NCBI RefSeq assembly: GCF_031202305.1
Contig: NZ_CP101731.1
Location: forward strand, 558,001-622,000
Direction: 5' to 3'
DNA length: 64,000 nt
Source: Pelagibacterium sp. 26DY04
GTDB taxonomy: Bacteria; Pseudomonadota; Alphaproteobacteria; Rhizobiales; Devosiaceae
Every line of letters starts with the position of its first letter. Positions within the stretch are counted from its first letter, which is position 1. A program made the position numbers and the translations under genes. Shown here piece after piece: positions 1-64,000 of this stretch. The notes under the pieces are model-generated. The model made no database searches. It was not told the DNA's origin and saw only the letters and a list, made by a program, of their open reading frames with translations.

Positions 1-460
1 TATCGGCGTGCCGGAAAATGGTGTGGTGGAACTCCCGGTCGGCGATCAGAAATGCTGCATGATCCTTTCGCTGGGCGCGCTCACGCACTTGGGCATTGGC
101 GGCTGTCATATCGGCCACCGCCGCCTTGTTGCCGGTTTCGGCAAGAACGCGGACCGCGTCGGACTCGACGGCCCGACGCATGAAATGGGCCTGCCGGGCC
201 ATGTCGATATTGATGCGCGAAACCAGCGTTGCATATTGCGGATAGACGGTGACCAGCCCCTCTTCCTCGAGCTTGAGCAGCGCATCGCGCACCGGGGTTT
301 GGCTCAGCCCGAACTGCTGCTGCAGCGCGGTGCGCGATATGGTCGAGCCGGGGATCAACTCGAGCGCCAGGATTCGCTCGCGGAGATATTCGACGATCTG
401 GGGCGCGACCTGGCGGGTCCGGTCCAGAGCGATGCGGCTTTTCGAAGTAAGTGTGGACAT
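1..460 (-). CDS. GntR family (FCD-domain) transcriptional regulator, 3' end beyond window
   Basis: Reading from ATG at 460 down to base 1 gives 153 codons without a stop, so the gene runs off the left edge. Residues about 15-75 form a GntR winged helix-turn-helix (RTALQQQFGLSQTPVRDALL, then KLEEEGLV), and the start of the helical FCD effector domain follows (RRAVESDAV, REFHHTIFRH). Such proteins bind an operator as dimers and release it on binding a small organic acid. It is divergent from the second GntR gene at 553, and a palindrome lies in the 92-bp gap. The class is clear; effector and targets are unknown. Confidence 0.85.
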   Translation of the reverse strand, partial: MSTLTSKSRIALDRTRQVAPQIVEYLRERILALELIPGSTISRTALQQQFGLSQTPVRDALLKLEEEGLVTVYPQYATLVSRINIDMARQAHFMRRAVESDAVRVLAETGNKAAVADMTAANAQVRERAQRKDHAAFLIADREFHHTIFRHAD

Positions 461-487
461 GACGCCGTCGGACGTGAATCTTGATGC

Positions 488-497
488 TAATGCATTA
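488..497. promoter_or_regulatory. Candidate GntR operator, TAATGCATTA core (copy 1)
   Basis: TAATGCATTA is a perfect 10-bp palindrome between the divergent GntR genes starting at 460 (-) and 553 (+). The same core with longer arms recurs at 2364-2377 and 12012-12027, each in the upstream region of a catabolic or transport operon. Its placement suits autoregulation by one of the two GntR proteins. This is inferred from recurrence and position only. Confidence 0.6.
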
Positions 498-552
498 CTA
501 CTTAAGCGGCGGCATGGCCAGCCGCAGTGCCCAAGAACCGCGTGAGGGACAG

Positions 553-1275
553 ATGATCAAAGTCGAAACCGAGCAGCAAGCCGAGCGTCCTTCGACCTTT
601 GCCGACCAGGTTTACGGGCGGATTCTCTCGAGCATCGCCAGCGGAGCTTTCCCTACGGGCAGCAAGCTGCCGTCCGAAAAACTCTTGGGTGAACGTTATG
701 GCGTTTCCCGGCCCGTCGTTCGTGATGCGCTATCGCGACTCCAGCGCGATGGGCTGATCGAATCGCGCAAGGGCAGCGGCAGCTATGTGCTTTCCAGCCC
801 GCCGGAAGACCTCTCGGCCGCCGCCGATATGGCGCAGATCGCCCGCTATCAGCGCTATCAGGAATTTCGGCTCGTCGTCGAAGGTGCCGCGGCCGCCCTG
901 GCTGCCGAGCGTCGCAGCGCGGCCCAGCTCTCGCGCATCATGGAGGCACACAACAAATTCCTCGCCGAAATCGAAAAGGGCGAATTCCTCTGGCAGTCCG
1001 ATCGCGAGGTCCACATCGCCATTGCTGAAGCGGCCGGCAACGAGTTTTTCGTCGAAAGCCTCGAAGGGCCGGAGGTGCGGTTGAGCGACTTCATGACGGT
1101 GTCACTTAAGTTAACAAGTTCGCGCTCACCGCAACGGGGCATGCTGGTGGCCCAGGAACATTCAAATATTGTGGACGCTATTCGAGGGCGGGATGCTGTA
1201 GCGGCGCGTATCGCTATGGAATATCACATTGTTCAGGCGCGCCGCCGCATGCTCGACAAGACGATCGCGCCCTGA
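553..1275 (+). CDS. FadR-subfamily GntR transcriptional regulator
   Basis: A 240-residue protein with an N-terminal GntR winged HTH (about residues 15-80: QVYGRILSSIASGAFPTGSKLPSE, then YGVSRPVVRDALSRLQ) and a C-terminal FCD ligand domain (EFRLVVEGAAAALAAERR, then DREVHIAIAEAAGN, with the usual acidic/His metal-site residues). ATG 553 is chosen over the upstream TTG at 481 because GAGGGAC precedes it and the HTH then starts at its usual distance. It ends 70 bp before the lyase gene and is probably the local regulator of the sugar-acid island, acting through the TAATGCATTA palindromes. The inducer is unknown; a 2-keto-3-deoxy acid or sugar acid would be typical. Confidence 0.88.
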   Translation: MIKVETEQQAERPSTFADQVYGRILSSIASGAFPTGSKLPSEKLLGERYGVSRPVVRDALSRLQRDGLIESRKGSGSYVLSSPPEDLSAAADMAQIARYQRYQEFRLVVEGAAAALAAERRSAAQLSRIMEAHNKFLAEIEKGEFLWQSDREVHIAIAEAAGNEFFVESLEGPEVRLSDFMTVSLKLTSSRSPQRGMLVAQEHSNIVDAIRGRDAVAARIAMEYHIVQARRRMLDKTIAP

Positions 1276-1345
1276 TGTTGTAAATATTATTGACAGGCTA
1301 GATGCTTGTCGCTACGACTGGCGCACTAATGCAGGAGGACAGATA

Positions 1346-2287
1346 GTGAGCCAGCCCCCGTTGACGCCTTCGGACTACACCCGTTCGGTGGTCGCCGTTC
1401 CACCTATTGCCCTGACCTCCGAGGGCGCGGTTGCCGAAACTGCAAACCGCGACCTGATGCGTCACATTGCCGAGGGCGGCATTACATCAGTGCTTTATGG
1501 CGGCAACGCCAATCTCTATCACTTCGGAGCTGAAAGCTTCCGCGAGGCGCTCGCGGTGCTGTTTGCCCATTGCCCACCATCCCTGCGCATCCTTTTTTCC
1601 GTCGGTCCCGATTTCGGCAAGGCGATGGATCAGGCCGGCGATATCCGCAAGGCAGGCGTGCGCAATGTGCTGCTGTTGCCCATGGCCTTTCCGTCCGACC
1701 CGAGCGGCGTCGCCGAAGGGGCCCGCCGGCTTGCTGACCGCCTCGGCTTCGGTATCGTGCTCTACATCAAGCGCGACCGCTATATCGATCCCGAAGCGCT
1801 GGCGCGCCTGGTCGATGAGGGGGCGGTCGACTTCGTCAAATATGCAGTCGAGCGTGATGATCCGAGCGACGATTCCTATCTCGACGCGCTGATCGCGGCC
1901 GTTGGCGTCGACCGCATCGCATCCGGCATGGGCGAGACGCCGATTCATGACCATATCGGCGCGCGCCGCTTGGCGACCTTTACCTCGGGCGCGGTCTGTA
2001 TCGCCCCGGCTGCCGCCAACGAGCTGCTTGCGCTCTATCGCGCCGGCGAGATGGATCTGGCGCGGAAACTGAGTGCCCCATTCCTTGATTTCGAGAAGAC
2101 CCGGGCCAGGCTGGGGGGGACCTCGGTGCTGCACGATGGGATAACCCTCTCGGGTATTGCTGATTGCGGCCCGCTGATGCCGCTTGTTTCCAATCTCGAC
2201 GAGGACCAAAAGGCACTGATCCGCCCGCAAGTCGAAGCGCTGATGGTGGCTGAAACGGCGGCCCGCAGGCGCGCCGAAGCGGCCTAG
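1346..2287 (+). CDS. DapA/N-acetylneuraminate lyase family aldolase or dehydratase
   Basis: A 313-residue (beta/alpha)8 class I aldolase of the DHDPS/NAL family. The conserved tyrosine falls at about residue 140 (VLYIKR) and the Schiff-base lysine at about 165 (VDFVKYAVE), matching the positions known for NAL. GTG 1346 is the preferred start because GGAGG lies 8 nt upstream; the longer frame from 1229 would overlap the GntR gene. A half-copy of the operator (CACTAATGC, about 1324-1332) precedes it. Family members cleave or dehydrate 2-keto-3-deoxy sugar acids, which fits the IlvD-type dehydratase and RraA-type aldolase in the same island. DapA itself is unlikely given this setting. The exact substrate cannot be read from sequence. 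Confidence 0.82.
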   Translation: MSQPPLTPSDYTRSVVAVPPIALTSEGAVAETANRDLMRHIAEGGITSVLYGGNANLYHFGAESFREALAVLFAHCPPSLRILFSVGPDFGKAMDQAGDIRKAGVRNVLLLPMAFPSDPSGVAEGARRLADRLGFGIVLYIKRDRYIDPEALARLVDEGAVDFVKYAVERDDPSDDSYLDALIAAVGVDRIASGMGETPIHDHIGARRLATFTSGAVCIAPAAANELLALYRAGEMDLARKLSAPFLDFEKTRARLGGTSVLHDGITLSGIADCGPLMPLVSNLDEDQKALIRPQVEALMVAETAARRRAEAA

Positions 2288-2363
2288 CTCGGCGGATGCG
2301 AACCTGCGCCAAGTAGCGCCGAGAAGCTCAGACATCCGGCCTGCCGTATAGAGACATTGACTG

Positions 2364-2377
2364 ACTAATGCATTAGT
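2364..2377. promoter_or_regulatory. Candidate GntR operator ACTAATGCATTAGT (copy 2), upstream of the dipeptide-type ABC operon
   Basis: A perfect 14-bp palindrome, 121 bp before the binding-protein start at 2498. It matches the sites at 488-497 and 12012-12027, so the transporter is predicted to share regulation with the GntR genes and the reverse-strand dehydratase operon. No convincing -35/-10 pair could be assigned next to it. Confidence 0.65.
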
Positions 2378-2497
2378 GCTCTAGTGCGATTGTCGGTCAC
2401 GCCGATGGCATAGGGAGGTTCGGTAGAGGTGCGGCGGGGTCCGGCTGCGCCTCCCCTTAGGGAACTCCAAAAGGACCATGATCGAGGAGGAGGAACC

Positions 2498-4006
2498 ATG
2501 ACGATCAGGACGAAACTGTTTTCAAGCGTAGCGGGCACACTTGTGGTGGGCTTGATGTCGGGTGCGGGGATGGCTCAGGAGGTAACCGTCGTTCTGCCTG
2601 AACAGCCCGCCAATCTGGAGCCCTGCCGCTCAATTCGCGCCGATATCGGGCGCGTCATCAACATGAACATCACCGAGACGCTGACCGACATCAATGTCGA
2701 AACCGGTGAGGTGGAGCCACACCTGGCGACCGAATGGGAGCAGGTCGACGATCTCACCTGGCGCTTTACCCTGCGTGAGGGCGTCACCTTCCAGGACGGC
2801 GCTCCGCTCAATGCCGAGGCCGTGGTCAACTCCATCAACCGCCTGATGAACCCGGCCCTCACCTGCGACAGCCGCTCCAAGTTCGGTGACGTTACGCTGA
2901 CCCCGTCGGCTGTGGACGAATATACCGTCGAGGTCGTTTCCGACATCGCTATCCCCATCATGCCTACGCTGATGGGCACAGTGCAGATCGTCTCGCCCAA
3001 TATGCCCTTCGATGCGGAAGTCAACGAACCGGTTGGCACCGGCCCTTATGTGCTTGCCGAGGCCGATAACGAGCACATCCTGCTCACCCGCAACGAGGAT
3101 TATTGGGGCGAGGCGCCGGCCGTCACCGAAGCGACTTTCGTATGGCGTTCGGAATCGGCGATCCGTGCTGCCATGGTCCAGACCGGCGAGGCCGATCTTA
3201 CCCCGGCTATCGCCGTTCAGGACGCGACCAACCCGGAAACCGATTTCGCCTATCTCAACTCCGAAACCACCCGCATGCGCCTCGACATGCAGATGCCCCC
3301 GCTTGACGACGTCCGCGTTCGCGAGGCGCTCAACATCGCCATCGACTGGGAAGGCATGGGCGAAGCACTGTTCGGGCCAGATGTGCTCCGTGCCAACCAG
3401 ATGGTGCCCCCGGGCAATTGCGGCTTCAATGACGCCATCCAGCCCTGGCAGTTCGATCCCGAGCGCGCGCGCCAGTTGATCGAGGAAGCCCGCGCCGATG
3501 GCGTGCCTGTCGATACCGAATTGACGATCATCGCCCGCAATGGGTTCTTCCCCAACGCAGCCGAATCCGTAGAGGCCATGCAGGCCATGTGGGCTGATCT
3601 GGGCCTCAACATCACCGTGCAGCAACTCGAAGCCGCCGATTGGGTGCGCTATCTCGACAAGCCCTTTCCCGAAGGCCGCAACCCGACCATCTTTCAGCAG
3701 CAACACGACAACAGCACGGGCGACGCAGGGTTCACGGTGCCGGTCATGTATACGAGCGAAGGCCAGTATTCGACTGTCGAGAATGAGGAGCTCGACGCGC
3801 TGATCCTCGACGCCATGACCTCGAGCGGGCAGGAGCGTTGCGATCTCTTCGCCCAGGCCTTCGCCATGGTCCATGACGAGATCATCGCCGATGTCCCGAT
3901 GTATCACATGATCGGCTATGTCCGCGTCGGGGAGCGCATCGAGTACCAGCCCGATCTCAAGACCAACAGCGAGGTCCGTCTTTCCGAGATCAGCTTCGCA
4001 CAATAA
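2498..4006 (+). CDS. ABC transporter substrate-binding protein, DppA/OppA family (SBP_bac_5)
   Basis: A 502-residue family 5 periplasmic binding protein. A signal peptide covers about residues 1-26 (hydrophobic core then GMAQE), followed by typical family features (EVTVVLPEQPANLEPC, LATEWEQVDDLTWRFTLREGVTFQDG, GTGPYVL). ATG 2498 follows a strong GAGGAGGAGG ribosome site; the upstream in-frame start at 2429 would add a non-signal extension. First gene of a binding protein-permease-permease-ATPase operon. Family 5 proteins bind peptides but also oligosaccharides, opines and sugar acids. With sugar-acid enzymes around it, a carbohydrate-derived substrate is at least as likely as peptides. Confidence 0.9.
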   Translation: MTIRTKLFSSVAGTLVVGLMSGAGMAQEVTVVLPEQPANLEPCRSIRADIGRVINMNITETLTDINVETGEVEPHLATEWEQVDDLTWRFTLREGVTFQDGAPLNAEAVVNSINRLMNPALTCDSRSKFGDVTLTPSAVDEYTVEVVSDIAIPIMPTLMGTVQIVSPNMPFDAEVNEPVGTGPYVLAEADNEHILLTRNEDYWGEAPAVTEATFVWRSESAIRAAMVQTGEADLTPAIAVQDATNPETDFAYLNSETTRMRLDMQMPPLDDVRVREALNIAIDWEGMGEALFGPDVLRANQMVPPGNCGFNDAIQPWQFDPERARQLIEEARADGVPVDTELTIIARNGFFPNAAESVEAMQAMWADLGLNITVQQLEAADWVRYLDKPFPEGRNPTIFQQQHDNSTGDAGFTVPVMYTSEGQYSTVENEELDALILDAMTSSGQERCDLFAQAFAMVHDEIIADVPMYHMIGYVRVGERIEYQPDLKTNSEVRLSEISFAQ

Positions 4007-4015
4007 TTTCGGAGC

Positions 4016-4040
4016 GGGCGGACGCTGCAAGCGTCCGCCC
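4016..4040 (+). other. Intercistronic stem-loop after the binding-protein gene
   Basis: GGGCGGACGC and GCGTCCGCCC form a perfect 10-bp stem with a 5-nt loop, between the binding-protein stop and the permease start. No T-run follows, so it is more likely an mRNA-stabilising or processing element than a terminator. Similar hairpins follow four other binding-protein genes in this window. Confidence 0.7.
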
Positions 4041-4084
4041 CGCCATCGGCGGCGGGGGCGGCCGAGCGGCCAAGGAGGAGTTTT

Positions 4085-5008
4085 ATGTTCGCATACGTCT
4101 TCAGACGGTCGATCCAGAGCCTTATCGCAGTCGCCGGCCTGCTGGTGCTTGTGTTTTTTCTCTCCCGGCTCACGGGTGATCCCGCCTATCTCTACTTGCC
4201 GCTCGATTCGACCGAGGCGCAGCGCCAGGCCTTCAACGAGCTCAACGGCTTCAACGATCCGCTCTATGTCCAGTTCGGGCGTTATCTCGTCGATCTCGTG
4301 CAGCTCGATTTCGGCACCGCGCTGAGCCGCAACCGGCCGGCCATGGAAGTGACGCTCGAAGCCTTTCCCGAAACGCTCAAGCTGGCGGCCATCGCCATGA
4401 GCCTCGCCATCGCCCTGGCGTTGGTGGTGGGCGCGCTCGCCGCCGCGCGGCCCAACGGCTTTTTCGATCGCGTCGCGACGACGGTTTCGCTGGCGGGCGC
4501 CAGCGCACCCGATTTCTGGGTGGCGATCGTCGCAATTCTGGTCTTCTCGGTCTCCCTGGGCCTGCTGCCCACCTCGGGCACCGGCACGCCGCTCCACTGG
4601 ATCATGCCGATCGCAGTGCTGATGCTCCGCCCCTTCGGGCTTTTGACCCAGGTGGTACGCGGTTCGATGCTCGGCGTTCTAACTTCACCCTATGTCAAGA
4701 CGGCGCGCGCCAAGGGTGTTTCGGGGCGGAAAATCCTTTTCGTCCATGCCCTGCGCAACGCCATGCTGCCGGTCGTGACCGTCGCTGGCGATCTCACCGC
4801 CACGCTCGTCAACGGCGCGGTGGTCATCGAAACCATTTTCGGCTGGCCTGGCATCGGCAAGCTGATGATCGACGCCATCCTGCGTCGCGACTTCGCCCTC
4901 ATCCAGTCCACAGTGCTGGTGACGGCGGTTGCGATCTTCGTCCTCAACATCGTGATCGACCTCATCTATGCAGCGCTCGATCCGCGCATCCGGCACCAAG
5001 CAGCATGA
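4085..5008 (+). CDS. Dipeptide-type ABC transporter permease (DppB-like)
   Basis: A 307-residue inner-membrane permease with the DppB-type N-terminus (FAYVFRRSIQSLIAVAGLLVLVFFL), several hydrophobic helices and the ABC-interacting EAA-type loop (KTARAKGVSGRKILFVHALRNAMLPVVT). AAGGAGG precedes ATG 4085. It overlaps the next gene by ATGA at 5005-5008, indicating translational coupling. It should form the heterodimeric channel with the next permease. Substrate as for the binding protein. Confidence 0.9.
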   Translation: MFAYVFRRSIQSLIAVAGLLVLVFFLSRLTGDPAYLYLPLDSTEAQRQAFNELNGFNDPLYVQFGRYLVDLVQLDFGTALSRNRPAMEVTLEAFPETLKLAAIAMSLAIALALVVGALAAARPNGFFDRVATTVSLAGASAPDFWVAIVAILVFSVSLGLLPTSGTGTPLHWIMPIAVLMLRPFGLLTQVVRGSMLGVLTSPYVKTARAKGVSGRKILFVHALRNAMLPVVTVAGDLTATLVNGAVVIETIFGWPGIGKLMIDAILRRDFALIQSTVLVTAVAIFVLNIVIDLIYAALDPRIRHQAA

Positions 5009-5930
5009 GTGTTCTGTCCATGGAAACCCAAAGCGCCAAAGGGCGCACGAGCCGCATTCCCTTGCCGGCCAAGCTCCTGTTCCGCGATCCCCTGGCCGGA
5101 ACGGCGACGATCTTTCTGATCCTTGTGGCGCTCTGTGCCATCATTGCCCCCATGCTCATCGGCGATCTCGCCGAATCGCCCAATTTCCGGGCGCGCAATA
5201 TGGCGCCGTTTTCGCTCGAACAGGGCTTTGCCTATGTGCTGGGCGCCGACACGCTTGGCCGCAGCCTTCTTGCCCGTCTGGCAGTTGGCGCGCGCAATAC
5301 CCTCGGCATCGCGGCGTTCGCAGTGCTTTGCTCTCTGCTCATCGGCGGCACGCTCGGCCTCATCGCGGGCTATTCGCGCGGCTGGGTGGGCAATCTGATC
5401 ATACGCGCCACCGATATTGTGATGAGTTTTCCTTCGCTCCTTCTGGCGCTCATCGTGCTGTTCGCGCTGGGGCCCTCCATCCCCAATCTCGTCCTTGTGC
5501 TCGCCATCACCCGTGTGCCGATCTATCTGCGCACCACCCGCGCCGAAGTGCTCGAAGTGCGCGAGCGCATGTTCGTCAGCGCCGCGACGGCGCTCGGCGC
5601 CAGCCATCTACGGCTGGTCTTCCGTCACATCGCGCCGATGGTGGTGCCTACCATCCTCACCATCGGCGCCATCGACTTTGCCACCGTCGTTCTCGCCGAA
5701 TCCTCGCTGAGCTTTCTCGGGCTCGGCATTCAGGCGCCCGCCTTCACCTGGGGCTCGATGGTTGCCACCGGCCGCGGCTATCTTGCCACCGCCTGGTGGG
5801 TCGCCTTCTGGCCGGGTCTGGCTATCCTTCTCACCACCCTTTCGCTCAACATCCTCTCGAGCTGGTGGCGGACCTATGCCGATCCGCATCAGCGCTGGCG
5901 GCTCGAACTGGCAAAACGGGGGAAGTTCAA

Positions 5931-5934
<4 letters not shown>
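5005..5934 (+). CDS. Dipeptide-type ABC transporter permease (DppC-like)
   Basis: A 309-residue permease partner. The N-terminal DppC-type region (FRDPLAGTATIFLILVALCAIIAPM) is followed by GADTLGRSLLARL, typical of this subfamily, and the EAA loop (MFVSAATALGASHLRLVFRHIAP). It starts inside the stop of the preceding gene and its own stop overlaps the ATPase start at 5931-5934, so three genes are translationally coupled. Confidence 0.9.
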
Positions 5935-7565
<1,631 letters not shown>

Positions 7566-7610
7566 TCCATCGGCGGCGCCGGCGTGACAGGCCGGCGCTC
7601 GATCCGCCCA

Positions 7611-8504
7611 ATGAAAGCTCCTCCCATGCCGCCTGTCATCCTGGCCTTCGTTCTGATGGGCTTTAACGCCATCATGGCGGCGCTCGACACGGTGTTCGTG
7701 CGGTTCGTCTCCGGCGAGGTTCATGCGCTCGAGATCGCGTTTTTTCGTAACTTCTTTTCGCTCCTCGCTCTGTTCTTAATTTTGAAACCGGCGCAGCGCA
7801 GTTTCGACGCTAACGGTCTTTGGCCACTCCATTCGCTGCGCGCCATTATCAAGCTGTTGGCGCTGGTCGCCTATTTCATGGCCATCACCATGCTGCCCAT
7901 CGCACTGGTCACCGCCTTGGCTTTCACCATGCCCCTGTTCGTGACGTTGGGATCTATGCTGTTCCTGCGCGAAGGGGTGGGCTTTCACCGCATTCTTGCG
8001 ATTTTCGCCGGGCTGGTGGGTATGTTGATCATCCTCCAGCCGCCAGGTATCGAATTCGGCCCCGGCGTCATGCTCGCGCTCGGTTCGGCCATCGGGCTGG
8101 CCGGTGTCGCGTTGCTGATGAAGGTGAGTTCGGGCCGAGAGGAGCCGCTGCGGATCGTTTGGTTCAACCTCGTAGTGACCGTGCCCTTCGCGCTGCTGAT
8201 CGCCATTCCCGTCTGGGTCTGGCCTAGCCCGACCGCATTGGGGCTGATGGCGCTTCAGGGCGTTGGCGGGTTGATCGCGCAGCTTTCCATCGCCCGCGCG
8301 TTAAAATTGGCGGATGCCTCAATGGTCATCTCGGTCGATTTCATCCGCCTGCCAATCGTTGCGATTCTGGGTTATTTCCTCTTTGCCGAGAGTATAGAGC
8401 TGACGGTTCTCGCCGGCGGCGCACTGATCTTTGCCGGCGTCGTCTACAGCGCTTTCTGGGAAGGTCGCCGCGCCCGCCGCGCCATCCCGCCCGATACGAT
8501 CTAA
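7611..8504 (+). CDS. EamA/DMT-family transporter
   Basis: About 297 residues with ten predicted membrane helices in two EamA repeats (LAFVLMGFNAIMAALDTVFVRF, then RIVWFNLVVTVPFALLIAI). It belongs to the drug/metabolite transporter superfamily of inner-membrane carriers, often exporters. An 8-bp GC stem-loop at 7576-7598 separates it from the ATPase gene. Start at ATG 7611 or 7626 is uncertain, since neither has a strong ribosome site. It ends tail to tail with the dehydrogenase gene, the two stop codons overlapping by 4 bp (8501-8504). A role in exporting a pathway intermediate is speculation. Confidence 0.8.
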   Translation: MKAPPMPPVILAFVLMGFNAIMAALDTVFVRFVSGEVHALEIAFFRNFFSLLALFLILKPAQRSFDANGLWPLHSLRAIIKLLALVAYFMAITMLPIALVTALAFTMPLFVTLGSMLFLREGVGFHRILAIFAGLVGMLIILQPPGIEFGPGVMLALGSAIGLAGVALLMKVSSGREEPLRIVWFNLVVTVPFALLIAIPVWVWPSPTALGLMALQGVGGLIAQLSIARALKLADASMVISVDFIRLPIVAILGYFLFAESIELTVLAGGALIFAGVVYSAFWEGRRARRAIPPDTI

Positions 8505-9439
8505 TTCGGGCGCGCGAAAGGTTCGCCGCCCAGCTTTCCAACGAGCGCATCCACCATGGCATCGCCCATGAACTGCCGTGTCTCGACGGTTCCCGAACCG
8601 ATATGGGGGGACAGCACCACCCTGCGGTCATCGATCAGCGCTTGGGGCACGTCGGGCTCATCCTCGAACACGTCGAGCGCCGCCCCGGCCAGCCCGTCCC
8701 GCGCCAGAAGCGCGATCAGCGCCTGTTCGTCCACGATCGGTCCGCGCGCGATATTGACCAGATACCCATCGGGGCCCAGCGCACCGAGCACTTCGGCGCC
8801 GATCATCCCCCGCGTCTGCGGGGTCAGCGGACAGGTGATCACCAGCATCTGGTTGGCGCGGGCCAGTTCCAGCGGCGTTTCATAGAACGGCAACTCCGTG
8901 GGTTTGCGGTTGGGGCCGGTGTACGAGGGCTTCGCCCCCACCACCTCCAGCCGTTTGGCGATCTCGCTGCCGATATGGCCGAAGCCGACAATCCCCACCC
9001 GCATCCCCTTGAGGGAGCGGGCGAGGGGGAAGACATCCGTAGGCCACTTGCCTTCCCGCACGAAACGGTCGGCATTGATCATCTCGCGGGTCAGTGCCAG
9101 GATTTGCGCCAGGGCCAGATTGGCCACCTCCAGCGCCAGGATATGGGAGGTGTTGGCGATCGTTATCCCCTTGCCCCGTGCATATTCGGTGTCGATGTTC
9201 TCGGTCCCCGCGCTGTAGCTGGCGATGATCTCGAGCGCCGGCAGCCGGTCGATCATCGCTTTGTCGATGATCGTCTTGCGCACCGCCAGCCCGCGGATCT
9301 GCGATCCCACCTGATCGAGCAGTCGTGACGCCTCACCAGCGTCCTCGGGAAGGGCATGGACGATAAACCGGTCCGCGAGTTCTCCAAGCGTCTTTTCCGA
9401 CAGCTTGGCGGCCTTAAGGATATGCGGCTTGTCGGTCAT
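8501..9439 (-). CDS. D-2-hydroxyacid dehydrogenase (NAD(P)-dependent; glyoxylate/hydroxypyruvate reductase-like)
   Basis: A 312-residue member of the D-isomer-specific 2-hydroxyacid dehydrogenase family: Rossmann motif GIVGFGHIGSEIAKRL near the middle, the NIARGPIVDEQAL segment with its arginine, and a DVFEDEP...LSPHIGS tail holding the conserved His. ATG 9439 is preferred to the upstream TTG (9463) because a GAGGGACG ribosome site fits it. Last gene of the reverse-strand operon after the dehydratase and RraA-like genes. Reduction of a 2-keto acid or of glyoxylate/hydroxypyruvate from aldol cleavage is plausible. Confidence 0.87.
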   Translation of the reverse strand: MTDKPHILKAAKLSEKTLGELADRFIVHALPEDAGEASRLLDQVGSQIRGLAVRKTIIDKAMIDRLPALEIIASYSAGTENIDTEYARGKGITIANTSHILALEVANLALAQILALTREMINADRFVREGKWPTDVFPLARSLKGMRVGIVGFGHIGSEIAKRLEVVGAKPSYTGPNRKPTELPFYETPLELARANQMLVITCPLTPQTRGMIGAEVLGALGPDGYLVNIARGPIVDEQALIALLARDGLAGAALDVFEDEPDVPQALIDDRRVVLSPHIGSGTVETRQFMGDAMVDALVGKLGGEPFARPN

Positions 9440-9459
9440 CTCGTCCCTCTCGTTTCGGC

Positions 9460-10185
9460 TCAACGGCCGTTCTGCTTGCGCCAGTCGGCAAAGGCCTGCT
9501 GGCTCTCTTCCCGCGTCGGGGGATAGAGCCCGATGATCGTCGCCCCGTCACGCACCTTTTCGAGCACGAAATCCTCGAACACCGTCATCTCGGTCGCCTC
9601 GTCGGCCACCTCGTCCACGATGGCGCGCGGAATGACGATCACCCCTTCGCCATCCCCCACCATAATGTCTCCCGGCCACACGGCAACATCCCCGCACCCG
9701 ATCGGCGCATTGATGTCGAGCGCCTGGTGCAGGGTGAGGTTGGTCGGCGCCGAAGGCCGGTTGTGGTAGGCGTGGATATCCATCTCGGCGATCTCGGGGC
9801 TGTCGCGGAACCCGCCATCGGTGACGATTCCCACCACGCCCCGCATCATCAGCCGTGTGACCAGGATCGAGCCCGCCGAAGCGGCGCGGGCATCCTTGCG
9901 GCTGTCGAACACCATCACCGCGCCTTCGGGCGCCATTTCCACTGCCTTGCGCTGCGGATGGTCGGGGTCGCGAAAGACCGTCAATTCATTGAGGTCTTCC
10001 CGTGCCGGGATATAGCGCAGCGTAAAGGCCGGCCCGACCATGTTCTCGGCCTTGCGACCCAGTGGATGCACGTCCTGGATGTACTGGTTGCGCAGGCCGC
10101 GCTTGAACAAAAGCGTCGCAAGCGTGGCGGTGCTCACATGCTTAAGCTTGTCGCGCGTCTCGGGGCGGAAAGTGGGTTGGGTCAT
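9460..10185 (-). CDS. RraA/4-hydroxy-4-methyl-2-oxoglutarate aldolase family protein
   Basis: A 241-residue RraA-like protein. The GC-rich TLLFKRG start, VGPAFTLRYIPAR and VTDGGFRD (about residue 120; the loop carrying catalytic Arg-Asp in family enzymes) are seen, followed by VGDGEGVIVIP. Homologues are divalent-metal class II pyruvate aldolases and oxaloacetate decarboxylases, for example HMG/CHA aldolase in aromatic catabolism; the name RNase E inhibitor is historical. GGAGG lies before ATG 10185. Between an IlvD-type dehydratase and a hydroxyacid dehydrogenase, aldol cleavage of a keto-deoxy acid is likely. Confidence 0.85.
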   Translation of the reverse strand: MTQPTFRPETRDKLKHVSTATLATLLFKRGLRNQYIQDVHPLGRKAENMVGPAFTLRYIPAREDLNELTVFRDPDHPQRKAVEMAPEGAVMVFDSRKDARAASAGSILVTRLMMRGVVGIVTDGGFRDSPEIAEMDIHAYHNRPSAPTNLTLHQALDINAPIGCGDVAVWPGDIMVGDGEGVIVIPRAIVDEVADEATEMTVFEDFVLEKVRDGATIIGLYPPTREESQQAFADWRKQNGR

Positions 10186-10204
10186 TGGTAGGTCCTCCCA
10201 AGGC

Positions 10205-11941
10205 TTAGAAAATATCAGGTTCGGCGACGGCGGCGCCGAAACGGGCTTCGAGGAAGTCGAAATCGCAGCCCTTGTCGGCCTGCGTCACGTGATTGACGTA
10301 CATCCAGCCATAGCCGCGCTCGTAACGCGGCTTGGGCGCCACCCAGGCGCGTCGGCGTGAGGCGAGTTCGTCTTCGGAAACCAGCATGTCGATGCGCCGG
10401 CTGGGCACGTCCACCCTGATGATGTCGCCGGTTTTCACCAGTGCCAGCGGGCCGCCGATATGGGATTCGGGCGCCACATGCAGGATGCAGGCGCCATAGC
10501 TCGTCCCGCTCATACGCGAATCCGAAATGCGCAGCATGTCGCGCACCCCTTGGCGCAGCAACTTGCGCGGAATGGGCAGCATGCCCCATTCAGGCATCCC
10601 CGGCCCACCCTGCGGACCGGCATTGCGCAGAACCAGGATGTGGTCCGCCGTGACATCAAGGTCTTCGTCATCCACCGCCGCTTTCATCTCGGGGTAGGAA
10701 TCGAAAACCAGAGCCGGCCCCTCATGGACCAGGAACCGGGCCTCGCATGCCGAAGGTTTGATCACGCACCCATCGGGCGCCAGATTCCCCCGCAGCACAG
10801 CCAGCGAGCCCTCGTGGTAGATCGGGTTGTCGAGCGGCCGGATAACGTCGGTGTTGTGGATCTCCGCGCCTTCCAGCGTCTCCCCCAATGTACGCCCCGA
10901 AACGGTCAACGCATCGAGATTGAGCCGGTCCCTGAGCTGCCCCATCAGCGCCCGCAATCCGCCGGCGAAATAGAAATCTTCCATGAGGTATGTCTTGCCC
11001 GACGGGCGGATATTGGCCAGCACAGGCGTCACCCGGCTGGCGGCGTCGAGATCGTCGAGCGTGAGGTCGATCCCGGCCCGCCGTGCCATGGCAAGCAGAT
11101 GAACCACCGCATTTGTCGAACACCCCGTCGCCATCGCGACGATCACCGCGTTGTCCACGGCATCGCGGGTTAGGATCCTGTCGGGCGTCAGCCCCTCGGC
11201 GACCATCTCAACGATGCGCCGCCCGGTTTGCGTCGACATGCGGTTGTGGTTGGTGTCGGCGGCCGGAATCGAGCTCGCGCCGGGCAGGGTCAGCCCCAGC
11301 GCCTCAGCGATCGCGGTCATGGTGCTCGCCGTGCCGAAGGTCATGCAATGGCCGTAGGAGCGGGCGATGCCCTGCTCCACTTCCTTCCATTCGGCTTCCC
11401 CGATCACGCCGGCCCGCCGTTCGTCCCAATATTTCCACGAATCCGAACCCGACCCCAACGGCTGCCCACGATAATTGCCGCGCAGCATCGGGCCGGCGGG
11501 CAGGAAGATCATCGGATAGCCCGCGCTCACCGCCCCCAGCACCAGCCCCGGCGTGGTCTTGTCGCAGCCCCCCATCAGCACGGCGCCGTCTATGGGGTGG
11601 GCGCGCAGCATCTCCTCGGTCTCCATCGCCAACATGTTGCGATAGAGCATGGAGGTGGGCTTGAGCTGGCTTTCCGAGAGTGATAGCCCGGGCAGTTCCA
11701 CCGGAAAGCCGCCGGCCTGCAATATGCCGCGTTTGACGTCCTCGACGCGCTCCTTGAAATGGGCATGGCAGGGATTGGTGTCCGACCAGGTGTTGACAAT
11801 GCCGATGACCGGCTTACCGAGAAAATCGGCTTCGTCATAACCCATCTGCAGCATGCGCGAGCGATGCCCCATCGAACGCAGATCATCGGGCACGAACCAG
11901 CGATCGCTCCGGCGGGAGTTTTTGGTTTCGTTTTCGCTCAT
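10205..11941 (-). CDS. IlvD/Edd-family sugar-acid dehydratase
   Basis: A 578-residue [2Fe-2S] dehydratase of the IlvD/Edd superfamily. The three conserved cysteines are at 58 (NPCHAHF), 126 (GGCDKTTPG) and 199 (SYGHCMTFGTAST), almost the same spacing as in characterised pentonate dehydratases of rhizobia (59/127/200). The N-terminus (RRSDRWFVPDDLRSMGHRSRM) is of the sugar-acid subgroup, not branched-chain IlvD. It should dehydrate an aldonic or aldaric acid to a 2-keto-3-deoxy acid. First gene of the operon running to 8501; a 16-bp palindrome lies 71 bp upstream. Confidence 0.9.
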   Translation of the reverse strand: MSENETKNSRRSDRWFVPDDLRSMGHRSRMLQMGYDEADFLGKPVIGIVNTWSDTNPCHAHFKERVEDVKRGILQAGGFPVELPGLSLSESQLKPTSMLYRNMLAMETEEMLRAHPIDGAVLMGGCDKTTPGLVLGAVSAGYPMIFLPAGPMLRGNYRGQPLGSGSDSWKYWDERRAGVIGEAEWKEVEQGIARSYGHCMTFGTASTMTAIAEALGLTLPGASSIPAADTNHNRMSTQTGRRIVEMVAEGLTPDRILTRDAVDNAVIVAMATGCSTNAVVHLLAMARRAGIDLTLDDLDAASRVTPVLANIRPSGKTYLMEDFYFAGGLRALMGQLRDRLNLDALTVSGRTLGETLEGAEIHNTDVIRPLDNPIYHEGSLAVLRGNLAPDGCVIKPSACEARFLVHEGPALVFDSYPEMKAAVDDEDLDVTADHILVLRNAGPQGGPGMPEWGMLPIPRKLLRQGVRDMLRISDSRMSGTSYGACILHVAPESHIGGPLALVKTGDIIRVDVPSRRIDMLVSEDELASRRRAWVAPKPRYERGYGWMYVNHVTQADKGCDFDFLEARFGAAVAEPDIF

Positions 11942-12011
11942 GGACTCCTCCTCGGCAGCGCCTCTCGCGCGTCGGCCCGTCCCGTTTAGCGCATCCTGCG
12001 CACAACTTCAA

Positions 12012-12027
12012 CACTAATGCATTAGTG
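12012..12027. promoter_or_regulatory. Candidate GntR operator CACTAATGCATTAGTG (copy 3)
   Basis: A perfect 16-bp palindrome and the longest of the three copies. It lies upstream of the dehydratase gene (start 11941, reverse strand) in the 284-bp region shared with cysA (start 12226). Because cysA is unrelated in function, the site more likely serves the dehydratase operon. Confidence 0.68.
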
Positions 12028-12225
12028 CTTCTGCCCCTCCGATCGTGCCGACCCGATTGCACCTGATGCCGGTTTGCGCCGGCACCTGGCCGGCGAATAT
12101 AATTCCGCGGAGGCGGGAGCTTTTAGCATGCCGGCGCTGGTCGCCCCGGTTCTCAAGGCCCCGCCCAAGCGTATAAGGTCGCGACCACGCCGACGGGCGA
12201 CCGCGACGGATCGGAAAAGGTATTT

Positions 12226-13278
<1,053 letters not shown>

Positions 13279-13305
13279 CGCCGAAACGCGCGCAAGATGA
13301 GATGC

Positions 13306-14118
13306 TTAATGTGCGCCGTTCCGCCATTCCAGCAGCGATTTGAGCACGATCGTCACCACGGCAAGCAGCGCCAATAGCGTTGCGGCGGCAAAGGCGCCGG
13401 TGACGTTGAAATCATTGAACAGTTGGGAGATCTGCAGGGGCAGCGTGTTAGTCTGCCCCCGGATCGCGCCCGATACGACCGAAACGCCGCCGAACTCTCC
13501 CATCACCCGCGCATTGGTGAGGATCGCTCCATAGAGCAGCGCCCAACCGATATTAGGCAGCGTCACCAATCGCAGCATCTGAAATCCGCTGGCGCCGAGC
13601 GAAAGGGCTGCTTCCTCGTCCTCGGTTCCCTGCTGCGCCATCAGCGGGATCAACTCCCGCGCCACGAAAGGCGCGGTGACGAACAGACTTACAAGGAAAA
13701 TCGCAAAAACCGTGAACATGATCGGTATTCCCGCCGCTTGCAGCGAAGGGCCGAGCAATCCCTGTCCGCCATAGAGAAACAGATAGGCCACCCCAGCCAC
13801 GATCGGACTGATCGAAAACGGCAGCTCGATGATGGTCACCAGGAGCTGCCGCCCCACGAAGCGATGCCGCGTCACCAACCACGCCACGGCAATGCCGAAG
13901 ACGATATTGATGGGCACGACGATCAACGCCGTCAGAACCGTCAATCCTACCGCATGCAGCGTGTTGGGCTCGATGATGTTGGTCAGATACGCGCCCCAGC
14001 CCTCCCGGAACGCATAGGCAAAGATCAGCGCCAGCGGCGCAACCAGCGTCAGCGCGGCGACGAGGAACGCCAACCCGATCAGCACGGTTTCGGCGGGGGA
14101 CCGGCGCCGGGCACTCAT
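13306..14118 (-). CDS. cysW: Sulfate ABC transporter permease CysW
   Basis: A 270-residue permease with about six helices and the CysW EAA loop (EEAALSLGASGFQMLRLVTLPNIGWALLYG), plus INIVFGIAVAWLVTRHRFVGRQ. ATG 14118 overlaps the CysT stop (ATGA), which marks the true start; the longer frame starting at 14772 is read through cysT in another frame. It forms the membrane channel with CysT. Only 27 bp separate its end from convergent cysA, with no obvious terminator hairpin. Confidence 0.92.
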   Translation of the reverse strand: MSARRRSPAETVLIGLAFLVAALTLVAPLALIFAYAFREGWGAYLTNIIEPNTLHAVGLTVLTALIVVPINIVFGIAVAWLVTRHRFVGRQLLVTIIELPFSISPIVAGVAYLFLYGGQGLLGPSLQAAGIPIMFTVFAIFLVSLFVTAPFVARELIPLMAQQGTEDEEAALSLGASGFQMLRLVTLPNIGWALLYGAILTNARVMGEFGGVSVVSGAIRGQTNTLPLQISQLFNDFNVTGAFAAATLLALLAVVTIVLKSLLEWRNGAH

Positions 14119-14960
14119 CGGCTCTTCTCCGCGTAACGCAATTGCCAGCTCTGCAGCAGATTGGTCGAGAGCATGGTGATAAAGGAGACCACTAGCAGCA
14201 CGGTGGCGAGTGCTGCGGCGGCCGGATAGTTGTATTCGTCGAGCCGGATGACGATCAGCAGGGAGACGATCTCGGTCATTCCCGGAATGTTGCCCGCGAT
14301 GAACACCACGGCCCCGAACTCGCCGAGCGAGCGGGCGAAAGAGAGTACGCATCCAGTGAGGAACGCGGGCAGAATGGCCGGCCACACCACGCGAGTGAAA
14401 ACCTGGAAATCGGTGGCCCCCAGGCTCCTTGCCGCCTCCTCGAATTCGGGCTCGAGTTGTTCGAGCACCGGCTGCACCGCTCGCACCACGAAGGGGATGG
14501 AGGTGAAGGTCATCGCAACCACGATGCCCACCTGGGTGTAGTTGACGTAAAGCCCCATCGGTTCGAGCACCGAGCCATACCACCCGTCGGGCGAAAACAG
14601 CGTCACCAGCGTTAGCCCGGCCACGGCGGTGGGCAGCGCGAACGGCAGATCGACCAGCGCATCGAGCGCCCGCCTTCCAGCAAAGCGATACCGCACGATT
14701 ACCCAGGCGAGCAGCAGCCCCAGGATGGAATTGACCACCGTTGCCAGCGCCGCCGAGGAAATGGTGATCCAATAGGCCGCAAGCGCCCGCTGCGATGTGG
14801 TGATCCGCACGAACTCGTCGAACCCAAGGCTCGCCGATTTGAACACCATGGCAGCGATGGGCAGCGCGATGATGATCGTCGCATAGGTAAGCGCGATCCC
14901 CAGCGAAAGGCCGAAGCCGGGCAGAATGGATTTGCGATAAAGACGCGCAGCGAGAGCCAA
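14115..14960 (-). CDS. cysT: Sulfate ABC transporter permease CysT (CysU)
   Basis: A 281-residue permease: KSILPGFGLSLGIALTYATIIIALPI first helix and EEAARSLGATDFQVFTRVVWPAILPAF EAA loop. TTG 14960 is preferred because GAGGA lies just upstream. The alternative ATG at 15002 is buried in a stem-loop (14982-15007) and has no ribosome site. It is coupled to cysW by ATGA overlap. Choosing ATG 15002 would add only 14 residues. Confidence 0.9.
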   Translation of the reverse strand: MALAARLYRKSILPGFGLSLGIALTYATIIIALPIAAMVFKSASLGFDEFVRITTSQRALAAYWITISSAALATVVNSILGLLLAWVIVRYRFAGRRALDALVDLPFALPTAVAGLTLVTLFSPDGWYGSVLEPMGLYVNYTQVGIVVAMTFTSIPFVVRAVQPVLEQLEPEFEEAARSLGATDFQVFTRVVWPAILPAFLTGCVLSFARSLGEFGAVVFIAGNIPGMTEIVSLLIVIRLDEYNYPAAAALATVLLVVSFITMLSTNLLQSWQLRYAEKSR

Positions 14961-14981
14961 GAATGTCCTCAGATGCTTATG

Positions 14982-15007
14982 GCAGCATGGGATCTCTCCC
15001 ATGCCGC
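14982..15007 (-). other. Stem-loop between cysP-type binding protein gene and cysT
   Basis: Two 11-nt arms with a 4-nt loop pair fully except for one G-T position. The structure occludes the ATG at 15002. It follows the binding-protein gene exactly as hairpins do in four other ABC operons of this window. Confidence 0.6.
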
Positions 15008-15033
15008 ATCATGGTCGTTGGTTTGCTCGGCTC

Positions 15034-16026
15034 TTACTGGTTGAGGAAAACCTGATCGAGCAGTCCGCCCTCTGCGAAATGCTCCTGCGACGCCCGATCC
15101 CAGCCGCCGTATTCCTGTTCGATCGTCACTAGGCGCAACTCGGGGAACGTGTCGGCATACTCGGCCGCCACGGCCTCATCGTGAACGCGGTTGAAGTTCT
15201 GCGCCAGAATGGTCTGGCCTTCGCTCGAATAGAGAAATTCGATATAGGCCTGGGCGATCTCCGCCGATCCGCGCGCCTCGGCTACCCGGTCGACCACGGC
15301 CACCGGGAACTCGGCGAGGATGCTCACGCTGGGCACCACGACCTCGAACTGATCGGCGCCCAGTTGGTTGACGATCGCCAGCGCTTCGGCCTCGAAGGTG
15401 ATCAGCACATCGCCCAGCCGCCGCTCGACAAAGGCAGTGGTCGCCCCGCGCCCGCCGGTCTCAAAGACCGGCACGTTGCCGAAGAAGGTGGTGAGAAACT
15501 CGGTGACTTCCGCCTCGTCGCCCCCGAACGCGCCACTGGCATAGGCTCGGGCCGCGAGATAGGTATAGCGCCCATTGCCGGAGGTCTTGGGATTGGGGAA
15601 AATCACCTGGACGTCCTCACGCACCAGATCGTCCCAATCCTCGATCCCTTTGGGATTGCCCGCCCGCACCAGAAAGGCTGGGGGCGAATAGTAGGGCGAA
15701 GCGTTGTTTGGAAATTCGCTCTGCCAGTTCTCCGAAACGAACCCGTTTTGAGCCAGCACGTTGACGTCGGTGACCTGGTTGAAGGTCACAAGATCGGCCT
15801 GCAGCCCTTCGAGAATGGCGCGCGCCTGGGTGGACGAGCCGGCATGGGACTGGTTGACGGTGAGCGTCGTGCCGGTCTCTTCGGCATAATGGGGAATGAA
15901 GGCTTCATTGATCGCCGCATAGAGCTCGCGGGCGATGTCGTAGGAGACGTTCAAAATGTCGGTCGGCTGCGCCGCCGCCGGTGTTGCCGTGGCGGCCAGC
16001 GCCAATGCGAGAAGAAACTTTTTCAC
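15034..16026 (-). CDS. Sulfate-binding periplasmic protein (Sbp/CysP family)
   Basis: A 330-residue binding protein. The signal peptide KKFLLALALAATATPAAAQPTD is followed by ILNVSYDIARELYAAIN, QSHAGSSTQARAILEGLQADLVTFNQVTDVN, and NPKTSGNGRYTYLAARAYA, all hallmarks of sulfate-binding proteins. GTG 16026 has GGAGG 6 nt upstream; the longer upstream reading adds a non-signal extension. It delivers sulfate or thiosulfate to CysTW-CysA. The symbol is left open because Sbp and CysP cannot be told apart with certainty. Confidence 0.9.
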   Translation of the reverse strand: MKKFLLALALAATATPAAAQPTDILNVSYDIARELYAAINEAFIPHYAEETGTTLTVNQSHAGSSTQARAILEGLQADLVTFNQVTDVNVLAQNGFVSENWQSEFPNNASPYYSPPAFLVRAGNPKGIEDWDDLVREDVQVIFPNPKTSGNGRYTYLAARAYASGAFGGDEAEVTEFLTTFFGNVPVFETGGRGATTAFVERRLGDVLITFEAEALAIVNQLGADQFEVVVPSVSILAEFPVAVVDRVAEARGSAEIAQAYIEFLYSSEGQTILAQNFNRVHDEAVAAEYADTFPELRLVTIEQEYGGWDRASQEHFAEGGLLDQVFLNQ

Positions 16027-16170
16027 CAAATGCCTCCATGGCGTGATCGTAGAGCCAGTGTAAGGCGGAGGCTTTGCGCGGGCGACGCAGGCGCGCGGAT
16101 GCATGCGCCAAAATGGCGCCCGGCGGTGGCATGGATTTCTTCTACTGCGGAGGGATGGAGAATCCCCCGT

Positions 16171-16776
16171 TCAATCGGGTGCGTCCAGCACCGGTCCGAG
16201 CGGCGAATAGTTGAAGAGTTCGAGCCGCATATTGCCCGATCCGGCCGGGCGCTCCGCGAGGATCGTTAGGCTCGCCGGTCCCACGGGAATAATCCGCTTG
16301 GGCGGCAGGTCGATAAGGCTTTCAAGCAACGCCCGGATTACGCCACCATGGCAGACGACCAGAAGCTTCTCGCTGGTTTGTAGGGCCTGGGTGACACAGG
16401 CTGTCGTCCGGGCCACGAAATCGCTCCAGCTTTCTCCACCCGGCGGCGTATACGTCCCTGCACGCCACCCCTGATATCCAGCCACATCGTCAGCCCTGAT
16501 CGCTTCGATCGGCCGCCCGGTCCATTCGCCGACATGGATTTCGCGCAGCTCAGCACGGCATTCGGCATCGGCAATGCCCAAAAGCCCCGCCGTATCGTGA
16601 GCGCGCTCGAGGTCCGAGCAGATCGTCCGATCCGGCGAAAGCCCCGCAATTACCGGTTTTAGTGCCTCTGCTTGTGCGCGGCCTTTCGCGGAGAGCGCGA
16701 TATCGGCTTGCCCCTGCAAGCGGCGCTCGGCGTTCCACTCAGACTCCCCATGCCGCACGATCATCACACGCTTCAT
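16171..16776 (-). CDS. Histidine phosphatase family protein (phosphoglycerate mutase-like)
   Basis: A 201-residue histidine phosphatase: RHGESEWNAERRLQGQADIALS N-terminal motif with the phospho-accepting His at about 9, then the acid/base Glu region (ELREIHVGEWTGRP) and CHGGVIRALL with the second catalytic His. The length fits phosphatases of the GpmB/CobC type better than glycolytic mutase (about 250). It overlaps the ATPase gene (ATGA, 16773-16776), so it is made with the transporter. A dephosphorylating role on the imported compound is attractive given the RpiR regulator, but unproven. Confidence 0.85.
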   Translation of the reverse strand: MKRVMIVRHGESEWNAERRLQGQADIALSAKGRAQAEALKPVIAGLSPDRTICSDLERAHDTAGLLGIADAECRAELREIHVGEWTGRPIEAIRADDVAGYQGWRAGTYTPPGGESWSDFVARTTACVTQALQTSEKLLVVCHGGVIRALLESLIDLPPKRIIPVGPASLTILAERPAGSGNMRLELFNYSPLGPVLDAPD

Positions 16777-17834
16777 GCCATGATCTCCCCGGCGGGGGTA
16801 AAGAGCGCGGCGGGTTTTTCCGGCAACAGGAAATGAACGGTGTCGCCGGGCGCAAATTTCGGCGCCTTGTCCACAACCGCCGTCAGCCGCAGGTCGCCAC
16901 GCGTGCCGGTCACCATGATCCGGCCGGCCACCGGGCTTGCTTCGGCAAAATCGAGCGCCAGCGTCCGCTGACTCTGGGTGTGGGAAACCCCAAGCGTTTC
17001 GGGCCGGTACATAGCCTGCGCCGCCCCTTCAAGATCAAACCCCTTGGGCAGCACCGTTCCGGCAAATTCGATCCCACCTTCGACTGGTCGCACCGGCACC
17101 AGATTTGCCGGAGGCGTGCCCACGAAGGTTGCGACGAACGCCGTCTGTGGATTGGCCACCAACTCCTCGGGCGTCCCGAATTGTTCGACCTCGCCATCTT
17201 TCAGCACCGCCACATGGCTCGCCATGGTCATGGCTTCCACCTGGTCGTGCGTCACATAGATTGAGGTCGCCCCTGTCGCCCGATGCACCCGCAGTAATTC
17301 GGTGCGCATCTCCACGCGCAGCTTGGCATCAAGGTTCGAGAGCGGTTCGTCGAACAGCAATATTCCCGGCTTGGGCGCGATCATCCGGGCAATCGCCACG
17401 CGCTGCTGCTGTCCGCCCGAAATCTCGTTGGGGTAGCGGGTGGCGAGCTTCTCGATCCCGAGCAGCGTCAGCACTTCGGCCACGCGCGCCTTGCGCTCCG
17501 CCGCCGCCATTTTGGCGACTTTGAGCGGCCATTCAACATTCCCCGCCACCGTCATATGCGGCCAGAGGGCATAGGATTGAAACACCAGTCCCGTGTCGCG
17601 CTGCGCCGGCTCGATGGTCCAGTTTTTATCGCCGTCCGAAACCGTGTTGCCTTCAAACGTGATGGTTCCTGCGGTTGGTGTTTCCAGCCCGGCCAGCATG
17701 CGTAGCATCGTCGATTTTCCGCAGCCGGACGGGCCGACAAGAACGAGGAACGAGCCCTTGGGCACCGAAAGGCTGACCGATTTGACGGCATCGAAATCGC
17801 CGAAACTCTTGGTGAGATTGGAAATGGAGATCAT
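16773..17834 (-). CDS. ABC transporter ATPase, FbpC/AfuC/PotA type
   Basis: A 353-residue ATPase: Walker A GPSGCGKST at about 36, ISGGQQQRVAIARM signature, LLFDEPLSNLDAKLRVEMR Walker B/D-loop, and a TOBE domain at the C-terminus (MYRPETLGVS...). The class serves iron(III), spermidine, phosphonate and sugar-phosphate importers. It is 7 bp downstream of the permease gene and coupled to the phosphatase gene. Confidence 0.9.
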   Translation of the reverse strand: MISISNLTKSFGDFDAVKSVSLSVPKGSFLVLVGPSGCGKSTMLRMLAGLETPTAGTITFEGNTVSDGDKNWTIEPAQRDTGLVFQSYALWPHMTVAGNVEWPLKVAKMAAAERKARVAEVLTLLGIEKLATRYPNEISGGQQQRVAIARMIAPKPGILLFDEPLSNLDAKLRVEMRTELLRVHRATGATSIYVTHDQVEAMTMASHVAVLKDGEVEQFGTPEELVANPQTAFVATFVGTPPANLVPVRPVEGGIEFAGTVLPKGFDLEGAAQAMYRPETLGVSHTQSQRTLALDFAEASPVAGRIMVTGTRGDLRLTAVVDKAPKFAPGDTVHFLLPEKPAALFTPAGEIMA

Positions 17835-17841
17835 GGCGGGC

Positions 17842-19587
17842 CTAATTCTTGAGCCAGGGCTGCGATTTCGCCTGCAGCCGGTTGGCCAGCAGCGTCACGG
17901 CGATGGAGATGATGAGGATGACGACGGTGATCGCGTTGGCGAACTGGGTGAACCCTTCGGACGCATAGCGATAGGCGAGCACCGAGAGCAGCGGTGTGGT
18001 GGGCGTAAAGAGCAGCACCACCAGCGAAAGGTCGCGCACGATCTTGACGAAGATGATCAAGGCCCCGGCCGCCAGCCCACGGCTGGCGAGCGGCACGGTG
18101 ATTGCAGCCATGCGCCGGAAGAACCCCGCCCCCGTCAGTCGCGCACTCTCGTCGAGATCGCCGGAAACCTGCTGGATCACGGCGCGGCCGGTCTGTACCG
18201 AGAAGGGCACGAGGTAGGCGGTGCCAGCGATCACCAGCAGCGCGAATGTGCCGTAAAGCGCTGGGAACGGCCCGATCGGTGCGCCGAACAGTGCGATATA
18301 GGCCGCGCCGAACGCGATGCCCGGAACCAGCAGCGGCAGGAACGAGATCTGGTTGATGACCCCTGAAAGGAACCCGGTGCGGTAACGCGCCAACGTAAAG
18401 GCCACCATCAGCCCCAGCACCGAGCCGGTGATCGCAACCACAACTCCGAGTCCCAGCGTCGTGGTCGTCGCCGAAACGATGAACGGGTTGTGGAAAACAC
18501 CTGCCTGTCCCTGAGCGATCGAGGGATTGGAAGCGCCCATCCAATAGTGCAGCGTCCAGTTGGAAAAGAGCGCCGACGAACTTGGAGCCAATGACGAGGC
18601 GATGAGGATGACCACCGGCACCACGGTGGTCAGAAGACAGATGATCGTGGCGATGGCAAACAGCGGGTATTTCGCGCCGCCCAGCGTGAACCGCTTGGCG
18701 CGCCCGCCTTTGCCGGTGATCGTTGCATAGGAGCGCCGGCCGGAAATCACCTTGTTGCCGAACCAGAGGAAAAAGGCCGAAACAACGATCAGCAGAATGG
18801 CGATCACATAGCCGCGGGCCGTCTGGCCGATCTCGATCATCCCGAACAGCCGCGTCGCCATGGTCTGCATTCTGACCGGCAGGCCCAGAAGGGCAGGGGC
18901 CGCGAAATTGGAAACCGCCCCCGCAAAGGTGAGCGAGGCGCCCGACACGATGGCCGGCAGCGCCACGGGCAGGATGATGCCCATGAGGATTCGACCGCGC
19001 TTGGCGCCGGTCATCTGCGCGGCTTCCACGAGATCGGAATTGACCGTGGCCAGCGCTGCGGCAATCACCGTGAAGGCCAGGGAATAATAATGCGCGATCA
19101 ACACGATCAGCGTGGGTATCATGCCCCAGCTCAGCCAATCGGGTACCGATAGGCCCAGGCCTTCGAGGAAGCCGGTCTGGCCTCCAACACGTCCGTTCCT
19201 GAACAGCGAGCCCCAGGCGAGCGCCGTGGCAAAGCTCGGAATCATGAAGGGCAGGGTGGCCATCAATCCGATCGTCCGCCGGAACGGAATATCGGTCATC
19301 ACCACCAGCCAGGCCAGAAATCCGCCGATCAACACGCATCCTGCGGCAACGCCAAATCCCAGGATCAGCGTATTGCCCAGCGGCACCCAGAGTAGGTTCC
19401 GCGACAGTGGGCTGATCACCACGTCGCTCCATGCAGCAACCGTTCCGGGCATCAACGTTTCGAACAGGATGCGCAGCAGCGGCCCGGCGATCAAAACGCC
19501 GATAACGGCAAGAACGCAGACCTTGAGGACCAGGCCTTGCGGTAGCGAAATCCGCCCCCGGCCGGCGATCGATGAAGAAGTGGCCAT
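17842..19587 (-). CDS. ABC transporter permease, two-domain FbpB/AfuB type
   Basis: A 581-residue protein with two tandem binding-protein-dependent permease domains (about twelve helices). EAA-type loops appear in both halves (EAAQMTGAKRGRILMGIILPVALPAI; ESARLTGAGFFRRMAAITVPLASRG). This single-chain double permease is typical of the FbpB/AfuB/PhnU group. It lies between the binding protein and ATPase genes of the operon. Confidence 0.9.
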   Translation of the reverse strand: MATSSSIAGRGRISLPQGLVLKVCVLAVIGVLIAGPLLRILFETLMPGTVAAWSDVVISPLSRNLLWVPLGNTLILGFGVAAGCVLIGGFLAWLVVMTDIPFRRTIGLMATLPFMIPSFATALAWGSLFRNGRVGGQTGFLEGLGLSVPDWLSWGMIPTLIVLIAHYYSLAFTVIAAALATVNSDLVEAAQMTGAKRGRILMGIILPVALPAIVSGASLTFAGAVSNFAAPALLGLPVRMQTMATRLFGMIEIGQTARGYVIAILLIVVSAFFLWFGNKVISGRRSYATITGKGGRAKRFTLGGAKYPLFAIATIICLLTTVVPVVILIASSLAPSSSALFSNWTLHYWMGASNPSIAQGQAGVFHNPFIVSATTTTLGLGVVVAITGSVLGLMVAFTLARYRTGFLSGVINQISFLPLLVPGIAFGAAYIALFGAPIGPFPALYGTFALLVIAGTAYLVPFSVQTGRAVIQQVSGDLDESARLTGAGFFRRMAAITVPLASRGLAAGALIIFVKIVRDLSLVVLLFTPTTPLLSVLAYRYASEGFTQFANAITVVILIISIAVTLLANRLQAKSQPWLKN

Positions 19588-19609
19588 TATTTCGGTCTCA
19601 TGAGGAGAT

Positions 19610-19637
19610 CTCCCCCGGCGATCATTCGCCGGGGGAG
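19610..19637 (-). other. Stem-loop between binding-protein and permease genes
   Basis: CTCCCCCGGCGA and TCGCCGGGGGAG form a perfect 12-bp stem with a 4-nt loop, placed between the binding-protein stop (19647) and permease start (19587). It has no T-run, so it is probably an mRNA 3'-end protecting hairpin. Confidence 0.7.
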
Positions 19638-19646
19638 GAGAAAAGC

Positions 19647-20768
19647 TTACTGCAGCACCAGAATGAAGTCGGCGATCTCCTGGCGGATTTCAGCCGTCGC
19701 GGTTGGATCGATGCGCCAGGCGATGAAGTCTTCCAGCGGCACGGCGTCCGGGTGGCTCACGATATCGGTGCGCGTGGCATAGTCGCCGGGCACATAAAAC
19801 GGCGCAAAGCCTTCGCCGCCGGTTTCGCTGTCGTCACCCATCAAAAAGTCGATGGCGAGACGGGCCGCGGCCGGATGTTCGGTGTTGGCCGAAAGCGCCA
19901 GCAGAGCCGGGAAGATGATGCCGTTGGACGGTTCGACTTCATTGGCCACCTGCAGCGCCCAGCCCTCATCCTCATTATCGCGACGGTCGGAGTACGAGGT
20001 GAAGCCGATCGGCGGGTTGGGCTGGCCGATCGAGCCGATGGCGGCGTTGACGTCGTCGGTCGAGGAGACCAACACGACGTCATTGGCGAAAAGATCGGCG
20101 ATGAACTGCATGCCGGCATTCTCATTGCCCGCGTCGAGTTCGATCGGGGCGCCGAATTCGGCTTCATAAGCCTGGGCCATCTCGTCCGAACGCAGAACGA
20201 TTTCCACCATCAGGTCGAGATAGTCGCCGCGCTGGAGCGGATCAACCATAATCACCCGGCCGGTCCACTCTTGGGTGGTCAGGTCCCAGAGATTGTCGAC
20301 CGGCGCACCATCGGGGTGAGCTTCTTCGTTGTACATCAGCACCTTGGTCGAAAGGCGCTGGGACAGCAGCGGGCTCTTGAATTCTTCCGGCAGCAGCTCG
20401 GAAACGCGCGGCGGCACATAGCCCTCGATCAGCCCCTGATCGAGCAGTTCGGTCAAAACGACCGGGGCGTCGGAAATATAAACGACGTCCGCCGAAGCGA
20501 TCCCGGCGGCAGCTTCCGCCTGCAGGCGGGCGATCTGCTCGGTCGAGCTCGCGTCATAACCGACCAGGTCGATGCCGGGATAGGCAGCTTCAAATGCGGC
20601 TTCTACCGCAGCAATGCGGCTGGTGAAAGAATAGACGGTGACTGTGCCTTCTTCCTGGGCGAGCGGCAGCAGCTCCTCGGCGGTCATGGCGTCGAGATCC
20701 TGGGAAAGGGAGGGAGTGGTCAGAAGGCCGACCAAGGCTGTGGTGGCCAGAAGATACTTAAGGGTCAT
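19647..20768 (-). CDS. ABC transporter substrate-binding protein, FutA/AfuA family
   Basis: A 373-residue binding protein. Signal peptide LKYLLATTALVGLLTTPSLSQ, then EEGTVTVYSFTSRIAAVEAAFEAAYPGIDL, typical of the FbpA/FutA/AfuA cluster. ATG 20768 follows GGAGG; the longer frame from 20846 would run through the presumed operator. I find no adjacent tyrosine pair of the kind that ligates iron in FbpA/FutA, so iron is doubtful. Relatives bind hexose phosphates (AfuA) or phosphonates. With RpiR and a phosphatase nearby, an organophosphate ligand is the favoured reading. Confidence 0.85.
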   Translation of the reverse strand: MTLKYLLATTALVGLLTTPSLSQDLDAMTAEELLPLAQEEGTVTVYSFTSRIAAVEAAFEAAYPGIDLVGYDASSTEQIARLQAEAAAGIASADVVYISDAPVVLTELLDQGLIEGYVPPRVSELLPEEFKSPLLSQRLSTKVLMYNEEAHPDGAPVDNLWDLTTQEWTGRVIMVDPLQRGDYLDLMVEIVLRSDEMAQAYEAEFGAPIELDAGNENAGMQFIADLFANDVVLVSSTDDVNAAIGSIGQPNPPIGFTSYSDRRDNEDEGWALQVANEVEPSNGIIFPALLALSANTEHPAAARLAIDFLMGDDSETGGEGFAPFYVPGDYATRTDIVSHPDAVPLEDFIAWRIDPTATAEIRQEIADFILVLQ

Positions 20769-20846
20769 TGATGGTCCTCCAGTGGGTGGAGCCGGTGCTT
20801 GCCGGCCCGCGTTAATGCACATGTATTTGCAACATTCGTATGACAT

Positions 20847-20860
20847 GCAAGTTTACTTGC
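20847..20860. promoter_or_regulatory. Candidate RpiR operator, GCAAGT-TT-ACTTGC
   Basis: An inverted repeat (6-bp arms, 2-nt centre), 79 bp upstream of the binding-protein start. A near-identical copy lies upstream of the rpiR-type gene at 21814-21827. Matching sites at the regulator and its neighbouring transporter suggest co-regulation. Confidence 0.6.
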
Positions 20861-20910
20861 AGAATTTTGCCATGCGAACTCGGCGGTCCTCCACCCGCCG
20901 CTCCGTGTCC

Positions 20911-21753
20911 CTAGCGAGACTCGAATTCGTTGATCAATTCACCCAGCGTTTCCAGCCGTTCGAGCGCTTTGGTCTGGTCCTTCTGCGCCATGGTCAGAAC
21001 CAGGGCATTGGTGATCGCCATCGGCACGGTCAGCGTCTGGAAACTATCGTTTGAACCTGACCGTGGGGCAGAAAGCAGCATGTCAGGCGCCGGCGCCAGT
21101 GCCGGTCCCAGCGAACCGGAAATCGAGATCGAGGTCGCTCCGACTACTCGGGCACGCTCGACCAGCGCCGCATAGTGCCGGGGCTGCCGCCGGAACGCGA
21201 AAGCGATCAACGCATCCTCATCGCTCATCCGCAGCACCTGTTCGGCGAGGTCGCGGCTGTCGCCGGAAAGGATCTCCACATCCAGCCCCATACGCAAAAG
21301 CCGCTTTTCGAGCATGACGCCCAGCGTCACTGCATTGCCGCGCGCAAAGATGAACACCCGCCGTGCCCGGATCAGCACTTCTGCCGCCTGCTCGATCCGT
21401 CGTGCATCGATATAGTTGGGCAGATTGCCCAACGCTTCAATCTCGCGGGCGATCAGTTCGGAAAGCAGATCCCCGCCCTGCGCCGCCTCCAGCGTATTGC
21501 GGACTCGCAACGCGGGGTCGGTCTTGACGATGAATTCGTCCCGGATGGCATCGCGAAACCCGGCATAGCTCTCGAACCCGAGCTTTTTGGCCAATCGCGA
21601 TGCGGTGGCTTCATGCACCCCGATTCGCTGTGCTAGGCTCGACGCCGTCCCCAACGCCACGTCGCGCGGCTTGGCGATGATCTCGCGCACGAGCTTCTGC
21701 TCTGCCCGCGTGAGATTTTCGGCCACCGACTGGACACGTTCGAGAATGGACAT
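20911..21753 (-). CDS. RpiR/MurR family transcriptional regulator with SIS domain
   Basis: A 280-residue RpiR-type regulator: N-terminal HTH_6 (RIGVHEATASRLAKKLGFESYAGFRDAI, about 40-75) and a C-terminal SIS sugar-isomerase fold (about 125-260: RRVFIFARGNAVTLGVMLEKRL, GATSISISGSLG). SIS domains of this family sense phosphosugars. It is directly upstream of the Fbp/Afu-type transporter operon on the same strand and has its own upstream copy of the GCAAGTT-type inverted repeat, so it probably controls that operon and itself. Confidence 0.9.
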   Translation of the reverse strand: MSILERVQSVAENLTRAEQKLVREIIAKPRDVALGTASSLAQRIGVHEATASRLAKKLGFESYAGFRDAIRDEFIVKTDPALRVRNTLEAAQGGDLLSELIAREIEALGNLPNYIDARRIEQAAEVLIRARRVFIFARGNAVTLGVMLEKRLLRMGLDVEILSGDSRDLAEQVLRMSDEDALIAFAFRRQPRHYAALVERARVVGATSISISGSLGPALAPAPDMLLSAPRSGSNDSFQTLTVPMAITNALVLTMAQKDQTKALERLETLGELINEFESR

Positions 21754-21813
21754 GGCTCCTCCTGTCCGCTCTCATACGTTTTTGCATTAGAAATTGCAAG
21801 AACAATATATATT

Positions 21814-21827
21814 GCAAGTTAGCTTGC
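21814..21827. promoter_or_regulatory. Candidate RpiR operator, GCAAG-TTAG-CTTGC
   Basis: An inverted repeat 61 bp upstream of the RpiR gene, 12 of 14 bases identical to the site at 20847-20860. It also touches the 3' end of the rhaK-type gene (stop at 21819). Further TTGCAAG/TTGCGCAAG half-sites flank it. Confidence 0.55.
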
Positions 21828-23195
21828 GCAAGTGCTCCGCCAACGCCGCGCGTATTCGCGCAAGGCCCCTGCTTCCGCAACGCCCAATTCCCGTCTCTCA
21901 GAACGGCCGCGCGGCCTTGCGCCTTTGCCTAATGCCAGTAACGCCGCACCGATGCTTGTCCCCGTTGCGTTCCGTCCATCGGCAAGCACGGCCCGCCCCG
22001 TTGCTGCCTCCAGCATCGCCAGATAATCGAAGTTCCGCGCGAAGGGGCCCTCGACGATGATCTCGCCCTCCGCTCCGGTTAGGGTCAGGCATTCCGCCGT
22101 CATCAGCGCCAGGTAAAACGAGATCACCGCATGCCGCGTCGGCGCATCCGCCGTCTCGGCGCCCCTAGTCCACCGCGCCGCCCGCCCGGGAAACGGCCCC
22201 GACCCGCTTTGCACGGTCGGGAGCAGCATCAATCCCTTCTCCAGCACCGTCTTGACCGTCCCGGCGTCGTGCGGCTCGGTCCTGTCACCTGTCAGCAGCG
22301 AATATTCCCGCCCCCCCATCAACCGCGCCGAGGGCACCGTGCGGCCAAGTGCGTCGATATTGGCGAGACAATCGCGTTCCGCATCAAGCATCTCGATCTT
22401 TCCACCGGGCGAGGCGACCACCACCCAGGTTCCGGTCGAAACCACTGAAAACGGCGGCGTCCGCTCCAGCACATGCGGCAGCAGCGAAGCGTTGGAATCG
22501 TGAATGCCGCAATGAACGGGCGTTCCTTCCGCCAGCCCCGTCCGGTCGGCAACCTCGGACCCGATTGCCCCCAGCGCATCGAACGCCGACCGGATCGGCG
22601 GCAGCTTTCCGCCAATCTCCAAGGCCTCGACCAGCAACGAAAACCTCCCGCGCTCGAAATCCCACAGCCCCGTATGGCACCCCAGCGATGTCAGCTCCGA
22701 CGCCGCCACCCCGGTCAGCCGCCAGGCCCAATATTGCGGATAGGTGAGTATGGCCCGCGCCCGCGCGAACGCCTCCGGCCATTCCCGCTTCAGCCAATAA
22801 AGCTGTGCTCCGAGGTTAAGCCCCATCGCCAGCCGGGGGGTCAGCGTCACCTCAAAAGGCGGGCACAGAGCGTCATACTCGGCCCGTACCGTAGCGGGCC
22901 CGTCGAACTCATAGTCGAGCACCGGCAACACCAGTTCGCCTGCCCCATCGACCAGCGCCGCGGTTGCCCCATGCGTGGTGATCGAGAGCGCGTCGATGGG
23001 GTACTCGCGGTTGAGTTCGCCCATCGCCGCCAGCAGGAAATCCCAGATCCCCTCGATATCGAAATGCGGGTAGGGCGGTCCGCTCAGCACCCGATTGGGC
23101 CGCGTGCGCACCGCCACTTCGGCCATCGTTTCGGCATCGACGATGGCGAATTTGGCGTTTGTCTTGCCGATGTCGATGACACCGACATGCCTCAT
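21819..23195 (-). CDS. rhaK: FGGY-family carbohydrate kinase, probable L-rhamnulokinase
   Basis: A 458-residue FGGY kinase: N-terminal phosphate-binding VIDIGKTNAKFAIVD, HGATAALVD, then the C-terminal FGGY domain (STGTWVVVASP, GGREYSLLTG, EGPFARNFDYLAML). ATG 23195 overlaps the rhaQ stop (ATGA). Last gene of rhaRSTPQ-K. The rhizobial rha kinase is needed for rhamnose import as well as catabolism; here it should phosphorylate rhamnulose (or rhamnose in that model). The longer frame to 23429 is read-through from inside rhaQ. Confidence 0.88.
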   Translation of the reverse strand: MRHVGVIDIGKTNAKFAIVDAETMAEVAVRTRPNRVLSGPPYPHFDIEGIWDFLLAAMGELNREYPIDALSITTHGATAALVDGAGELVLPVLDYEFDGPATVRAEYDALCPPFEVTLTPRLAMGLNLGAQLYWLKREWPEAFARARAILTYPQYWAWRLTGVAASELTSLGCHTGLWDFERGRFSLLVEALEIGGKLPPIRSAFDALGAIGSEVADRTGLAEGTPVHCGIHDSNASLLPHVLERTPPFSVVSTGTWVVVASPGGKIEMLDAERDCLANIDALGRTVPSARLMGGREYSLLTGDRTEPHDAGTVKTVLEKGLMLLPTVQSGSGPFPGRAARWTRGAETADAPTRHAVISFYLALMTAECLTLTGAEGEIIVEGPFARNFDYLAMLEAATGRAVLADGRNATGTSIGAALLALGKGARPRGRSERRELGVAEAGALREYARRWRSTCAS

Positions 23196-24193
23196 CGGCG
23201 CGCCAGCCCCTGCCGGATGCGCCCGATGACGATCGGGACGGCGATCACCGTGATCAGCATTGCGCCCACGACGATCGACATCACGATTCCCGGCACGTTG
23301 AGCAGTCCCAGCCCGAAGGTCACCAGTCCCATCACGCATCCGGCGATCACCACCCCCAATATGCTCCCCGATCCCCCCAGGATCGAAACTCCGCCCAGAA
23401 CCACGATGGTCACCACCTCGAGCTCCCACGCCTGCGCGATCGAGGGCCGCGTCGAGCCCAACCGCGAGGTCAGAAGAATCGCGGCGAGCCCCGACATCAC
23501 CCCGGTCAGCAAAAACAGGATGAACTTGATCCGCCGCACCCTGATCCCGGAGAACTGCGCGGCGATCGGATTATTGCCGATCGCGAACACCGATCGCCCG
23601 AAGCTCGTGCGATGCAAGAGAATGCCGAACAGCACCGCCATCACGAGGAACAGCACAAGCTCGAACGAGATCACCCAGTAGACGTAACCCTGCCCGAAAT
23701 AGGAAAAGCCCGGCGGGTAGTCGGTAAACGCCTGATCGCCCAGAACGATATAAGAGATGCCCCGGAAGAGGCTCATCGTGCCGATGGTGACGACGATCGA
23801 GGGCAGCTTCAGCCCCGCCACCAGCGCCCCGTTGATCGCCCCGCACACCAGTCCGGTGCTCAGGCCGATGGCGATCAACAAGGGCACGTCCGCCCCCATC
23901 TGCGCCGCCGCCCCCATGGCGGTGGAAGCCAGCGCCAGAATGCCGGCCACTGAAAGGTCGATCTCGCCTGAAATGATCACCATCGCCATGGCCAGCGCGA
24001 TGATCGCCCGCTCGGTGAAATTGAACGTGGCGTCCGAAATGCTCCAGGGGGTAAGGAAATAGGGCGTCGCGAAGCTGTTGAAGATGAACACCGCCACCGC
24101 CACCAGCAGCAGAAGGAATTCCCAGCTTTTGAGTGCCCCCATCCAGCGGTTTTCCAGTCGGTCGGGAATGGCGTGCGGATTGGCCGTCGTCAT
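23192..24193 (-). CDS. rhaQ: L-rhamnose ABC transporter permease (RhaQ-like)
   Basis: A 333-residue ribose-type permease (BPD_transp_2) with about ten hydrophobic segments: ISGEIDLSVAGILALAS, GISYIVLGDQAF, NPIAAQFSGIRVRRIKFILF and VLGGVSILGGSGSILGVVIAG are typical. ATG 24193 overlaps the rhaP stop at 24190-24193. It pairs with RhaP to form the channel. Annotation rests on family plus its place in a complete rhamnose locus. Confidence 0.88.
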   Translation of the reverse strand: MTTANPHAIPDRLENRWMGALKSWEFLLLLVAVAVFIFNSFATPYFLTPWSISDATFNFTERAIIALAMAMVIISGEIDLSVAGILALASTAMGAAAQMGADVPLLIAIGLSTGLVCGAINGALVAGLKLPSIVVTIGTMSLFRGISYIVLGDQAFTDYPPGFSYFGQGYVYWVISFELVLFLVMAVLFGILLHRTSFGRSVFAIGNNPIAAQFSGIRVRRIKFILFLLTGVMSGLAAILLTSRLGSTRPSIAQAWELEVVTIVVLGGVSILGGSGSILGVVIAGCVMGLVTFGLGLLNVPGIVMSIVVGAMLITVIAVPIVIGRIRQGLARR

Positions 24194-25169
24194 GGGTTCG
24201 CTTCCGCTTTTCTGAGAATGATCCGCCCCTTCTTGCGCTCGGCGCGGGCGTTGAAGATCACCGCGATGATGATGACGGTTCCCGAGATCGCCATCTGCGC
24301 GAAGGGCGAAACGTTGATCACCGGCAGCGCGTTGGCGACGATCCCCAGGAACAGCGCTCCCAGCACCGCCCCCGCCGCCGTCCCGATCCCCCCGGCAATC
24401 GAGATGCCCCCGATGACGCAGGCGGCGATGACGTTGAGTTCGAACCCGCTGGCGATTTCGGTATAGGCCACCGAATAGCGCGCCACCCACAGATACCCCG
24501 CCAGTCCCGCAACCATCCCCGAGATCATGAAGGCGAAAAATTGCGTCCGCCCCACATCGATCCCCGCGTAGACCGAGGCGGTGGGATTGACCCCCACCGC
24601 ATAGATGTTGCGCCCCAGCTTCGTCCGGCTCATCAACAGCACAAAGGCGGCAATAATGACAATCGCGAACCAGGAGAACCCTGGCAGGCCGAGGAACGTC
24701 ATGCGCGGCAACGCCTTGAACGCGTCGGTCATCTGGTGCGCGTTGACCCATTGCCCCTGCGAGAGCAAAAAGATCGAGCCCCGAAATATGGTCATCGTCC
24801 CCAGCGTCACGACGATGGAGGGGATGCCCAGCTTCCACACCAGCGCCCCGTTGAAAGCCCCCAACAGCGCCCCGCATCCGATGGCGGCCACGATCAGCAG
24901 GGGCACGGGAATACCTGGAAACGCCACATTGAGCAGTGCGACGATCATCCCGCAGAGCGCCAGATTGGCGGCGATTGAAAGATCGATGCAGCGGGTGAGG
25001 ATCACCACCATCTGCCCCAGGGCCAGGATGAACAGGATGGCGGTGTCGTCGAACACGCGCACCAGGTTACCGGGCGCGACAAACGGGGGATAGCGCAGCG
25101 TGATCAGTCCGATCAGCACCAATATCGCCCCGACCAGGATCAGTTCGCGATGTTTCGATAGCGCCGCCA

Positions 25170-25170
<1 letters not shown>
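24190..25170 (-). CDS. rhaP: L-rhamnose ABC transporter permease (RhaP-like)
   Basis: A 326-residue permease of the ribose/rhamnose class (LTRCIDLSIAANLALCGMIVALLN, IVVTLGTMTIFRGSIFLLSQGQWVN, CVIGGISIAGGIGTAAGAVLG). It overlaps both rhaT (25168-25172, TGATG) and rhaQ, so the transport genes are translationally coupled. Confidence 0.88.
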
Positions 25171-26702
<1,532 letters not shown>

Positions 26703-26738
26703 CGTCGCGAAAACCTCGCCGGTTTGAAGGATAAAGGC

Positions 26739-26764
26739 GCTGCCCGGCGTTTTTGCCGGGCAGC
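26739..26764 (-). other. Stem-loop between rhaS and rhaT
   Basis: GCTGCCCGGC and GCCGGGCAGC form a perfect 10-bp stem closing a 6-nt loop. It lies in the 83-bp gap after the binding-protein gene. It may protect the rhaS message and lower rhaT expression relative to rhaS. Confidence 0.7.
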
Positions 26765-26785
26765 ATTGCTATTGCAAACGGACGA

Positions 26786-27784
26786 TCAGAAGATGTCCTT
26801 GAACTCGTCGATATTGCTCGCGTCGTAGACGAACGGCTCGGACATGCCCGCTTCGAGATTGTCGTCGAGCGTGATTTCGCCAACCCGGCCGATCGAGATC
26901 GTGGCGCCCGGCTCGACCGTGGCATTCTCGCTGGCCAGCTCATAAGCGATATAGGCGGCGGAATAGCCCAGATCGACGGGGTTCCAGATAGCGAACTCCT
27001 TGGTCGCCCCGGATTCGATCGCTCCCGCCATTTCCGAGGGCAGACCGAGGCCGGTCACGTAAACCTCTCCGATCATCCCTGCATCTTCCACCGCGCGCGA
27101 AGCGGCCAGAATGCCCACGGTGGTTGGCGCCACGATCACTTTGACATTGGGCATCGATTGCAGAATGCCCTGCGCCTCGCGGTAGGATTTATCGGCCAGA
27201 TCGTCGCCATAGACGGTGGTGACCAGGTTGAGATCCGGGAAATCGCCCATCTGCGCTTCCATTTCCTCGATCCAGATATTCTGGTTGGTCGAAGTGGTGG
27301 TCGCCGAAAGAATGGCGAAATCGCTCTCGCCCTCGGGCATATGCGCCTCGACGAGCTGGAGGTTCATCCGCCCGATCAGCTCGTTGGACGAGGGGTTGAG
27401 ATGCATCTGCCGTCCTTCGGGGGCAACGCCCGAGTCCCAGGAGATCACGGTGATACCGCGCTCCATGGCGCGTTGCAGCGCCGGCACCACCGCGTCCGGA
27501 TCGTTGGCCGAGATGGCGATGGCGTCCACGTTCTGGGCGATCAGCGTGTTGATCACCTCGATCTGGCCTTCCGCCGTGGTCGAGGTCGGGCCGGTATAGA
27601 TGATCTCGACGTCCCCGATTTCCTCTGCCGCCTCCTCGGCGCCCCGCGCCGCGGCTTCGAAAAAGCCGTTGCCAAGCGATTTGGCGACCAGAGCGATGCG
27701 CGTCTGGGCCTGTGCCGGCATGGCGACCGCCATCATGGCGGCGGCCATCGCCGTCGTTGCAAGAAGTGTCCTAACCAAGCTCAT
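26786..27784 (-). CDS. rhaS: L-rhamnose-binding periplasmic protein (RhaS-like)
   Basis: A 332-residue ribose-type binding protein (Peripla_BP_4). The signal peptide ends in AMPAQAQTR, then RIALVAKSLGNGFFEAAARGAEEAAEE, NVDAIAISANDPDAV and GITVISWDSGV. The purpose is capture of extracellular rhamnose for RhaTPQ. A good GGAGGAT site precedes ATG 27784. First structural gene after rhaR. Confidence 0.9.
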   Translation of the reverse strand: MSLVRTLLATTAMAAAMMAVAMPAQAQTRIALVAKSLGNGFFEAAARGAEEAAEEIGDVEIIYTGPTSTTAEGQIEVINTLIAQNVDAIAISANDPDAVVPALQRAMERGITVISWDSGVAPEGRQMHLNPSSNELIGRMNLQLVEAHMPEGESDFAILSATTTSTNQNIWIEEMEAQMGDFPDLNLVTTVYGDDLADKSYREAQGILQSMPNVKVIVAPTTVGILAASRAVEDAGMIGEVYVTGLGLPSEMAGAIESGATKEFAIWNPVDLGYSAAYIAYELASENATVEPGATISIGRVGEITLDDNLEAGMSEPFVYDASNIDEFKDIF

Positions 27785-27836
27785 GAAATCCTCCCTGGAG
27801 CTTTATTGGTTGCTTTTCCCGCGCCGGTCATCGTCC

Positions 27837-28649
27837 TCAGGCGACCGACGAAGAGTCCTCCGTGTTCGACCGCTCCCCGGCATCGGCGATGATGAGTTTG
27901 ATGCCGTTATCCTCCAGCATCTGGCGATCCTGATCGCTGATGCCGCGGTCCGTGATGATTGTGGAAATCCTTTCGAGCGGGCACAGGATCAGGCTCGAGC
28001 GCTGGCGGAACTTGGTGGAATCGGCCAGTACCACCAATTCGTCGGCCTGCCCGATCAGCTTCATTTCCGCCTGGATCAGCAGCGGGTCGGCTTCGGTCAG
28101 CCCATGCCGTCCCAGCCCCTGCGCCCCCATGAACATGCGCTTGGCATAAAAATGCCGCGTCACGTCGCTTTCGAAGGGCGAAAGAATGATGTTCTGCTCG
28201 CGATAGATCGTGCCCCCGGGGACCACCACCGAATTCTTCGAATGTGCCAGCAGATGGCTGGCGATCGGGAACGAGTTGGTCAGCACCTGGCAGCGCCGGG
28301 CGATCAGGTGAAACACCATCTGGTAGGTGGTCGTACCTCCATTGATGATGATCGAGTCCCCGTCCGCGCAAAGGTCCACCGCCGCCTTGGCGATAGCGCG
28401 CTTGAGGGGGGCATTGATCGATTCATTGACCGAGAACGGCCGCCCCACCAGCCCCGATTGCGTCGGCGGATTGAGCGCCTCGGCGCCCCCGCGCACCCGC
28501 CGCAGCTTGCCCTGCACATGCAGCGCCGCGATATCGCGTCTGATGGTGGCTTCGGAGGTGTCGGTGAGGTCCACAAGTTCGCCCACGGTCGCGACCGGCC
28601 GCGCCTGAACGGCGGACAGAATGACCTTGTGGCGTTCGCGCTCATGCAT
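27837..28649 (-). CDS. rhaR: DeoR-family transcriptional regulator of the rhamnose locus (RhaR-like)
   Basis: A 270-residue DeoR protein: N-terminal HTH (TVGELVDLTDTSEATIRRDIAAL, about 20-45) and a C-terminal DeoR sugar-phosphate sensor (INGGTTTYQMVF, VVPGGTIYREQNIILSP, LADSTKFRQRS). ATG 28649 is chosen because the helix then starts at the usual distance and GGGAGG lies about 12 nt upstream. It is divergent from rhaD and first in rhaRSTPQ-K, consistent with control of both arms. Confidence 0.88.
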   Translation of the reverse strand: MHERERHKVILSAVQARPVATVGELVDLTDTSEATIRRDIAALHVQGKLRRVRGGAEALNPPTQSGLVGRPFSVNESINAPLKRAIAKAAVDLCADGDSIIINGGTTTYQMVFHLIARRCQVLTNSFPIASHLLAHSKNSVVVPGGTIYREQNIILSPFESDVTRHFYAKRMFMGAQGLGRHGLTEADPLLIQAEMKLIGQADELVVLADSTKFRQRSSLILCPLERISTIITDRGISDQDRQMLEDNGIKLIIADAGERSNTEDSSSVA

Positions 28650-28700
28650 ATCCGGCAAATCCTCCCTTGGTCGTATGGCATCACCAAAAACGATCACTGT

Positions 28701-28757
28701 CAATCAGCATGTAACGAAGTTGACCTATTTTGATCGAACTTGATTGTTTTGTGATTG
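28701..28757. promoter_or_regulatory. rhaR-rhaD divergent control region with CAATCA/TGATTG half-sites
   Basis: This AT-richer patch holds CAATCA at 28701-28706 and TGATTG at 28741-28746 and 28752-28757, with the related TGATCG between them. Repeated short inverted or direct half-sites between a DeoR gene and its divergent target are typical DeoR binding regions. TTGACT at 28755-28760 could be a -35 for rhaD. Assignment is tentative. Confidence 0.4.
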
Positions 28758-28821
28758 ACTTTGTCCTGACCGCATGTGGTTATGAAGCCAAAAGACCGAT
28801 CCGGCTTCTGGGAGGAATACC

Positions 28822-30924
28822 ATGCCAGCTTCCGCCGCACCTGCGCGCATCGCCAATCTGTGGGACGATGCGAAGACCGCGTCCATGACCGAGCCCGAGC
28901 GTCTGGTCTACCGCTCCAATCTCCTGGGCTCGGACAAGCGCGTCACCAATTACGGCGGCGGCAACACCTCCTCGAAAATCTTCGAAAAGGACCCGCTGAC
29001 CGGTGAGCAGGTCGAAGTCCTTTGGGTCAAAGGCTCGGGCGGCGATGTCGGCACCATAAAGCTCGACGGCTTTTCCACCCTCTACATGGACAAGCTCCGG
29101 GCGCTGAAAGGTCTCTATCGCGGCCTCGAACACGAGGACGAGATGGTCGGCTATCTCCCCCACGCCACCTTCAACCTCAATCCCCGCGCCGCTTCGATCG
29201 ATACGCCGCTGCACGCCTATGTGCCCAAACCCTTCGTCGATCACATGCACCCCGACGCCATCATCGCCATCGCCGCCTCGAAAGATTCCAAAGCGCTGAC
29301 GCAGGAAATCTTCGGCGACGAAATCGGCTGGCTCCCCTGGAAGCGCCCCGGCTATGAGCTCGGCCTGTGGCTGGAAAAATTCTGCCTCGACAACCCTCAG
29401 GCCAAGGGCGTCATCCTCGAATCCCACGGCCTGTTCACTTGGGGCGACACGCCCAAGGAGTGTTACGAGCAGACCATCGCGACCATCAACAAGGCAATGG
29501 ATTGGCTCGAAGCCAAAACCGCTGCCGTGCCCGCCTTTGGCGGCGAGAAATTCGCCTCGCTCCCCGCTGAGGAGCGCCGCGCCATCGCCGCGCGTCTAAT
29601 GCCCGCCATCCGCGGCATGATCTCGGCCGACAGCCACAAAGTCGGCCATTTCGACGACAGCGACACGGTTCTGACCTTCGTCAATTCAAAGAACCTCGAA
29701 CCCTTGGCTGCGTTGGGCACCTCGTGCCCCGATCACTTCCTGCGCACCAAAATTCGCCCATTGGTCATCGCTTTCGACCCCGCCAACCCCGACGTCGATG
29801 CCGTCCTCGCCAGCCTCCCCGAGCAGGTCGAGGCCTACCGCGCCGACTACTCTGCCTATTACGAGCGCTGCAAGCGCGAGAATTCCCCCGCCCTGCGCGA
29901 CCCCAACGCCGTGGTGTACCTGATGCCCGGCGTCGGCATGTTCACCTTCGCCAAGGACAAGGCGACCGCCCGCATCTCCGGCGAATTTTACGTCAACGCT
30001 ATCAACGTCATGCGCGGCGCCTCCGCCGTTTCCACCTATCAGGGCCTTTCCGAGCAGGAGGCTTTCGATATCGAATACTGGCTCCTTGAGGAAGCCAAGC
30101 TGCAACGCATGCCCAAGCCCAAATCCCTTGCCGGCCAAATCGCGCTGGTGACCGGCGGGGCAGGGGGCATCGGCAAGGCCACCGCCGCGCGCCTCCTTCG
30201 CGAGGGCGCTTGCGTGGTGATCGCCGATATCGATGAAGCGGCGTTGGATGCCGCCAAGGACGAGCTTGCCGCCGCCTTCGGCAAGGATGTCGTCCGCACC
30301 GCTTTGGTGGACGTCACCTCTGAAGAGGCGGTGATCCGCGGCTTTTTCGGTACCTCAGTCGAATTCGGCGGCCTTGATATCCTCGTTTCCAATGCCGGTC
30401 TCGCCTCTTCTGCCCCCATCGAGGAGACGTCGCTGGAGCTGTGGAACCGCAACATGGATATCCTCTCGACCGGCTATTTCCTGGTTTCCCGCGAAGCGTT
30501 CAAACTCTTCCGCGCCCAGAAGATCGGCGGCAACGTCGTCTTTGTCGCGTCCAAGAACGGCCTCGCCGCCTCCCCCAACGCCTCGGCCTATTGCACGGCC
30601 AAGGCCGCCGAAATCCACCTCGCCCGCTGCCTCGCGCTCGAAGGCGCCGCCGAACAGATCCGCGTCAACGTGGTGAACCCCGACGCCGTGCTGCGCGGTT
30701 CGAAAATCTGGACCGGCGAATGGAAAGAGCAACGCGCCGCCGCCTACAAGATGAGTAGCGACGACCTCGAGGAACACTACCGACAGCGCTCCCTCCTCAA
30801 GCGCTCGGTCTTCCCCGAGGACATCGCCGAAGCCATCTATTTCCTCGCCTCCGACATGTCGGCAAAATCCACGGGCAACATCATCAACGTCGACGCAGGA
30901 AACGCCCAGAGTTTTACGCGCTGA
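28822..30924 (+). CDS. rhaD: Bifunctional rhamnulose-1-phosphate aldolase / L-lactaldehyde (short-chain) dehydrogenase
   Basis: A 700-residue fusion. Residues about 1-400 are a class II aldolase/adducin domain (NYGGGNTSSKI, MHPDAIIAIAASKD, ESHGLFTWGDT with zinc-ligand histidines). Residues about 430-700 are a short-chain dehydrogenase (ALVTGGAGGIGKATA, SNAGLASSAP, YCTAKAAEIHLARC with catalytic Tyr and Lys). The first half cleaves rhamnulose-1-P to DHAP and L-lactaldehyde; the second should oxidise lactaldehyde to lactate. GGGAGGAA precedes ATG. First gene of the forward rhaD-rhaI-rhaU arm. Confidence 0.93.
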   Translation: MPASAAPARIANLWDDAKTASMTEPERLVYRSNLLGSDKRVTNYGGGNTSSKIFEKDPLTGEQVEVLWVKGSGGDVGTIKLDGFSTLYMDKLRALKGLYRGLEHEDEMVGYLPHATFNLNPRAASIDTPLHAYVPKPFVDHMHPDAIIAIAASKDSKALTQEIFGDEIGWLPWKRPGYELGLWLEKFCLDNPQAKGVILESHGLFTWGDTPKECYEQTIATINKAMDWLEAKTAAVPAFGGEKFASLPAEERRAIAARLMPAIRGMISADSHKVGHFDDSDTVLTFVNSKNLEPLAALGTSCPDHFLRTKIRPLVIAFDPANPDVDAVLASLPEQVEAYRADYSAYYERCKRENSPALRDPNAVVYLMPGVGMFTFAKDKATARISGEFYVNAINVMRGASAVSTYQGLSEQEAFDIEYWLLEEAKLQRMPKPKSLAGQIALVTGGAGGIGKATAARLLREGACVVIADIDEAALDAAKDELAAAFGKDVVRTALVDVTSEEAVIRGFFGTSVEFGGLDILVSNAGLASSAPIEETSLELWNRNMDILSTGYFLVSREAFKLFRAQKIGGNVVFVASKNGLAASPNASAYCTAKAAEIHLARCLALEGAAEQIRVNVVNPDAVLRGSKIWTGEWKEQRAAAYKMSSDDLEEHYRQRSLLKRSVFPEDIAEAIYFLASDMSAKSTGNIINVDAGNAQSFTR

Positions 30925-30960
30925 AAGTGCTTGGGCACTGGCGTCGGTTTAGCCACCGAC

Positions 30961-31101
30961 TACCCTTCTCCCCTGGTGGGAGAAGGTGGCCGCGAAGCGG
31001 TCGGGTGAGGGGGGCTTGCCGTAGCGCCTGCCAGGAGCTTTTCTTCTCCCCTTGAGGGAGAAGGTGGGGTTTCGCCGAAGGCGAAAGGTCGGATGAGGGG
31101 T
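30961..31101. repeat. Palindromic intergenic repeats (two units) between rhaD and rhaI
   Basis: Two units of a recurring element: hairpin arms CCTTCTCCC/GGGAGAAGG (first at 30964-30986), a second small GC hairpin, then TCGGGTGAGGGG or TCGGATGAGGGG. The same family occurs near 54545-54771, 58966-59130 and 60350-60490. It may stabilise upstream mRNA or partly terminate it between the two rha genes. It is not CRISPR: there are only two copies and no regular spacers. Confidence 0.8.
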
Positions 31102-31154
31102 GCGCAGCGCTGGCCCAAGAACCAGCTCCTGCAATTAGAACTGGGAGGAATAAT

Positions 31155-32447
31155 ATGACCGAATCCAAAATCGCCGCCGAAACCATCACCGCCGCTAACG
31201 CGCAGCACTCCGCCACCCTCACCGCCGACTACGCCGCCCTCGGCGACCATCTCTCCCGCCGCGACATCGACATCGAAGCGATCACCCAAAAAGTCGCCAA
31301 TTACGGCGTCGCGATCCCCTCTTGGGGCGTAGGCACCGGCGGCACCCGTTTCGCCCGCTTCCCCGGCCGCGGCGAGCCGCGAAACATCTTCGACAAGCTC
31401 GAAGACTGCGCCGTCATCCACCAATTGACCGGCGCCACTCCCACAGTCTCCCTCCACATCCCCTGGGACAAGGCCGACCCAAAAGAATTGAAGGCCAAAG
31501 CCGATTCCCTCCGCCTGGGCTTCGACGCCATGAATTCCAACACCTTCTCGGACGCCCCTGGTCAGGCGCTGAGCTATAAATTCGGCTCCCTCTCCCACAC
31601 CGATCCCGCCATCCGCCGCCAGGCCATCGACCACAACATTGAATGCATCGAGATCGGCAAGGCGCTGGGCTCGAAAGCCCTGACCGTCTGGATCGGTGAC
31701 GGCTCCAACTTCCCCGGCCAGACCCATTTCACCGCCCAGTTCGAGCGCTATCTCGATTCCATGAAGGACGTGGTCAAAGCCCTGCCGGCCGATTGGCGCA
31801 TCTTCACCGAACACAAGATGTACGAGCCGGCCTTCTATTCCACGGTCGTCCAGGATTGGGGCACCAATTACCTCATCGCCCAAGAACTCGGCCCGCAGGC
31901 TTACTGCCTCGTCGACCTTGGCCACCACGCCCCCAACGTCAATATCGAGATGATCGTCGCGCGATTGATCCAGTTCAAAAAGCTCGGCGGCTTCCACTTC
32001 AACGATTCAAAATATGGCGACGACGACCTCGATACAGGCTCGATCGACCCCTACCGCCTGTTCTTGGTCTTCAACGAACTTGTCGATGCCGAACAGCGCG
32101 GCGCCGAGGGTTTCGATCCCGCCCACATGCTCGATCAGAGCCACAACGTCACCGACCCCATCGAAAGCCTGATGCAGTCCGCCATGGAGGTCCAGCGCGC
32201 CTACGCCCAGGCTCTCCTCGTCGACCGCACGGCCCTAGCCGAATACCAGGAGGCCAACGACGCCCTCATGGCCGCCCAGACCCTGAAATCGGCCTTCCGC
32301 ACTGACGTCGAACCCATCCTCGCCATGGCCCGCCACCGCAAGGGCGCCGCTATCTCCCCCATCGCCGCCTACCGCGCATCCGGTTACCGCGACAAGGTCG
32401 CTGCCGAACGCCCGGCCGTCACCGGCGGCTCGGGCGGTATTATCTAA
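31155..32447 (+). CDS. rhaI: L-rhamnose isomerase, RhaI type
   Basis: A 430-residue sugar isomerase of the rhizobial RhaI family (xylose-isomerase-like TIM barrel), distinct from E. coli RhaA. Metal and substrate residues appear in [20 protein letters not shown] (about 215-235), [14 protein letters not shown], and [16 protein letters not shown]. It converts L-rhamnose to L-rhamnulose. GGGAGGAA precedes the ATG at 31155. Confidence 0.93.
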
Positions 32448-32455
32448 CCTCTCGC

Positions 32456-32490
32456 TCGTCATCCCGGGACGTGTTCCCGGGACCCAGCCC
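32456..32490. repeat. Short palindromic repeat (CCCGGGA-type) between rhaI and the mutarotase gene
   Basis: A CGTCATCCCGGGAC segment followed by a second TCCCGGGA gives a compact hairpin. Related CGTCRT-CGGG sequences are frequent intergenic elements in alphaproteobacteria. It is probably inert, or affects readthrough into the mutarotase gene. Confidence 0.5.
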
Positions 32491-32521
32491 TGCGCCGTCC
32501 GGTGCGAGAAAGGAAGCCTCC

Positions 32522-32839
32522 ATGCCTGAACGCATCGCCTTCCGCATGAACCTCAATCCCCGCGGGGCCGCCGAGTATCGCCGCCGGCACGATGAGATCT
32601 GGCCCGAGCTCGCCGCCCTCCTGCGCGAGGCCGGCGTCTCGGACTATTCGATCTGGCTCGACCCCGAAACGCATCACCTCTTCGCCACTTTGGTCCGCAC
32701 CGACGACCACACAATGGATCGCCTGCCGGAGAACGAGATCATGGCCCGCTGGTGGGCCATGATGGGCGATATCATGCAAACCAATCCGGACAACTCGCCC
32801 GTGGAAGTAAAGCTAGAGAGGGTATTCCAACTCGATTGA
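32522..32839 (+). CDS. rhaU: L-rhamnose mutarotase
   Basis: A 105-residue protein of the RhaM/RhaU (DUF718) family: [27 protein letters not shown] with the catalytic His, [16 protein letters not shown] and WWAMMGDIM. It interconverts alpha and beta anomers so that the isomerase receives its preferred form. ATG 32522 begins the conserved domain; the longer frame to 32471 would translate repeat sequence. In R. leguminosarum rhaU lies between rhaQ and rhaK; here it follows rhaI. Confidence 0.92.
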
Positions 32840-32879
32840 TGGTGATCGGAGCACGGAGACACGCACGGCTCCGCGCGGC

Positions 32880-34706
32880 TCACGCCTCAACGATCACCGC
32901 CAGGAACGCCGCTCCATACCGCTCGAGCTTGCTGTCGCCCACTCCCGGCAGAGCCCGCATCGCCTCCAGCGTCTCCGGCCGATGCACCGCCATGGCCCTT
33001 AGCGTTGTGTCCTGAAACACGACATAGGGCGGCACGCCCTGTGCGCTCGCGATCTCGCGGCGTTTTTTCCGCAGCCGCTCGAACACCGCCTCCGCTTCCC
33101 TCGATAGTCCTGCATCCCCCACCAATGCCCGATTGGTATCGCGCCGCTTGCGCTCGGGATCGCGCCGCAGCGTCACCGCCCGCTCCCCGCGAAACACCGC
33201 CCGCGCGCCCTGATCGAGATAGAGCGCCCCATGGGCCTCGTGGTTCACATGCACCAGCCCCATGGCCGTCAACTGCCGCACCACGGAGCGCCATGTCTTG
33301 ACGGAAATGTCCTGCCCCACCCCGAACACCGGTAGATGCTGATGCGAGAACTTTTCGACTTTCTCGGTGGTTTTCCCCATCACCACGTCAATGACATGCG
33401 CCGCGCCGAACCGCTGCCCTGTGCGATAGATCGCCGACATCACCTTGTTGGCCGCTTCCGTCCCGTCCCAGGTATCCACCGGATTGAGACAGGTATCGCA
33501 GTTGCCGCAATTGCCCGGATGGCTTTCACCGAAATGCTTGAGCACCGCCTGGCGCCGGCACCCCGCCGTCTCGCAGACGCCGAGCAGGGCATTGAGCTTG
33601 GCGTTTTCCAGTCGCTTGACCTCCTCGGGCGCATTGCCTTCGGCAATCATCCGCCGCCTTTGGCTCACATCGGCCAGCCCGTAGCTCATCCAGGCTTCCG
33701 ACGGCTGTCCGTCGCGCCCGGCACGCCCCGTCTCCTGATAATAGGTTTCGATCGATGCCGGCAGGTCCAGATGGGCGACATAGCGCACGTCCGGCTTGTC
33801 GATCCCCATGCCGAAGGCCACCGTCGCCACGAGGCACACCGCGTCTTCCTTCAAAAACGCATCCTGGTTTCGCGCCCGCACCCCCGCGTCGAGTCCCGCA
33901 TGATAGGGCAGGGCCGGTATGCCCTTTTCATTGAGAAACTCGGCCACCGCCTCCACTTTGGCGCGCGACAGGCAATAGACGATGCCGCTCTCGCCCTTGT
34001 GCCGCGCGAGGAAATCGAGCAATTGTCCCCGCGCATTGGTGCGTTCGGTGATCGAATAGCCGATATTGGGCCGATCGAAGCTCGAAACGAAGGTTTGCGC
34101 CTCGTCCAGCCCCAGCCGCTCGATCAGATCGGCGCGTGTTGTGGGGTCCGCCGTCGCGGTCAGCGCCACCCGCGGCACATGCGGAAACAAGTCCTTGAGC
34201 TTGGCCAGTTCCCGATATTCGGGCCGGAAATCATGCCCCCATTGGCTTACGCAATGGGCCTCGTCGATGGCGAACAGCGCGATCGGAACACTGGCCAGAA
34301 GATCGAGGAATCCCGGCGCCGAAAACCGCTCCGGCGCCACATAGAGCAGATCGAGTTCCCCCTGGCGCAGCGCCGCCCGCACCTCACGCGCCTCGTCGCT
34401 AGAGAGTGAGGAATTGAGCGCCGCTGCCTTGACCCCGGCTTGTCGCAGCCCCTCCACCTGATCGCGCATCAGGGCGATCAACGGCGAGATGACGATGCCC
34501 ACGCCCTGCCGCGCGATGGCCGGTATCTGATAGCAAAGCGATTTGCCCGCTCCGGTGGGAAACAACACCACCGCATCCCCACCACTCAGAACATGCTCGA
34601 CAACCGCCTTTTGTTGCCCGCGAAAGTCTCTCAGCCCGAAGACCGAGCGAAGAATATCCAACCCATCGGCCGGCAAGGGGGCAGGGGCGGTGGCAAAAAG
34701 CGACAT
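32880..34706 (-). CDS. recQ: ATP-dependent DNA helicase RecQ
   Basis: A 608-residue SF2 helicase: [20 protein letters not shown]alker [25 protein letters not shown] box, [15 protein letters not shown] motif VI, a Zn site [17 protein letters not shown]...CGNCDTC, then RQC and C-terminal HRDC ([16 protein letters not shown]). It unwinds DNA in recombination and fork repair. ATG 34706 gives the usual RecQ N-terminus; the frame from 34793 adds a non-homologous leader. It has no functional link to the neighbouring sugar genes. Confidence 0.94.
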
Positions 34707-34799
34707 GAGATTTGGGGCCGGAGGAACAACGATTCGTTGCCCATTTGACCGGTATCGCCGGACTGATGCAACCCGCCCTAGCGGGTCGGGCATCGCCGC

Positions 34800-35258
34800 T
34801 TAACACAACCGATCGAGCATCCTCACAAAAGTATCTCGCGCCTCGGCGCCTCCCAACCGCTCCACGCAGTCAGCCTCGAACTCAGCCTGCACCGCCCGCG
34901 CCCGCTCCAGAAACCGCTCCCCTTCCTCGGTCAGATAGAGGGCGTTGGCCCGCCGGTCGCCGCGCGCCACTCGGCGCTCGGTCAATCCGCGGCTATCGAG
35001 CCCATTGATCAGAGCCACGAAATTGGCCCGCTTGATTCCCAGGATCTCCGCGATCTCGGTCTGCTTGCGCCCGGGATTGTCGGCGATCAGCGCCAGCACC
35101 GAATATTCCGCCGGCCGCAGGTTGAGCTGTTCGAAAGCGGCGATGAAACGCTGGAATACGCTGAGCTGCGCACGCCGCAGGCGATATCCGACGATCTCCG
35201 TCGTTGCTTCGGAGCGAAGCAGCGTATCCTCGGCGTCGGCAGTCACGGAAGCGGACAT
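34800..35258 (-). CDS. MarR family transcriptional regulator
   Basis: A 152-residue MarR-type winged-helix protein: VFQRFIAAFEQLNLRPAEYSVLALIADNPGRKQTEIAEILGIKRANFVALINGLDSRGLTERRVARGDRRANALYLTEEG shows the HTH (about 65-90) and the DxRxxxLxLT wing. Such dimers often respond to phenolic or other small ligands and regulate adjacent divergent genes. The divergent neighbour is the TRAP transporter operon about 310 bp away, but no link is proven. Confidence 0.88.
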   Translation of the reverse strand: MSASVTADAEDTLLRSEATTEIVGYRLRRAQLSVFQRFIAAFEQLNLRPAEYSVLALIADNPGRKQTEIAEILGIKRANFVALINGLDSRGLTERRVARGDRRANALYLTEEGERFLERARAVQAEFEADCVERLGGAEARDTFVRMLDRLC

Positions 35259-35567
35259 GGCAGGTTTCCTTTTGTTATGAAATAAAACTTATCCACATCT
35301 GGCCAAAAGGCAACGTGCCTATGGTCCAAAGTTGATAGCCGCCCGGACAGGGCTTGCGTGCCAACGTTATGCTCTATAACAGAATAGAGGGTAGCGATTT
35401 CTCGCATGGATCGTCGCGCCGAAGTGATCCGATAGCGCTCTCTAATGTTCGGATCGTCCAATTCTTTGTGCGCATAGTCTATTGTTGGGAAAAGGCGCGA
35501 CGGGCAACGCTCATGCCCAGTGCGATAGGTGCGCGGCCATCTTTTGGCCTGCACAGGGAGGATATGT
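35259..35567. other. Intergenic region between marR-type gene and TRAP operon
   Basis: 309 bp without a credible gene; a 103-codon reverse frame here (35243-35554) has no recognisable domain and overlaps the MarR start. An AT-rich patch at about 35272-35293 fits the MarR promoter. An 18-bp inverted repeat (CTCTAT, six bases, ATAGAG) is at 35372-35389. The TRAP promoter presumably lies between it and 35568. Confidence 0.6.
35372..35389. promoter_or_regulatory. Inverted repeat CTCTAT-N6-ATAGAG, candidate operator
   Basis: Perfect 6-bp arms around a 6-bp centre, in the divergent region between the MarR gene and dctQ. A second copy was not found, so the regulator is unassigned. Confidence 0.35.
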
Positions 35568-36110
35568 TTGTTCCAGGATCATTCGCTGCTTGGGCGAAGC
35601 GTGTACGGTTTGGCCAAGCTCATGGCTTGGCTCGGGGGCGCTGTGCTCATTGCCGTGGTGGCCATGGTCACCATCAGCATCATCGGCCGTGCCCTGATCT
35701 GGGCCGGCTTGCGCCCCATCTGGGGCGATTATGAATTGGCGTCCAACGGCGTCGCCCTTGCGGTTTTCGCCTTCCTGCCCTGGGCGCATCTCGAACGCGG
35801 CCACGCGGTCGTCACGCTCTTTACCGACCGGTTCGGGCAGAGGATCAATTCCTGGATATTGGTCATCACCGATCTGATGATGCTGGTCGCCGCCGCCTTC
35901 ATCGCCTGGCGGCTGTGGTTCGGCGTACTCGACAAATTCGCCTATGGCGAAACCACTCTCCTGCTGCGCATTCCGCTGGGCTGGCCCTATGCGCTTGGCT
36001 TTGCCGGTGCCGCGCTGTTCGTCCTCGTCGCCATCTACGTTCTGGGCCGTTCCACCACCAATGCGCTCACCGGTCGTGTCGAACCCAAGCATGTGGGAGG
36101 CGAAATATGA
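35568..36110 (+). CDS. TRAP transporter small membrane subunit (DctQ-like)
   Basis: About 180 residues with four hydrophobic helices (LAKLMAWLGGAVLIAVVAMVTISIIGRAL, LASNGVALAVFAFLPWAHLERGHAVV, TDLMMLVAAAFIAWRLWFG, FAGAALFVLVAIYVLG), typical of DctQ. TTG 35568 follows GGGAGGA at good spacing and is the likely start. An ATG at 35564 is in another frame and sits only 2 nt from the ribosome site. ATGA overlap with dctM at 36107-36110. It joins DctM and DctP in sodium-driven uptake. Confidence 0.85.
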   Translation: MFQDHSLLGRSVYGLAKLMAWLGGAVLIAVVAMVTISIIGRALIWAGLRPIWGDYELASNGVALAVFAFLPWAHLERGHAVVTLFTDRFGQRINSWILVITDLMMLVAAAFIAWRLWFGVLDKFAYGETTLLLRIPLGWPYALGFAGAALFVLVAIYVLGRSTTNALTGRVEPKHVGGEI

Positions 36111-37429
36111 GCAACGTCCTTTTAGGGCTCATTTCCTTCCCCTTGATGCTGGGGTTGATCTTTCTGCGTGTACCCATCGGCATCGCCATGCTCGGCGTGG
36201 GGGTTATCGGCTCGTTCCTGATCACCGGCAGCTTCAACCCCATTCTGGCCCAGTTCAAGAATCTCACCTATTCCACTTTCGCGTCCTCCTCGCTCTCGGT
36301 CGTGCCGCTGTTCCTGCTGATGGGCGCCTTTGCGGGGATTTCGGGCATGTCATCGCGTTTGTTCGAAGCGGCGGGGTCCTGGCTGGGGCATCGCAAAGGT
36401 GGCGTGGCGATGGCCGCCGTAGGGGCCAGCGCCGGCTTTGGCGCCATCTGCGGGTCCTCGCTCGCCACCGCCGCCACCATGGGGCAGGTCGCTCTGCCCG
36501 AGTTGCGCAAGCACGGCTATTCGGGCGGGCTCTCCACGGGCGCCATCGCGGCCGGCGGTACGTTGGGCATCCTCATTCCGCCGTCCGTCATCCTTGTGAT
36601 CTTTGCCGTTCAAACTGAGCAGAACATCGCCAGCCTGTTCCTGGCCGCTTTTGTTCCCGGTATCCTCGCGGCCATCGGTTATCTGCTCGTCATCGCCATT
36701 TACGTGCGCATGGCTCCCGGCTCGGGCGGCCAGCTTGCGCGCGTGCCGTATCGCGACCGCTTTATCCAACTCGCCGGCATCTGGCCGGTGATTGCCGTTT
36801 TCGTCGCCGTGATCGGCGGTATCTATACCGGCATCTTCACCCCCACCGAAGCTGCGGCCATTGGCGCTGCGGGAACCGGACTCATTGCGCTGGCTACCCG
36901 CTCGATCACCCGCAAGGGTCTTTCCGAAGTCATCCTGTCGACCGCGTCTTCAACGGCGATGATCTTCTTCATCGTTCTGGGCGCCGCTGCGCTCAACGGC
37001 TTCCTCGCGCTTTCCCAACTCCCCCAGGCCACCGCCTCCTGGGTGTCCGGCCAGGGATTCAACCCTTGGCTGGTGCTGGCCATCGTGCTGCTGTTCTACC
37101 TCGTGCTGGGATGTGTCATGGATTCGCTGTCGATGATCCTTTTGACCGTCCCCATAGTCTATCCGATGATGATGGCGCTCGATTTCGGCCTCGCGCCCGA
37201 TGATTTCGCCGTCTGGTTCGGCATTCTGGTCCTGATTGTCGTCGAGGTGGGGCTGATCACGCCACCGGTGGGCATGAACCTTTTTATCATCAACTCGATG
37301 GCGCGCGATGTGCGCATGTCCGAAACCTATCGGGGCGTTCTGCCCTTCGTCGCCAGCGATATCCTTCGCACCATAATTCTGGTGGTCTTCCCGCCGATCA
37401 CGCTTGTTGCCGTGTGGTTGTTCGGCTGA
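36107..37429 (+). CDS. TRAP transporter large membrane subunit (DctM-like)
   Basis: A 440-residue carrier with about twelve helices and DctM motifs: FLRVPIGIAMLGVG at the N-terminus, VPLFLLMGAFAGISGMS, GSSLATAATMGQVALPELRKHGYSGGLSTGAIAAGGTLGILIPPS, and ITPPVGMNLFIINSMA near the C-terminus. It is the translocation subunit. The start overlaps the dctQ stop. Confidence 0.93.
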   Translation: MSNVLLGLISFPLMLGLIFLRVPIGIAMLGVGVIGSFLITGSFNPILAQFKNLTYSTFASSSLSVVPLFLLMGAFAGISGMSSRLFEAAGSWLGHRKGGVAMAAVGASAGFGAICGSSLATAATMGQVALPELRKHGYSGGLSTGAIAAGGTLGILIPPSVILVIFAVQTEQNIASLFLAAFVPGILAAIGYLLVIAIYVRMAPGSGGQLARVPYRDRFIQLAGIWPVIAVFVAVIGGIYTGIFTPTEAAAIGAAGTGLIALATRSITRKGLSEVILSTASSTAMIFFIVLGAAALNGFLALSQLPQATASWVSGQGFNPWLVLAIVLLFYLVLGCVMDSLSMILLTVPIVYPMMMALDFGLAPDDFAVWFGILVLIVVEVGLITPPVGMNLFIINSMARDVRMSETYRGVLPFVASDILRTIILVVFPPITLVAVWLFG

Positions 37430-37479
37430 AGCTCAGCAGTATCCGACGCGTTGCCGCGTCACCTCATAGGGAGAGAGAA

Positions 37480-38505
37480 ATGAAACTGAAATCCATCCTG
37501 CTGGGCGCGGTCGCCGCGCTCTCGGTTGCCGGGGCGGGTGTTGCCCAGGAGGTCACCCTCCGGTTGCACCAGTTCCTGCCGGCCCAGGCTACAATTCCGG
37601 CCAGCGCCATCACGCCGTGGGCGGAAAAGGTCGAAGCTGAATCCGATGGCCGCATTGCCGTCGAGCTCTACCCCGCCATGCAATTGGGCGGCGCCCCCGA
37701 CAGCCTGTTTGCCCAGGCCCAGGACGGCGTCGTCGATATCGTCTGGACGGTGCTCGGTTATACGCCGGGCCGCTTCCCCAAATCGGAAGTGTTCGAACTG
37801 CCCTTCCTCATCACCAATGGCGAGGATTCCTCGGCCGCCTTCTACAACTACGTCATGGAAAATTCCGCCGACGAGTTCGCCAGCGTCCATGTCATCGCGC
37901 TTCACACTCATGGTCCCGGCCTGTTCCATTCGCGCAATCCCATCACCGCGCTCGAGGACCTGCAGGGCATGAAGGTGCGCGGCGGCTCGCGCATCATCTC
38001 CAACATGCTCGCTCAGCTCGGCGCCGAACCGGTCGGCATGCCTGTTCCCGAAACCGCCGAGGCCCTCTCGCGCGGCGTCATCGATGCCACCACCTCCCCC
38101 TGGGAAGTGACGCCTTCGCTGCGCATCGCCGAACTGGTCACTAACCATATCGGTTTTTCCGGAGAACAGGGTCTTTATAGCCAGACCTTCGGGTTCGTGA
38201 TGAACCGCGGCACCTATGAGAGCCTGCCTGAGGACCTCAAGGCCGTAATCGACGCCAATTCCGGTCTCGAAACCTCCCGCATGTTCGGCCGCGTCATGGA
38301 TGAGGGCGATCTTGTGGGCCTCCAGATCGCCGAGGAGGCGGGCAACAACATCGTCACCCTCGACGAAACCGAAACCGCCCGCTGGAAGGAAGCGGCTCAG
38401 GCCACCATCGACCAGTGGTTTGCCGATATGGAAGCCATCGGTATTGACGGGCAGGCCCTCTACGCCTCGGCGCAGGAACACATGGCTGCCGCTTCGGCCG
38501 AATAA
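37480..38505 (+). CDS. TRAP transporter solute-binding protein (DctP-like)
   Basis: A 341-residue periplasmic protein: signal peptide KLKSILLGAVAALSVAGAGVAQE, then VTLRLHQFLPAQATIPASAITPWAEKVEAES, family-typical GMKVRGGSRIISNMLAQLGAEPVGMPVPE (conserved ligand-carboxylate arginine region) and ATTSPWEVTPSLRI. GGGAGAGAG precedes ATG 37480. It delivers a carboxylate to DctQM. The ligand is not predictable; the convergent TPP enzyme suggests a 2-oxo or 2-hydroxy acid. A strong terminator follows. Confidence 0.9.
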   Translation: MKLKSILLGAVAALSVAGAGVAQEVTLRLHQFLPAQATIPASAITPWAEKVEAESDGRIAVELYPAMQLGGAPDSLFAQAQDGVVDIVWTVLGYTPGRFPKSEVFELPFLITNGEDSSAAFYNYVMENSADEFASVHVIALHTHGPGLFHSRNPITALEDLQGMKVRGGSRIISNMLAQLGAEPVGMPVPETAEALSRGVIDATTSPWEVTPSLRIAELVTNHIGFSGEQGLYSQTFGFVMNRGTYESLPEDLKAVIDANSGLETSRMFGRVMDEGDLVGLQIAEEAGNNIVTLDETETARWKEAAQATIDQWFADMEAIGIDGQALYASAQEHMAAASAE

Positions 38506-38524
38506 GCCGGCAACATTCCTTAAA

Positions 38525-38554
38525 AAAGGGGCGCCTGGGCGCCCCTTTATTTTT
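38525..38554. terminator. Bidirectional rho-independent terminator
   Basis: Arms AAAGGGGCGC and GCGCCCCTTT form a 10-bp stem with a CTGG loop. On the forward strand it is followed by ATTTTT; on the reverse strand by TTTTTTAA. It lies exactly between the ends of dctP (38505) and the convergent TPP-enzyme gene (stop at 38547) and should stop both transcripts. Confidence 0.9.
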
Positions 38555-40223
38555 GCCCCGCCAGCGCCTTCTCCCGTATGGCGCTGAGCGTATTGTCGAT
38601 CGTCAGTGCCTCGGGATCGACGATCACATGTAAAATCGCCGGCTTGCCCGATGCCCGTGCCCGCTCGAACGCGTCGGCGAAGTCCTCGGTCCGCTCCACC
38701 CGCTCCCCATGCCCGCCAAACGCTACGGCATATGCGGCAAAGTCGGGGTTCCTGAGCTCGGTTCCTACCACGCGGGCAGGGTAGTGCCGCTCCTGATGCA
38801 TGCGGATCGTGCCATACATGGAGTTGTCGATAACGATCACGATGATCGGCAGCTCGTACTGCACCGCGGTCGCAAATTCCTGCCCGTTCATAAGGAAACA
38901 TCCGTCTCCCGCAAAGGCCACCACAGGACGCTTGGGATCGATTCGCGCCGCGCCGACTGCCGCCGGCACACAATAGCCCATCGACCCCGAAGTGGGGGCA
39001 GCTTGCGTGCCATAGCGGGTGAAACGATAGAACCGGTGCAGCCACGTTGCGTAGTTGCCGGCGCCATTGGTCATCACGGTTTCGGGCGGCAGCGTGTCGC
39101 GCAGGAAGGTCATGACCTGTCCCATGTCGACGCCGTTGCTCTGCCGCGGCTTTGGCGTCGTCCAGGCCTCAAAGCTTTCTCGCAGGGGCCCTATGGTTCC
39201 GGCGCGGTCCACCCCGCGATCCACCCGCTCGGCCAGCGCGGCGACAAAGCTCTTCGGTGACGCCGCAATCCCGATCTCGGCGCGATAGACACTGCCGATT
39301 TCCTCCGGGTCTGGATGGACGTGGACAAACTTGGTTCCAGGCTCGGGAATATCGAACAGCGTATAGCTCTGGCTCGCGATCTCCGAGAGCCGTCCCCCCA
39401 GAAGAAGCACCAAATCGGCCGATTTCGCATAGGCGATCAGCGCTGGATTGGCTCCAAGCCCGAGATCGCCGATGAAATTTGGGTGGTTGGCATCGAACAG
39501 CATCTGCCGCCGGAATGAAACCGCCACCGGCAACCCCTGTTTGGCGGCAATCGCCTCGAACTGCCCCACCGCTTCGGCATCCCAGCGCGTGCCGCCCAAA
39601 ATCGCCAGCGGACGCTCCGCCGCTTCGAGCGCGGCAACGACTGCCACGATGTCCTCTTCCCGCGGCCCTGCCTCGGCCACCCGATAGGGCAGGGCGTCCG
39701 CCACCTTGACCGTTTCGGTCAGCATGTCCTCGGGCAGTGCCACCACAACCGGCCCCGGCCGCCCGCTCGCGGCCACGCTGAAGGCGCGCGCCACCAGTTC
39801 AGGAATACGCGCCGGATCTTCGATCTCCACCACCCATTTGGCGATGGAGCCGAACACGGCGCGATAGTCGAGCTCCTGAAACGCTTCGCGCTCGCGCATG
39901 CCCCGCGCGACCTGTCCCACAAACAGCACCAGGGGCGTGGAATCCTGGCGAGCGATATGGATTGCCGGCGCGGCATTGGTCGCCCCCGGCCCGCGGGTTA
40001 CAAAGCACACACCCGGCTTGCCGGTGAGCTTGCCCACCGCATCGGCCATCATCGCCGCGCCGCCCTCCTGCCGGCAGACCGTCACGGCAATGGGGGAATC
40101 GTAGAGCGCATCCAGGGCCGCCAGATAGGATTCTCCAGGCACGCAGAACACGGTTTCCACCCCGTGGATCTGCAATTGATCGATGAGAATCCGTCCCCCG
40201 TTTCGGGCCGCCAAAACCGTCAT
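38547..40223 (-). CDS. Acetolactate synthase-like thiamine pyrophosphate enzyme
   Basis: A 558-residue TPP enzyme of the IlvB/POX type: N-terminal Pyr domain with catalytic Glu at about 53 (CRQEGGAAMMADA), central domain, and C-terminal PP domain with the TPP-Mg motif (FAGDGCFLMNGQEFATAVQ...IDNSMYGT). GGAGGAG precedes ATG 40223. No regulatory small subunit gene is adjacent, so a catabolic role (2-keto acid carboligation or decarboxylation) is likelier than branched-chain synthesis. It faces the TRAP genes and is divergent from the uronate dehydrogenase gene. Confidence 0.85.
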   Translation of the reverse strand: MTVLAARNGGRILIDQLQIHGVETVFCVPGESYLAALDALYDSPIAVTVCRQEGGAAMMADAVGKLTGKPGVCFVTRGPGATNAAPAIHIARQDSTPLVLFVGQVARGMREREAFQELDYRAVFGSIAKWVVEIEDPARIPELVARAFSVAASGRPGPVVVALPEDMLTETVKVADALPYRVAEAGPREEDIVAVVAALEAAERPLAILGGTRWDAEAVGQFEAIAAKQGLPVAVSFRRQMLFDANHPNFIGDLGLGANPALIAYAKSADLVLLLGGRLSEIASQSYTLFDIPEPGTKFVHVHPDPEEIGSVYRAEIGIAASPKSFVAALAERVDRGVDRAGTIGPLRESFEAWTTPKPRQSNGVDMGQVMTFLRDTLPPETVMTNGAGNYATWLHRFYRFTRYGTQAAPTSGSMGYCVPAAVGAARIDPKRPVVAFAGDGCFLMNGQEFATAVQYELPIIVIVIDNSMYGTIRMHQERHYPARVVGTELRNPDFAAYAVAFGGHGERVERTEDFADAFERARASGKPAILHVIVDPEALTIDNTLSAIREKALAGQK

Positions 40224-40372
40224 GCTGCTCCTCCGATTTTTTTGAGGCTGCAACCTGCCAGCGCGGCCCAGCCCTGTCCAGCAGTGCCTCGAAATCAAAG
40301 TGTGGTAGGATCGAAGCGGGAGACAACAGGCGCTACCGGTTGTGCGTGGTGCCGAAAAAGGAGGAATATGCC

Positions 40373-41167
40373 GTGAGACGGCTGCTGATCACTGGCGCCG
40401 CTGGAGGGCTGGGCAAAATCGCGCGCAAGCGGTTCATCCACCTCGCTTCGATCCTGCGTCTGGCCGACATCGCCGATCTGGGGCGGGCCGATAGCAACGA
40501 GGAATTGGTTCACTGCGACCTGGCTGATTTCAATGCCGTCCGCGACCTTGTCGATGGTTGCGACGGTATCCTGCACCTGGGCGGCATCGCCGCCGAGCAG
40601 AATTTTTCATCCATTCTTTCGGCCAATATCGTCGGCGTGCGCAACATCTACGAGGCCGCCCGGCTCCATGGCCGCCCCCGCATCTTCTATGCGAGTTCCA
40701 ACCACGTCGTGGGCTTTTACCGCCAGGACGAGCATGTCGATACCAATTCCGCCCCGCGCCCGGATAGCCTTTATGGCGTTTCCAAATGCTTTGGCGAGGC
40801 GCTGGCGCGATTCTATTACGACAAGTTCGGCCAGGAGAGCGCTATCGTCCGCATCGGCTCGTGCTTTCCCGAACCAACGGACTACCGCATGCTGTCGACT
40901 TGGTTGAGCTATGATGATTTCGGGCGCCTTGTCGAGCGCGTCTTCGATGTGCCCTGGCTCGGCTGCCCCATCATCTGGGGTATTTCGGCCAATTCGCGGG
41001 CCTGGTGGTCCAATGAAACGGTGCGCTATCTCGGCTGGCAGCCCAAGGACAGTGCTGACGCCTATGAACAACGCGTCCGCGCCGCCGGCAAATGGCCGGC
41101 CGCCGACCATCCGCTGGCGACCCATCAGGGCGGCAACCACACCGCCGTACCGCTCTATCCCGATTAG
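40373..41167 (+). CDS. udh: Uronate dehydrogenase (NAD-dependent SDR-type epimerase fold)
   Basis: A 264-residue extended-SDR protein: nucleotide motif TGAAGGLGK at 7-15, YASSNHVVGFY, and YGVSKCFGE with Tyr134 and Lys138, matching length and catalytic positions of Agrobacterium Udh. It oxidises galacturonate or glucuronate to the aldaro-lactone. GTG 40373 has GGAGG 9 nt upstream; ATG 40368 in another frame hits a stop at once. Its stop overlaps the convergent lactonase stop by 4 bp (41164-41167). Confidence 0.87.
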   Translation: MRRLLITGAAGGLGKIARKRFIHLASILRLADIADLGRADSNEELVHCDLADFNAVRDLVDGCDGILHLGGIAAEQNFSSILSANIVGVRNIYEAARLHGRPRIFYASSNHVVGFYRQDEHVDTNSAPRPDSLYGVSKCFGEALARFYYDKFGQESAIVRIGSCFPEPTDYRMLSTWLSYDDFGRLVERVFDVPWLGCPIIWGISANSRAWWSNETVRYLGWQPKDSADAYEQRVRAAGKWPAADHPLATHQGGNHTAVPLYPD

Positions 41168-42024
41168 ATCAAAACCGCCGGTTCTGCCTTGCCTCGCCCC
41201 GCGTCCTCGAGGACGAACACCATTCCCGATTGCGGATGGGCGGCAAGAGCGTCCTCATCCATGCCCTCGCGCGCCGTCGTGCAATAGAGCGTCGAAAAAT
41301 CGGGTCCACCAAAGGCCGGACAGGACGAATGGGGCGCTCCGATCTCGACTGCCTTGAGGAAGGCGCCGCGCGGATCGTAAACCGCCACGCGCCCCGCGCC
41401 CCATTGGGCACACCACATATTCCCATCGGCGTCGATCACCGCCCCATCCGGGTTGAGCCCTTCTCGCGCGAGGTCGAGAAAAACCTCGGGCTCTCCGACC
41501 GGTGCGCCGGTCTCCGCGTCCAGCCGCACCCGTTTGACGATGCCTCGGTCGGTATCGGCAAAATACCCATGGCTGCGGTCGGGCGAAAAGCAGATGGCAT
41601 TGGGAATGGTGATCCCCGAAAAGAGCTTTGCGACCTTGCCGCGATAGAAGCGGTAGATCGCCCCGGCGTCGGTTTCGGCCTTCTTGCCCATGGACGAAAT
41701 CCAGAACCCGCCCCAGGGATCGGCCCGCCCGTCATTGGTGCGCCGCCCCTCTCCGATGTCCAGTGCCGCAACGCCCTCATGCTCACCGGTTTCGATATCG
41801 AATTTGAGCAGCGCGCTCTCGCTGGCCACCAGCAGGTGGTCGCGGTCGATCCACCCGGCAGCCGAGACGATTTCGCTGAACGTCCATTCCCGCTCGCTCC
41901 CTGCTTGCCGTGTCAGCAGCTTGCGGTTGATTATATCGAACCAGAACAATTGCTCGCGCTCGGGGTGCCAAAGCGGCCCTTCGCCTAGAAAGCAGGGGCG
42001 GGCGTCGAAGACTTTCGCGTCCAT
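41164..42024 (-). CDS. SMP-30/gluconolactonase family sugar lactonase
   Basis: A 286-residue six-bladed beta-propeller lactonase: FLGEGPLWHPEREQLFWFDI (metal-binding Glu), NDGRADPWGGFWISSMG (Asn/Asp ligands), NAICFSPDRSHGYFADTD, and NPDGAVIDADGNMWCAQWG. It hydrolyses aldono- or aldaro-lactones made by the dehydrogenases encoded nearby (uronate dehydrogenase and galactose/arabinose dehydrogenase). Last gene of the dgoK-dgoA-lactonase operon. Substrate could be galactono-, arabino- or galactarolactone. Confidence 0.88.
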   Translation of the reverse strand: MDAKVFDARPCFLGEGPLWHPEREQLFWFDIINRKLLTRQAGSEREWTFSEIVSAAGWIDRDHLLVASESALLKFDIETGEHEGVAALDIGEGRRTNDGRADPWGGFWISSMGKKAETDAGAIYRFYRGKVAKLFSGITIPNAICFSPDRSHGYFADTDRGIVKRVRLDAETGAPVGEPEVFLDLAREGLNPDGAVIDADGNMWCAQWGAGRVAVYDPRGAFLKAVEIGAPHSSCPAFGGPDFSTLYCTTAREGMDEDALAAHPQSGMVFVLEDAGRGKAEPAVLI

Positions 42025-42627
42025 TCACATCACCTCGTCATAAGCGGCAACGATGCGGCGGCAGCGTTCGCCCACCTCGCTTGCCGTAAATCCGGGTTTG
42101 TAGAGCGCGGTTCCAATCCCGAACCCGTCGGCTCCCGCATCTTTCCACGCTGCAAAATTGTCCGGCCCCGCGCCGCCCACCGCATAAACCGGGGCGCTGG
42201 CCGGCAGCACCGCCCTGAGCGCCGCGATCCCGCCCGGGCCCATCACCGATGCCGGGAAAATCTTCAGCCCATCCGCTCCCGCCTTGAGGGCAGCAAAGCA
42301 TTCGGTCGCCGTAAAGACGCCGGGGAAGGACATGAGCCCCGCAGCCTTGCTCGCTTCGATCACCTGCGGATCGCAATTGGGCGAAACGATCAGCTTCCCG
42401 CCCGCATCGGCCACGGCGCGCACGTCGTCTGGCGTCAGCACCGTTCCGGCCCCGATCAACGCCCCTTTCCCGAACGCATCCGTCATCGCCGCGATGCTCT
42501 CGAGCGGCTGTGGTGAGTTGAGGGGCACTTCGATCGCGGTGATCCCCTCTGCGATCAACGCTTCGGTCACCGCCAGCGCCTCGTCTGGCGTGATCCCGCG
42601 CAAAATGGCAATCAACTTGCGTTTCAT
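42025..42627 (-). CDS. dgoA: 2-dehydro-3-deoxy-6-phosphogalactonate aldolase
   Basis: A 200-residue KDPG/KDPGal aldolase: [26 protein letters not shown] (catalytic Glu), [35 protein letters not shown] and [11 protein letters not shown] with the Schiff-base lysine. The VPLNSP form points to the galactonate rather than gluconate branch. It yields pyruvate and glyceraldehyde-3-P. ATG 42627 overlaps the dgoK stop (ATGA). Confidence 0.92.
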
Positions 42628-43565
42628 TTTTCTGTCTCCCCCAAGGCCCGCCGCGCTGCGCACAACCCGGCCAATGTCATGTCTTCGCCATCGAGCATTT
42701 CCGCCACTCCCCCTGCAACCGCCAGGCCTTGACTATAGAGCGCGGCAAGCTTGGGCGCGCCGATCAGCGACACTTTGGCCTGCCGCCAGAAATCGGCGGT
42801 CCCGGCCAGTTCCGAACCGATCAACAGCCCCGAAAGACGCGCCCGCGATGCCCCCGCCCCGGTGCCTTCCAATAGGCTGCGCGCCCGGATCGAGAACAAT
42901 TGCGTGAGGATCGCGGGGTCCTCAAGCGCCGTTTCAACGCCAGATGCGAACTCCCCATCATCCCATTCATCCCCCGCCACGCTGTGCCGCAGCACCGACT
43001 GCTCGGCCAGCAACGCAAAGATCTCCCCGGTCATCGCGCCTCGAAACCGCTTGATCTCGCCGCCTTCCACCTCCGCCCATTTGCTGTGCGTCCCCGGCAT
43101 GCAGATAATGCCGCGATCACCCTTGAGCGCCACATAGCCGGCTATCTGGGTTTCCTCTCCGCGCATCACGTCCGCCGGCCGGCGCTGGCATACGCCGGGA
43201 ACGATCACCACCTCGATCCGCGGATCATTCGCCGGTGCCCGCGTCATCGTCGCCGCAATAGGTGTTGTCGGCACCTGTGCATAAGGCGCTTCGATCCACC
43301 CCTGCCGCGCTCCCACCATGCCGCAGGCGATGACGGGGATGCGGCGGTCTTTGCTCAGCCAATCGCCAACCGCTTCGATCAGCGCATCTTCGAACGCCTC
43401 GGGACGCAATTGCCCCATGCCCTTGCCGTTCGCCGTCCGCGCCAGCACCGCATCGTCCTGTCCCATGGCCCAGGCGCGCATATTGCTGGTGCCCCAGTCT
43501 ACCGCGATCCACGCCGCGCTGATGCTGGTTTGTAAGGCTGCGCGCGTGGGTTCCGATAGTGTCAT
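42624..43565 (-). CDS. dgoK: 2-dehydro-3-deoxygalactonokinase
   Basis: A 313-residue DgoK-family kinase: [16 protein letters not shown] phosphate-binding start, [54 protein letters not shown], and [12 protein letters not shown]. It phosphorylates 2-keto-3-deoxygalactonate to the DgoA substrate. ATG 43565 is preferred to the longer frame from 43634. It is the first gene of its operon, divergent from the GntR gene with a candidate operator in the gap. Confidence 0.92.
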
Positions 43566-43631
43566 GGATTGATTCTTTTCTGAAAATGGCGGCAGATGAA
43601 ACGGCGGTAGGCGGATTCGCCTGTCCTGCGA

Positions 43632-43649
43632 CAAATTATCTTATTATAT
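43632..43649. promoter_or_regulatory. Candidate GntR operator CAAATTATCTTATTATAT (dgoK-gntR gap)
   Basis: An AT-rich 18-mer in the 165-bp gap between dgoK (-) and the GntR gene (+). Fifteen of 18 bases match 44675-44692 upstream of chvE. The inner 13 bases (43635-43647) show dyad symmetry AT-n-AT-nnn-AT-n-AT, of the size bound by FadR-type GntR proteins. Confidence 0.6.
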
Positions 43650-43730
43650 TTTTATTTTGACAATCTCTGGCCGTCTTTGTCATGCTCGATCTTTGCCGCT
43701 CGATTGGGCGGCCGAGGAAAGCAGACGGAC

Positions 43731-44498
43731 ATGACTAGGACAATAGACGATCGTGATGGAGCGGGAGCATCGGCAGGGCCGGCTCGCCGCAAGCCGCACA
43801 ATTTCCACGCCCATGTCATGTACACGCTTGGCACGGCCATTGTCGGCGGTGTTTATCAAGAAGGTCAGATTCTCCCCGGTGATGCCGAGTTGATCGAGCA
43901 GTTCGGCGTGTCCCGCACCGTGCTGCGTGAGGCGCTCAAGACCCTCGCGGCCAAGGGACTGGTCGAAGCCAGGGCCCGCGTCGGCACCCGCGTTCTGCCG
44001 CGCGCCCGTTGGAACATGTTCGATTCCGACGTGCTGCTCTGGCACCTCGATTCTGGCATCAGCGTCGATTTCATCGCTTCGCTGGCCGAAGTGCGCATGG
44101 CCGTCGAACCCGATGCCGCTGCGCTTGCCGCATCGCGCCGCACCGAGGCGCAGGCGCAAGAGCTCACCGAATGGCTGGAGCGCATGGCCCGCAAGGGTCA
44201 GAGCGCCGAGGATTTCGCCCGCGCCGATGTGGGCTTCCATCGTGTGGTGGCTCAGGCCTCGGGCAATCCCTTCATGGTCTCGCTTTCAAGCGTCGTCGAG
44301 ATTGCCCTGACGGCGTCCTTCACCATTTCCTCGCCCGTCGAAGGCGGCGCCGCTTTCGACAAGGCGGTTCGCCTGCACCGCAACATTGCCGAGGCCATCG
44401 TGGCCGGCGATGCCGAACTGGCCCGCGTCGCCATGCGCCAGGCCATCCAATCGGGCGTCGACAGGGCTACGACGGCGCTGGGAACCACCAAGGGTTGA
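43731..44498 (+). CDS. FadR-subfamily GntR regulator of the sugar-acid/ggu locus
   Basis: A 255-residue GntR protein: N-terminal segment, HTH at about 40-85 (YTLGTAIVGGVYQEGQILPGDAELIEQFGVSRTVLREALKTLAAKGLVEARARVGTRVLPR), then an FCD domain (EVRMAVEPDAAALAASRR, DVGFHRVVAQASGNPF). ATG 43731 is used; the longer frame from 43677 lacks support. It lies between the dgoK operon and chvE-gguABC, and matching candidate operators occur in front of both, so it probably controls both in response to a sugar-acid intermediate. Confidence 0.88.
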   Translation: MTRTIDDRDGAGASAGPARRKPHNFHAHVMYTLGTAIVGGVYQEGQILPGDAELIEQFGVSRTVLREALKTLAAKGLVEARARVGTRVLPRARWNMFDSDVLLWHLDSGISVDFIASLAEVRMAVEPDAAALAASRRTEAQAQELTEWLERMARKGQSAEDFARADVGFHRVVAQASGNPFMVSLSSVVEIALTASFTISSPVEGGAAFDKAVRLHRNIAEAIVAGDAELARVAMRQAIQSGVDRATTALGTTKG

Positions 44499-44674
44499 AG
44501 TTGGTCTCTCCGAAATGACGGTGGTTGTCCGCGCAGCTTAGCCTACAACCCGAGCGTGTCCTTTCAGGACCTGTTCCCGAATCCAGCCGCCGCCCGGCAT
44601 GAACGCAAACGTCATTTGAACACCCCCGCCACAACGCCTGTGAAAAACATGCGCTGCAGCAAAACCGCCCTTTA

Positions 44675-44692
44675 CAAATAATCATACTATAT
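44675..44692. promoter_or_regulatory. Candidate GntR operator CAAATAATCATACTATAT (upstream of chvE)
   Basis: 15/18 identity to the site at 43632-43649, with similar internal dyad symmetry (ATAATCATACTAT). It lies 85 bp upstream of the chvE start. The 279-bp gap before chvE is otherwise gene-free and holds a degenerate intergenic repeat at about 44510-44590. Confidence 0.6.
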
Positions 44693-44777
44693 GCAATCAC
44701 TGTGCAGTGCCGGCGTCAACGTCGGCAAGGGAGGTCGCCATGCGAGCACGTCGTGGCGAATTGACAGGGAGAGATTC

Positions 44778-45845
44778 ATGAAATCGATTTTGGCAGGGCT
44801 GGGCGCCCTGGTGATGACCACTGCGCTGTCGGCCGCGCCGTCTATGGCGCAGGAGGCCGGGTTCGTCGGCATTTCCATGCCAACTCAGTCCTCGGCCCGC
44901 TGGATTTCCGACGGCAATTCCATGGTCGAGCTGTTCCAGCAGGCCGGCTACCAGACCGATCTGCAATATGCCGAGGATGACATTCCCAACCAGCTCGCCC
45001 AGATCGAGAACATGATCGTGCGCGGCGTCGATGTGCTCGTCATCGCTTCCATCGACGGCACGACATTAACAACTGCGCTCGAAAACGCCGCCGCCAACGG
45101 CATCCACGTAATCGCCTATGACCGCCTGATCCGCGGTTCGGAAAATGTCGATTACTACGCCACCTTCGACAATTTCACCGTTGGCGTGCAGCAGGCCCAG
45201 AGCCTCGTTGACGGGCTCGAAGCCTCCGACTGGGAGCCGCCCTACAATATCGAGTTGTTCGGCGGTTCGCCCGACGACAACAACGCCTATTTCTTCTACG
45301 ACGGCGCCATGAGCGTCCTCCAGCCGCTGATCGACGATGGCACCCTCGTCGTCAAATCCGGCCAGATGGGCATGGATACGGTCGGCACGCTGCGCTGGGA
45401 CGGCTCGGTCGCCCAGGCCCGCATGGATAATCTTCTTTCGGCCCACTACACCGACGATCGGGTTCACGCGGTCCTCTCGCCCTATGACGGGCTCTCGATC
45501 GGCATCATCTCCTCGCTGCGTGGCGTCGGCTACGGTTCGGGCGATCTGCCCATGCCGATTATCTCCGGTCAGGACGCCGAACTGCCTTCGGTTGCCGGCA
45601 TCATCGCCGGCGATCAGTATTCGACCATCTTCAAGGACACTCGCGAGCTTGCCCGCGTCACAGTCGGCATGGTCGAGGCGCTGATCAACGGCACCGAGCC
45701 GGAAATCAACGATACCGAAACCTATGACAATGGCGTCAAGGTCGTTCCCTCCTACCTGCTCGAGCCGGTGCTGGTTACCGCCGAGAACTGGGAAGAGGTT
45801 CTGATTGGTTCGGGCTACTACACCGAAGATCAGATCACCCAATAG
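44778..45845 (+). CDS. chvE: Multiple-sugar-binding periplasmic protein, ChvE family
   Basis: A 355-residue ribose/galactose-type binding protein: signal peptide [90 protein letters not shown], and [12 protein letters not shown], all strongly ChvE-like. In Agrobacterium ChvE binds arabinose, galactose, glucose, xylose and uronic acids. AGGGAGAG precedes ATG 44778. First gene of chvE-gguABC-dehydratase-dehydrogenase. Confidence 0.93.
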
Positions 45846-45860
45846 GCTCCTCCAAGCCTC

Positions 45861-45888
45861 GGACGCGGCACTGTTTCGTGCCGCGTCC
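45861..45888 (+). other. Stem-loop between chvE and gguA
   Basis: GGACGCGGCAC and GTGCCGCGTCC form a perfect 11-bp stem with a 6-nt loop, in the 75-bp gap after the binding-protein gene. A short T-containing tail (ATTTCGTTT) follows, so partial termination is also possible, which would give chvE excess over gguA. Confidence 0.7.
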
Positions 45889-45920
45889 ATTTCGTTTCCG
45901 ATGCAAAAGATGCGTAGGCC

Positions 45921-47453
<1,533 letters not shown>

Positions 47454-47480
47454 CCGCCACCCCGTATCTGGAATGCTTCC

Positions 47481-48686
47481 ATGAGTGACATGACCCAATC
47501 CTCGGCCCAGGCGCAAAAACCTCAATTCGCCTCACTGGGCTATATCCGCACCCATATGCGTGAATACGGCATCCTGTTTGCGCTGATCGCCATCATGGTG
47601 TTCTTCCAGATCGCGACGGGCGGCATTCTCTTGCGTCCGGTCAACATCACCAATCTGGTGCTGCAGAATTCCTATATCATCATCATGGCCGTCGGCATGC
47701 TGCTGGTGATCGTCGCCGGCCATATCGACCTTTCCGTAGGCTCGGTCATGGGCTTCGTCGGCGCGCTTTCGGCCGTGCTGATGGTCGATTTCAACATCCA
47801 CTTCATCCCCGCCGCCCTCATCTGCTTGCTGATCGGCGCCGCCATCGGCGCCATCCAGGGCTATTGGGTGGCGTATTGGAAAATCCCCAGCTTCATCGTC
47901 ACCCTGGCCGGCATGCTGGTCTTCAAGGGCTTGATGATGGTGATCCTCAAGGGCCGCTCGCTGGGCCCGTTCCCCGATGAATTCCGCCTGATCGCCTCTG
48001 GCTTCATCCCCGATATCGCCGCCATCGAAGGCTTCCACCTGCTCTCGATGCTGCTCGGTGTCGCGGTCGCCGCCATCCTCGTCTGGCTCTCCATCCGCGC
48101 TCGCGCCAAGGAGGCAAAGCATGGCGTGCCCGACGAGCCCTTCGCCTTCTTTGTCGGCCGCAACATCCTCATTGCCGGCGCCGTGCTCTGGCTGGTCTAT
48201 CTGCTCGCCACCTCGCGCGGCCTGCCGAATGTCTTCATCATCATGGCGGTGCTGATCGCCGGCTATTCGTTCATCGCCAAGCACACCACAATCGGTCGCC
48301 GCATCTACGCGGTGGGTGGCAACCAGAAGGCCGCCAAGCTCTCGGGCATCAATTCCGAACGGCTCACCTTCCTCGTCTTTGCCAATATGGGCATGCTTGC
48401 CGCTTTGGCCGGCCTGGTCTTTGCCGCCCGCCTCAACATGGCCACACCCAAGGCCGGCGAAACCTTCGAACTAGACGTTATCGCCGCAGTCTTTATCGGC
48501 GGGGCGTCCATGGCGGGTGGCGTGGGCACCATCGTTGGCGCGGTGATCGGCGCGTTCATCATGGGGGTGATGAACAACGGTATGTCCATCATGGGCATCG
48601 GCATCGACTGGCAGCAGATGATCAAGGGTTTAGTGTTGCTCGCTGCGGTGCTGTTCGACGTTTACAACAAGAACAAGGCCGCCTGA
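47481..48686 (+). CDS. gguB: Sugar ABC transporter permease GguB
   Basis: A 401-residue XylH-type permease, longer than RbsC because of a central insertion (about residues 190-260), as in GguB/XylH. Motifs include IVAGHIDLSVGSVMGFVGALSAVLM, FIVTLAGMLVFKGLMMVIL, IYAVGGNQKAAKLSGINSERL and AVFIGGASMAGGVGTIVGAVIG. About ten to twelve helices. It forms the membrane channel as a homodimer. Confidence 0.93.
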   Translation: MSDMTQSSAQAQKPQFASLGYIRTHMREYGILFALIAIMVFFQIATGGILLRPVNITNLVLQNSYIIIMAVGMLLVIVAGHIDLSVGSVMGFVGALSAVLMVDFNIHFIPAALICLLIGAAIGAIQGYWVAYWKIPSFIVTLAGMLVFKGLMMVILKGRSLGPFPDEFRLIASGFIPDIAAIEGFHLLSMLLGVAVAAILVWLSIRARAKEAKHGVPDEPFAFFVGRNILIAGAVLWLVYLLATSRGLPNVFIIMAVLIAGYSFIAKHTTIGRRIYAVGGNQKAAKLSGINSERLTFLVFANMGMLAALAGLVFAARLNMATPKAGETFELDVIAAVFIGGASMAGGVGTIVGAVIGAFIMGVMNNGMSIMGIGIDWQQMIKGLVLLAAVLFDVYNKNKAA

Positions 48687-48725
48687 TTTTCGGGCCGACC
48701 GCTTACCTTGCTGGAGTGTATCCAA

Positions 48726-49724
48726 GTGCTGCTTTCTCAGATCGTCGATACGAGCGGATCCCACTGTGTCGTGATGCGCCAGGACAACGAGGCCAGGATC
48801 GTCCTCGGCGCCGATTCGATCCTCACCCTGGCCAAGCGCGCCATGGCCAAGGCCATGCCGCTTGCCGCCCTGATCGAAGAGCAGGGGCTAGGCGAAATTG
48901 TCGACCTTGAGGCAGCCTATGCCGAAGGCAGGATGCTTGCGCCTATCGCGCCCGAGGAGCCTTCTCGCCTGCACCTCACCGGCACGGGATTGACCCATCT
49001 GGGCTCGGCCGCAACGCGTAACGCCATGCACCAGAAGGCCGGCGCAGAGGAAAACCTGACCGATTCCATGAAGATGTTCCGTCTCGGGCTCGAAGGCGGA
49101 AAGCCTCAGGGCGGCAAGACGGGCGTGCAGCCCGAATGGTTCTATAAGGGCAACGGCCACGCCCTCGTCGCGCCGGGTAAGCCGATCATCTCCCCCGGCT
49201 TTGCCCTCGATGCGGGCGAGGAACCCGAAATCGCCGGCATCTATATCGTCTCCTATGAGGGGGTTCCGCACCGGATCGGCTTTGCCCTGGCCAATGAGTT
49301 CTCCGACCACGTCACCGAGCGGCAGAACTATCTCTACCTTGCCCACTCCAAGCTGCGTCCCGCCTCGATCGGGCCGGAAATCCTCGTAGGCGATCTTCCT
49401 GCCCATGTGGAGGGAACCTCGCGCGTCATCCGCAACGGCGCCGTGCTGTGGGAAAAGCCGTTCGTATCGGGCGAGGACAATATGAGCCACACCGTGGCCA
49501 ATCTCGAGCACCATCACTTCAAATACGAGATCTTCCGCAAGCCGGGCGATATCCACGTCCACATGTTCGGAACCGCGACCCTGTCGTTCGCCGACGACAT
49601 CCGCACGCAGGGGGGCGACATTTTCGAGATCGAGGCGGCTCCGTTCGGCCTGCCGCTCAGAAATCCTCTGACCATCGATACGACACGTCCCGCCGACGCG
49701 CCGGTCACGGTTGCCAAACTCTAG
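48726..49724 (+). CDS. gguC: AraD1-family protein GguC (fumarylacetoacetate-hydrolase fold)
   Basis: A 332-residue protein of the GguC/AraD1 group: TGTGLTHLGSAATRNAMH, GVQPEWFYKGNG, PGFALDAGEEPEIAGIYI, FALANEFSDHVTERQNYLYLAHSKLRPASIGPE. It sits in the FAH superfamily, whose members hydrate, hydrolyse or decarboxylate keto acids. GTG 48726 is used because GGAG lies about 10 nt upstream. Its position next to the dehydratase suggests action on the resulting 2-keto-3-deoxy acid (such as KDA), but its reaction is not established. Confidence 0.87.
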   Translation: MLLSQIVDTSGSHCVVMRQDNEARIVLGADSILTLAKRAMAKAMPLAALIEEQGLGEIVDLEAAYAEGRMLAPIAPEEPSRLHLTGTGLTHLGSAATRNAMHQKAGAEENLTDSMKMFRLGLEGGKPQGGKTGVQPEWFYKGNGHALVAPGKPIISPGFALDAGEEPEIAGIYIVSYEGVPHRIGFALANEFSDHVTERQNYLYLAHSKLRPASIGPEILVGDLPAHVEGTSRVIRNGAVLWEKPFVSGEDNMSHTVANLEHHHFKYEIFRKPGDIHVHMFGTATLSFADDIRTQGGDIFEIEAAPFGLPLRNPLTIDTTRPADAPVTVAKL

Positions 49725-49737
49725 GGGTAGCGCAGGG

Positions 49738-51480
49738 ATGACGTTCAAGAAGGCTCAATGGCCGCGCCCGTTGCGGTCTGCCCATTGGTTCGGCGGCGCC
49801 AGCCGCGACCATATCTATCACCGCTCCTGGATGAAGAACCAGGGCCTGCCCGCCGACCTCTTCGACGGCCGCCCGGTGATCGGTATCTGCAACACCTGGT
49901 CGGAGATGACCCCCTGCAACGCCCATCTGCGCGACCTCGCACAGCGGGTAAAGCACGGCATCTACGAGGCCGGCGGCCTGCCGCTCGAATTTCCGGTGTT
50001 CTCCACCGGCGAGAGCGCCCTGCGCCCCACCGCCATGATGTACCGCAATCTCGCCGCCATGGATGTCGAGGAAGCCATCCGGGCCAATCCCTGCGACGGC
50101 GTCGTGCTGCTCGCCGGCTGCGACAAGACCACCCCGGCGCTTTTGATGGGCGCCGCCAGCACCGACGTGCCCTCGATCCTGGTCTCTGGCGGTCCCATGC
50201 TCAACGGCCACTGGCGCAACCAGTCGATCGGCTCGGGCACCGCCCTCTGGCAGATGAGCGAAATGGTCAAGTCGGGTGAATTGACCCAACTCGATTTCCT
50301 CGACGCCGAACAGGCCATGTCCCGCTCCCCCGGCTCGTGCAACACCATGGGCACGGCGTCCACCATGGCCTCGATGGCCGAAGCGCTCGGCATGGCGCTC
50401 TCGGGCAATGCCGCCATTCCGGCGGTGGACAGCCGCCGCCGTGTCATGGCGCAACTGACTGGCCGGCGCATCGTCGAAATGGTCAAGGATGATCTGAAGC
50501 CTTCCGATATCCTCACCAAGCAGGCTTTCGAAAACGCCATAATGACCAATGGCGCCATCGGTGGTTCTACCAATGCGGTGATCCACCTCCTCGCCATCGC
50601 CGGCCGCGTTGGCGTCGATCTTTCTCTCGATGATTGGGACCGGCTGGGCCGCGACATCCCCACCATCGTCAACCTGATGCCCTCGGGCAAATATCTGATG
50701 GAGGAGTTCTTCTACGCCGGCGGCCTGCCGGTGGTGCTGAAATCGCTCCTTGATGGCGGCAAGCTCCATGGCGATGCGCTGACGGTTTCCGGCAAGCCCA
50801 TCGCCGCCGAGATCGAGCACGTCAAGAACTGGAATCCGGAGGTCATCCGCCCCGTCGACCAGGCTCTCACCTCCCATGGCGGTATCGCGGTCTTGAAGGG
50901 AAACCTCGCCCCCAACGGCGCGGTGCTCAAGCCCTCTGCCGCCAGCGAGCACCTGATGGTCCATCGCGGCCGCGCCGTGGTCTTCGAGGACATCGACGAC
51001 TACAAGGCCAGGATCAACGACGAGAACCTCGATATCGACGAAACCTGTGTCATGGTCATGAAGAATTGCGGTCCGCGCGGCTATCCCGGCATGGCCGAAG
51101 TGGGCAATATGGGCCTGCCGCCCAAAGTGCTGCGCAAGGGCATCAAGGACATGGTGCGCATTTCCGATGCCCGCATGTCCGGCACCGCTTACGGCACTGT
51201 CGTCCTCCACACCTCCCCCGAAGCCGCCGTCGGCGGGCCCTTGGCCATTGTCAAAACCGGCGATTACATCGAGATCGACGTTCCTAACCGGCGCCTGCAT
51301 CTCGATGTTCCCGACGCCGAAATCGCCGAGCGGCTTCTCGCCTGGTCCCCGCCCGTCGAAAAGCCCGCCTCGGGTTATGCCCGTCTGTTCCATGAGCATG
51401 TGCAGGGTGCCGATACCGGTGCCGATTTCGACTTTTTGAAGGGCTGCCGCGGCCGCGAAGTGGGTAAGGACTCTCACTGA
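49738..51480 (+). CDS. IlvD/Edd-family dehydratase, L-arabonate/galactonate type
   Basis: A 580-residue [2Fe-2S] dehydratase with cysteines at 60 (MTPCNAH), 128 (AGCDKTTPA) and 201 (PGSCNTMGTASTM), very close to characterised L-arabonate dehydratase (59/127/200). The N-terminus RSAHWFGGASRDHIYHRSWMKNQG is of the pentonate/hexonate class. It should convert L-arabonate or D-galactonate to the 2-keto-3-deoxy acid. ATG 49738 follows GCAGGG; the next gene starts within its stop (TGATG). It differs clearly from the second IlvD-type enzyme at 10205-11941. Confidence 0.9.
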   Translation: MTFKKAQWPRPLRSAHWFGGASRDHIYHRSWMKNQGLPADLFDGRPVIGICNTWSEMTPCNAHLRDLAQRVKHGIYEAGGLPLEFPVFSTGESALRPTAMMYRNLAAMDVEEAIRANPCDGVVLLAGCDKTTPALLMGAASTDVPSILVSGGPMLNGHWRNQSIGSGTALWQMSEMVKSGELTQLDFLDAEQAMSRSPGSCNTMGTASTMASMAEALGMALSGNAAIPAVDSRRRVMAQLTGRRIVEMVKDDLKPSDILTKQAFENAIMTNGAIGGSTNAVIHLLAIAGRVGVDLSLDDWDRLGRDIPTIVNLMPSGKYLMEEFFYAGGLPVVLKSLLDGGKLHGDALTVSGKPIAAEIEHVKNWNPEVIRPVDQALTSHGGIAVLKGNLAPNGAVLKPSAASEHLMVHRGRAVVFEDIDDYKARINDENLDIDETCVMVMKNCGPRGYPGMAEVGNMGLPPKVLRKGIKDMVRISDARMSGTAYGTVVLHTSPEAAVGGPLAIVKTGDYIEIDVPNRRLHLDVPDAEIAERLLAWSPPVEKPASGYARLFHEHVQGADTGADFDFLKGCRGREVGKDSH

Positions 51481-52403
51481 TGGTCAGAAAGATCGCTATC
51501 GTCGGCCTGGGCAAGATCGCCCGCGACCAGCATGTGCCCTCGGTCGAAAAGAACCCCGATTTCGAGCTTGCCGCCACCGTCAGCCGCAATGCGCGCCTCG
51601 ACGGTATCGACAGCTATGAAACGCTGGGAGAAATGCTCGCTGCGCGCCCCGATATCGATTGCGTGGCGCTCTGCACCCCGCCTCAGGTGCGCCGGCAATA
51701 TGCGGTGGAGGCTATCGAGGCTGGCCGCCACGTGCTGCTGGAAAAGCCCCCCGGCGCTACCGTCGCGGAAGTGCAGTCGCTAGGGGCGCTGGCCGGCCGT
51801 CACGCCGTTACCCTCTTTGCCACTTGGCACTCGCGCTACGCCCAGGGCGTAGAGCCAGCCCGCAAATGGCTGGCCGACAAGACGATCGAGGCCGCCGAAA
51901 TCGTCTGGCGCGAGGACGTCCGCCGCTGGCATCCGGGCCAGGACTGGATATGGTCTCCCGGCGGCATGGGCGTTTTCGACCCCGGCATCAACGCGCTGTC
52001 CATCCTCACCCACATCCTTCCCGCGCCCGTGCACGTCACCGCCGCGTCCCTCGATATCCCCTCTAACCGCCAAACCCCCATTGCCGCCCGTATCGATTTC
52101 CTGGCCGCCACCGGCCATCCTGTTACAGCCGATTTCGACTGGCGCCAAGAGGGCCCGCAAACCTGGGACATCACGGTCCGCACAACCTCCGGCACCCTCC
52201 ATCTTTCGGCCGGCGGCGCTACCCTCACCATCGACGGCAATGAACACCTTGCCGCCCCCGATACTGAATATGACGGCATCTACACCCATTTCGCCCTCCT
52301 GCTCGCTGCCGGCGAAAGCGCGGTGGACCTCTCCCCCCTGCAACTGGTCGCCGACGCCTTCATGCTCGGCAATATCCGGCAGGTGGAGGAGTTTCACGAC
52401 TAG
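51480..52403 (+). CDS. Gfo/Idh/MocA-family sugar 1-dehydrogenase (D-galactose/L-arabinose type)
   Basis: A 307-residue oxidoreductase: IAIVGLGKIARDQHVPSVEKNP Rossmann start, CTPPQVRRQYAVEAIEAGRHVLLEKPPGATVAEV with the EKPP catalytic motif, and WIWSPGGMGVFDPGINALSIL. This EKPPGAT/GVFDPGINALSI pattern is that of bacterial D-galactose or L-arabinose 1-dehydrogenases (about 308 residues). It supplies the aldonolactone for the SMP-30 lactonase. Last gene of the chvE-ggu operon. Confidence 0.88.
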   Translation: MVRKIAIVGLGKIARDQHVPSVEKNPDFELAATVSRNARLDGIDSYETLGEMLAARPDIDCVALCTPPQVRRQYAVEAIEAGRHVLLEKPPGATVAEVQSLGALAGRHAVTLFATWHSRYAQGVEPARKWLADKTIEAAEIVWREDVRRWHPGQDWIWSPGGMGVFDPGINALSILTHILPAPVHVTAASLDIPSNRQTPIAARIDFLAATGHPVTADFDWRQEGPQTWDITVRTTSGTLHLSAGGATLTIDGNEHLAAPDTEYDGIYTHFALLLAAGESAVDLSPLQLVADAFMLGNIRQVEEFHD

Positions 52404-52440
52404 CAACGCCAAGATTTCCCCCCACAGGTAGCCAACCATC

Positions 52441-52575
52441 CACTTCGTCGTCTTCGGGCTTGACCCGGAGACCCGCGAGGCTCCCACACCTTCAGCAGAA
52501 GTGGGTTCTCCAACGCCTACCGCACCCCTGGCAAGGGCTGCGGATTGTCGGGTCAGGTCCGACAATAACGATGGG
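52441..52575. repeat. Composite inverted intergenic repeat (CGGGTC-type)
   Basis: Two inverted half-elements: CGTCGTCTTCGGGCTTGACC near 52446-52465 and GCGGATTGTCGGGTC to CCGACAATAACGA near 52540-52572. The same family occurs at 55773-55900. It fills most of the 286-bp gap between the galactose/arabinose dehydrogenase gene and the F420-linked genes, and marks the boundary of that cluster. Confidence 0.7.
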
Positions 52576-52601
52576 ATAGTACGGAACCAGCACCACCAAA
52601 T

Positions 52602-52623
52602 AATTTTACCAAAAGGTCAAAAT
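52602..52623. promoter_or_regulatory. Candidate operator shared by both F420-type LLM genes (copy 1)
   Basis: Half-sites AATTTTACCA and AGGTCAAAAT around a 2-bp centre form an imperfect 22-bp palindrome, 67 bp before the LLM gene start at 52690. It matches 57895-57916 at 16 of 22 positions with the same 10-2-10 layout. No regulator gene lies within the cluster. Confidence 0.6.
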
Positions 52624-52689
52624 CACCCTCTGTCACTCTCCCCGCCTTTGTGATTGACTAATCCTCGGACGCACAGGGGAGTTCGCGGA

Positions 52690-53715
52690 ATGTCGGTCTT
52701 CAAATCCGGACCCGAGGGCTTGATCGGCTATGCGGTAATGCTCGAGCAGTTCCATCCGCGAGACTGCGTCGAACTCACCGCCTACGCCGAACAAAAAGGC
52801 TTCAACGGCGCCATGGCCGCCGACCATTTCCAGCCCTGGGTGCCGCAGCAGGGCCAATCCGCCTTCGTCTGGAACGTTCTGACCGCCATCGGTGAGCGCA
52901 CCAAGGGCGATATGGGCCCCGGCGTCACCACACCGACCTTCCGCTGGCACCCGGCCATGGTTGCCCAGGCCTCGGCCACCCTCGCCGCCATGTACCCCAA
53001 TCGCCATTGGCTGGGCGTTGGGGCAGGGGAGGCGCTCAACGAAAGCTTCCTCGCCCAATACTGGCCTGACGCCGGCGAGCGCTCGGCCCGCATGTTCGAG
53101 GCCATCGAACTCATCAAGAAGCTTTTCGAGAATTCGGCCAGGGGCAAGGACACCAAGCACAAGGGCGAATACTACAAGATGGAGGCCACCCGCCTCTGGA
53201 CCATGCCCGAAATCCCGCCGGAAATCCTGGTCGCCACCGCCGGCCCGATCAACGCCAGAAAAACCGGCAGGCTGGCCGACGGAATCATCACGGTCGGTGC
53301 CCCCCTCGAAAAGATCGAGATGCTGTTCGAAAAATTCTCCGAAGGCGCTCGCGAAGCGGGCAAGAACCCCGACACCATGCCCAAGATCCTCCAGCTTCAT
53401 TTAAGCTGGGCGCCCACCTATGAAGAGGCGCTGGCCAACGCCATGACCGAATGGCCCAATGGCGGCATGAAATTCCCCAAGGCCGATATCCGCTCGCCCT
53501 TCGATTTCGAGCAGATGGCCAAGCTCGTCCGCCCTGAGGATTTCAAGGGTCGCATGGTGATTTCCGCTGATCCGGACGAACATCTCGAGCATATCGAAAA
53601 ATTCGCCGCCTTCGGTTTCGATCGGATCTACCTGCACAATGTCGGCCGCAATCAACAGGAGTGGATCGATGTCTTCTCCGAAAAAGTCCTGCCCCGCCTG
53701 AGGAAAGCCAAATGA
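52690..53715 (+). CDS. F420-dependent glucose-6-phosphate dehydrogenase-like LLM oxidoreductase
   Basis: A 341-residue luciferase-like monooxygenase-fold protein. Strong likeness to mycobacterial FGD1: AADHFQPW (Asp45, His46), [31 protein letters not shown] (Glu114), and a lysine in [13 protein letters not shown] where FGD1 has a phosphate-binding lysine. Such enzymes transfer hydride from a sugar or alcohol to F420. It is coupled to cofE (ATGA at 53712-53715). G6P is the default substrate guess, but other sugar phosphates or secondary alcohols fit the family too. Start ATG 52690 follows GGGGAG. Confidence 0.85.
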
Positions 53716-54515
53716 CACCGCGGCTGACACTCTGGGGCATCGAAGGCATCCCCGAAGTTGCGCCGGGCGACGATCTCGTCGCGCTCATCACGACGGCGAT
53801 CGATGCCATGGCAAAAATCGATCCCGAGGCGGCGTTGGCCGACGGCGATATTCTCATCGTCACCTCCAAGATTGTCTCCAAGGCCGAAGGCATGCAGGTC
53901 CCGCTCGAAGCACGCGAACTGGCGATTGAAGAGGATACCGTCCGCATCGTAGCCGAACGCGCCCATCCGGGCGGGATCACCAAGATCGTCGAAACCCGCC
54001 AGGGCCTCGTCATGGCCGCCGCCGGCCTCGATACCTCCAACGTTCCCGCTGGCCAGGCCCTGCGCCTGCCGCGCGATCCCGACGCCTCGGCCAAAACTCT
54101 CTGCGCAGGACTGCGCGAAAGAACCGGCAAGCGCCTCGGCGTCATCGTCACCGATACGCTCGGCCGCCCCTGGCGCGTCGGCCAAACCGACGCGGCCATC
54201 GGCGCCGCCGGTGTCCATCTCGTCGACGATCTACGCGGTGGCGTCGATGCCAATGGCCGCCCCCTGAGCGCCACCGTCACCGTTCTCGCCGACGAACTCG
54301 CCGCCGCGGCCGATCTGGTCAAGGGCAAGGCATCCCGCATCCCGGTCGCGGTCGCCCGCGGCCTCTCCCGCCTGGTTATCGGTCTCGATAGCCCCGGCGC
54401 CAAAACCCTCGCCCGTCCTGCCCAGGACGACATGTTCCGCCTCGGCTCGTCCGAGGCTTATCGGCAGGGTTATGAGGCCGCGATGCGGGAGATGACCAAG
54501 GAGCCTGCGAAATGA
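53712..54515 (+). CDS. cofE: Coenzyme F420-0:L-glutamate ligase CofE
   Basis: A 267-residue CofE/FbiB N-domain protein: [85 protein letters not shown] (metal/GTP site) and [16 protein letters not shown]. It adds gamma-linked glutamates to F420-0 using GTP, the last step in F420 synthesis. No FMN-reductase half (as in FbiB) is attached. Both ends overlap neighbours by ATGA (53712-53715 and 54512-54515), tying it to the LLM gene and the ABC binding-protein gene. Confidence 0.93.
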
Positions 54516-55711
54516 GTACCCATACGCCCCTTGGTGCTTGTGGCGCACCCCTCACCCCCATCCCCTCTCCCTCAAGGGGAGAGGGGGGCTTTTCCCGCGA
54601 ACGCTTGCTCCAGGCTACCCTTCTCCCCTTGAGGGAGAGGGTGGGCTTTCGCTTGAAAAGCGAAAGGTCGGATGAGGGGTGTTCTGAGCTGGCCATTTCC
54701 ACCATCACCCGCCAAAAGCTACCCTTCTCCCCTGGTGGGAGAAGGTGCCCCGAAGGGGCGGATGAGGGGGGTGCAGCGTTTGCCAAATGCGCAACGCTCA
54801 CGATTGCCATAACCGCTCTTTTTGCCACCCCAGCCCTCGCCACCGACTACCCCCTCACCATCGAAAACTGCGGCACCACCGTCACCTTCACCGCGCCCCC
54901 AGAGCGCGTCGTCACCATCAAATCCACCGCCACCGAAATGCTCCTCGCCCTCGGCCTGGGCGACAGGATCGTCGGCGTGGGCTTCCAGGACGGGCCCGTG
55001 CCCGAACAATGGGCGCCCGCAACCTTTCTTCCCGTCCTCGCCGACCGCGTCCCCAGCCAGGAGGTGGTGCTCGAAGCAGAACCCGATTTCGTCTATGGGG
55101 GCTGGGAAAGCAGCTTTGCCGCCGATGCCGCCGGCGAGCGCGACAGCTTGCACGCCCTTGGCATCGCCACCTATGTCGCCCCCACCGCCTGCCGCTCGAC
55201 CGGCACGCCCGAAAAGCTCTCCTTTGAGGATGTCTTCGACCAAATCCTCGAAATGGGCATGATCTTCGACGTTGAGGACCGTGCCGCCGAACTGGTCGAT
55301 CAGCAGCGCGCCCTCCTGGCCGAGATCAAACCGGCGTCCAATCTCACCGGCGTCTGGTATTCCTCGGCTACCTCCACGCCCTATGTCGGCGCTGGCCTCG
55401 GCGGCCCGCAGATGACCATGGACGCTCTAGGCATCACCAACATCTTCTCCGAAGTCCAGGACACCTGGACCTCGGCAAGCTGGGAAGCCATCGTCGATCA
55501 GAACCCCGACGTGATGATCCTCGTCGATGCCGAATGGAATTCGGTGGATCAGAAAATCCGCCTGCTCAACGACAACCCCGCCACCGCCAACATGAGCGCG
55601 GTGCAGAACGCGCGCTATCTCACCATCCCGTTCCCCGCCGCCGAACCCGGCGTCCGTTCCGTTCCGGCGACTGTGGAACTGGCCAACCAACTGACTGGGC
55701 TGGATTTCTAG
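54512..55711 (+). CDS. ABC transporter binding protein (BtuF/FecB fold), candidate F420-0-binding protein, with repeat-encoded N-terminus
   Basis: The frame encodes 399 residues. Residues from about 91 look like a normal precursor: hydrophobic signal core [18 protein letters not shown], then [47 protein letters not shown] (Peripla_BP_2). Residues about 11-87 are translated from three palindromic repeat units. ATG 54512 overlaps the cofE stop and is the only in-frame ATG before the signal core; TTG and GTG codons inside the repeats are the alternatives. Family ligands are siderophores, haem or cobalamin. The cofE/LLM context favours F420-0. Confidence 0.75.
54545..54771. repeat. Three palindromic repeat units inside the 5' part of the binding-protein reading frame
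   Basis: Units at about 54545-54590 (inverted orientation), 54616-54680 and 54720-54771 share CCCTTCTCCC/GGGAGAAGG-type hairpins and the GCGGATGAGGGG tail with the copies at 30961, 58966 and 60350. All three are read without a stop in the frame of the gene starting at 54512. Confidence 0.85.
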
Positions 55712-56039
55712 CCATGGTCGCCGCCGCACTCGGTTGCTCTGCGCAAAACTTCTTTAGTGGTGGCGGTAGTGTTGCGGATTCTCGGGCCAAGCCCGACAAT
55801 GACGAGGGGGTGTGGCGACTGGGCGGCCCCCAGTACGCGTCACCATATTGTTTCGCTCCATCCTCTCACCCTCGTCGTCCTCGAGCTCGACCCGGGGACC
55901 CGCAACGCGGCCACGAATCCAGAAGATGTGGCCTCCACCGCTCCGCTGGCAAAAACCGGGGTCCAGGTGGCTCTATAGTCCGTCCAACCTATGGGCGGCC
56001 CCCATTGCGTCGCGGAGCGAACACGCGGAGCCATCACTG
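55712..56039. other. Gene-free 328-bp spacer between binding-protein and permease genes, with repeats
   Basis: It contains an inverted CGGGTC-type composite repeat (about 55773-55900: GCGGATTCTCGGGCC to CCCGACAATGACGA, and CTCGTCGTCCTCGAGCTCGACC). A 20-bp segment at 55714-55733 is 18/20 identical to the permease start region at 56040-56059. GGGCGGCCCCCA also occurs twice (about 55821 and 55993). No gene is recognised; it looks like inserted intergenic sequence in a once tighter operon. Confidence 0.7.
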
Positions 56040-57098
56040 ATGGTCGCCGCCCCGCTCGGCCTCTCCGCCCTCACTCCCGCCGCCCTGCGAAGGCTGCGCT
56101 TCCACGCTTGGCTCGCCGGCCTCACCATTCTCCTGGTCCTCTCGATCACTCTCGCGGTCACGGTCGGCCCCGCCGATATCAGCACCGGCGATGTCTGGGC
56201 CGTCATCGCCCACCGCCTCGGCCTCGTTCCCGACAGTCCCGTCTCGGTCCTGCGTGAGGGCATTGTCTGGGAGCTTCGCCTGCCACGCGTCCTTTCGGCC
56301 GCCTTGGTAGGCGCCGGCCTTGCCATTTGCGGCGCCGTGATGCAGGCGCTGACCCGCAATCCCTTGGCCGATCCATACCTGCTCGGCATCTCCTCGGGGG
56401 CCTCGGTCGGCGCCGTCGCCATGCTGCTCTTCGGGGCCACGCTGCTTCTCCCCGCCGGCGCCTTTCTCGGTGCCCTTGCCGCCATGGGCCTCACCCTCGG
56501 CCTTGCCCGTGCGCTCGGCGCCATCACCGCGTCGCGGGCGATCCTTGCCGGCCTTGCGGTTTCGGCCCTCGCCTCGGCGCTGACCTCTTTCCTCATCTTT
56601 TCCACCGCCACCGGAGATTCCTACCGCGAGATTCTCTCCTGGCTCATGGGGTCGCTCGCGGGCATGCGCTGGTCCGATACCGGCCTTGCCGCTATGGTTT
56701 TCGCGGCGGTGGGCCTGCCGCTGCTGGCCTCCGGCCGTATCCTCGACGGCTTCGTTTTCGGGGACACCGCCGCCCGTGTGCTTGGCATCGATGTTGAACG
56801 CACCCGCTGGTTGATGCTTGGCGCTACCGCGCTTCTCACCGGCGTTCTCGTCGCCATTTCCGGCTCCATCGGCTTTGTCGGCCTCATCCTTCCCCATGCG
56901 GTGCGGCTGGTCGCCGGTGGACGTCACCGCCATCTGCTGCCGCTCGCCGCGCTCGCCGGCGCGGTCTTCATGGTCTGGACCGACACTGCCGCCCGCACCC
57001 TGTTCGACCCGCGCGAACTTCCGGTCGGTATCGTCACCGCCATGATCGGCGCGCCCGCCTTTTTCCTCATCCTCCTGCGCAACAGGCGGGCGACATGA
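56040..57098 (+). CDS. FecCD/BtuC-family ABC permease, candidate F420-0 transporter permease
   Basis: A 352-residue permease with about ten helices: LPRVLSAALVGAGLAICGAVMQALTRNPLADPYLLGISSGASVGAVA is the FecCD hallmark, followed by GSLAGMRWSD and FVGLILPHAVRLVAGGRHRHLLPLAALAGAVFMVWTDTAARTLFDPRELPVGIVTAMIGAPAFFLILLR. ATG 56040 is chosen; the frame extends to 55812 only through spacer repeats. It is coupled to the ATPase gene by ATGA. Forms the channel with the neighbouring binding protein and ATPase. Confidence 0.88.
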   Translation: MVAAPLGLSALTPAALRRLRFHAWLAGLTILLVLSITLAVTVGPADISTGDVWAVIAHRLGLVPDSPVSVLREGIVWELRLPRVLSAALVGAGLAICGAVMQALTRNPLADPYLLGISSGASVGAVAMLLFGATLLLPAGAFLGALAAMGLTLGLARALGAITASRAILAGLAVSALASALTSFLIFSTATGDSYREILSWLMGSLAGMRWSDTGLAAMVFAAVGLPLLASGRILDGFVFGDTAARVLGIDVERTRWLMLGATALLTGVLVAISGSIGFVGLILPHAVRLVAGGRHRHLLPLAALAGAVFMVWTDTAARTLFDPRELPVGIVTAMIGAPAFFLILLRNRRAT

Positions 57099-57868
57099 GC
57101 CTTGCGGTCGAAAGCGCCAGCCTCGCGATAGACGGCAAACAGATCCTCGATGGGGTCAGCTTCACCCTCCAGCCGGGCCGCCTCAACGCCCTGATCGGCC
57201 CCAATGGCGCGGGCAAGTCCACGCTTTTGCGCGTCATTCTCGGTTTCGAACCTGCTGCCAAGGCTCATGTCACCTTCGAAGGCCACGACCTCCACGCCCT
57301 GCCGCGCAAAATTCGCGCCCAGCGCGCCGCTCTCGTCGAACAGGCGGTCACCACCGATCAACCCATCGATGTTCATGATGCCGTCATGCTCGGCCGTCTG
57401 CCGCATCAGGGCCTGTGGTCCGCCGATACCGAGACGGACGATGAAGCCGTCGTTGCCGATGCTCTTGCGCGTGTGGGGATGACGGATTTCGCCACCCGCC
57501 GCTTTTCCACGCTTTCGGGCGGTGAGCAGCAGCGCGTCCAGATCGCCCGCGCCCTGGCGCAAAAGCCGCGCCTCCTGCTTCTCGACGAGCCCACCAACCA
57601 TCTCGATCTCTCCGCTCAGGTCGCGGTTATGGAAATCCTGCGCGCCCTTGCCGAAGAGGGGCTCACGATCCTCGTCACCATGCATGATCTCAATCTGACC
57701 GCGGCCTGGTTCGATCACGTGATCGCCCTCGACAAGGGCAGGGTGGTGCGGGAGGGCGCGCCCGATGCCGTCATCGATGCAGCCTTCCTCGCGCGCGTCT
57801 ATGGCGTCACCGCCACCATCGTTCCCAATCCCGCCTCTGGCCGCCCCATGATTGCTTACGGCCCCTGA
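57095..57868 (+). CDS. FecE/BtuD-family ABC ATPase, candidate F420-0 transporter ATPase
   Basis: A 257-residue ATPase: Walker A GPNGAGKST at 35-43, HDAVMLGRLPHQGLWS after the Q-loop, LSGGEQQRVQIARALAQ signature, LLLLDEPTNHLDLS and MHDLNLTAAWFDHV. It completes a three-gene metallophore-class importer located between cofE and an F420-type oxidoreductase. Confidence 0.88.
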   Translation: MSLAVESASLAIDGKQILDGVSFTLQPGRLNALIGPNGAGKSTLLRVILGFEPAAKAHVTFEGHDLHALPRKIRAQRAALVEQAVTTDQPIDVHDAVMLGRLPHQGLWSADTETDDEAVVADALARVGMTDFATRRFSTLSGGEQQRVQIARALAQKPRLLLLDEPTNHLDLSAQVAVMEILRALAEEGLTILVTMHDLNLTAAWFDHVIALDKGRVVREGAPDAVIDAAFLARVYGVTATIVPNPASGRPMIAYGP

Positions 57869-57894
57869 ACGATTGCTCTTGCCGGGCAGGAAAA

Positions 57895-57916
57895 AATTTG
57901 ATCATCTGGTCAAATT
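57895..57916. promoter_or_regulatory. Candidate operator shared by both F420-type LLM genes (copy 2)
   Basis: Half-sites AATTTGATCA and TGGTCAAATT around a 2-bp centre pair at 9 of 10 positions. It is 29 bp upstream of the second LLM gene (57945), a typical repressor position. It aligns with 52602-52623 at 16/22 bases. Confidence 0.65.
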
Positions 57917-57944
57917 CGCCAGTTTCAGAGGGGGAACTTCGGCC

Positions 57945-58946
57945 ATGGAATTCGGGATCACCTTCAAAGGCTTCGTTGAGCACGATCGGGCGCGCTATCT
58001 GATCCAGGCCGCCGAATATGCCGGCTTTTCCTATTGCTGGTTCTACGATTCCCACATTCTCTGGCGTGATCCCTATCCGGCCATGGCCATGGGCATGGAG
58101 TGGACCCAATCCATGCGCTTTGGTCCGCTCGTCACCAATCCCGATGTGCGCGATTGGTCGGTGGCCGCCTCGCTGTTCGGCTCGCTTGCCAAGCAGAGTG
58201 GGGGCCGCTTCGATCTTGCCGTGGGGCGCGGCGATTCCTCACGCCGCGTCATGGGCCACAAGCCCGCTACGCTCAAACGCGTCGCCGAATTCATCGAAAA
58301 GACCAAGGCCATGGTGCGCGGCGATGAGGTGACTTATGGCGAAGTTCCCAACCCCGTCCAGTTTCCCTGGGCCGTTGGCCACGAAATCCCGAGCTGGATC
58401 GCCGCCTATGGCCCGCTGGCGCTGAAGACCGCCGGCGAAAGCGCCGATGGCGTCGTCCTCCAGATCGCCGAGCCGGGCCTGTGCAGATGGTTCACCGACC
58501 AGTGCCTTGAAGCGGGCCGCGCCGCCGGCCGCGACATGAGCGCCTATCGCTCCATGGCCGCCGCCCCCGCCTATTTCGGCGACAGACAACGCGCCATCGC
58601 CGCCACCCGCTGGTTCCCGGCCATGGTCGGCAATCACGTTGCCGATATCGTTGAAAAATACGGCGCCGATACCGACAAGGTCCCTGCCAGCCTCACCTCT
58701 TATATCGAAGCCCGTCGCGGCTATGATTATTCAAAGCACGGACAGTCCGATAACCCCTATCTCGATTTCATCACCGACGACATCGTCGAAAGCTTCTGCG
58801 TTTTGGGCGAGCCCGAGGACCACATCGCCAAGATTCGCGACCTGGAAGCGGCCGGCGTCACCCAATTCAACATCTACCTCGACAGTGGCGACGAAGAAGA
58901 AATCATCGCGCGTTATGGTCGAGAGGTGATCCCGGCGTTTCGGTGA
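57945..58946 (+). CDS. LLM-class F420-dependent oxidoreductase (CPS_4043-type)
   Basis: A 333-residue luciferase-like protein: MEFGITFKGFVEHDRARYLIQ, YCWFYDSHILWRDPYP, LVTNPDVRDWSVAASLFGSLAKQSGGRFDLAVGRGDSSRRVMGHKPATL and PSWIAAYGPLALKTAGESADGVVLQ. This pattern resembles the F420-type LLM subgroup defined by CPS_4043, of unknown substrate. It has its own upstream palindrome. ATG 57945 begins the conserved domain; a longer in-frame extension to 57852 would translate the operator. Confidence 0.82.
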   Translation: MEFGITFKGFVEHDRARYLIQAAEYAGFSYCWFYDSHILWRDPYPAMAMGMEWTQSMRFGPLVTNPDVRDWSVAASLFGSLAKQSGGRFDLAVGRGDSSRRVMGHKPATLKRVAEFIEKTKAMVRGDEVTYGEVPNPVQFPWAVGHEIPSWIAAYGPLALKTAGESADGVVLQIAEPGLCRWFTDQCLEAGRAAGRDMSAYRSMAAAPAYFGDRQRAIAATRWFPAMVGNHVADIVEKYGADTDKVPASLTSYIEARRGYDYSKHGQSDNPYLDFITDDIVESFCVLGEPEDHIAKIRDLEAAGVTQFNIYLDSGDEEEIIARYGREVIPAFR

Positions 58947-58965
58947 CACAATTCAGCGGGGCGGT

Positions 58966-59130
58966 TGCTGAAACTCAGCGCCCCCCTCACCCCCGTCCCC
59001 TCTCCCACCAGGGGAGGGGGGCTTGGGGTTGCGCTTGAGTTCTTGCTGAAGCGCTGCCACAGACTACCCTTCTCCCCTGGTGGGAGAAGGTGCCCCGAAG
59101 GGGCGGATGAGGGGGCGCTGAGCTTCAGCA
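58966..59130. repeat. REPIN-like element: two palindromic repeats in inverted orientation with about 25-bp inverted ends
   Basis: The left end (from 58966, TGCTGAAACTCAGCG onwards) and the right end (to 59130) are inverted copies with one mismatch and one indel over about 25 bp. The interior carries hairpin units at 58980-59022 and 59065-59115. It lies between the convergent ends of the LLM gene and the argE-type gene, and may act as a bidirectional transcription barrier. Confidence 0.8.
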
Positions 59131-59153
59131 TACGCCGCCGGTAGCGAATTCGC

Positions 59154-60320
59154 CTACCCCTGCTTCTCCAGCCCCTCGATCATCGTCAGGCACGCGCTGA
59201 GCTGATCGAGCTCCACGAACTCATCGGGCTTATGCGCCTGCTCGATCGATCCGGGCCCACACACCACAGTGTCGATCCCCAGCTCCTGAAACAGTCCCGC
59301 CTCGGTGGAAAACGATACGCATTCGGCCGGCTCGTCATTGCCGGTCAGCGCCCGCACCAGTTCCACCGCTTCGGACCGGCTCATCGGCTCGAGCCCCGCA
59401 ACCTCCCCGATCGTCTCGGTGATCACCGCCGCGTCGGGATGCACCGCCTGCATGCGCGGCAGCAGCACGTTCTCCACAAATCCTCTGATTTCGTCGTGGG
59501 TGAAGGTGAAATCGGCCCCGTTCACCGGCCGGAACTCCCACTCCACCGAGCACGAGCCGGCAATGATGTTGCGCGCGATCCCGCCCGCCATTTTCCCGAT
59601 CTGGATCGTCGACCAGGGCGGATCGAACCGGCTGCCCTCGGGCGCCCGCGTCTTGAGCGCTTCGCCCACCTCAAGCAGCTTGCTTACGTAGTGGACGGCA
59701 TATTCCACCGCGTTGACCCCGCGCTCGGGCATGGAGCCGTGACCCTCGAGCCCCGTGAAATGGGTCGTATATTCACAGCACCCCTTGTTGCCCTCGATGA
59801 TCTTCATCATCGTCGGCTCGCCAATGATGCACATGGCCGGCTTGCGTCCCACCGCCTGCAATTCCTTGAGCATTACCTGGGCGCCCAGACAGCCCACCTC
59901 CTCGTCATAGGTGAACGCCAGGTGGATCGGCCGTTTCAGGCCAATCTCCTGGAAATAGGGCGCAAAGGCCAGCGCGCAGGCGATGAACCCCTTCATGTCG
60001 CACGCCCCACGTCCATAAATGCGCCGGTTCCGAAGCGTCGCGGTAAACGGGTCCGAACTCCATTCCTGTCCCTCGACCGGCACCACGTCGGTGTGCCCCG
60101 AGAGCACGATCCCCCCATCCATATCCGCCGGCCCCAGGGAGGCAAAAAGGTTAGCCTTGTTGCCTTCGGGATTGAGCGTCAGATAGGTCCGCGTCCCGAT
60201 CTGGTCGAGCCGGTGATTGATATAGGCGATCATCTCCAGATTGCTCTCGGACGAAACCGACTGAAAGCCGATCAGGTCCGCCAGGATTTCGAGTGTTTCG
60301 CCAAGCAGTCTATGGGCCAA
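59154..60320 (-). CDS. M20 family deacetylase, acetylornithine deacetylase (ArgE)-like
   Basis: A 388-residue zinc peptidase-fold enzyme: LSGHTDVVPVEGQEW (metal His and Asp), GRGACDMKGFIACALA (bridging Asp), TYDEEVGCLGAQ (catalytic Glu) and GEPTMMKIIEGNKGCCEY, with ArgE-like length. TTG 60320 has GGAGG 5 nt upstream and no better ATG is near. It follows the ectoine hydrolase gene on the same strand. It could deacetylate N-acetyl-diaminobutyrate from ectoine hydrolysis, a step usually done by DoeB, or be an ordinary arginine-pathway ArgE. Confidence 0.86.
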   Translation of the reverse strand: MAHRLLGETLEILADLIGFQSVSSESNLEMIAYINHRLDQIGTRTYLTLNPEGNKANLFASLGPADMDGGIVLSGHTDVVPVEGQEWSSDPFTATLRNRRIYGRGACDMKGFIACALAFAPYFQEIGLKRPIHLAFTYDEEVGCLGAQVMLKELQAVGRKPAMCIIGEPTMMKIIEGNKGCCEYTTHFTGLEGHGSMPERGVNAVEYAVHYVSKLLEVGEALKTRAPEGSRFDPPWSTIQIGKMAGGIARNIIAGSCSVEWEFRPVNGADFTFTHDEIRGFVENVLLPRMQAVHPDAAVITETIGEVAGLEPMSRSEAVELVRALTGNDEPAECVSFSTEAGLFQELGIDTVVCGPGSIEQAHKPDEFVELDQLSACLTMIEGLEKQG

Positions 60321-60349
60321 AATTGCCTCCAGAATTCTCTCGTTCGAGT

Positions 60350-60490
60350 CGACCCCTCACCCGCCTGCCGGCCGCCCTCTCCCAGAGGGCGAGGGCTAAT
60401 TTTGTCGCGGCGATCCGTTCAACCCCACGTCCGAGGACGCCACCGCCTGACTCCCTCTCTCCGCTGGGGAGAGGGTTGGGGTGAGGGGCG
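60350..60490. repeat. Two palindromic repeat units between the hydrolase and deacetylase genes
   Basis: Degenerate inverted units: GACCCCTCACCC...CCCTCTCCC around 60350-60395, and CCCTCTCTCC...GGGGAGAGGG...GTGAGGGG at about 60450-60490. It shares the CCTCACCC/GGGTGAGG ends with the other copies and breaks the otherwise tight eut operon. Confidence 0.7.
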
Positions 60491-60505
60491 CCACACGCTC
60501 ATGCC

Positions 60506-61690
60506 CTACTGTTTCACACACAATTCCCGCGGCACATTGGCCAGGCATTCCGGCCCGCCGATATCGGTGATCCGCATGGTTTCGGTGATCTCCAGCCCCC
60601 ATTCGGGCGTCCAGATGGCCGGCATGAAGTGGAACACCATGTTGGGCCGCAAAACCGACCGGTCTCCTGGGCGGATGCTCATCGTGTGCTCGCCCCAATC
60701 GGGCGGATAGGAGAGCCCCACCGAATATCCGGTGCGCGAGGTCTTCTCTACGCCGTACTTCCGCAGCACCCCGAAAAACGCCTCGGCGATCTCTCCGCAG
60801 GTATAGCCCGGCTTGGCCACCGCCATGCCCGCTTCCATGCCCTCGAGCACCGCTTCCTGCGCCTTGAGCATGTCCTTGGGTGGCTCGCCCAGGAACACGG
60901 TGCGCGAAATCGGGCAGTGATAGCGCTTGTAGCACCCGGCAATTTCGAAGAACGTGCCTTCGCCCGAGACCAGCTCCCGATCATCCCAGGTCAGATGCGC
61001 CGCCGCCGCGTCGCGCCCCGAGGGTGTCAGCGGCACGATGGCTGAATAATCCCCGCCATACCCGTCAGCGCCCAAAAGCGAAGCGTGGTAGATCTCGGCC
61101 ACCAGCTCGTTCTTGCGCAATCCCGGACGGGTCACCTCGCGGATGCGGCTATGCATGGCTTCGACGATTCGCGCCGCCCGGCGCATGAATTCGATTTCCG
61201 CCTCCGATTTCACCGAACGCTGCCAGGTCACGACCGAAGTTGCATCGACCACGCTCACGCCTGGGATTTCCGCCCTCAGCGTTTCAAGGCATGCCGCGGT
61301 GAAATAGTAATTGTCCATTTCCACCCCGATGCGGCGCCCGTCCCAGCCCTTGTCGCGCAACACCCCGCACAGATGCACATAAGCGTGCTTTTCCGGGTTC
61401 TGCACGAAATCGTCGGGATAGGCGTAGATGGAGTCGGTGGAAAGCCAGGTGGTCTTTTCCGCTCCCACCGCATCCATGGGCCGCCCCCACCAGACCGGTT
61501 CGTCGGTCAGCGACACGATCACCGCCTGATGCACGTAAAAGCTCCACCCGTCATAGCCGGTGAGCCAGTGCATGTTGGAGGGGTTGGTGACGATCAATAC
61601 GTCGATGCCCTGCGTCTGCATGGCGCGGCGCACCGCCTCCAGGCGTTCGTAATATTCGGGCAGGGTAAAGGGCAGGCGGGTGTTCGGCAT
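60506..61690 (-). CDS. doeA: Ectoine hydrolase (DoeA/EutD), M24 family
   Basis: A 394-residue creatinase/prolidase-fold protein: LPFTLPEYYERLEAVRRAMQTQGIDVLIVTNPSNMHWLTGYDGWSFYVHQAV, then the C-terminal pita-bread domain (EGTFFEIAGCYKRYHCPISRTVFLG, YSVGLSYPPDWGEHTMSIRPGDRSVLRPNMVFHFMPAIW). This is the EutD/DoeA subgroup, which opens the ectoine ring to N-acetyl-2,4-diaminobutyrate. It lies 32 bp after eutC. Confidence 0.92.
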   Translation of the reverse strand: MPNTRLPFTLPEYYERLEAVRRAMQTQGIDVLIVTNPSNMHWLTGYDGWSFYVHQAVIVSLTDEPVWWGRPMDAVGAEKTTWLSTDSIYAYPDDFVQNPEKHAYVHLCGVLRDKGWDGRRIGVEMDNYYFTAACLETLRAEIPGVSVVDATSVVTWQRSVKSEAEIEFMRRAARIVEAMHSRIREVTRPGLRKNELVAEIYHASLLGADGYGGDYSAIVPLTPSGRDAAAAHLTWDDRELVSGEGTFFEIAGCYKRYHCPISRTVFLGEPPKDMLKAQEAVLEGMEAGMAVAKPGYTCGEIAEAFFGVLRKYGVEKTSRTGYSVGLSYPPDWGEHTMSIRPGDRSVLRPNMVFHFMPAIWTPEWGLEITETMRITDIGGPECLANVPRELCVKQ

Positions 61691-61722
61691 TTGCCTTTGC
61701 GCTCCAGGGAAAGACCTGACGA

Positions 61723-62715
61723 TCAGGTCGAGAATTTGGTGCCCGCGTCGCTCGTCCGCGCGCGGGTTCGGGCCAGGGCGGCGATCGCCGTGTCCTGCAC
61801 GCCCGTGCCGGTCAGATCGGCATAGGTGATATCGGTCGCCGTCTGGCGCCCCGCCATGCTGCCGGCAATGATTTGCCCCAACTCGGCAAATCTCTGGTCG
61901 GGCGCCACGAACCCCGCATCGATCGCATGATGCAACTCCCCCAGGCGCCGCGTCTGGGCAAGGCTGTCGGCCACGTAAAGCTCAACGCGCGGCACCAGTG
62001 CCGGGTCGATCTCGTTCTTGTGCTCGGCGTCCGATCCCATGGCGGTCAGGTGCTGCCCGGGCGTCATCCACTCGGCCAGTATCAGCGGTTCCGTGGCCGG
62101 CGTCGTCGTCACTACGATATCGGCGCCACGCACCGCCGCCTCGGCAGTTTCGGCCGCCGTTACGTCAATCCCAAGCTCGGAAGAAGCCCGCCGCGCAAAA
62201 GCCTGCGCCTTTTCGGCATCCCGCGCCCAGATGCGCGCCGAATTGATGTCGCGCACCAGTGTCAGCGCTTCGAGCTGCATTCGCGCCTGCATCCCGGCCC
62301 CGATGATCGCAACCGATTGCGCATCCTCGCGCGCCAGGTGCCTTGCCGCTACCGCGCCGGCTGCCGCCGTGCGCACGTCGGTGAGGTATCCATTGTCGAG
62401 CAGCAGCGCCTCGACCAACCCGGTCCTGGCGGAGAGCACCACCATCAACCCATTGGTCGAGGGCAATCCGATCTTGGGATTATCGAAAAACCCGGGGCTC
62501 ACCTTGATGGCAAAGCTCTCCACGCCCGGCAGGTAAGCCGTCTTGACGTCCACCTCGCCATTGGCATCGGTGATGTCGAGCCGCAATATCGGCGGCATCA
62601 CCACCTTGCCCCCGGCCAGCGCCCGGAACGCCTGCTCGACGCAATCTATGGCCGCCAGATCCAGCCGCACGAGCTCGCGCAATTCCGCTTCGGTGAGGAT
62701 CTGAATCTCCGCCAT
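61723..62715 (-). CDS. eutC: Ornithine cyclodeaminase/mu-crystallin family protein EutC
   Basis: A 330-residue protein with EutC-type sequence: AFRALAGGKVVMPPILRLDI, VKVSPGFFDNPKIGLPSTNGLMVVLSARTGL, YLTDVRTAAAGAVAARHLAREDAQSVAIIGAGMQARMQLEAL (Rossmann). ATG 62715 overlaps the eutB stop (TGATG); a GTG one codon upstream is possible. In rhizobial eut operons it works with EutB in hydroxyectoine breakdown. Confidence 0.92.
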   Translation of the reverse strand: MAEIQILTEAELRELVRLDLAAIDCVEQAFRALAGGKVVMPPILRLDITDANGEVDVKTAYLPGVESFAIKVSPGFFDNPKIGLPSTNGLMVVLSARTGLVEALLLDNGYLTDVRTAAAGAVAARHLAREDAQSVAIIGAGMQARMQLEALTLVRDINSARIWARDAEKAQAFARRASSELGIDVTAAETAEAAVRGADIVVTTTPATEPLILAEWMTPGQHLTAMGSDAEHKNEIDPALVPRVELYVADSLAQTRRLGELHHAIDAGFVAPDQRFAELGQIIAGSMAGRQTATDITYADLTGTGVQDTAIAALARTRARTSDAGTKFST

Positions 62716-63707
62716 CACGCCAGCTCCCCGAACACCGGATGCGTGCCGGCGACGATCTGCCCATGCACGCCCATATCGATATTCTTGCCCGAAAGAACGA
62801 CGGCAGTTGGGCCGACCGGCGCGAATTTCCCCGCCAGGATCGCCCCGATCCCCACGGCTGCCGCCCCTTCGATCACCTCGCGCTCCTCATTGTAGGCATG
62901 GGCAATCCCCGCCGCGATCTCCCGCTCGGTCAGCAGCACCGTCTCGTCCACCAACTCGCGCACCATGGAGAAGGTATGTCTGTTCTCCAGCCCGATCCCG
63001 CCGCCCAGCGAATCCGCCAGCGTTTCCAGCTCCTCCACGATCACCGGCTTGCCCGCCGCAAGGCAGGCCACCATCGCCGCCCCGCGCTCCATCGAAACCC
63101 CGATCACCCGCGTTTTGGGCGATAACGCCTTGACGGCCAGCGCCACCCCGGCGATCAGCCCGCCGCCCGAAAGCGGCACCAGCACCGCGTCGAGCGCGGG
63201 AACATCCTTGACGATCTCCAGGCCAAGCGTGCCCTGTCCGGCGATCACCTCGGCCTTATCGAACGGCGGGACCTCTATAAGTCCCTCCTCGCGGACCAGC
63301 CTGTCCACCTCGACCTGAGCATCGTCCTGGCTCATGCCGATGATCCGCGCATCGGCCCCCAGCGCCTTGATCGCCTCCACCTTGTTGGCGGGCACCAGCG
63401 AGGACATGCAGATCACCGCCCGTGACCCGGCAGCTTTGGCGGCATGGGCCAGCGCCCGCCCGTGATTGCCGGTGGACGCAGCCGCCACCCCGCGCCTGCG
63501 CTCGTCATCGGACAGCGCAAGCACGGCATTTGTCGCCCCGCGCAGCTTGAAGCTGCCGGTCAGTTGCTGGTGCTCGTTCTTGAGGAGGATCGGATGCCCG
63601 GTCCGTTGCGTCAGCGCGGCGCTTTGGGAAAGTGAAGTGCGGTGGACGAGGGAACCGATGCGCCTGCGCGCCTCCAGCACATCAACCATTGTCACGGCGT
63701 CGGCCAT
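62715..63707 (-). CDS. eutB: Hydroxyectoine utilisation dehydratase EutB (PLP, threonine dehydratase-like)
   Basis: A 330-residue fold-type II PLP enzyme: LTGSFKLRGATNAVLAL with the PLP lysine at about residue 50, STGNHGRALAHAAKAAG, VPLSGGGLIAGVALAVKAL (phosphate-binding glycines) and GIGLENRHTFSMVRELVDETVLL, specific to the EutB group. ATG 63707 is preferred to the frame from 63737. First gene of eutB-eutC-doeA-(argE-like). The operon regulator is probably beyond the right edge. Confidence 0.92.
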   Translation of the reverse strand: MADAVTMVDVLEARRRIGSLVHRTSLSQSAALTQRTGHPILLKNEHQQLTGSFKLRGATNAVLALSDDERRRGVAAASTGNHGRALAHAAKAAGSRAVICMSSLVPANKVEAIKALGADARIIGMSQDDAQVEVDRLVREEGLIEVPPFDKAEVIAGQGTLGLEIVKDVPALDAVLVPLSGGGLIAGVALAVKALSPKTRVIGVSMERGAAMVACLAAGKPVIVEELETLADSLGGGIGLENRHTFSMVRELVDETVLLTEREIAAGIAHAYNEEREVIEGAAAVGIGAILAGKFAPVGPTAVVLSGKNIDMGVHGQIVAGTHPVFGELA

Positions 63708-63942
63708 GCGCGGTTCCCCTAGCGACTTTTTATACACCCCGTCGCCGCCGGCCTATGCGCCTCGTTTCGGGCTTTTCCGGCGAATTCGATCTTTAGGACT
63801 ATGCAGCCGCCCGAGCCGGCGGTCCTTCCAATTTGAGCGGCCGCTGGCAGATGGTCTTGCTGCCATCGCTCTCTCAAAAAGACGCATCGCCCCTCGACTT
63901 GTGGCCAGAAGTTGGCAACCCTTGAGCTCGTTCAAGCATTAA

Positions 63943-63965
63943 CTGAACCGAACGCTTTGGTTCAG
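63943..63965. promoter_or_regulatory. Inverted repeat CTGAACC-N9-GGTTCAG, candidate eut operator
   Basis: Perfect 7-bp arms around a 9-bp centre, 236 bp upstream of eutB. The region 63708-64000 has no credible gene (a 60-codon reverse frame at 63753-63935 shows no domain). It could serve eutB or a gene beyond the right edge. Confidence 0.35.
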
Positions 63966-64000
63966 CAGTGATCGGATGGTTTTTGCTCCCCAATGTCACA

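What the first reader, a model, noticed from the sequence alone, without database searches (positions are those of the whole stretch)
52690..58946. F420-0 scavenging cassette in an alphaproteobacterium: FGD-like LLM - cofE - BtuFCD-type ABC transporter - second F420-type LLM
Directly seen: a G6PDH-like F420 enzyme overlaps cofE, cofE overlaps a BtuF-type binding-protein gene, then permease, ATPase and a second F420-type LLM gene follow. Established: TIGRFAM descriptions (TIGR03868/03869/03873, from memory) propose that such a three-gene ABC set next to cofE, found in actinobacteria often lacking the rest of F420 synthesis, imports F420-0; some also neighbour an FGD gene (TIGR03554). Inference: this bacterium may import F420-0 from other microbes, finish its glutamate tail with CofE and use it with two LLM enzymes. 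A cofactor-piracy module outside Actinobacteria would be new.
Basis: partly seen in the sequence, partly recalled or inferred. Interest (0 to 1): 0.93.

Follow-up and report, generated by a model that had tools for sequence, protein, structure and literature searches.

The report
Bacterial cassette scavenging cofactor F420
Many members of one bacterial family that show no genes for making the redox cofactor F420 carry a compact gene set that looks built to import an unfinished form of it, finish it and use it, which suggests that they live off F420 made by other microbes.

Summary
In a complete Pelagibacterium-type chromosome (Devosiaceae, 3.89 Mb), window 52690-58946 encodes an FGD-family LLM enzyme, CofE, a binding protein, permease and ATPase, and a TIGR03842 LLM. 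Binding protein and permease pass the NCBI models for the proposed F420-0 importer; the ATPase scores best on its model but below cut-off. No CofC, CofD or CofH/FbiC was found in the genome. Across 136 Devosiaceae, none has FO synthase over cut-off or CofD. The transporter (at least 300 bits) and full-length CofE occur in exactly the same 69 genomes, and TIGR03842 over cut-off in 68 of those and no other. CofE and the first LLM look actinobacterial in origin. Most likely: F420-0 is imported, glutamylated by CofE and used by the two LLMs. Substrate, outer-membrane passage and F420 content are not shown. The idea for Actinobacteria is not new (TIGRFAM, recalled), and NCBI already auto-names Pelagibacterium and Devosia copies. 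New here: the near-perfect linkage in an alphaproteobacterial family, and actinobacterial cassettes beside cofC/cofD but without FO synthase, pointing to FO import there.

The parts
52690..53715 (+). LLM1: FGD-family F420-type luciferase-like oxidoreductase
   Evidence: TIGR03557 279 bits over cut-off 210; TIGR03554 (FGD equivalog) 223, under 420. Aligned to FGD1 (3b4y), D39, H40, W44, E109, N112, K259, R283 kept, K198 not (roles of these residues recalled). 75-79% identical to named actinobacterial proteins
53712..54515 (+). CofE, F420-0:L-glutamate ligase
   Evidence: TIGR01916 217.5 bits over cut-off 180.65; folate-type TIGR04132 only 57 against cut-off 350; only PF01996 match in the genome
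54562..54785 (.). palindromic intergenic repeats between cofE and the binding-protein gene, read through by the long open frame
   Evidence: inverted repeats I1 and I2 and direct repeats D1-D3; a further copy with 3 mismatches at 58997
54800..55711 (+). periplasmic binding protein of the proposed F420-0 ABC importer (start uncertain; the open frame begins at 54512)
   Evidence: TIGR03868 415 bits over cut-off 392; nearest solved chain by sequence 4mlz, 284 bits
56040..57098 (+). permease of the importer
   Evidence: TIGR03869 473 bits over cut-off 437; next BtuC models 263 and 247
57095..57868 (+). ATPase of the importer
   Evidence: best family TIGR03873, 316 bits, below its cut-off 372; next haem ATPase 248
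57945..58946 (+). LLM2: TIGR03842 family F420-type oxidoreductase
   Evidence: 476 bits over cut-off 295; 72% identical to the LLM beside the de novo F420 cluster of Paracoccus alcaliphilus

Best explanation
An F420 scavenging and use module. A BtuFCD-type ABC importer takes up F420-0 (the deazaflavin phospholactate without its glutamate tail) released by other microbes. CofE adds glutamates, which suits the cofactor to enzymes and may help retain it. LLM1 (a sugar- or sugar-phosphate-type F420 dehydrogenase; an FGD sits in this slot in Devosia) reduces it, and LLM2 uses it. Shown: gene content, family assignments, absence of recognisable synthesis enzymes, co-occurrence, actinobacterial affinity of CofE and LLM1. 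Inferred: substrate, direction of transport, cofactor of both LLMs, source of F420-0, outer-membrane passage.
For: TIGR03868 and TIGR03869 over cut-off. No CofD, CofC or CofH match in the complete genome. In Devosiaceae the transporter (at least 300 bits) is in 69 of 136 genomes and full-length CofE in the same 69; TIGR03842 is over cut-off in 68 of those 69 and in none of the other 67; FO synthase over cut-off 0 of 136, CofD 0 of 136. All six genes stand together in 64 of 69 loci; 4 of the other 5 are cut by contig ends. The first gene of the Devosia locus tested is FGD by the equivalog model, 498 bits against 420. Of 25 fetched genomes with a binding protein at 53-85% identity, 25 have CofE and 0 have FO synthase over cut-off. 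Two Devosiaceae carry a second transporter set beside a different CofE that groups with CofEs of proteobacterial de novo clusters: a second pairing of the two functions.
Against: The ATPase misses its model's cut-off. Ten of the 25 genomes have CofD, 7 of them with CofC seen nearby, yet no FO synthase over cut-off, so part of the transporter family may serve FO import; the substrate need not be F420-0. A related binding-protein group scoring 230-270 bits on TIGR03868 occurs in Devosiaceae without CofE, so the sharp linkage depends on the line drawn between 329 and 269 bits. The co-occurrence count ignores relatedness. No outer-membrane receptor is among the six genes; flanking genes were not annotated for one. 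LLM1 scores slightly higher on the FMN-type family TIGR03885 (294, under its cut-off 399) than on TIGR03557 (279, over). Whether environments hold enough free F420-0 was not examined.
Confidence: 0.68

Rival explanations
1. The importer takes up mature F420-n (or a partly trimmed form), and CofE only adjusts the tail length.
For: No gene test here separates F420-0 from F420-n as the imported form; CofE is in all 69 transporter genomes, which fits both.
Against: Polyglutamylated F420 is large and highly charged (established). CofE would not be strictly needed, yet it is not missing in any of the 69. Genes around the six vary between loci, so no further gene such as a tail-trimming peptidase looks fixed, though the flanking genes were not annotated.
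Confidence: 0.13
2. The transporter's real ligand is FO or deazaflavins in general, and the Devosiaceae import FO, completing it with enzymes not recognised here.
For: Ten of 25 family genomes have CofD (7 with CofC seen nearby) without FO synthase over cut-off; in L012 cofD and cofC pass their equivalog models right beside the ABC genes. FO occurs in the supernatant of a producer (passage in PMC11104420).
Against: 0 of 136 Devosiaceae have a CofD match and the own genome has no CofC match; CofE needs F420-0 as its acceptor (established).
Confidence: 0.1
3. An ordinary cobalamin, haem or siderophore importer that happens to sit beside cofE, with FMN-using LLM enzymes.
For: Fold family Peripla_BP_2, FecCD and ABC_tran; ATPase below its F420-0 cut-off with the haem ATPase model next; a related binding-protein group exists without CofE.
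Against: Competing models score far lower for binding protein (EitA 135 against 415) and permease (BtuC 263 against 473); no Rfam match, so no cobalamin riboswitch at gathering threshold, in 49-61 kb; 69-for-69 co-occurrence with CofE; residues K43-S44, D66, W104 and S106 are invariant in 35 family members and different in ten of the nearest other importers.
Confidence: 0.06
4. F420 is made de novo through unrecognised replacements of CofC, CofD and CofG/H.
For: CofE and F420-type LLMs are present and conserved.
Against: Several unrelated replacements would be needed at once; another alphaproteobacterium has annotated cofG, cofH, cofD-type and cofC genes (Paracoccus alcaliphilus), so the usual enzymes occur in the class; an importer would then not be needed.
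Confidence: 0.03

Closest known systems
Proposed actinobacterial F420-0 ABC transporter cassette (TIGR03868/TIGR03869/TIGR03873, beside cofE; description recalled from TIGRFAM)
   Same: Three ABC subunits, CofE and an FGD-family LLM, no FO synthase over cut-off in the genome
   Different: Alphaproteobacterial and Gram-negative, six genes in one block, ATPase under the model cut-off, TIGR03842 LLM within the block
BtuFCD cobalamin importer (E. coli type)
   Same: Same transporter class (Peripla_BP_2, FecCD, ABC_tran)
   Different: BtuC and BtuD models score far below the F420-0 models; no riboswitch found
De novo F420 cluster of Proteobacteria (cofG-cofH-cofD-cofC-cofE-npdG in Paracoccus alcaliphilus)
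   Same: CofE and a TIGR03842 LLM (72% identical to LLM2)
   Different: Has the genes to make FO and F420-0 itself; its CofE lies in another part of the tree
Mycobacterial F420-dependent glucose-6-phosphate dehydrogenase FGD1 (3b4y)
   Same: LLM1 keeps the D39, H40, W44 and E109 positions; the Devosia gene tested in the same slot passes the FGD model
   Different: LLM1 fails the FGD equivalog cut-off and lacks the lysine at position 198
4mlz, solved periplasmic binding protein (recalled to come from Jonesia denitrificans)
   Same: Closest solved relative of the binding protein by sequence, 284 bits
   Different: No ligand is named in the output that I saw

Membership tests
F420-0 ABC importer (TIGR03868/03869/03873) | Binding protein over the TIGR03868 cut-off | tested here: met
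   415.3 against 392.4
F420-0 ABC importer (TIGR03868/03869/03873) | Permease over the TIGR03869 cut-off | tested here: met
   472.9 against 437.35
F420-0 ABC importer (TIGR03868/03869/03873) | ATPase over the TIGR03873 cut-off | tested here: not met
   316.2 against 372.4, though the best family for this protein
F420-0 ABC importer (TIGR03868/03869/03873) | CofE in the genome, rest of F420 synthesis missing | tested here: met
   CofE present; no match to CofD, CofC or CofH; CofG not searched separately
F420-0 ABC importer (TIGR03868/03869/03873) | Transports F420-0 | not testable with these tools
   No experiment is known to me for any member; no such paper listed
CofE, F420-0:L-glutamate ligase | Over the TIGR01916 cut-off and better than the folate-type ligase model | tested here: met
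   217.5 against 180.65; TIGR04132 57.1 against 350
F420-dependent glucose-6-phosphate dehydrogenase (TIGR03554) | LLM1 over the equivalog cut-off | tested here: not met
   223.2 against 420; the Devosia gene tested in the same slot meets it, 497.9
TIGR03557 F420-dependent LLM subfamily | LLM1 over the cut-off | tested here: met
   278.7 against 210.4
TIGR03885 FMN-type LLM | LLM1 over the cut-off | tested here: not met
   293.8 against 398.7
TIGR03842 LLM | LLM2 over the cut-off | tested here: met
   476.4 against 295.45
BtuC cobalamin permease | Permease over a BtuC equivalog cut-off | tested here: not met
   263 against 461 and 247 against 334

The most novel reading that the evidence does not exclude
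One transporter family carries deazaflavins at two stages. In Actinobacteria with cofC, cofD and cofE but no FO synthase it imports FO; in Devosiaceae and Salinibacterium-type Actinobacteria with cofE but no cofD it imports F420-0. F420 is then a shared good with dedicated non-makers in at least two phyla, and half of the Devosiaceae examined (69 of 136) are F420 auxotrophs that depend on producers.
Probability: 0.4. Interest if true: 0.88.

Novelty: new member of a known kind. Interest (0 to 1): 0.76.

Why it matters
F420 is usually treated as a cofactor that each user makes for itself; the section and passages of the 2021 review that I read describe its distribution by synthesis genes. If this module works as inferred, the presence of F420-dependent enzymes no longer implies synthesis, F420 becomes an exchanged microbial vitamin like B12, and a whole alphaproteobacterial family becomes a convenient test bed for an uptake hypothesis for which I found no experiment.

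Tried and rejected
Cobalamin reading: tested by model scores and Rfam, not supported. Plasmid spread of the binding protein: 16 of 72,556 plasmid records matched at E up to 1e-40, none at 60% identity or more, best listed 37.6%. Spread in Alphaproteobacteria: 1 of 387 sampled genomes over the TIGR03868 cut-off, the window's own (at most 6 first-look candidates per genome were scored there, so a miss is possible). The transporter tree does not settle the direction of transfer: Devosiaceae lie among Actinobacteria (50 of 97 rows that had all three genes), but with four long rows dropped (46 rows) the actinobacterial rows form one side at support 57. The CofE tree (48 of 120 rows) carries long-branch warnings, for L157, L158 and L241 among others. 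PF01933 also catches YvcK-type proteins: of 12 of 28 genomes with a match I counted as CofD only those that matched the L012 CofD by tblastn, which drops G019; G026 also matches but is outside the family of 25. Promoter and terminator scan: nothing above chance. Literature searches; no paper on an alphaproteobacterial F420 importer was listed.
Full report
What is there. The window lies in a single-contig genome of 3,887,506 bases, completeness 99.93. The cassette reads LLM1 52690-53715, cofE 53712-54515, binding protein (about 54800)-55711, permease 56040-57098, ATPase 57095-57868, LLM2 57945-58946, all on the + strand. Upstream are GguABC-type genes, a sugar-acid dehydratase and a Gfo/Idh-type oxidoreductase; downstream, on the other strand, an acetylornithine deacetylase-type gene and ectoine-degradation genes. 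Neither side bears on F420.

Families. NCBIfam scores with cut-offs: LLM1 TIGR03557 279/210, TIGR03554 (FGD) 223/420, TIGR03885 294/399; CofE TIGR01916 218/181; binding protein TIGR03868 415/392; permease TIGR03869 473/437; ATPase TIGR03873 316/372; LLM2 TIGR03842 476/295. Two of three transporter subunits therefore pass the models of the proposed F420-0 importer and one does not. The next-best models are clearly lower for binding protein (siderophore EitA 135) and permease (BtuC 263), less so for the ATPase (haem ATPase 248). No Rfam family reaches its gathering score in 49-61 kb.

One overlap is not real evidence. The long open frame that makes cofE and the binding-protein gene overlap runs through palindromic repeats. 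The 96%-identical protein P0001 (Pelagibacterium sp. H642 by its source name) starts at the residue matching window 54800, where this window has ACG. The start used here is unknown.

No recognisable synthesis. The own genome has no match to CofD (PF01933), CofC (PF01983) or CofH (TIGR03551). CofG was not searched separately. The same TIGR03551 search finds a fused FO synthase-type protein in the Rhodococcus genome G026 at 529 bits, and 3 control genomes pass its cut-off, so it can see FO synthase.

Co-occurrence. Over 136 Devosiaceae genomes the binding protein is over cut-off in 66, and in 69 if three matches of 329 to 390 bits are counted. CofE has a match in 70, of which one (G110, a 2.0 Mb genome) is a fragment with a stop. 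The 69 full-length CofE genomes are exactly the 69 transporter genomes (Fisher p about 2e-40, which ignores relatedness). TIGR03842 over cut-off: 68, all within the 69; the exception, G097, is a 55%-complete assembly. FO synthase over cut-off: 0 of 136, with 7 weak matches of at most 28 bits. CofD: 0 of 136. Against a clean picture: below these matches comes a gap and then a group of binding proteins at about 230-270 bits, some in genomes without CofE such as G151, G152, G154 and G157; these are related importers of unknown ligand. Within the window's own genus 8 of 13 genomes have the set and 5 have neither a transporter match of 300 bits nor CofE, so the module seems gained or lost as a unit. 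In G110 only scraps of cofE and LLM2 remain in the stretch read.

Architecture. Of the 69 main loci, 64 show all six genes together; in 12 of these LLM2 lies at the upstream end. Of the other five, four run into contig ends and one (G150, Pelagibacterium lacus by its contig) lacks the first gene (one of the 64, L162, shows split hits). The first gene differs: the 7 loci of the window's genus that have it carry LLM1, the 61 others carry a different protein, which in the one tested is FGD by the equivalog model (498 bits against 420). So the slot of an F420 dehydrogenase is kept while the gene in it is exchanged. LLM1 keeps the FGD1 positions D39, H40, W44, E109, K259 and R283 but not K198 (their roles in F420 and phosphate binding are recalled).

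Elsewhere. A pattern scan of genome contigs (84,980 species) gave 41 loci; 25 of them have a binding protein at 53-85% identity: 5 of the Devosiaceae type and 20 from Actinobacteria. That scan is not exhaustive (it returned only 2 named Devosia). All 25 genomes have CofE; 0 of 25 have FO synthase over cut-off, 4 having weak matches of at most 31 bits. Several are metagenome assemblies whose completeness is not told. Ten of 25 have a CofD after YvcK-type matches are removed, seven of them with CofC seen nearby; in L012 both pass their equivalog models. These ten show no way to make FO, but those with both CofC and CofD could turn FO into F420-0, so there the simplest cargo is FO. The CofD state changes at least 4 times on the quick transporter tree (9 of the 10 CofD genomes are in it), so the same transporter lineage seems to work in both settings. 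This is the main departure from the recalled TIGRFAM proposal.

Origin. In the CofE tree (48 of 120 rows) the main cassette CofEs of Devosiaceae form one group (support 100) inside a set with actinobacterial cassette CofEs (93), separated (99) from CofEs of proteobacterial de novo clusters. The named relatives of LLM1 among the 120 listed are actinobacterial at 75-79% identity, except a Devosia sp. (79%) and one labelled Lysobacter korlensis (77%); most listed rows have no name. LLM2 is instead 72% identical to the LLM beside the F420 cluster of Paracoccus alcaliphilus, which supports F420 as its cofactor. The transporter tree sets all these importers against the other importers used as outgroup (100) and Devosiaceae as one clade (94 to 98) but does not settle the direction of transfer. 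Two genomes, G102 and G121, hold a second transporter set beside a CofE that falls with the de novo CofEs of Proteobacteria and Thermomicrobium (both are long branches; the G121 binding protein is at 366 bits, under the cut-off): the pairing seems to have arisen again with a distant CofE lineage.

Mechanism, with what is shown and what is not. Shown: genes, families, absences, linkage. Inferred: F420-0 enters the periplasm (no receptor among the six genes; its mass, recalled as near 515 Da, might allow porins), is bound and imported, gets glutamates from CofE, is reduced by LLM1 or FGD and spent by LLM2. In the binding protein K43-S44, D66, W104 and S106 are invariant in the 35 aligned family members and differ in the ten non-family proteins aligned; they are candidates for the ligand site, untested.

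Known or new. The F420-0 importer idea is from TIGRFAM descriptions (recalled; the 2010 paper that I believe belongs to them is not held). NCBI already names Pelagibacterium and Devosia copies so. Papers: of PMC8498797 I read passages and one section, of PMC6279831, PMC12855090 and PMC11104420 passages only, of others the search listing. None of the passages mentions F420 uptake by a bacterium that does not make it; PMC8498797 mentions a putative exporter beside a F420 cluster, and PMC11104420 states that FO is present in the supernatant of a producer. I found no paper on such a module in Alphaproteobacteria in the searches listed under Tried and rejected. I file it as a new member of a known, still unproven kind, with strong new genomic support and one new twist (FO).

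Noticed in passing
L012:8001-12424, L006, L008, L011, L022 and loci L049, L051: Actinobacterial transporter sets in genomes with cofD and cofC, close by, but without FO synthase over cut-off, which points to FO import rather than F420-0 import.
   Followed up: partly
L157:7854-11574 (G102) and L158:8556-14925 (G121): Second transporter sets in two Devosiaceae beside a CofE of another lineage; the one in G121 also has a Mer-like LLM and a thiolase-type gene nearby.
   Followed up: partly
L159:8867-9300 (G110): In a 2.0 Mb Devosiaceae genome only scraps of cofE and LLM2 remain: the cassette seems to have decayed as a unit.
   Followed up: partly
window 54562-54785 and 58997-59020: Palindromic CCCCTCTCCCTCAAGGGGAGAGGG-type repeats; one array sits between cofE and the binding-protein gene and lengthens its open frame.
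   Followed up: partly
window 54800: The relative P0001 starts its binding protein at the residue where this window reads ACG; the start codon used here is unclear.
   Followed up: no
L242 (Sinorhizobium meliloti pSymA, 47330-54082): npdG-cofE with CofD-like sequence next to it on a symbiotic plasmid; whether FO synthase is present was not checked.
   Followed up: no
G148:C1:2414232-2415092 and similar places: A second binding-protein group in Devosiaceae scoring about 230-270 bits on TIGR03868, also in genomes without CofE; ligand unknown.
   Followed up: no
window 60506-62718 (- strand): Ectoine degradation genes (DoeA-type just under its cut-off, EutC over it) near the cassette.
   Followed up: no
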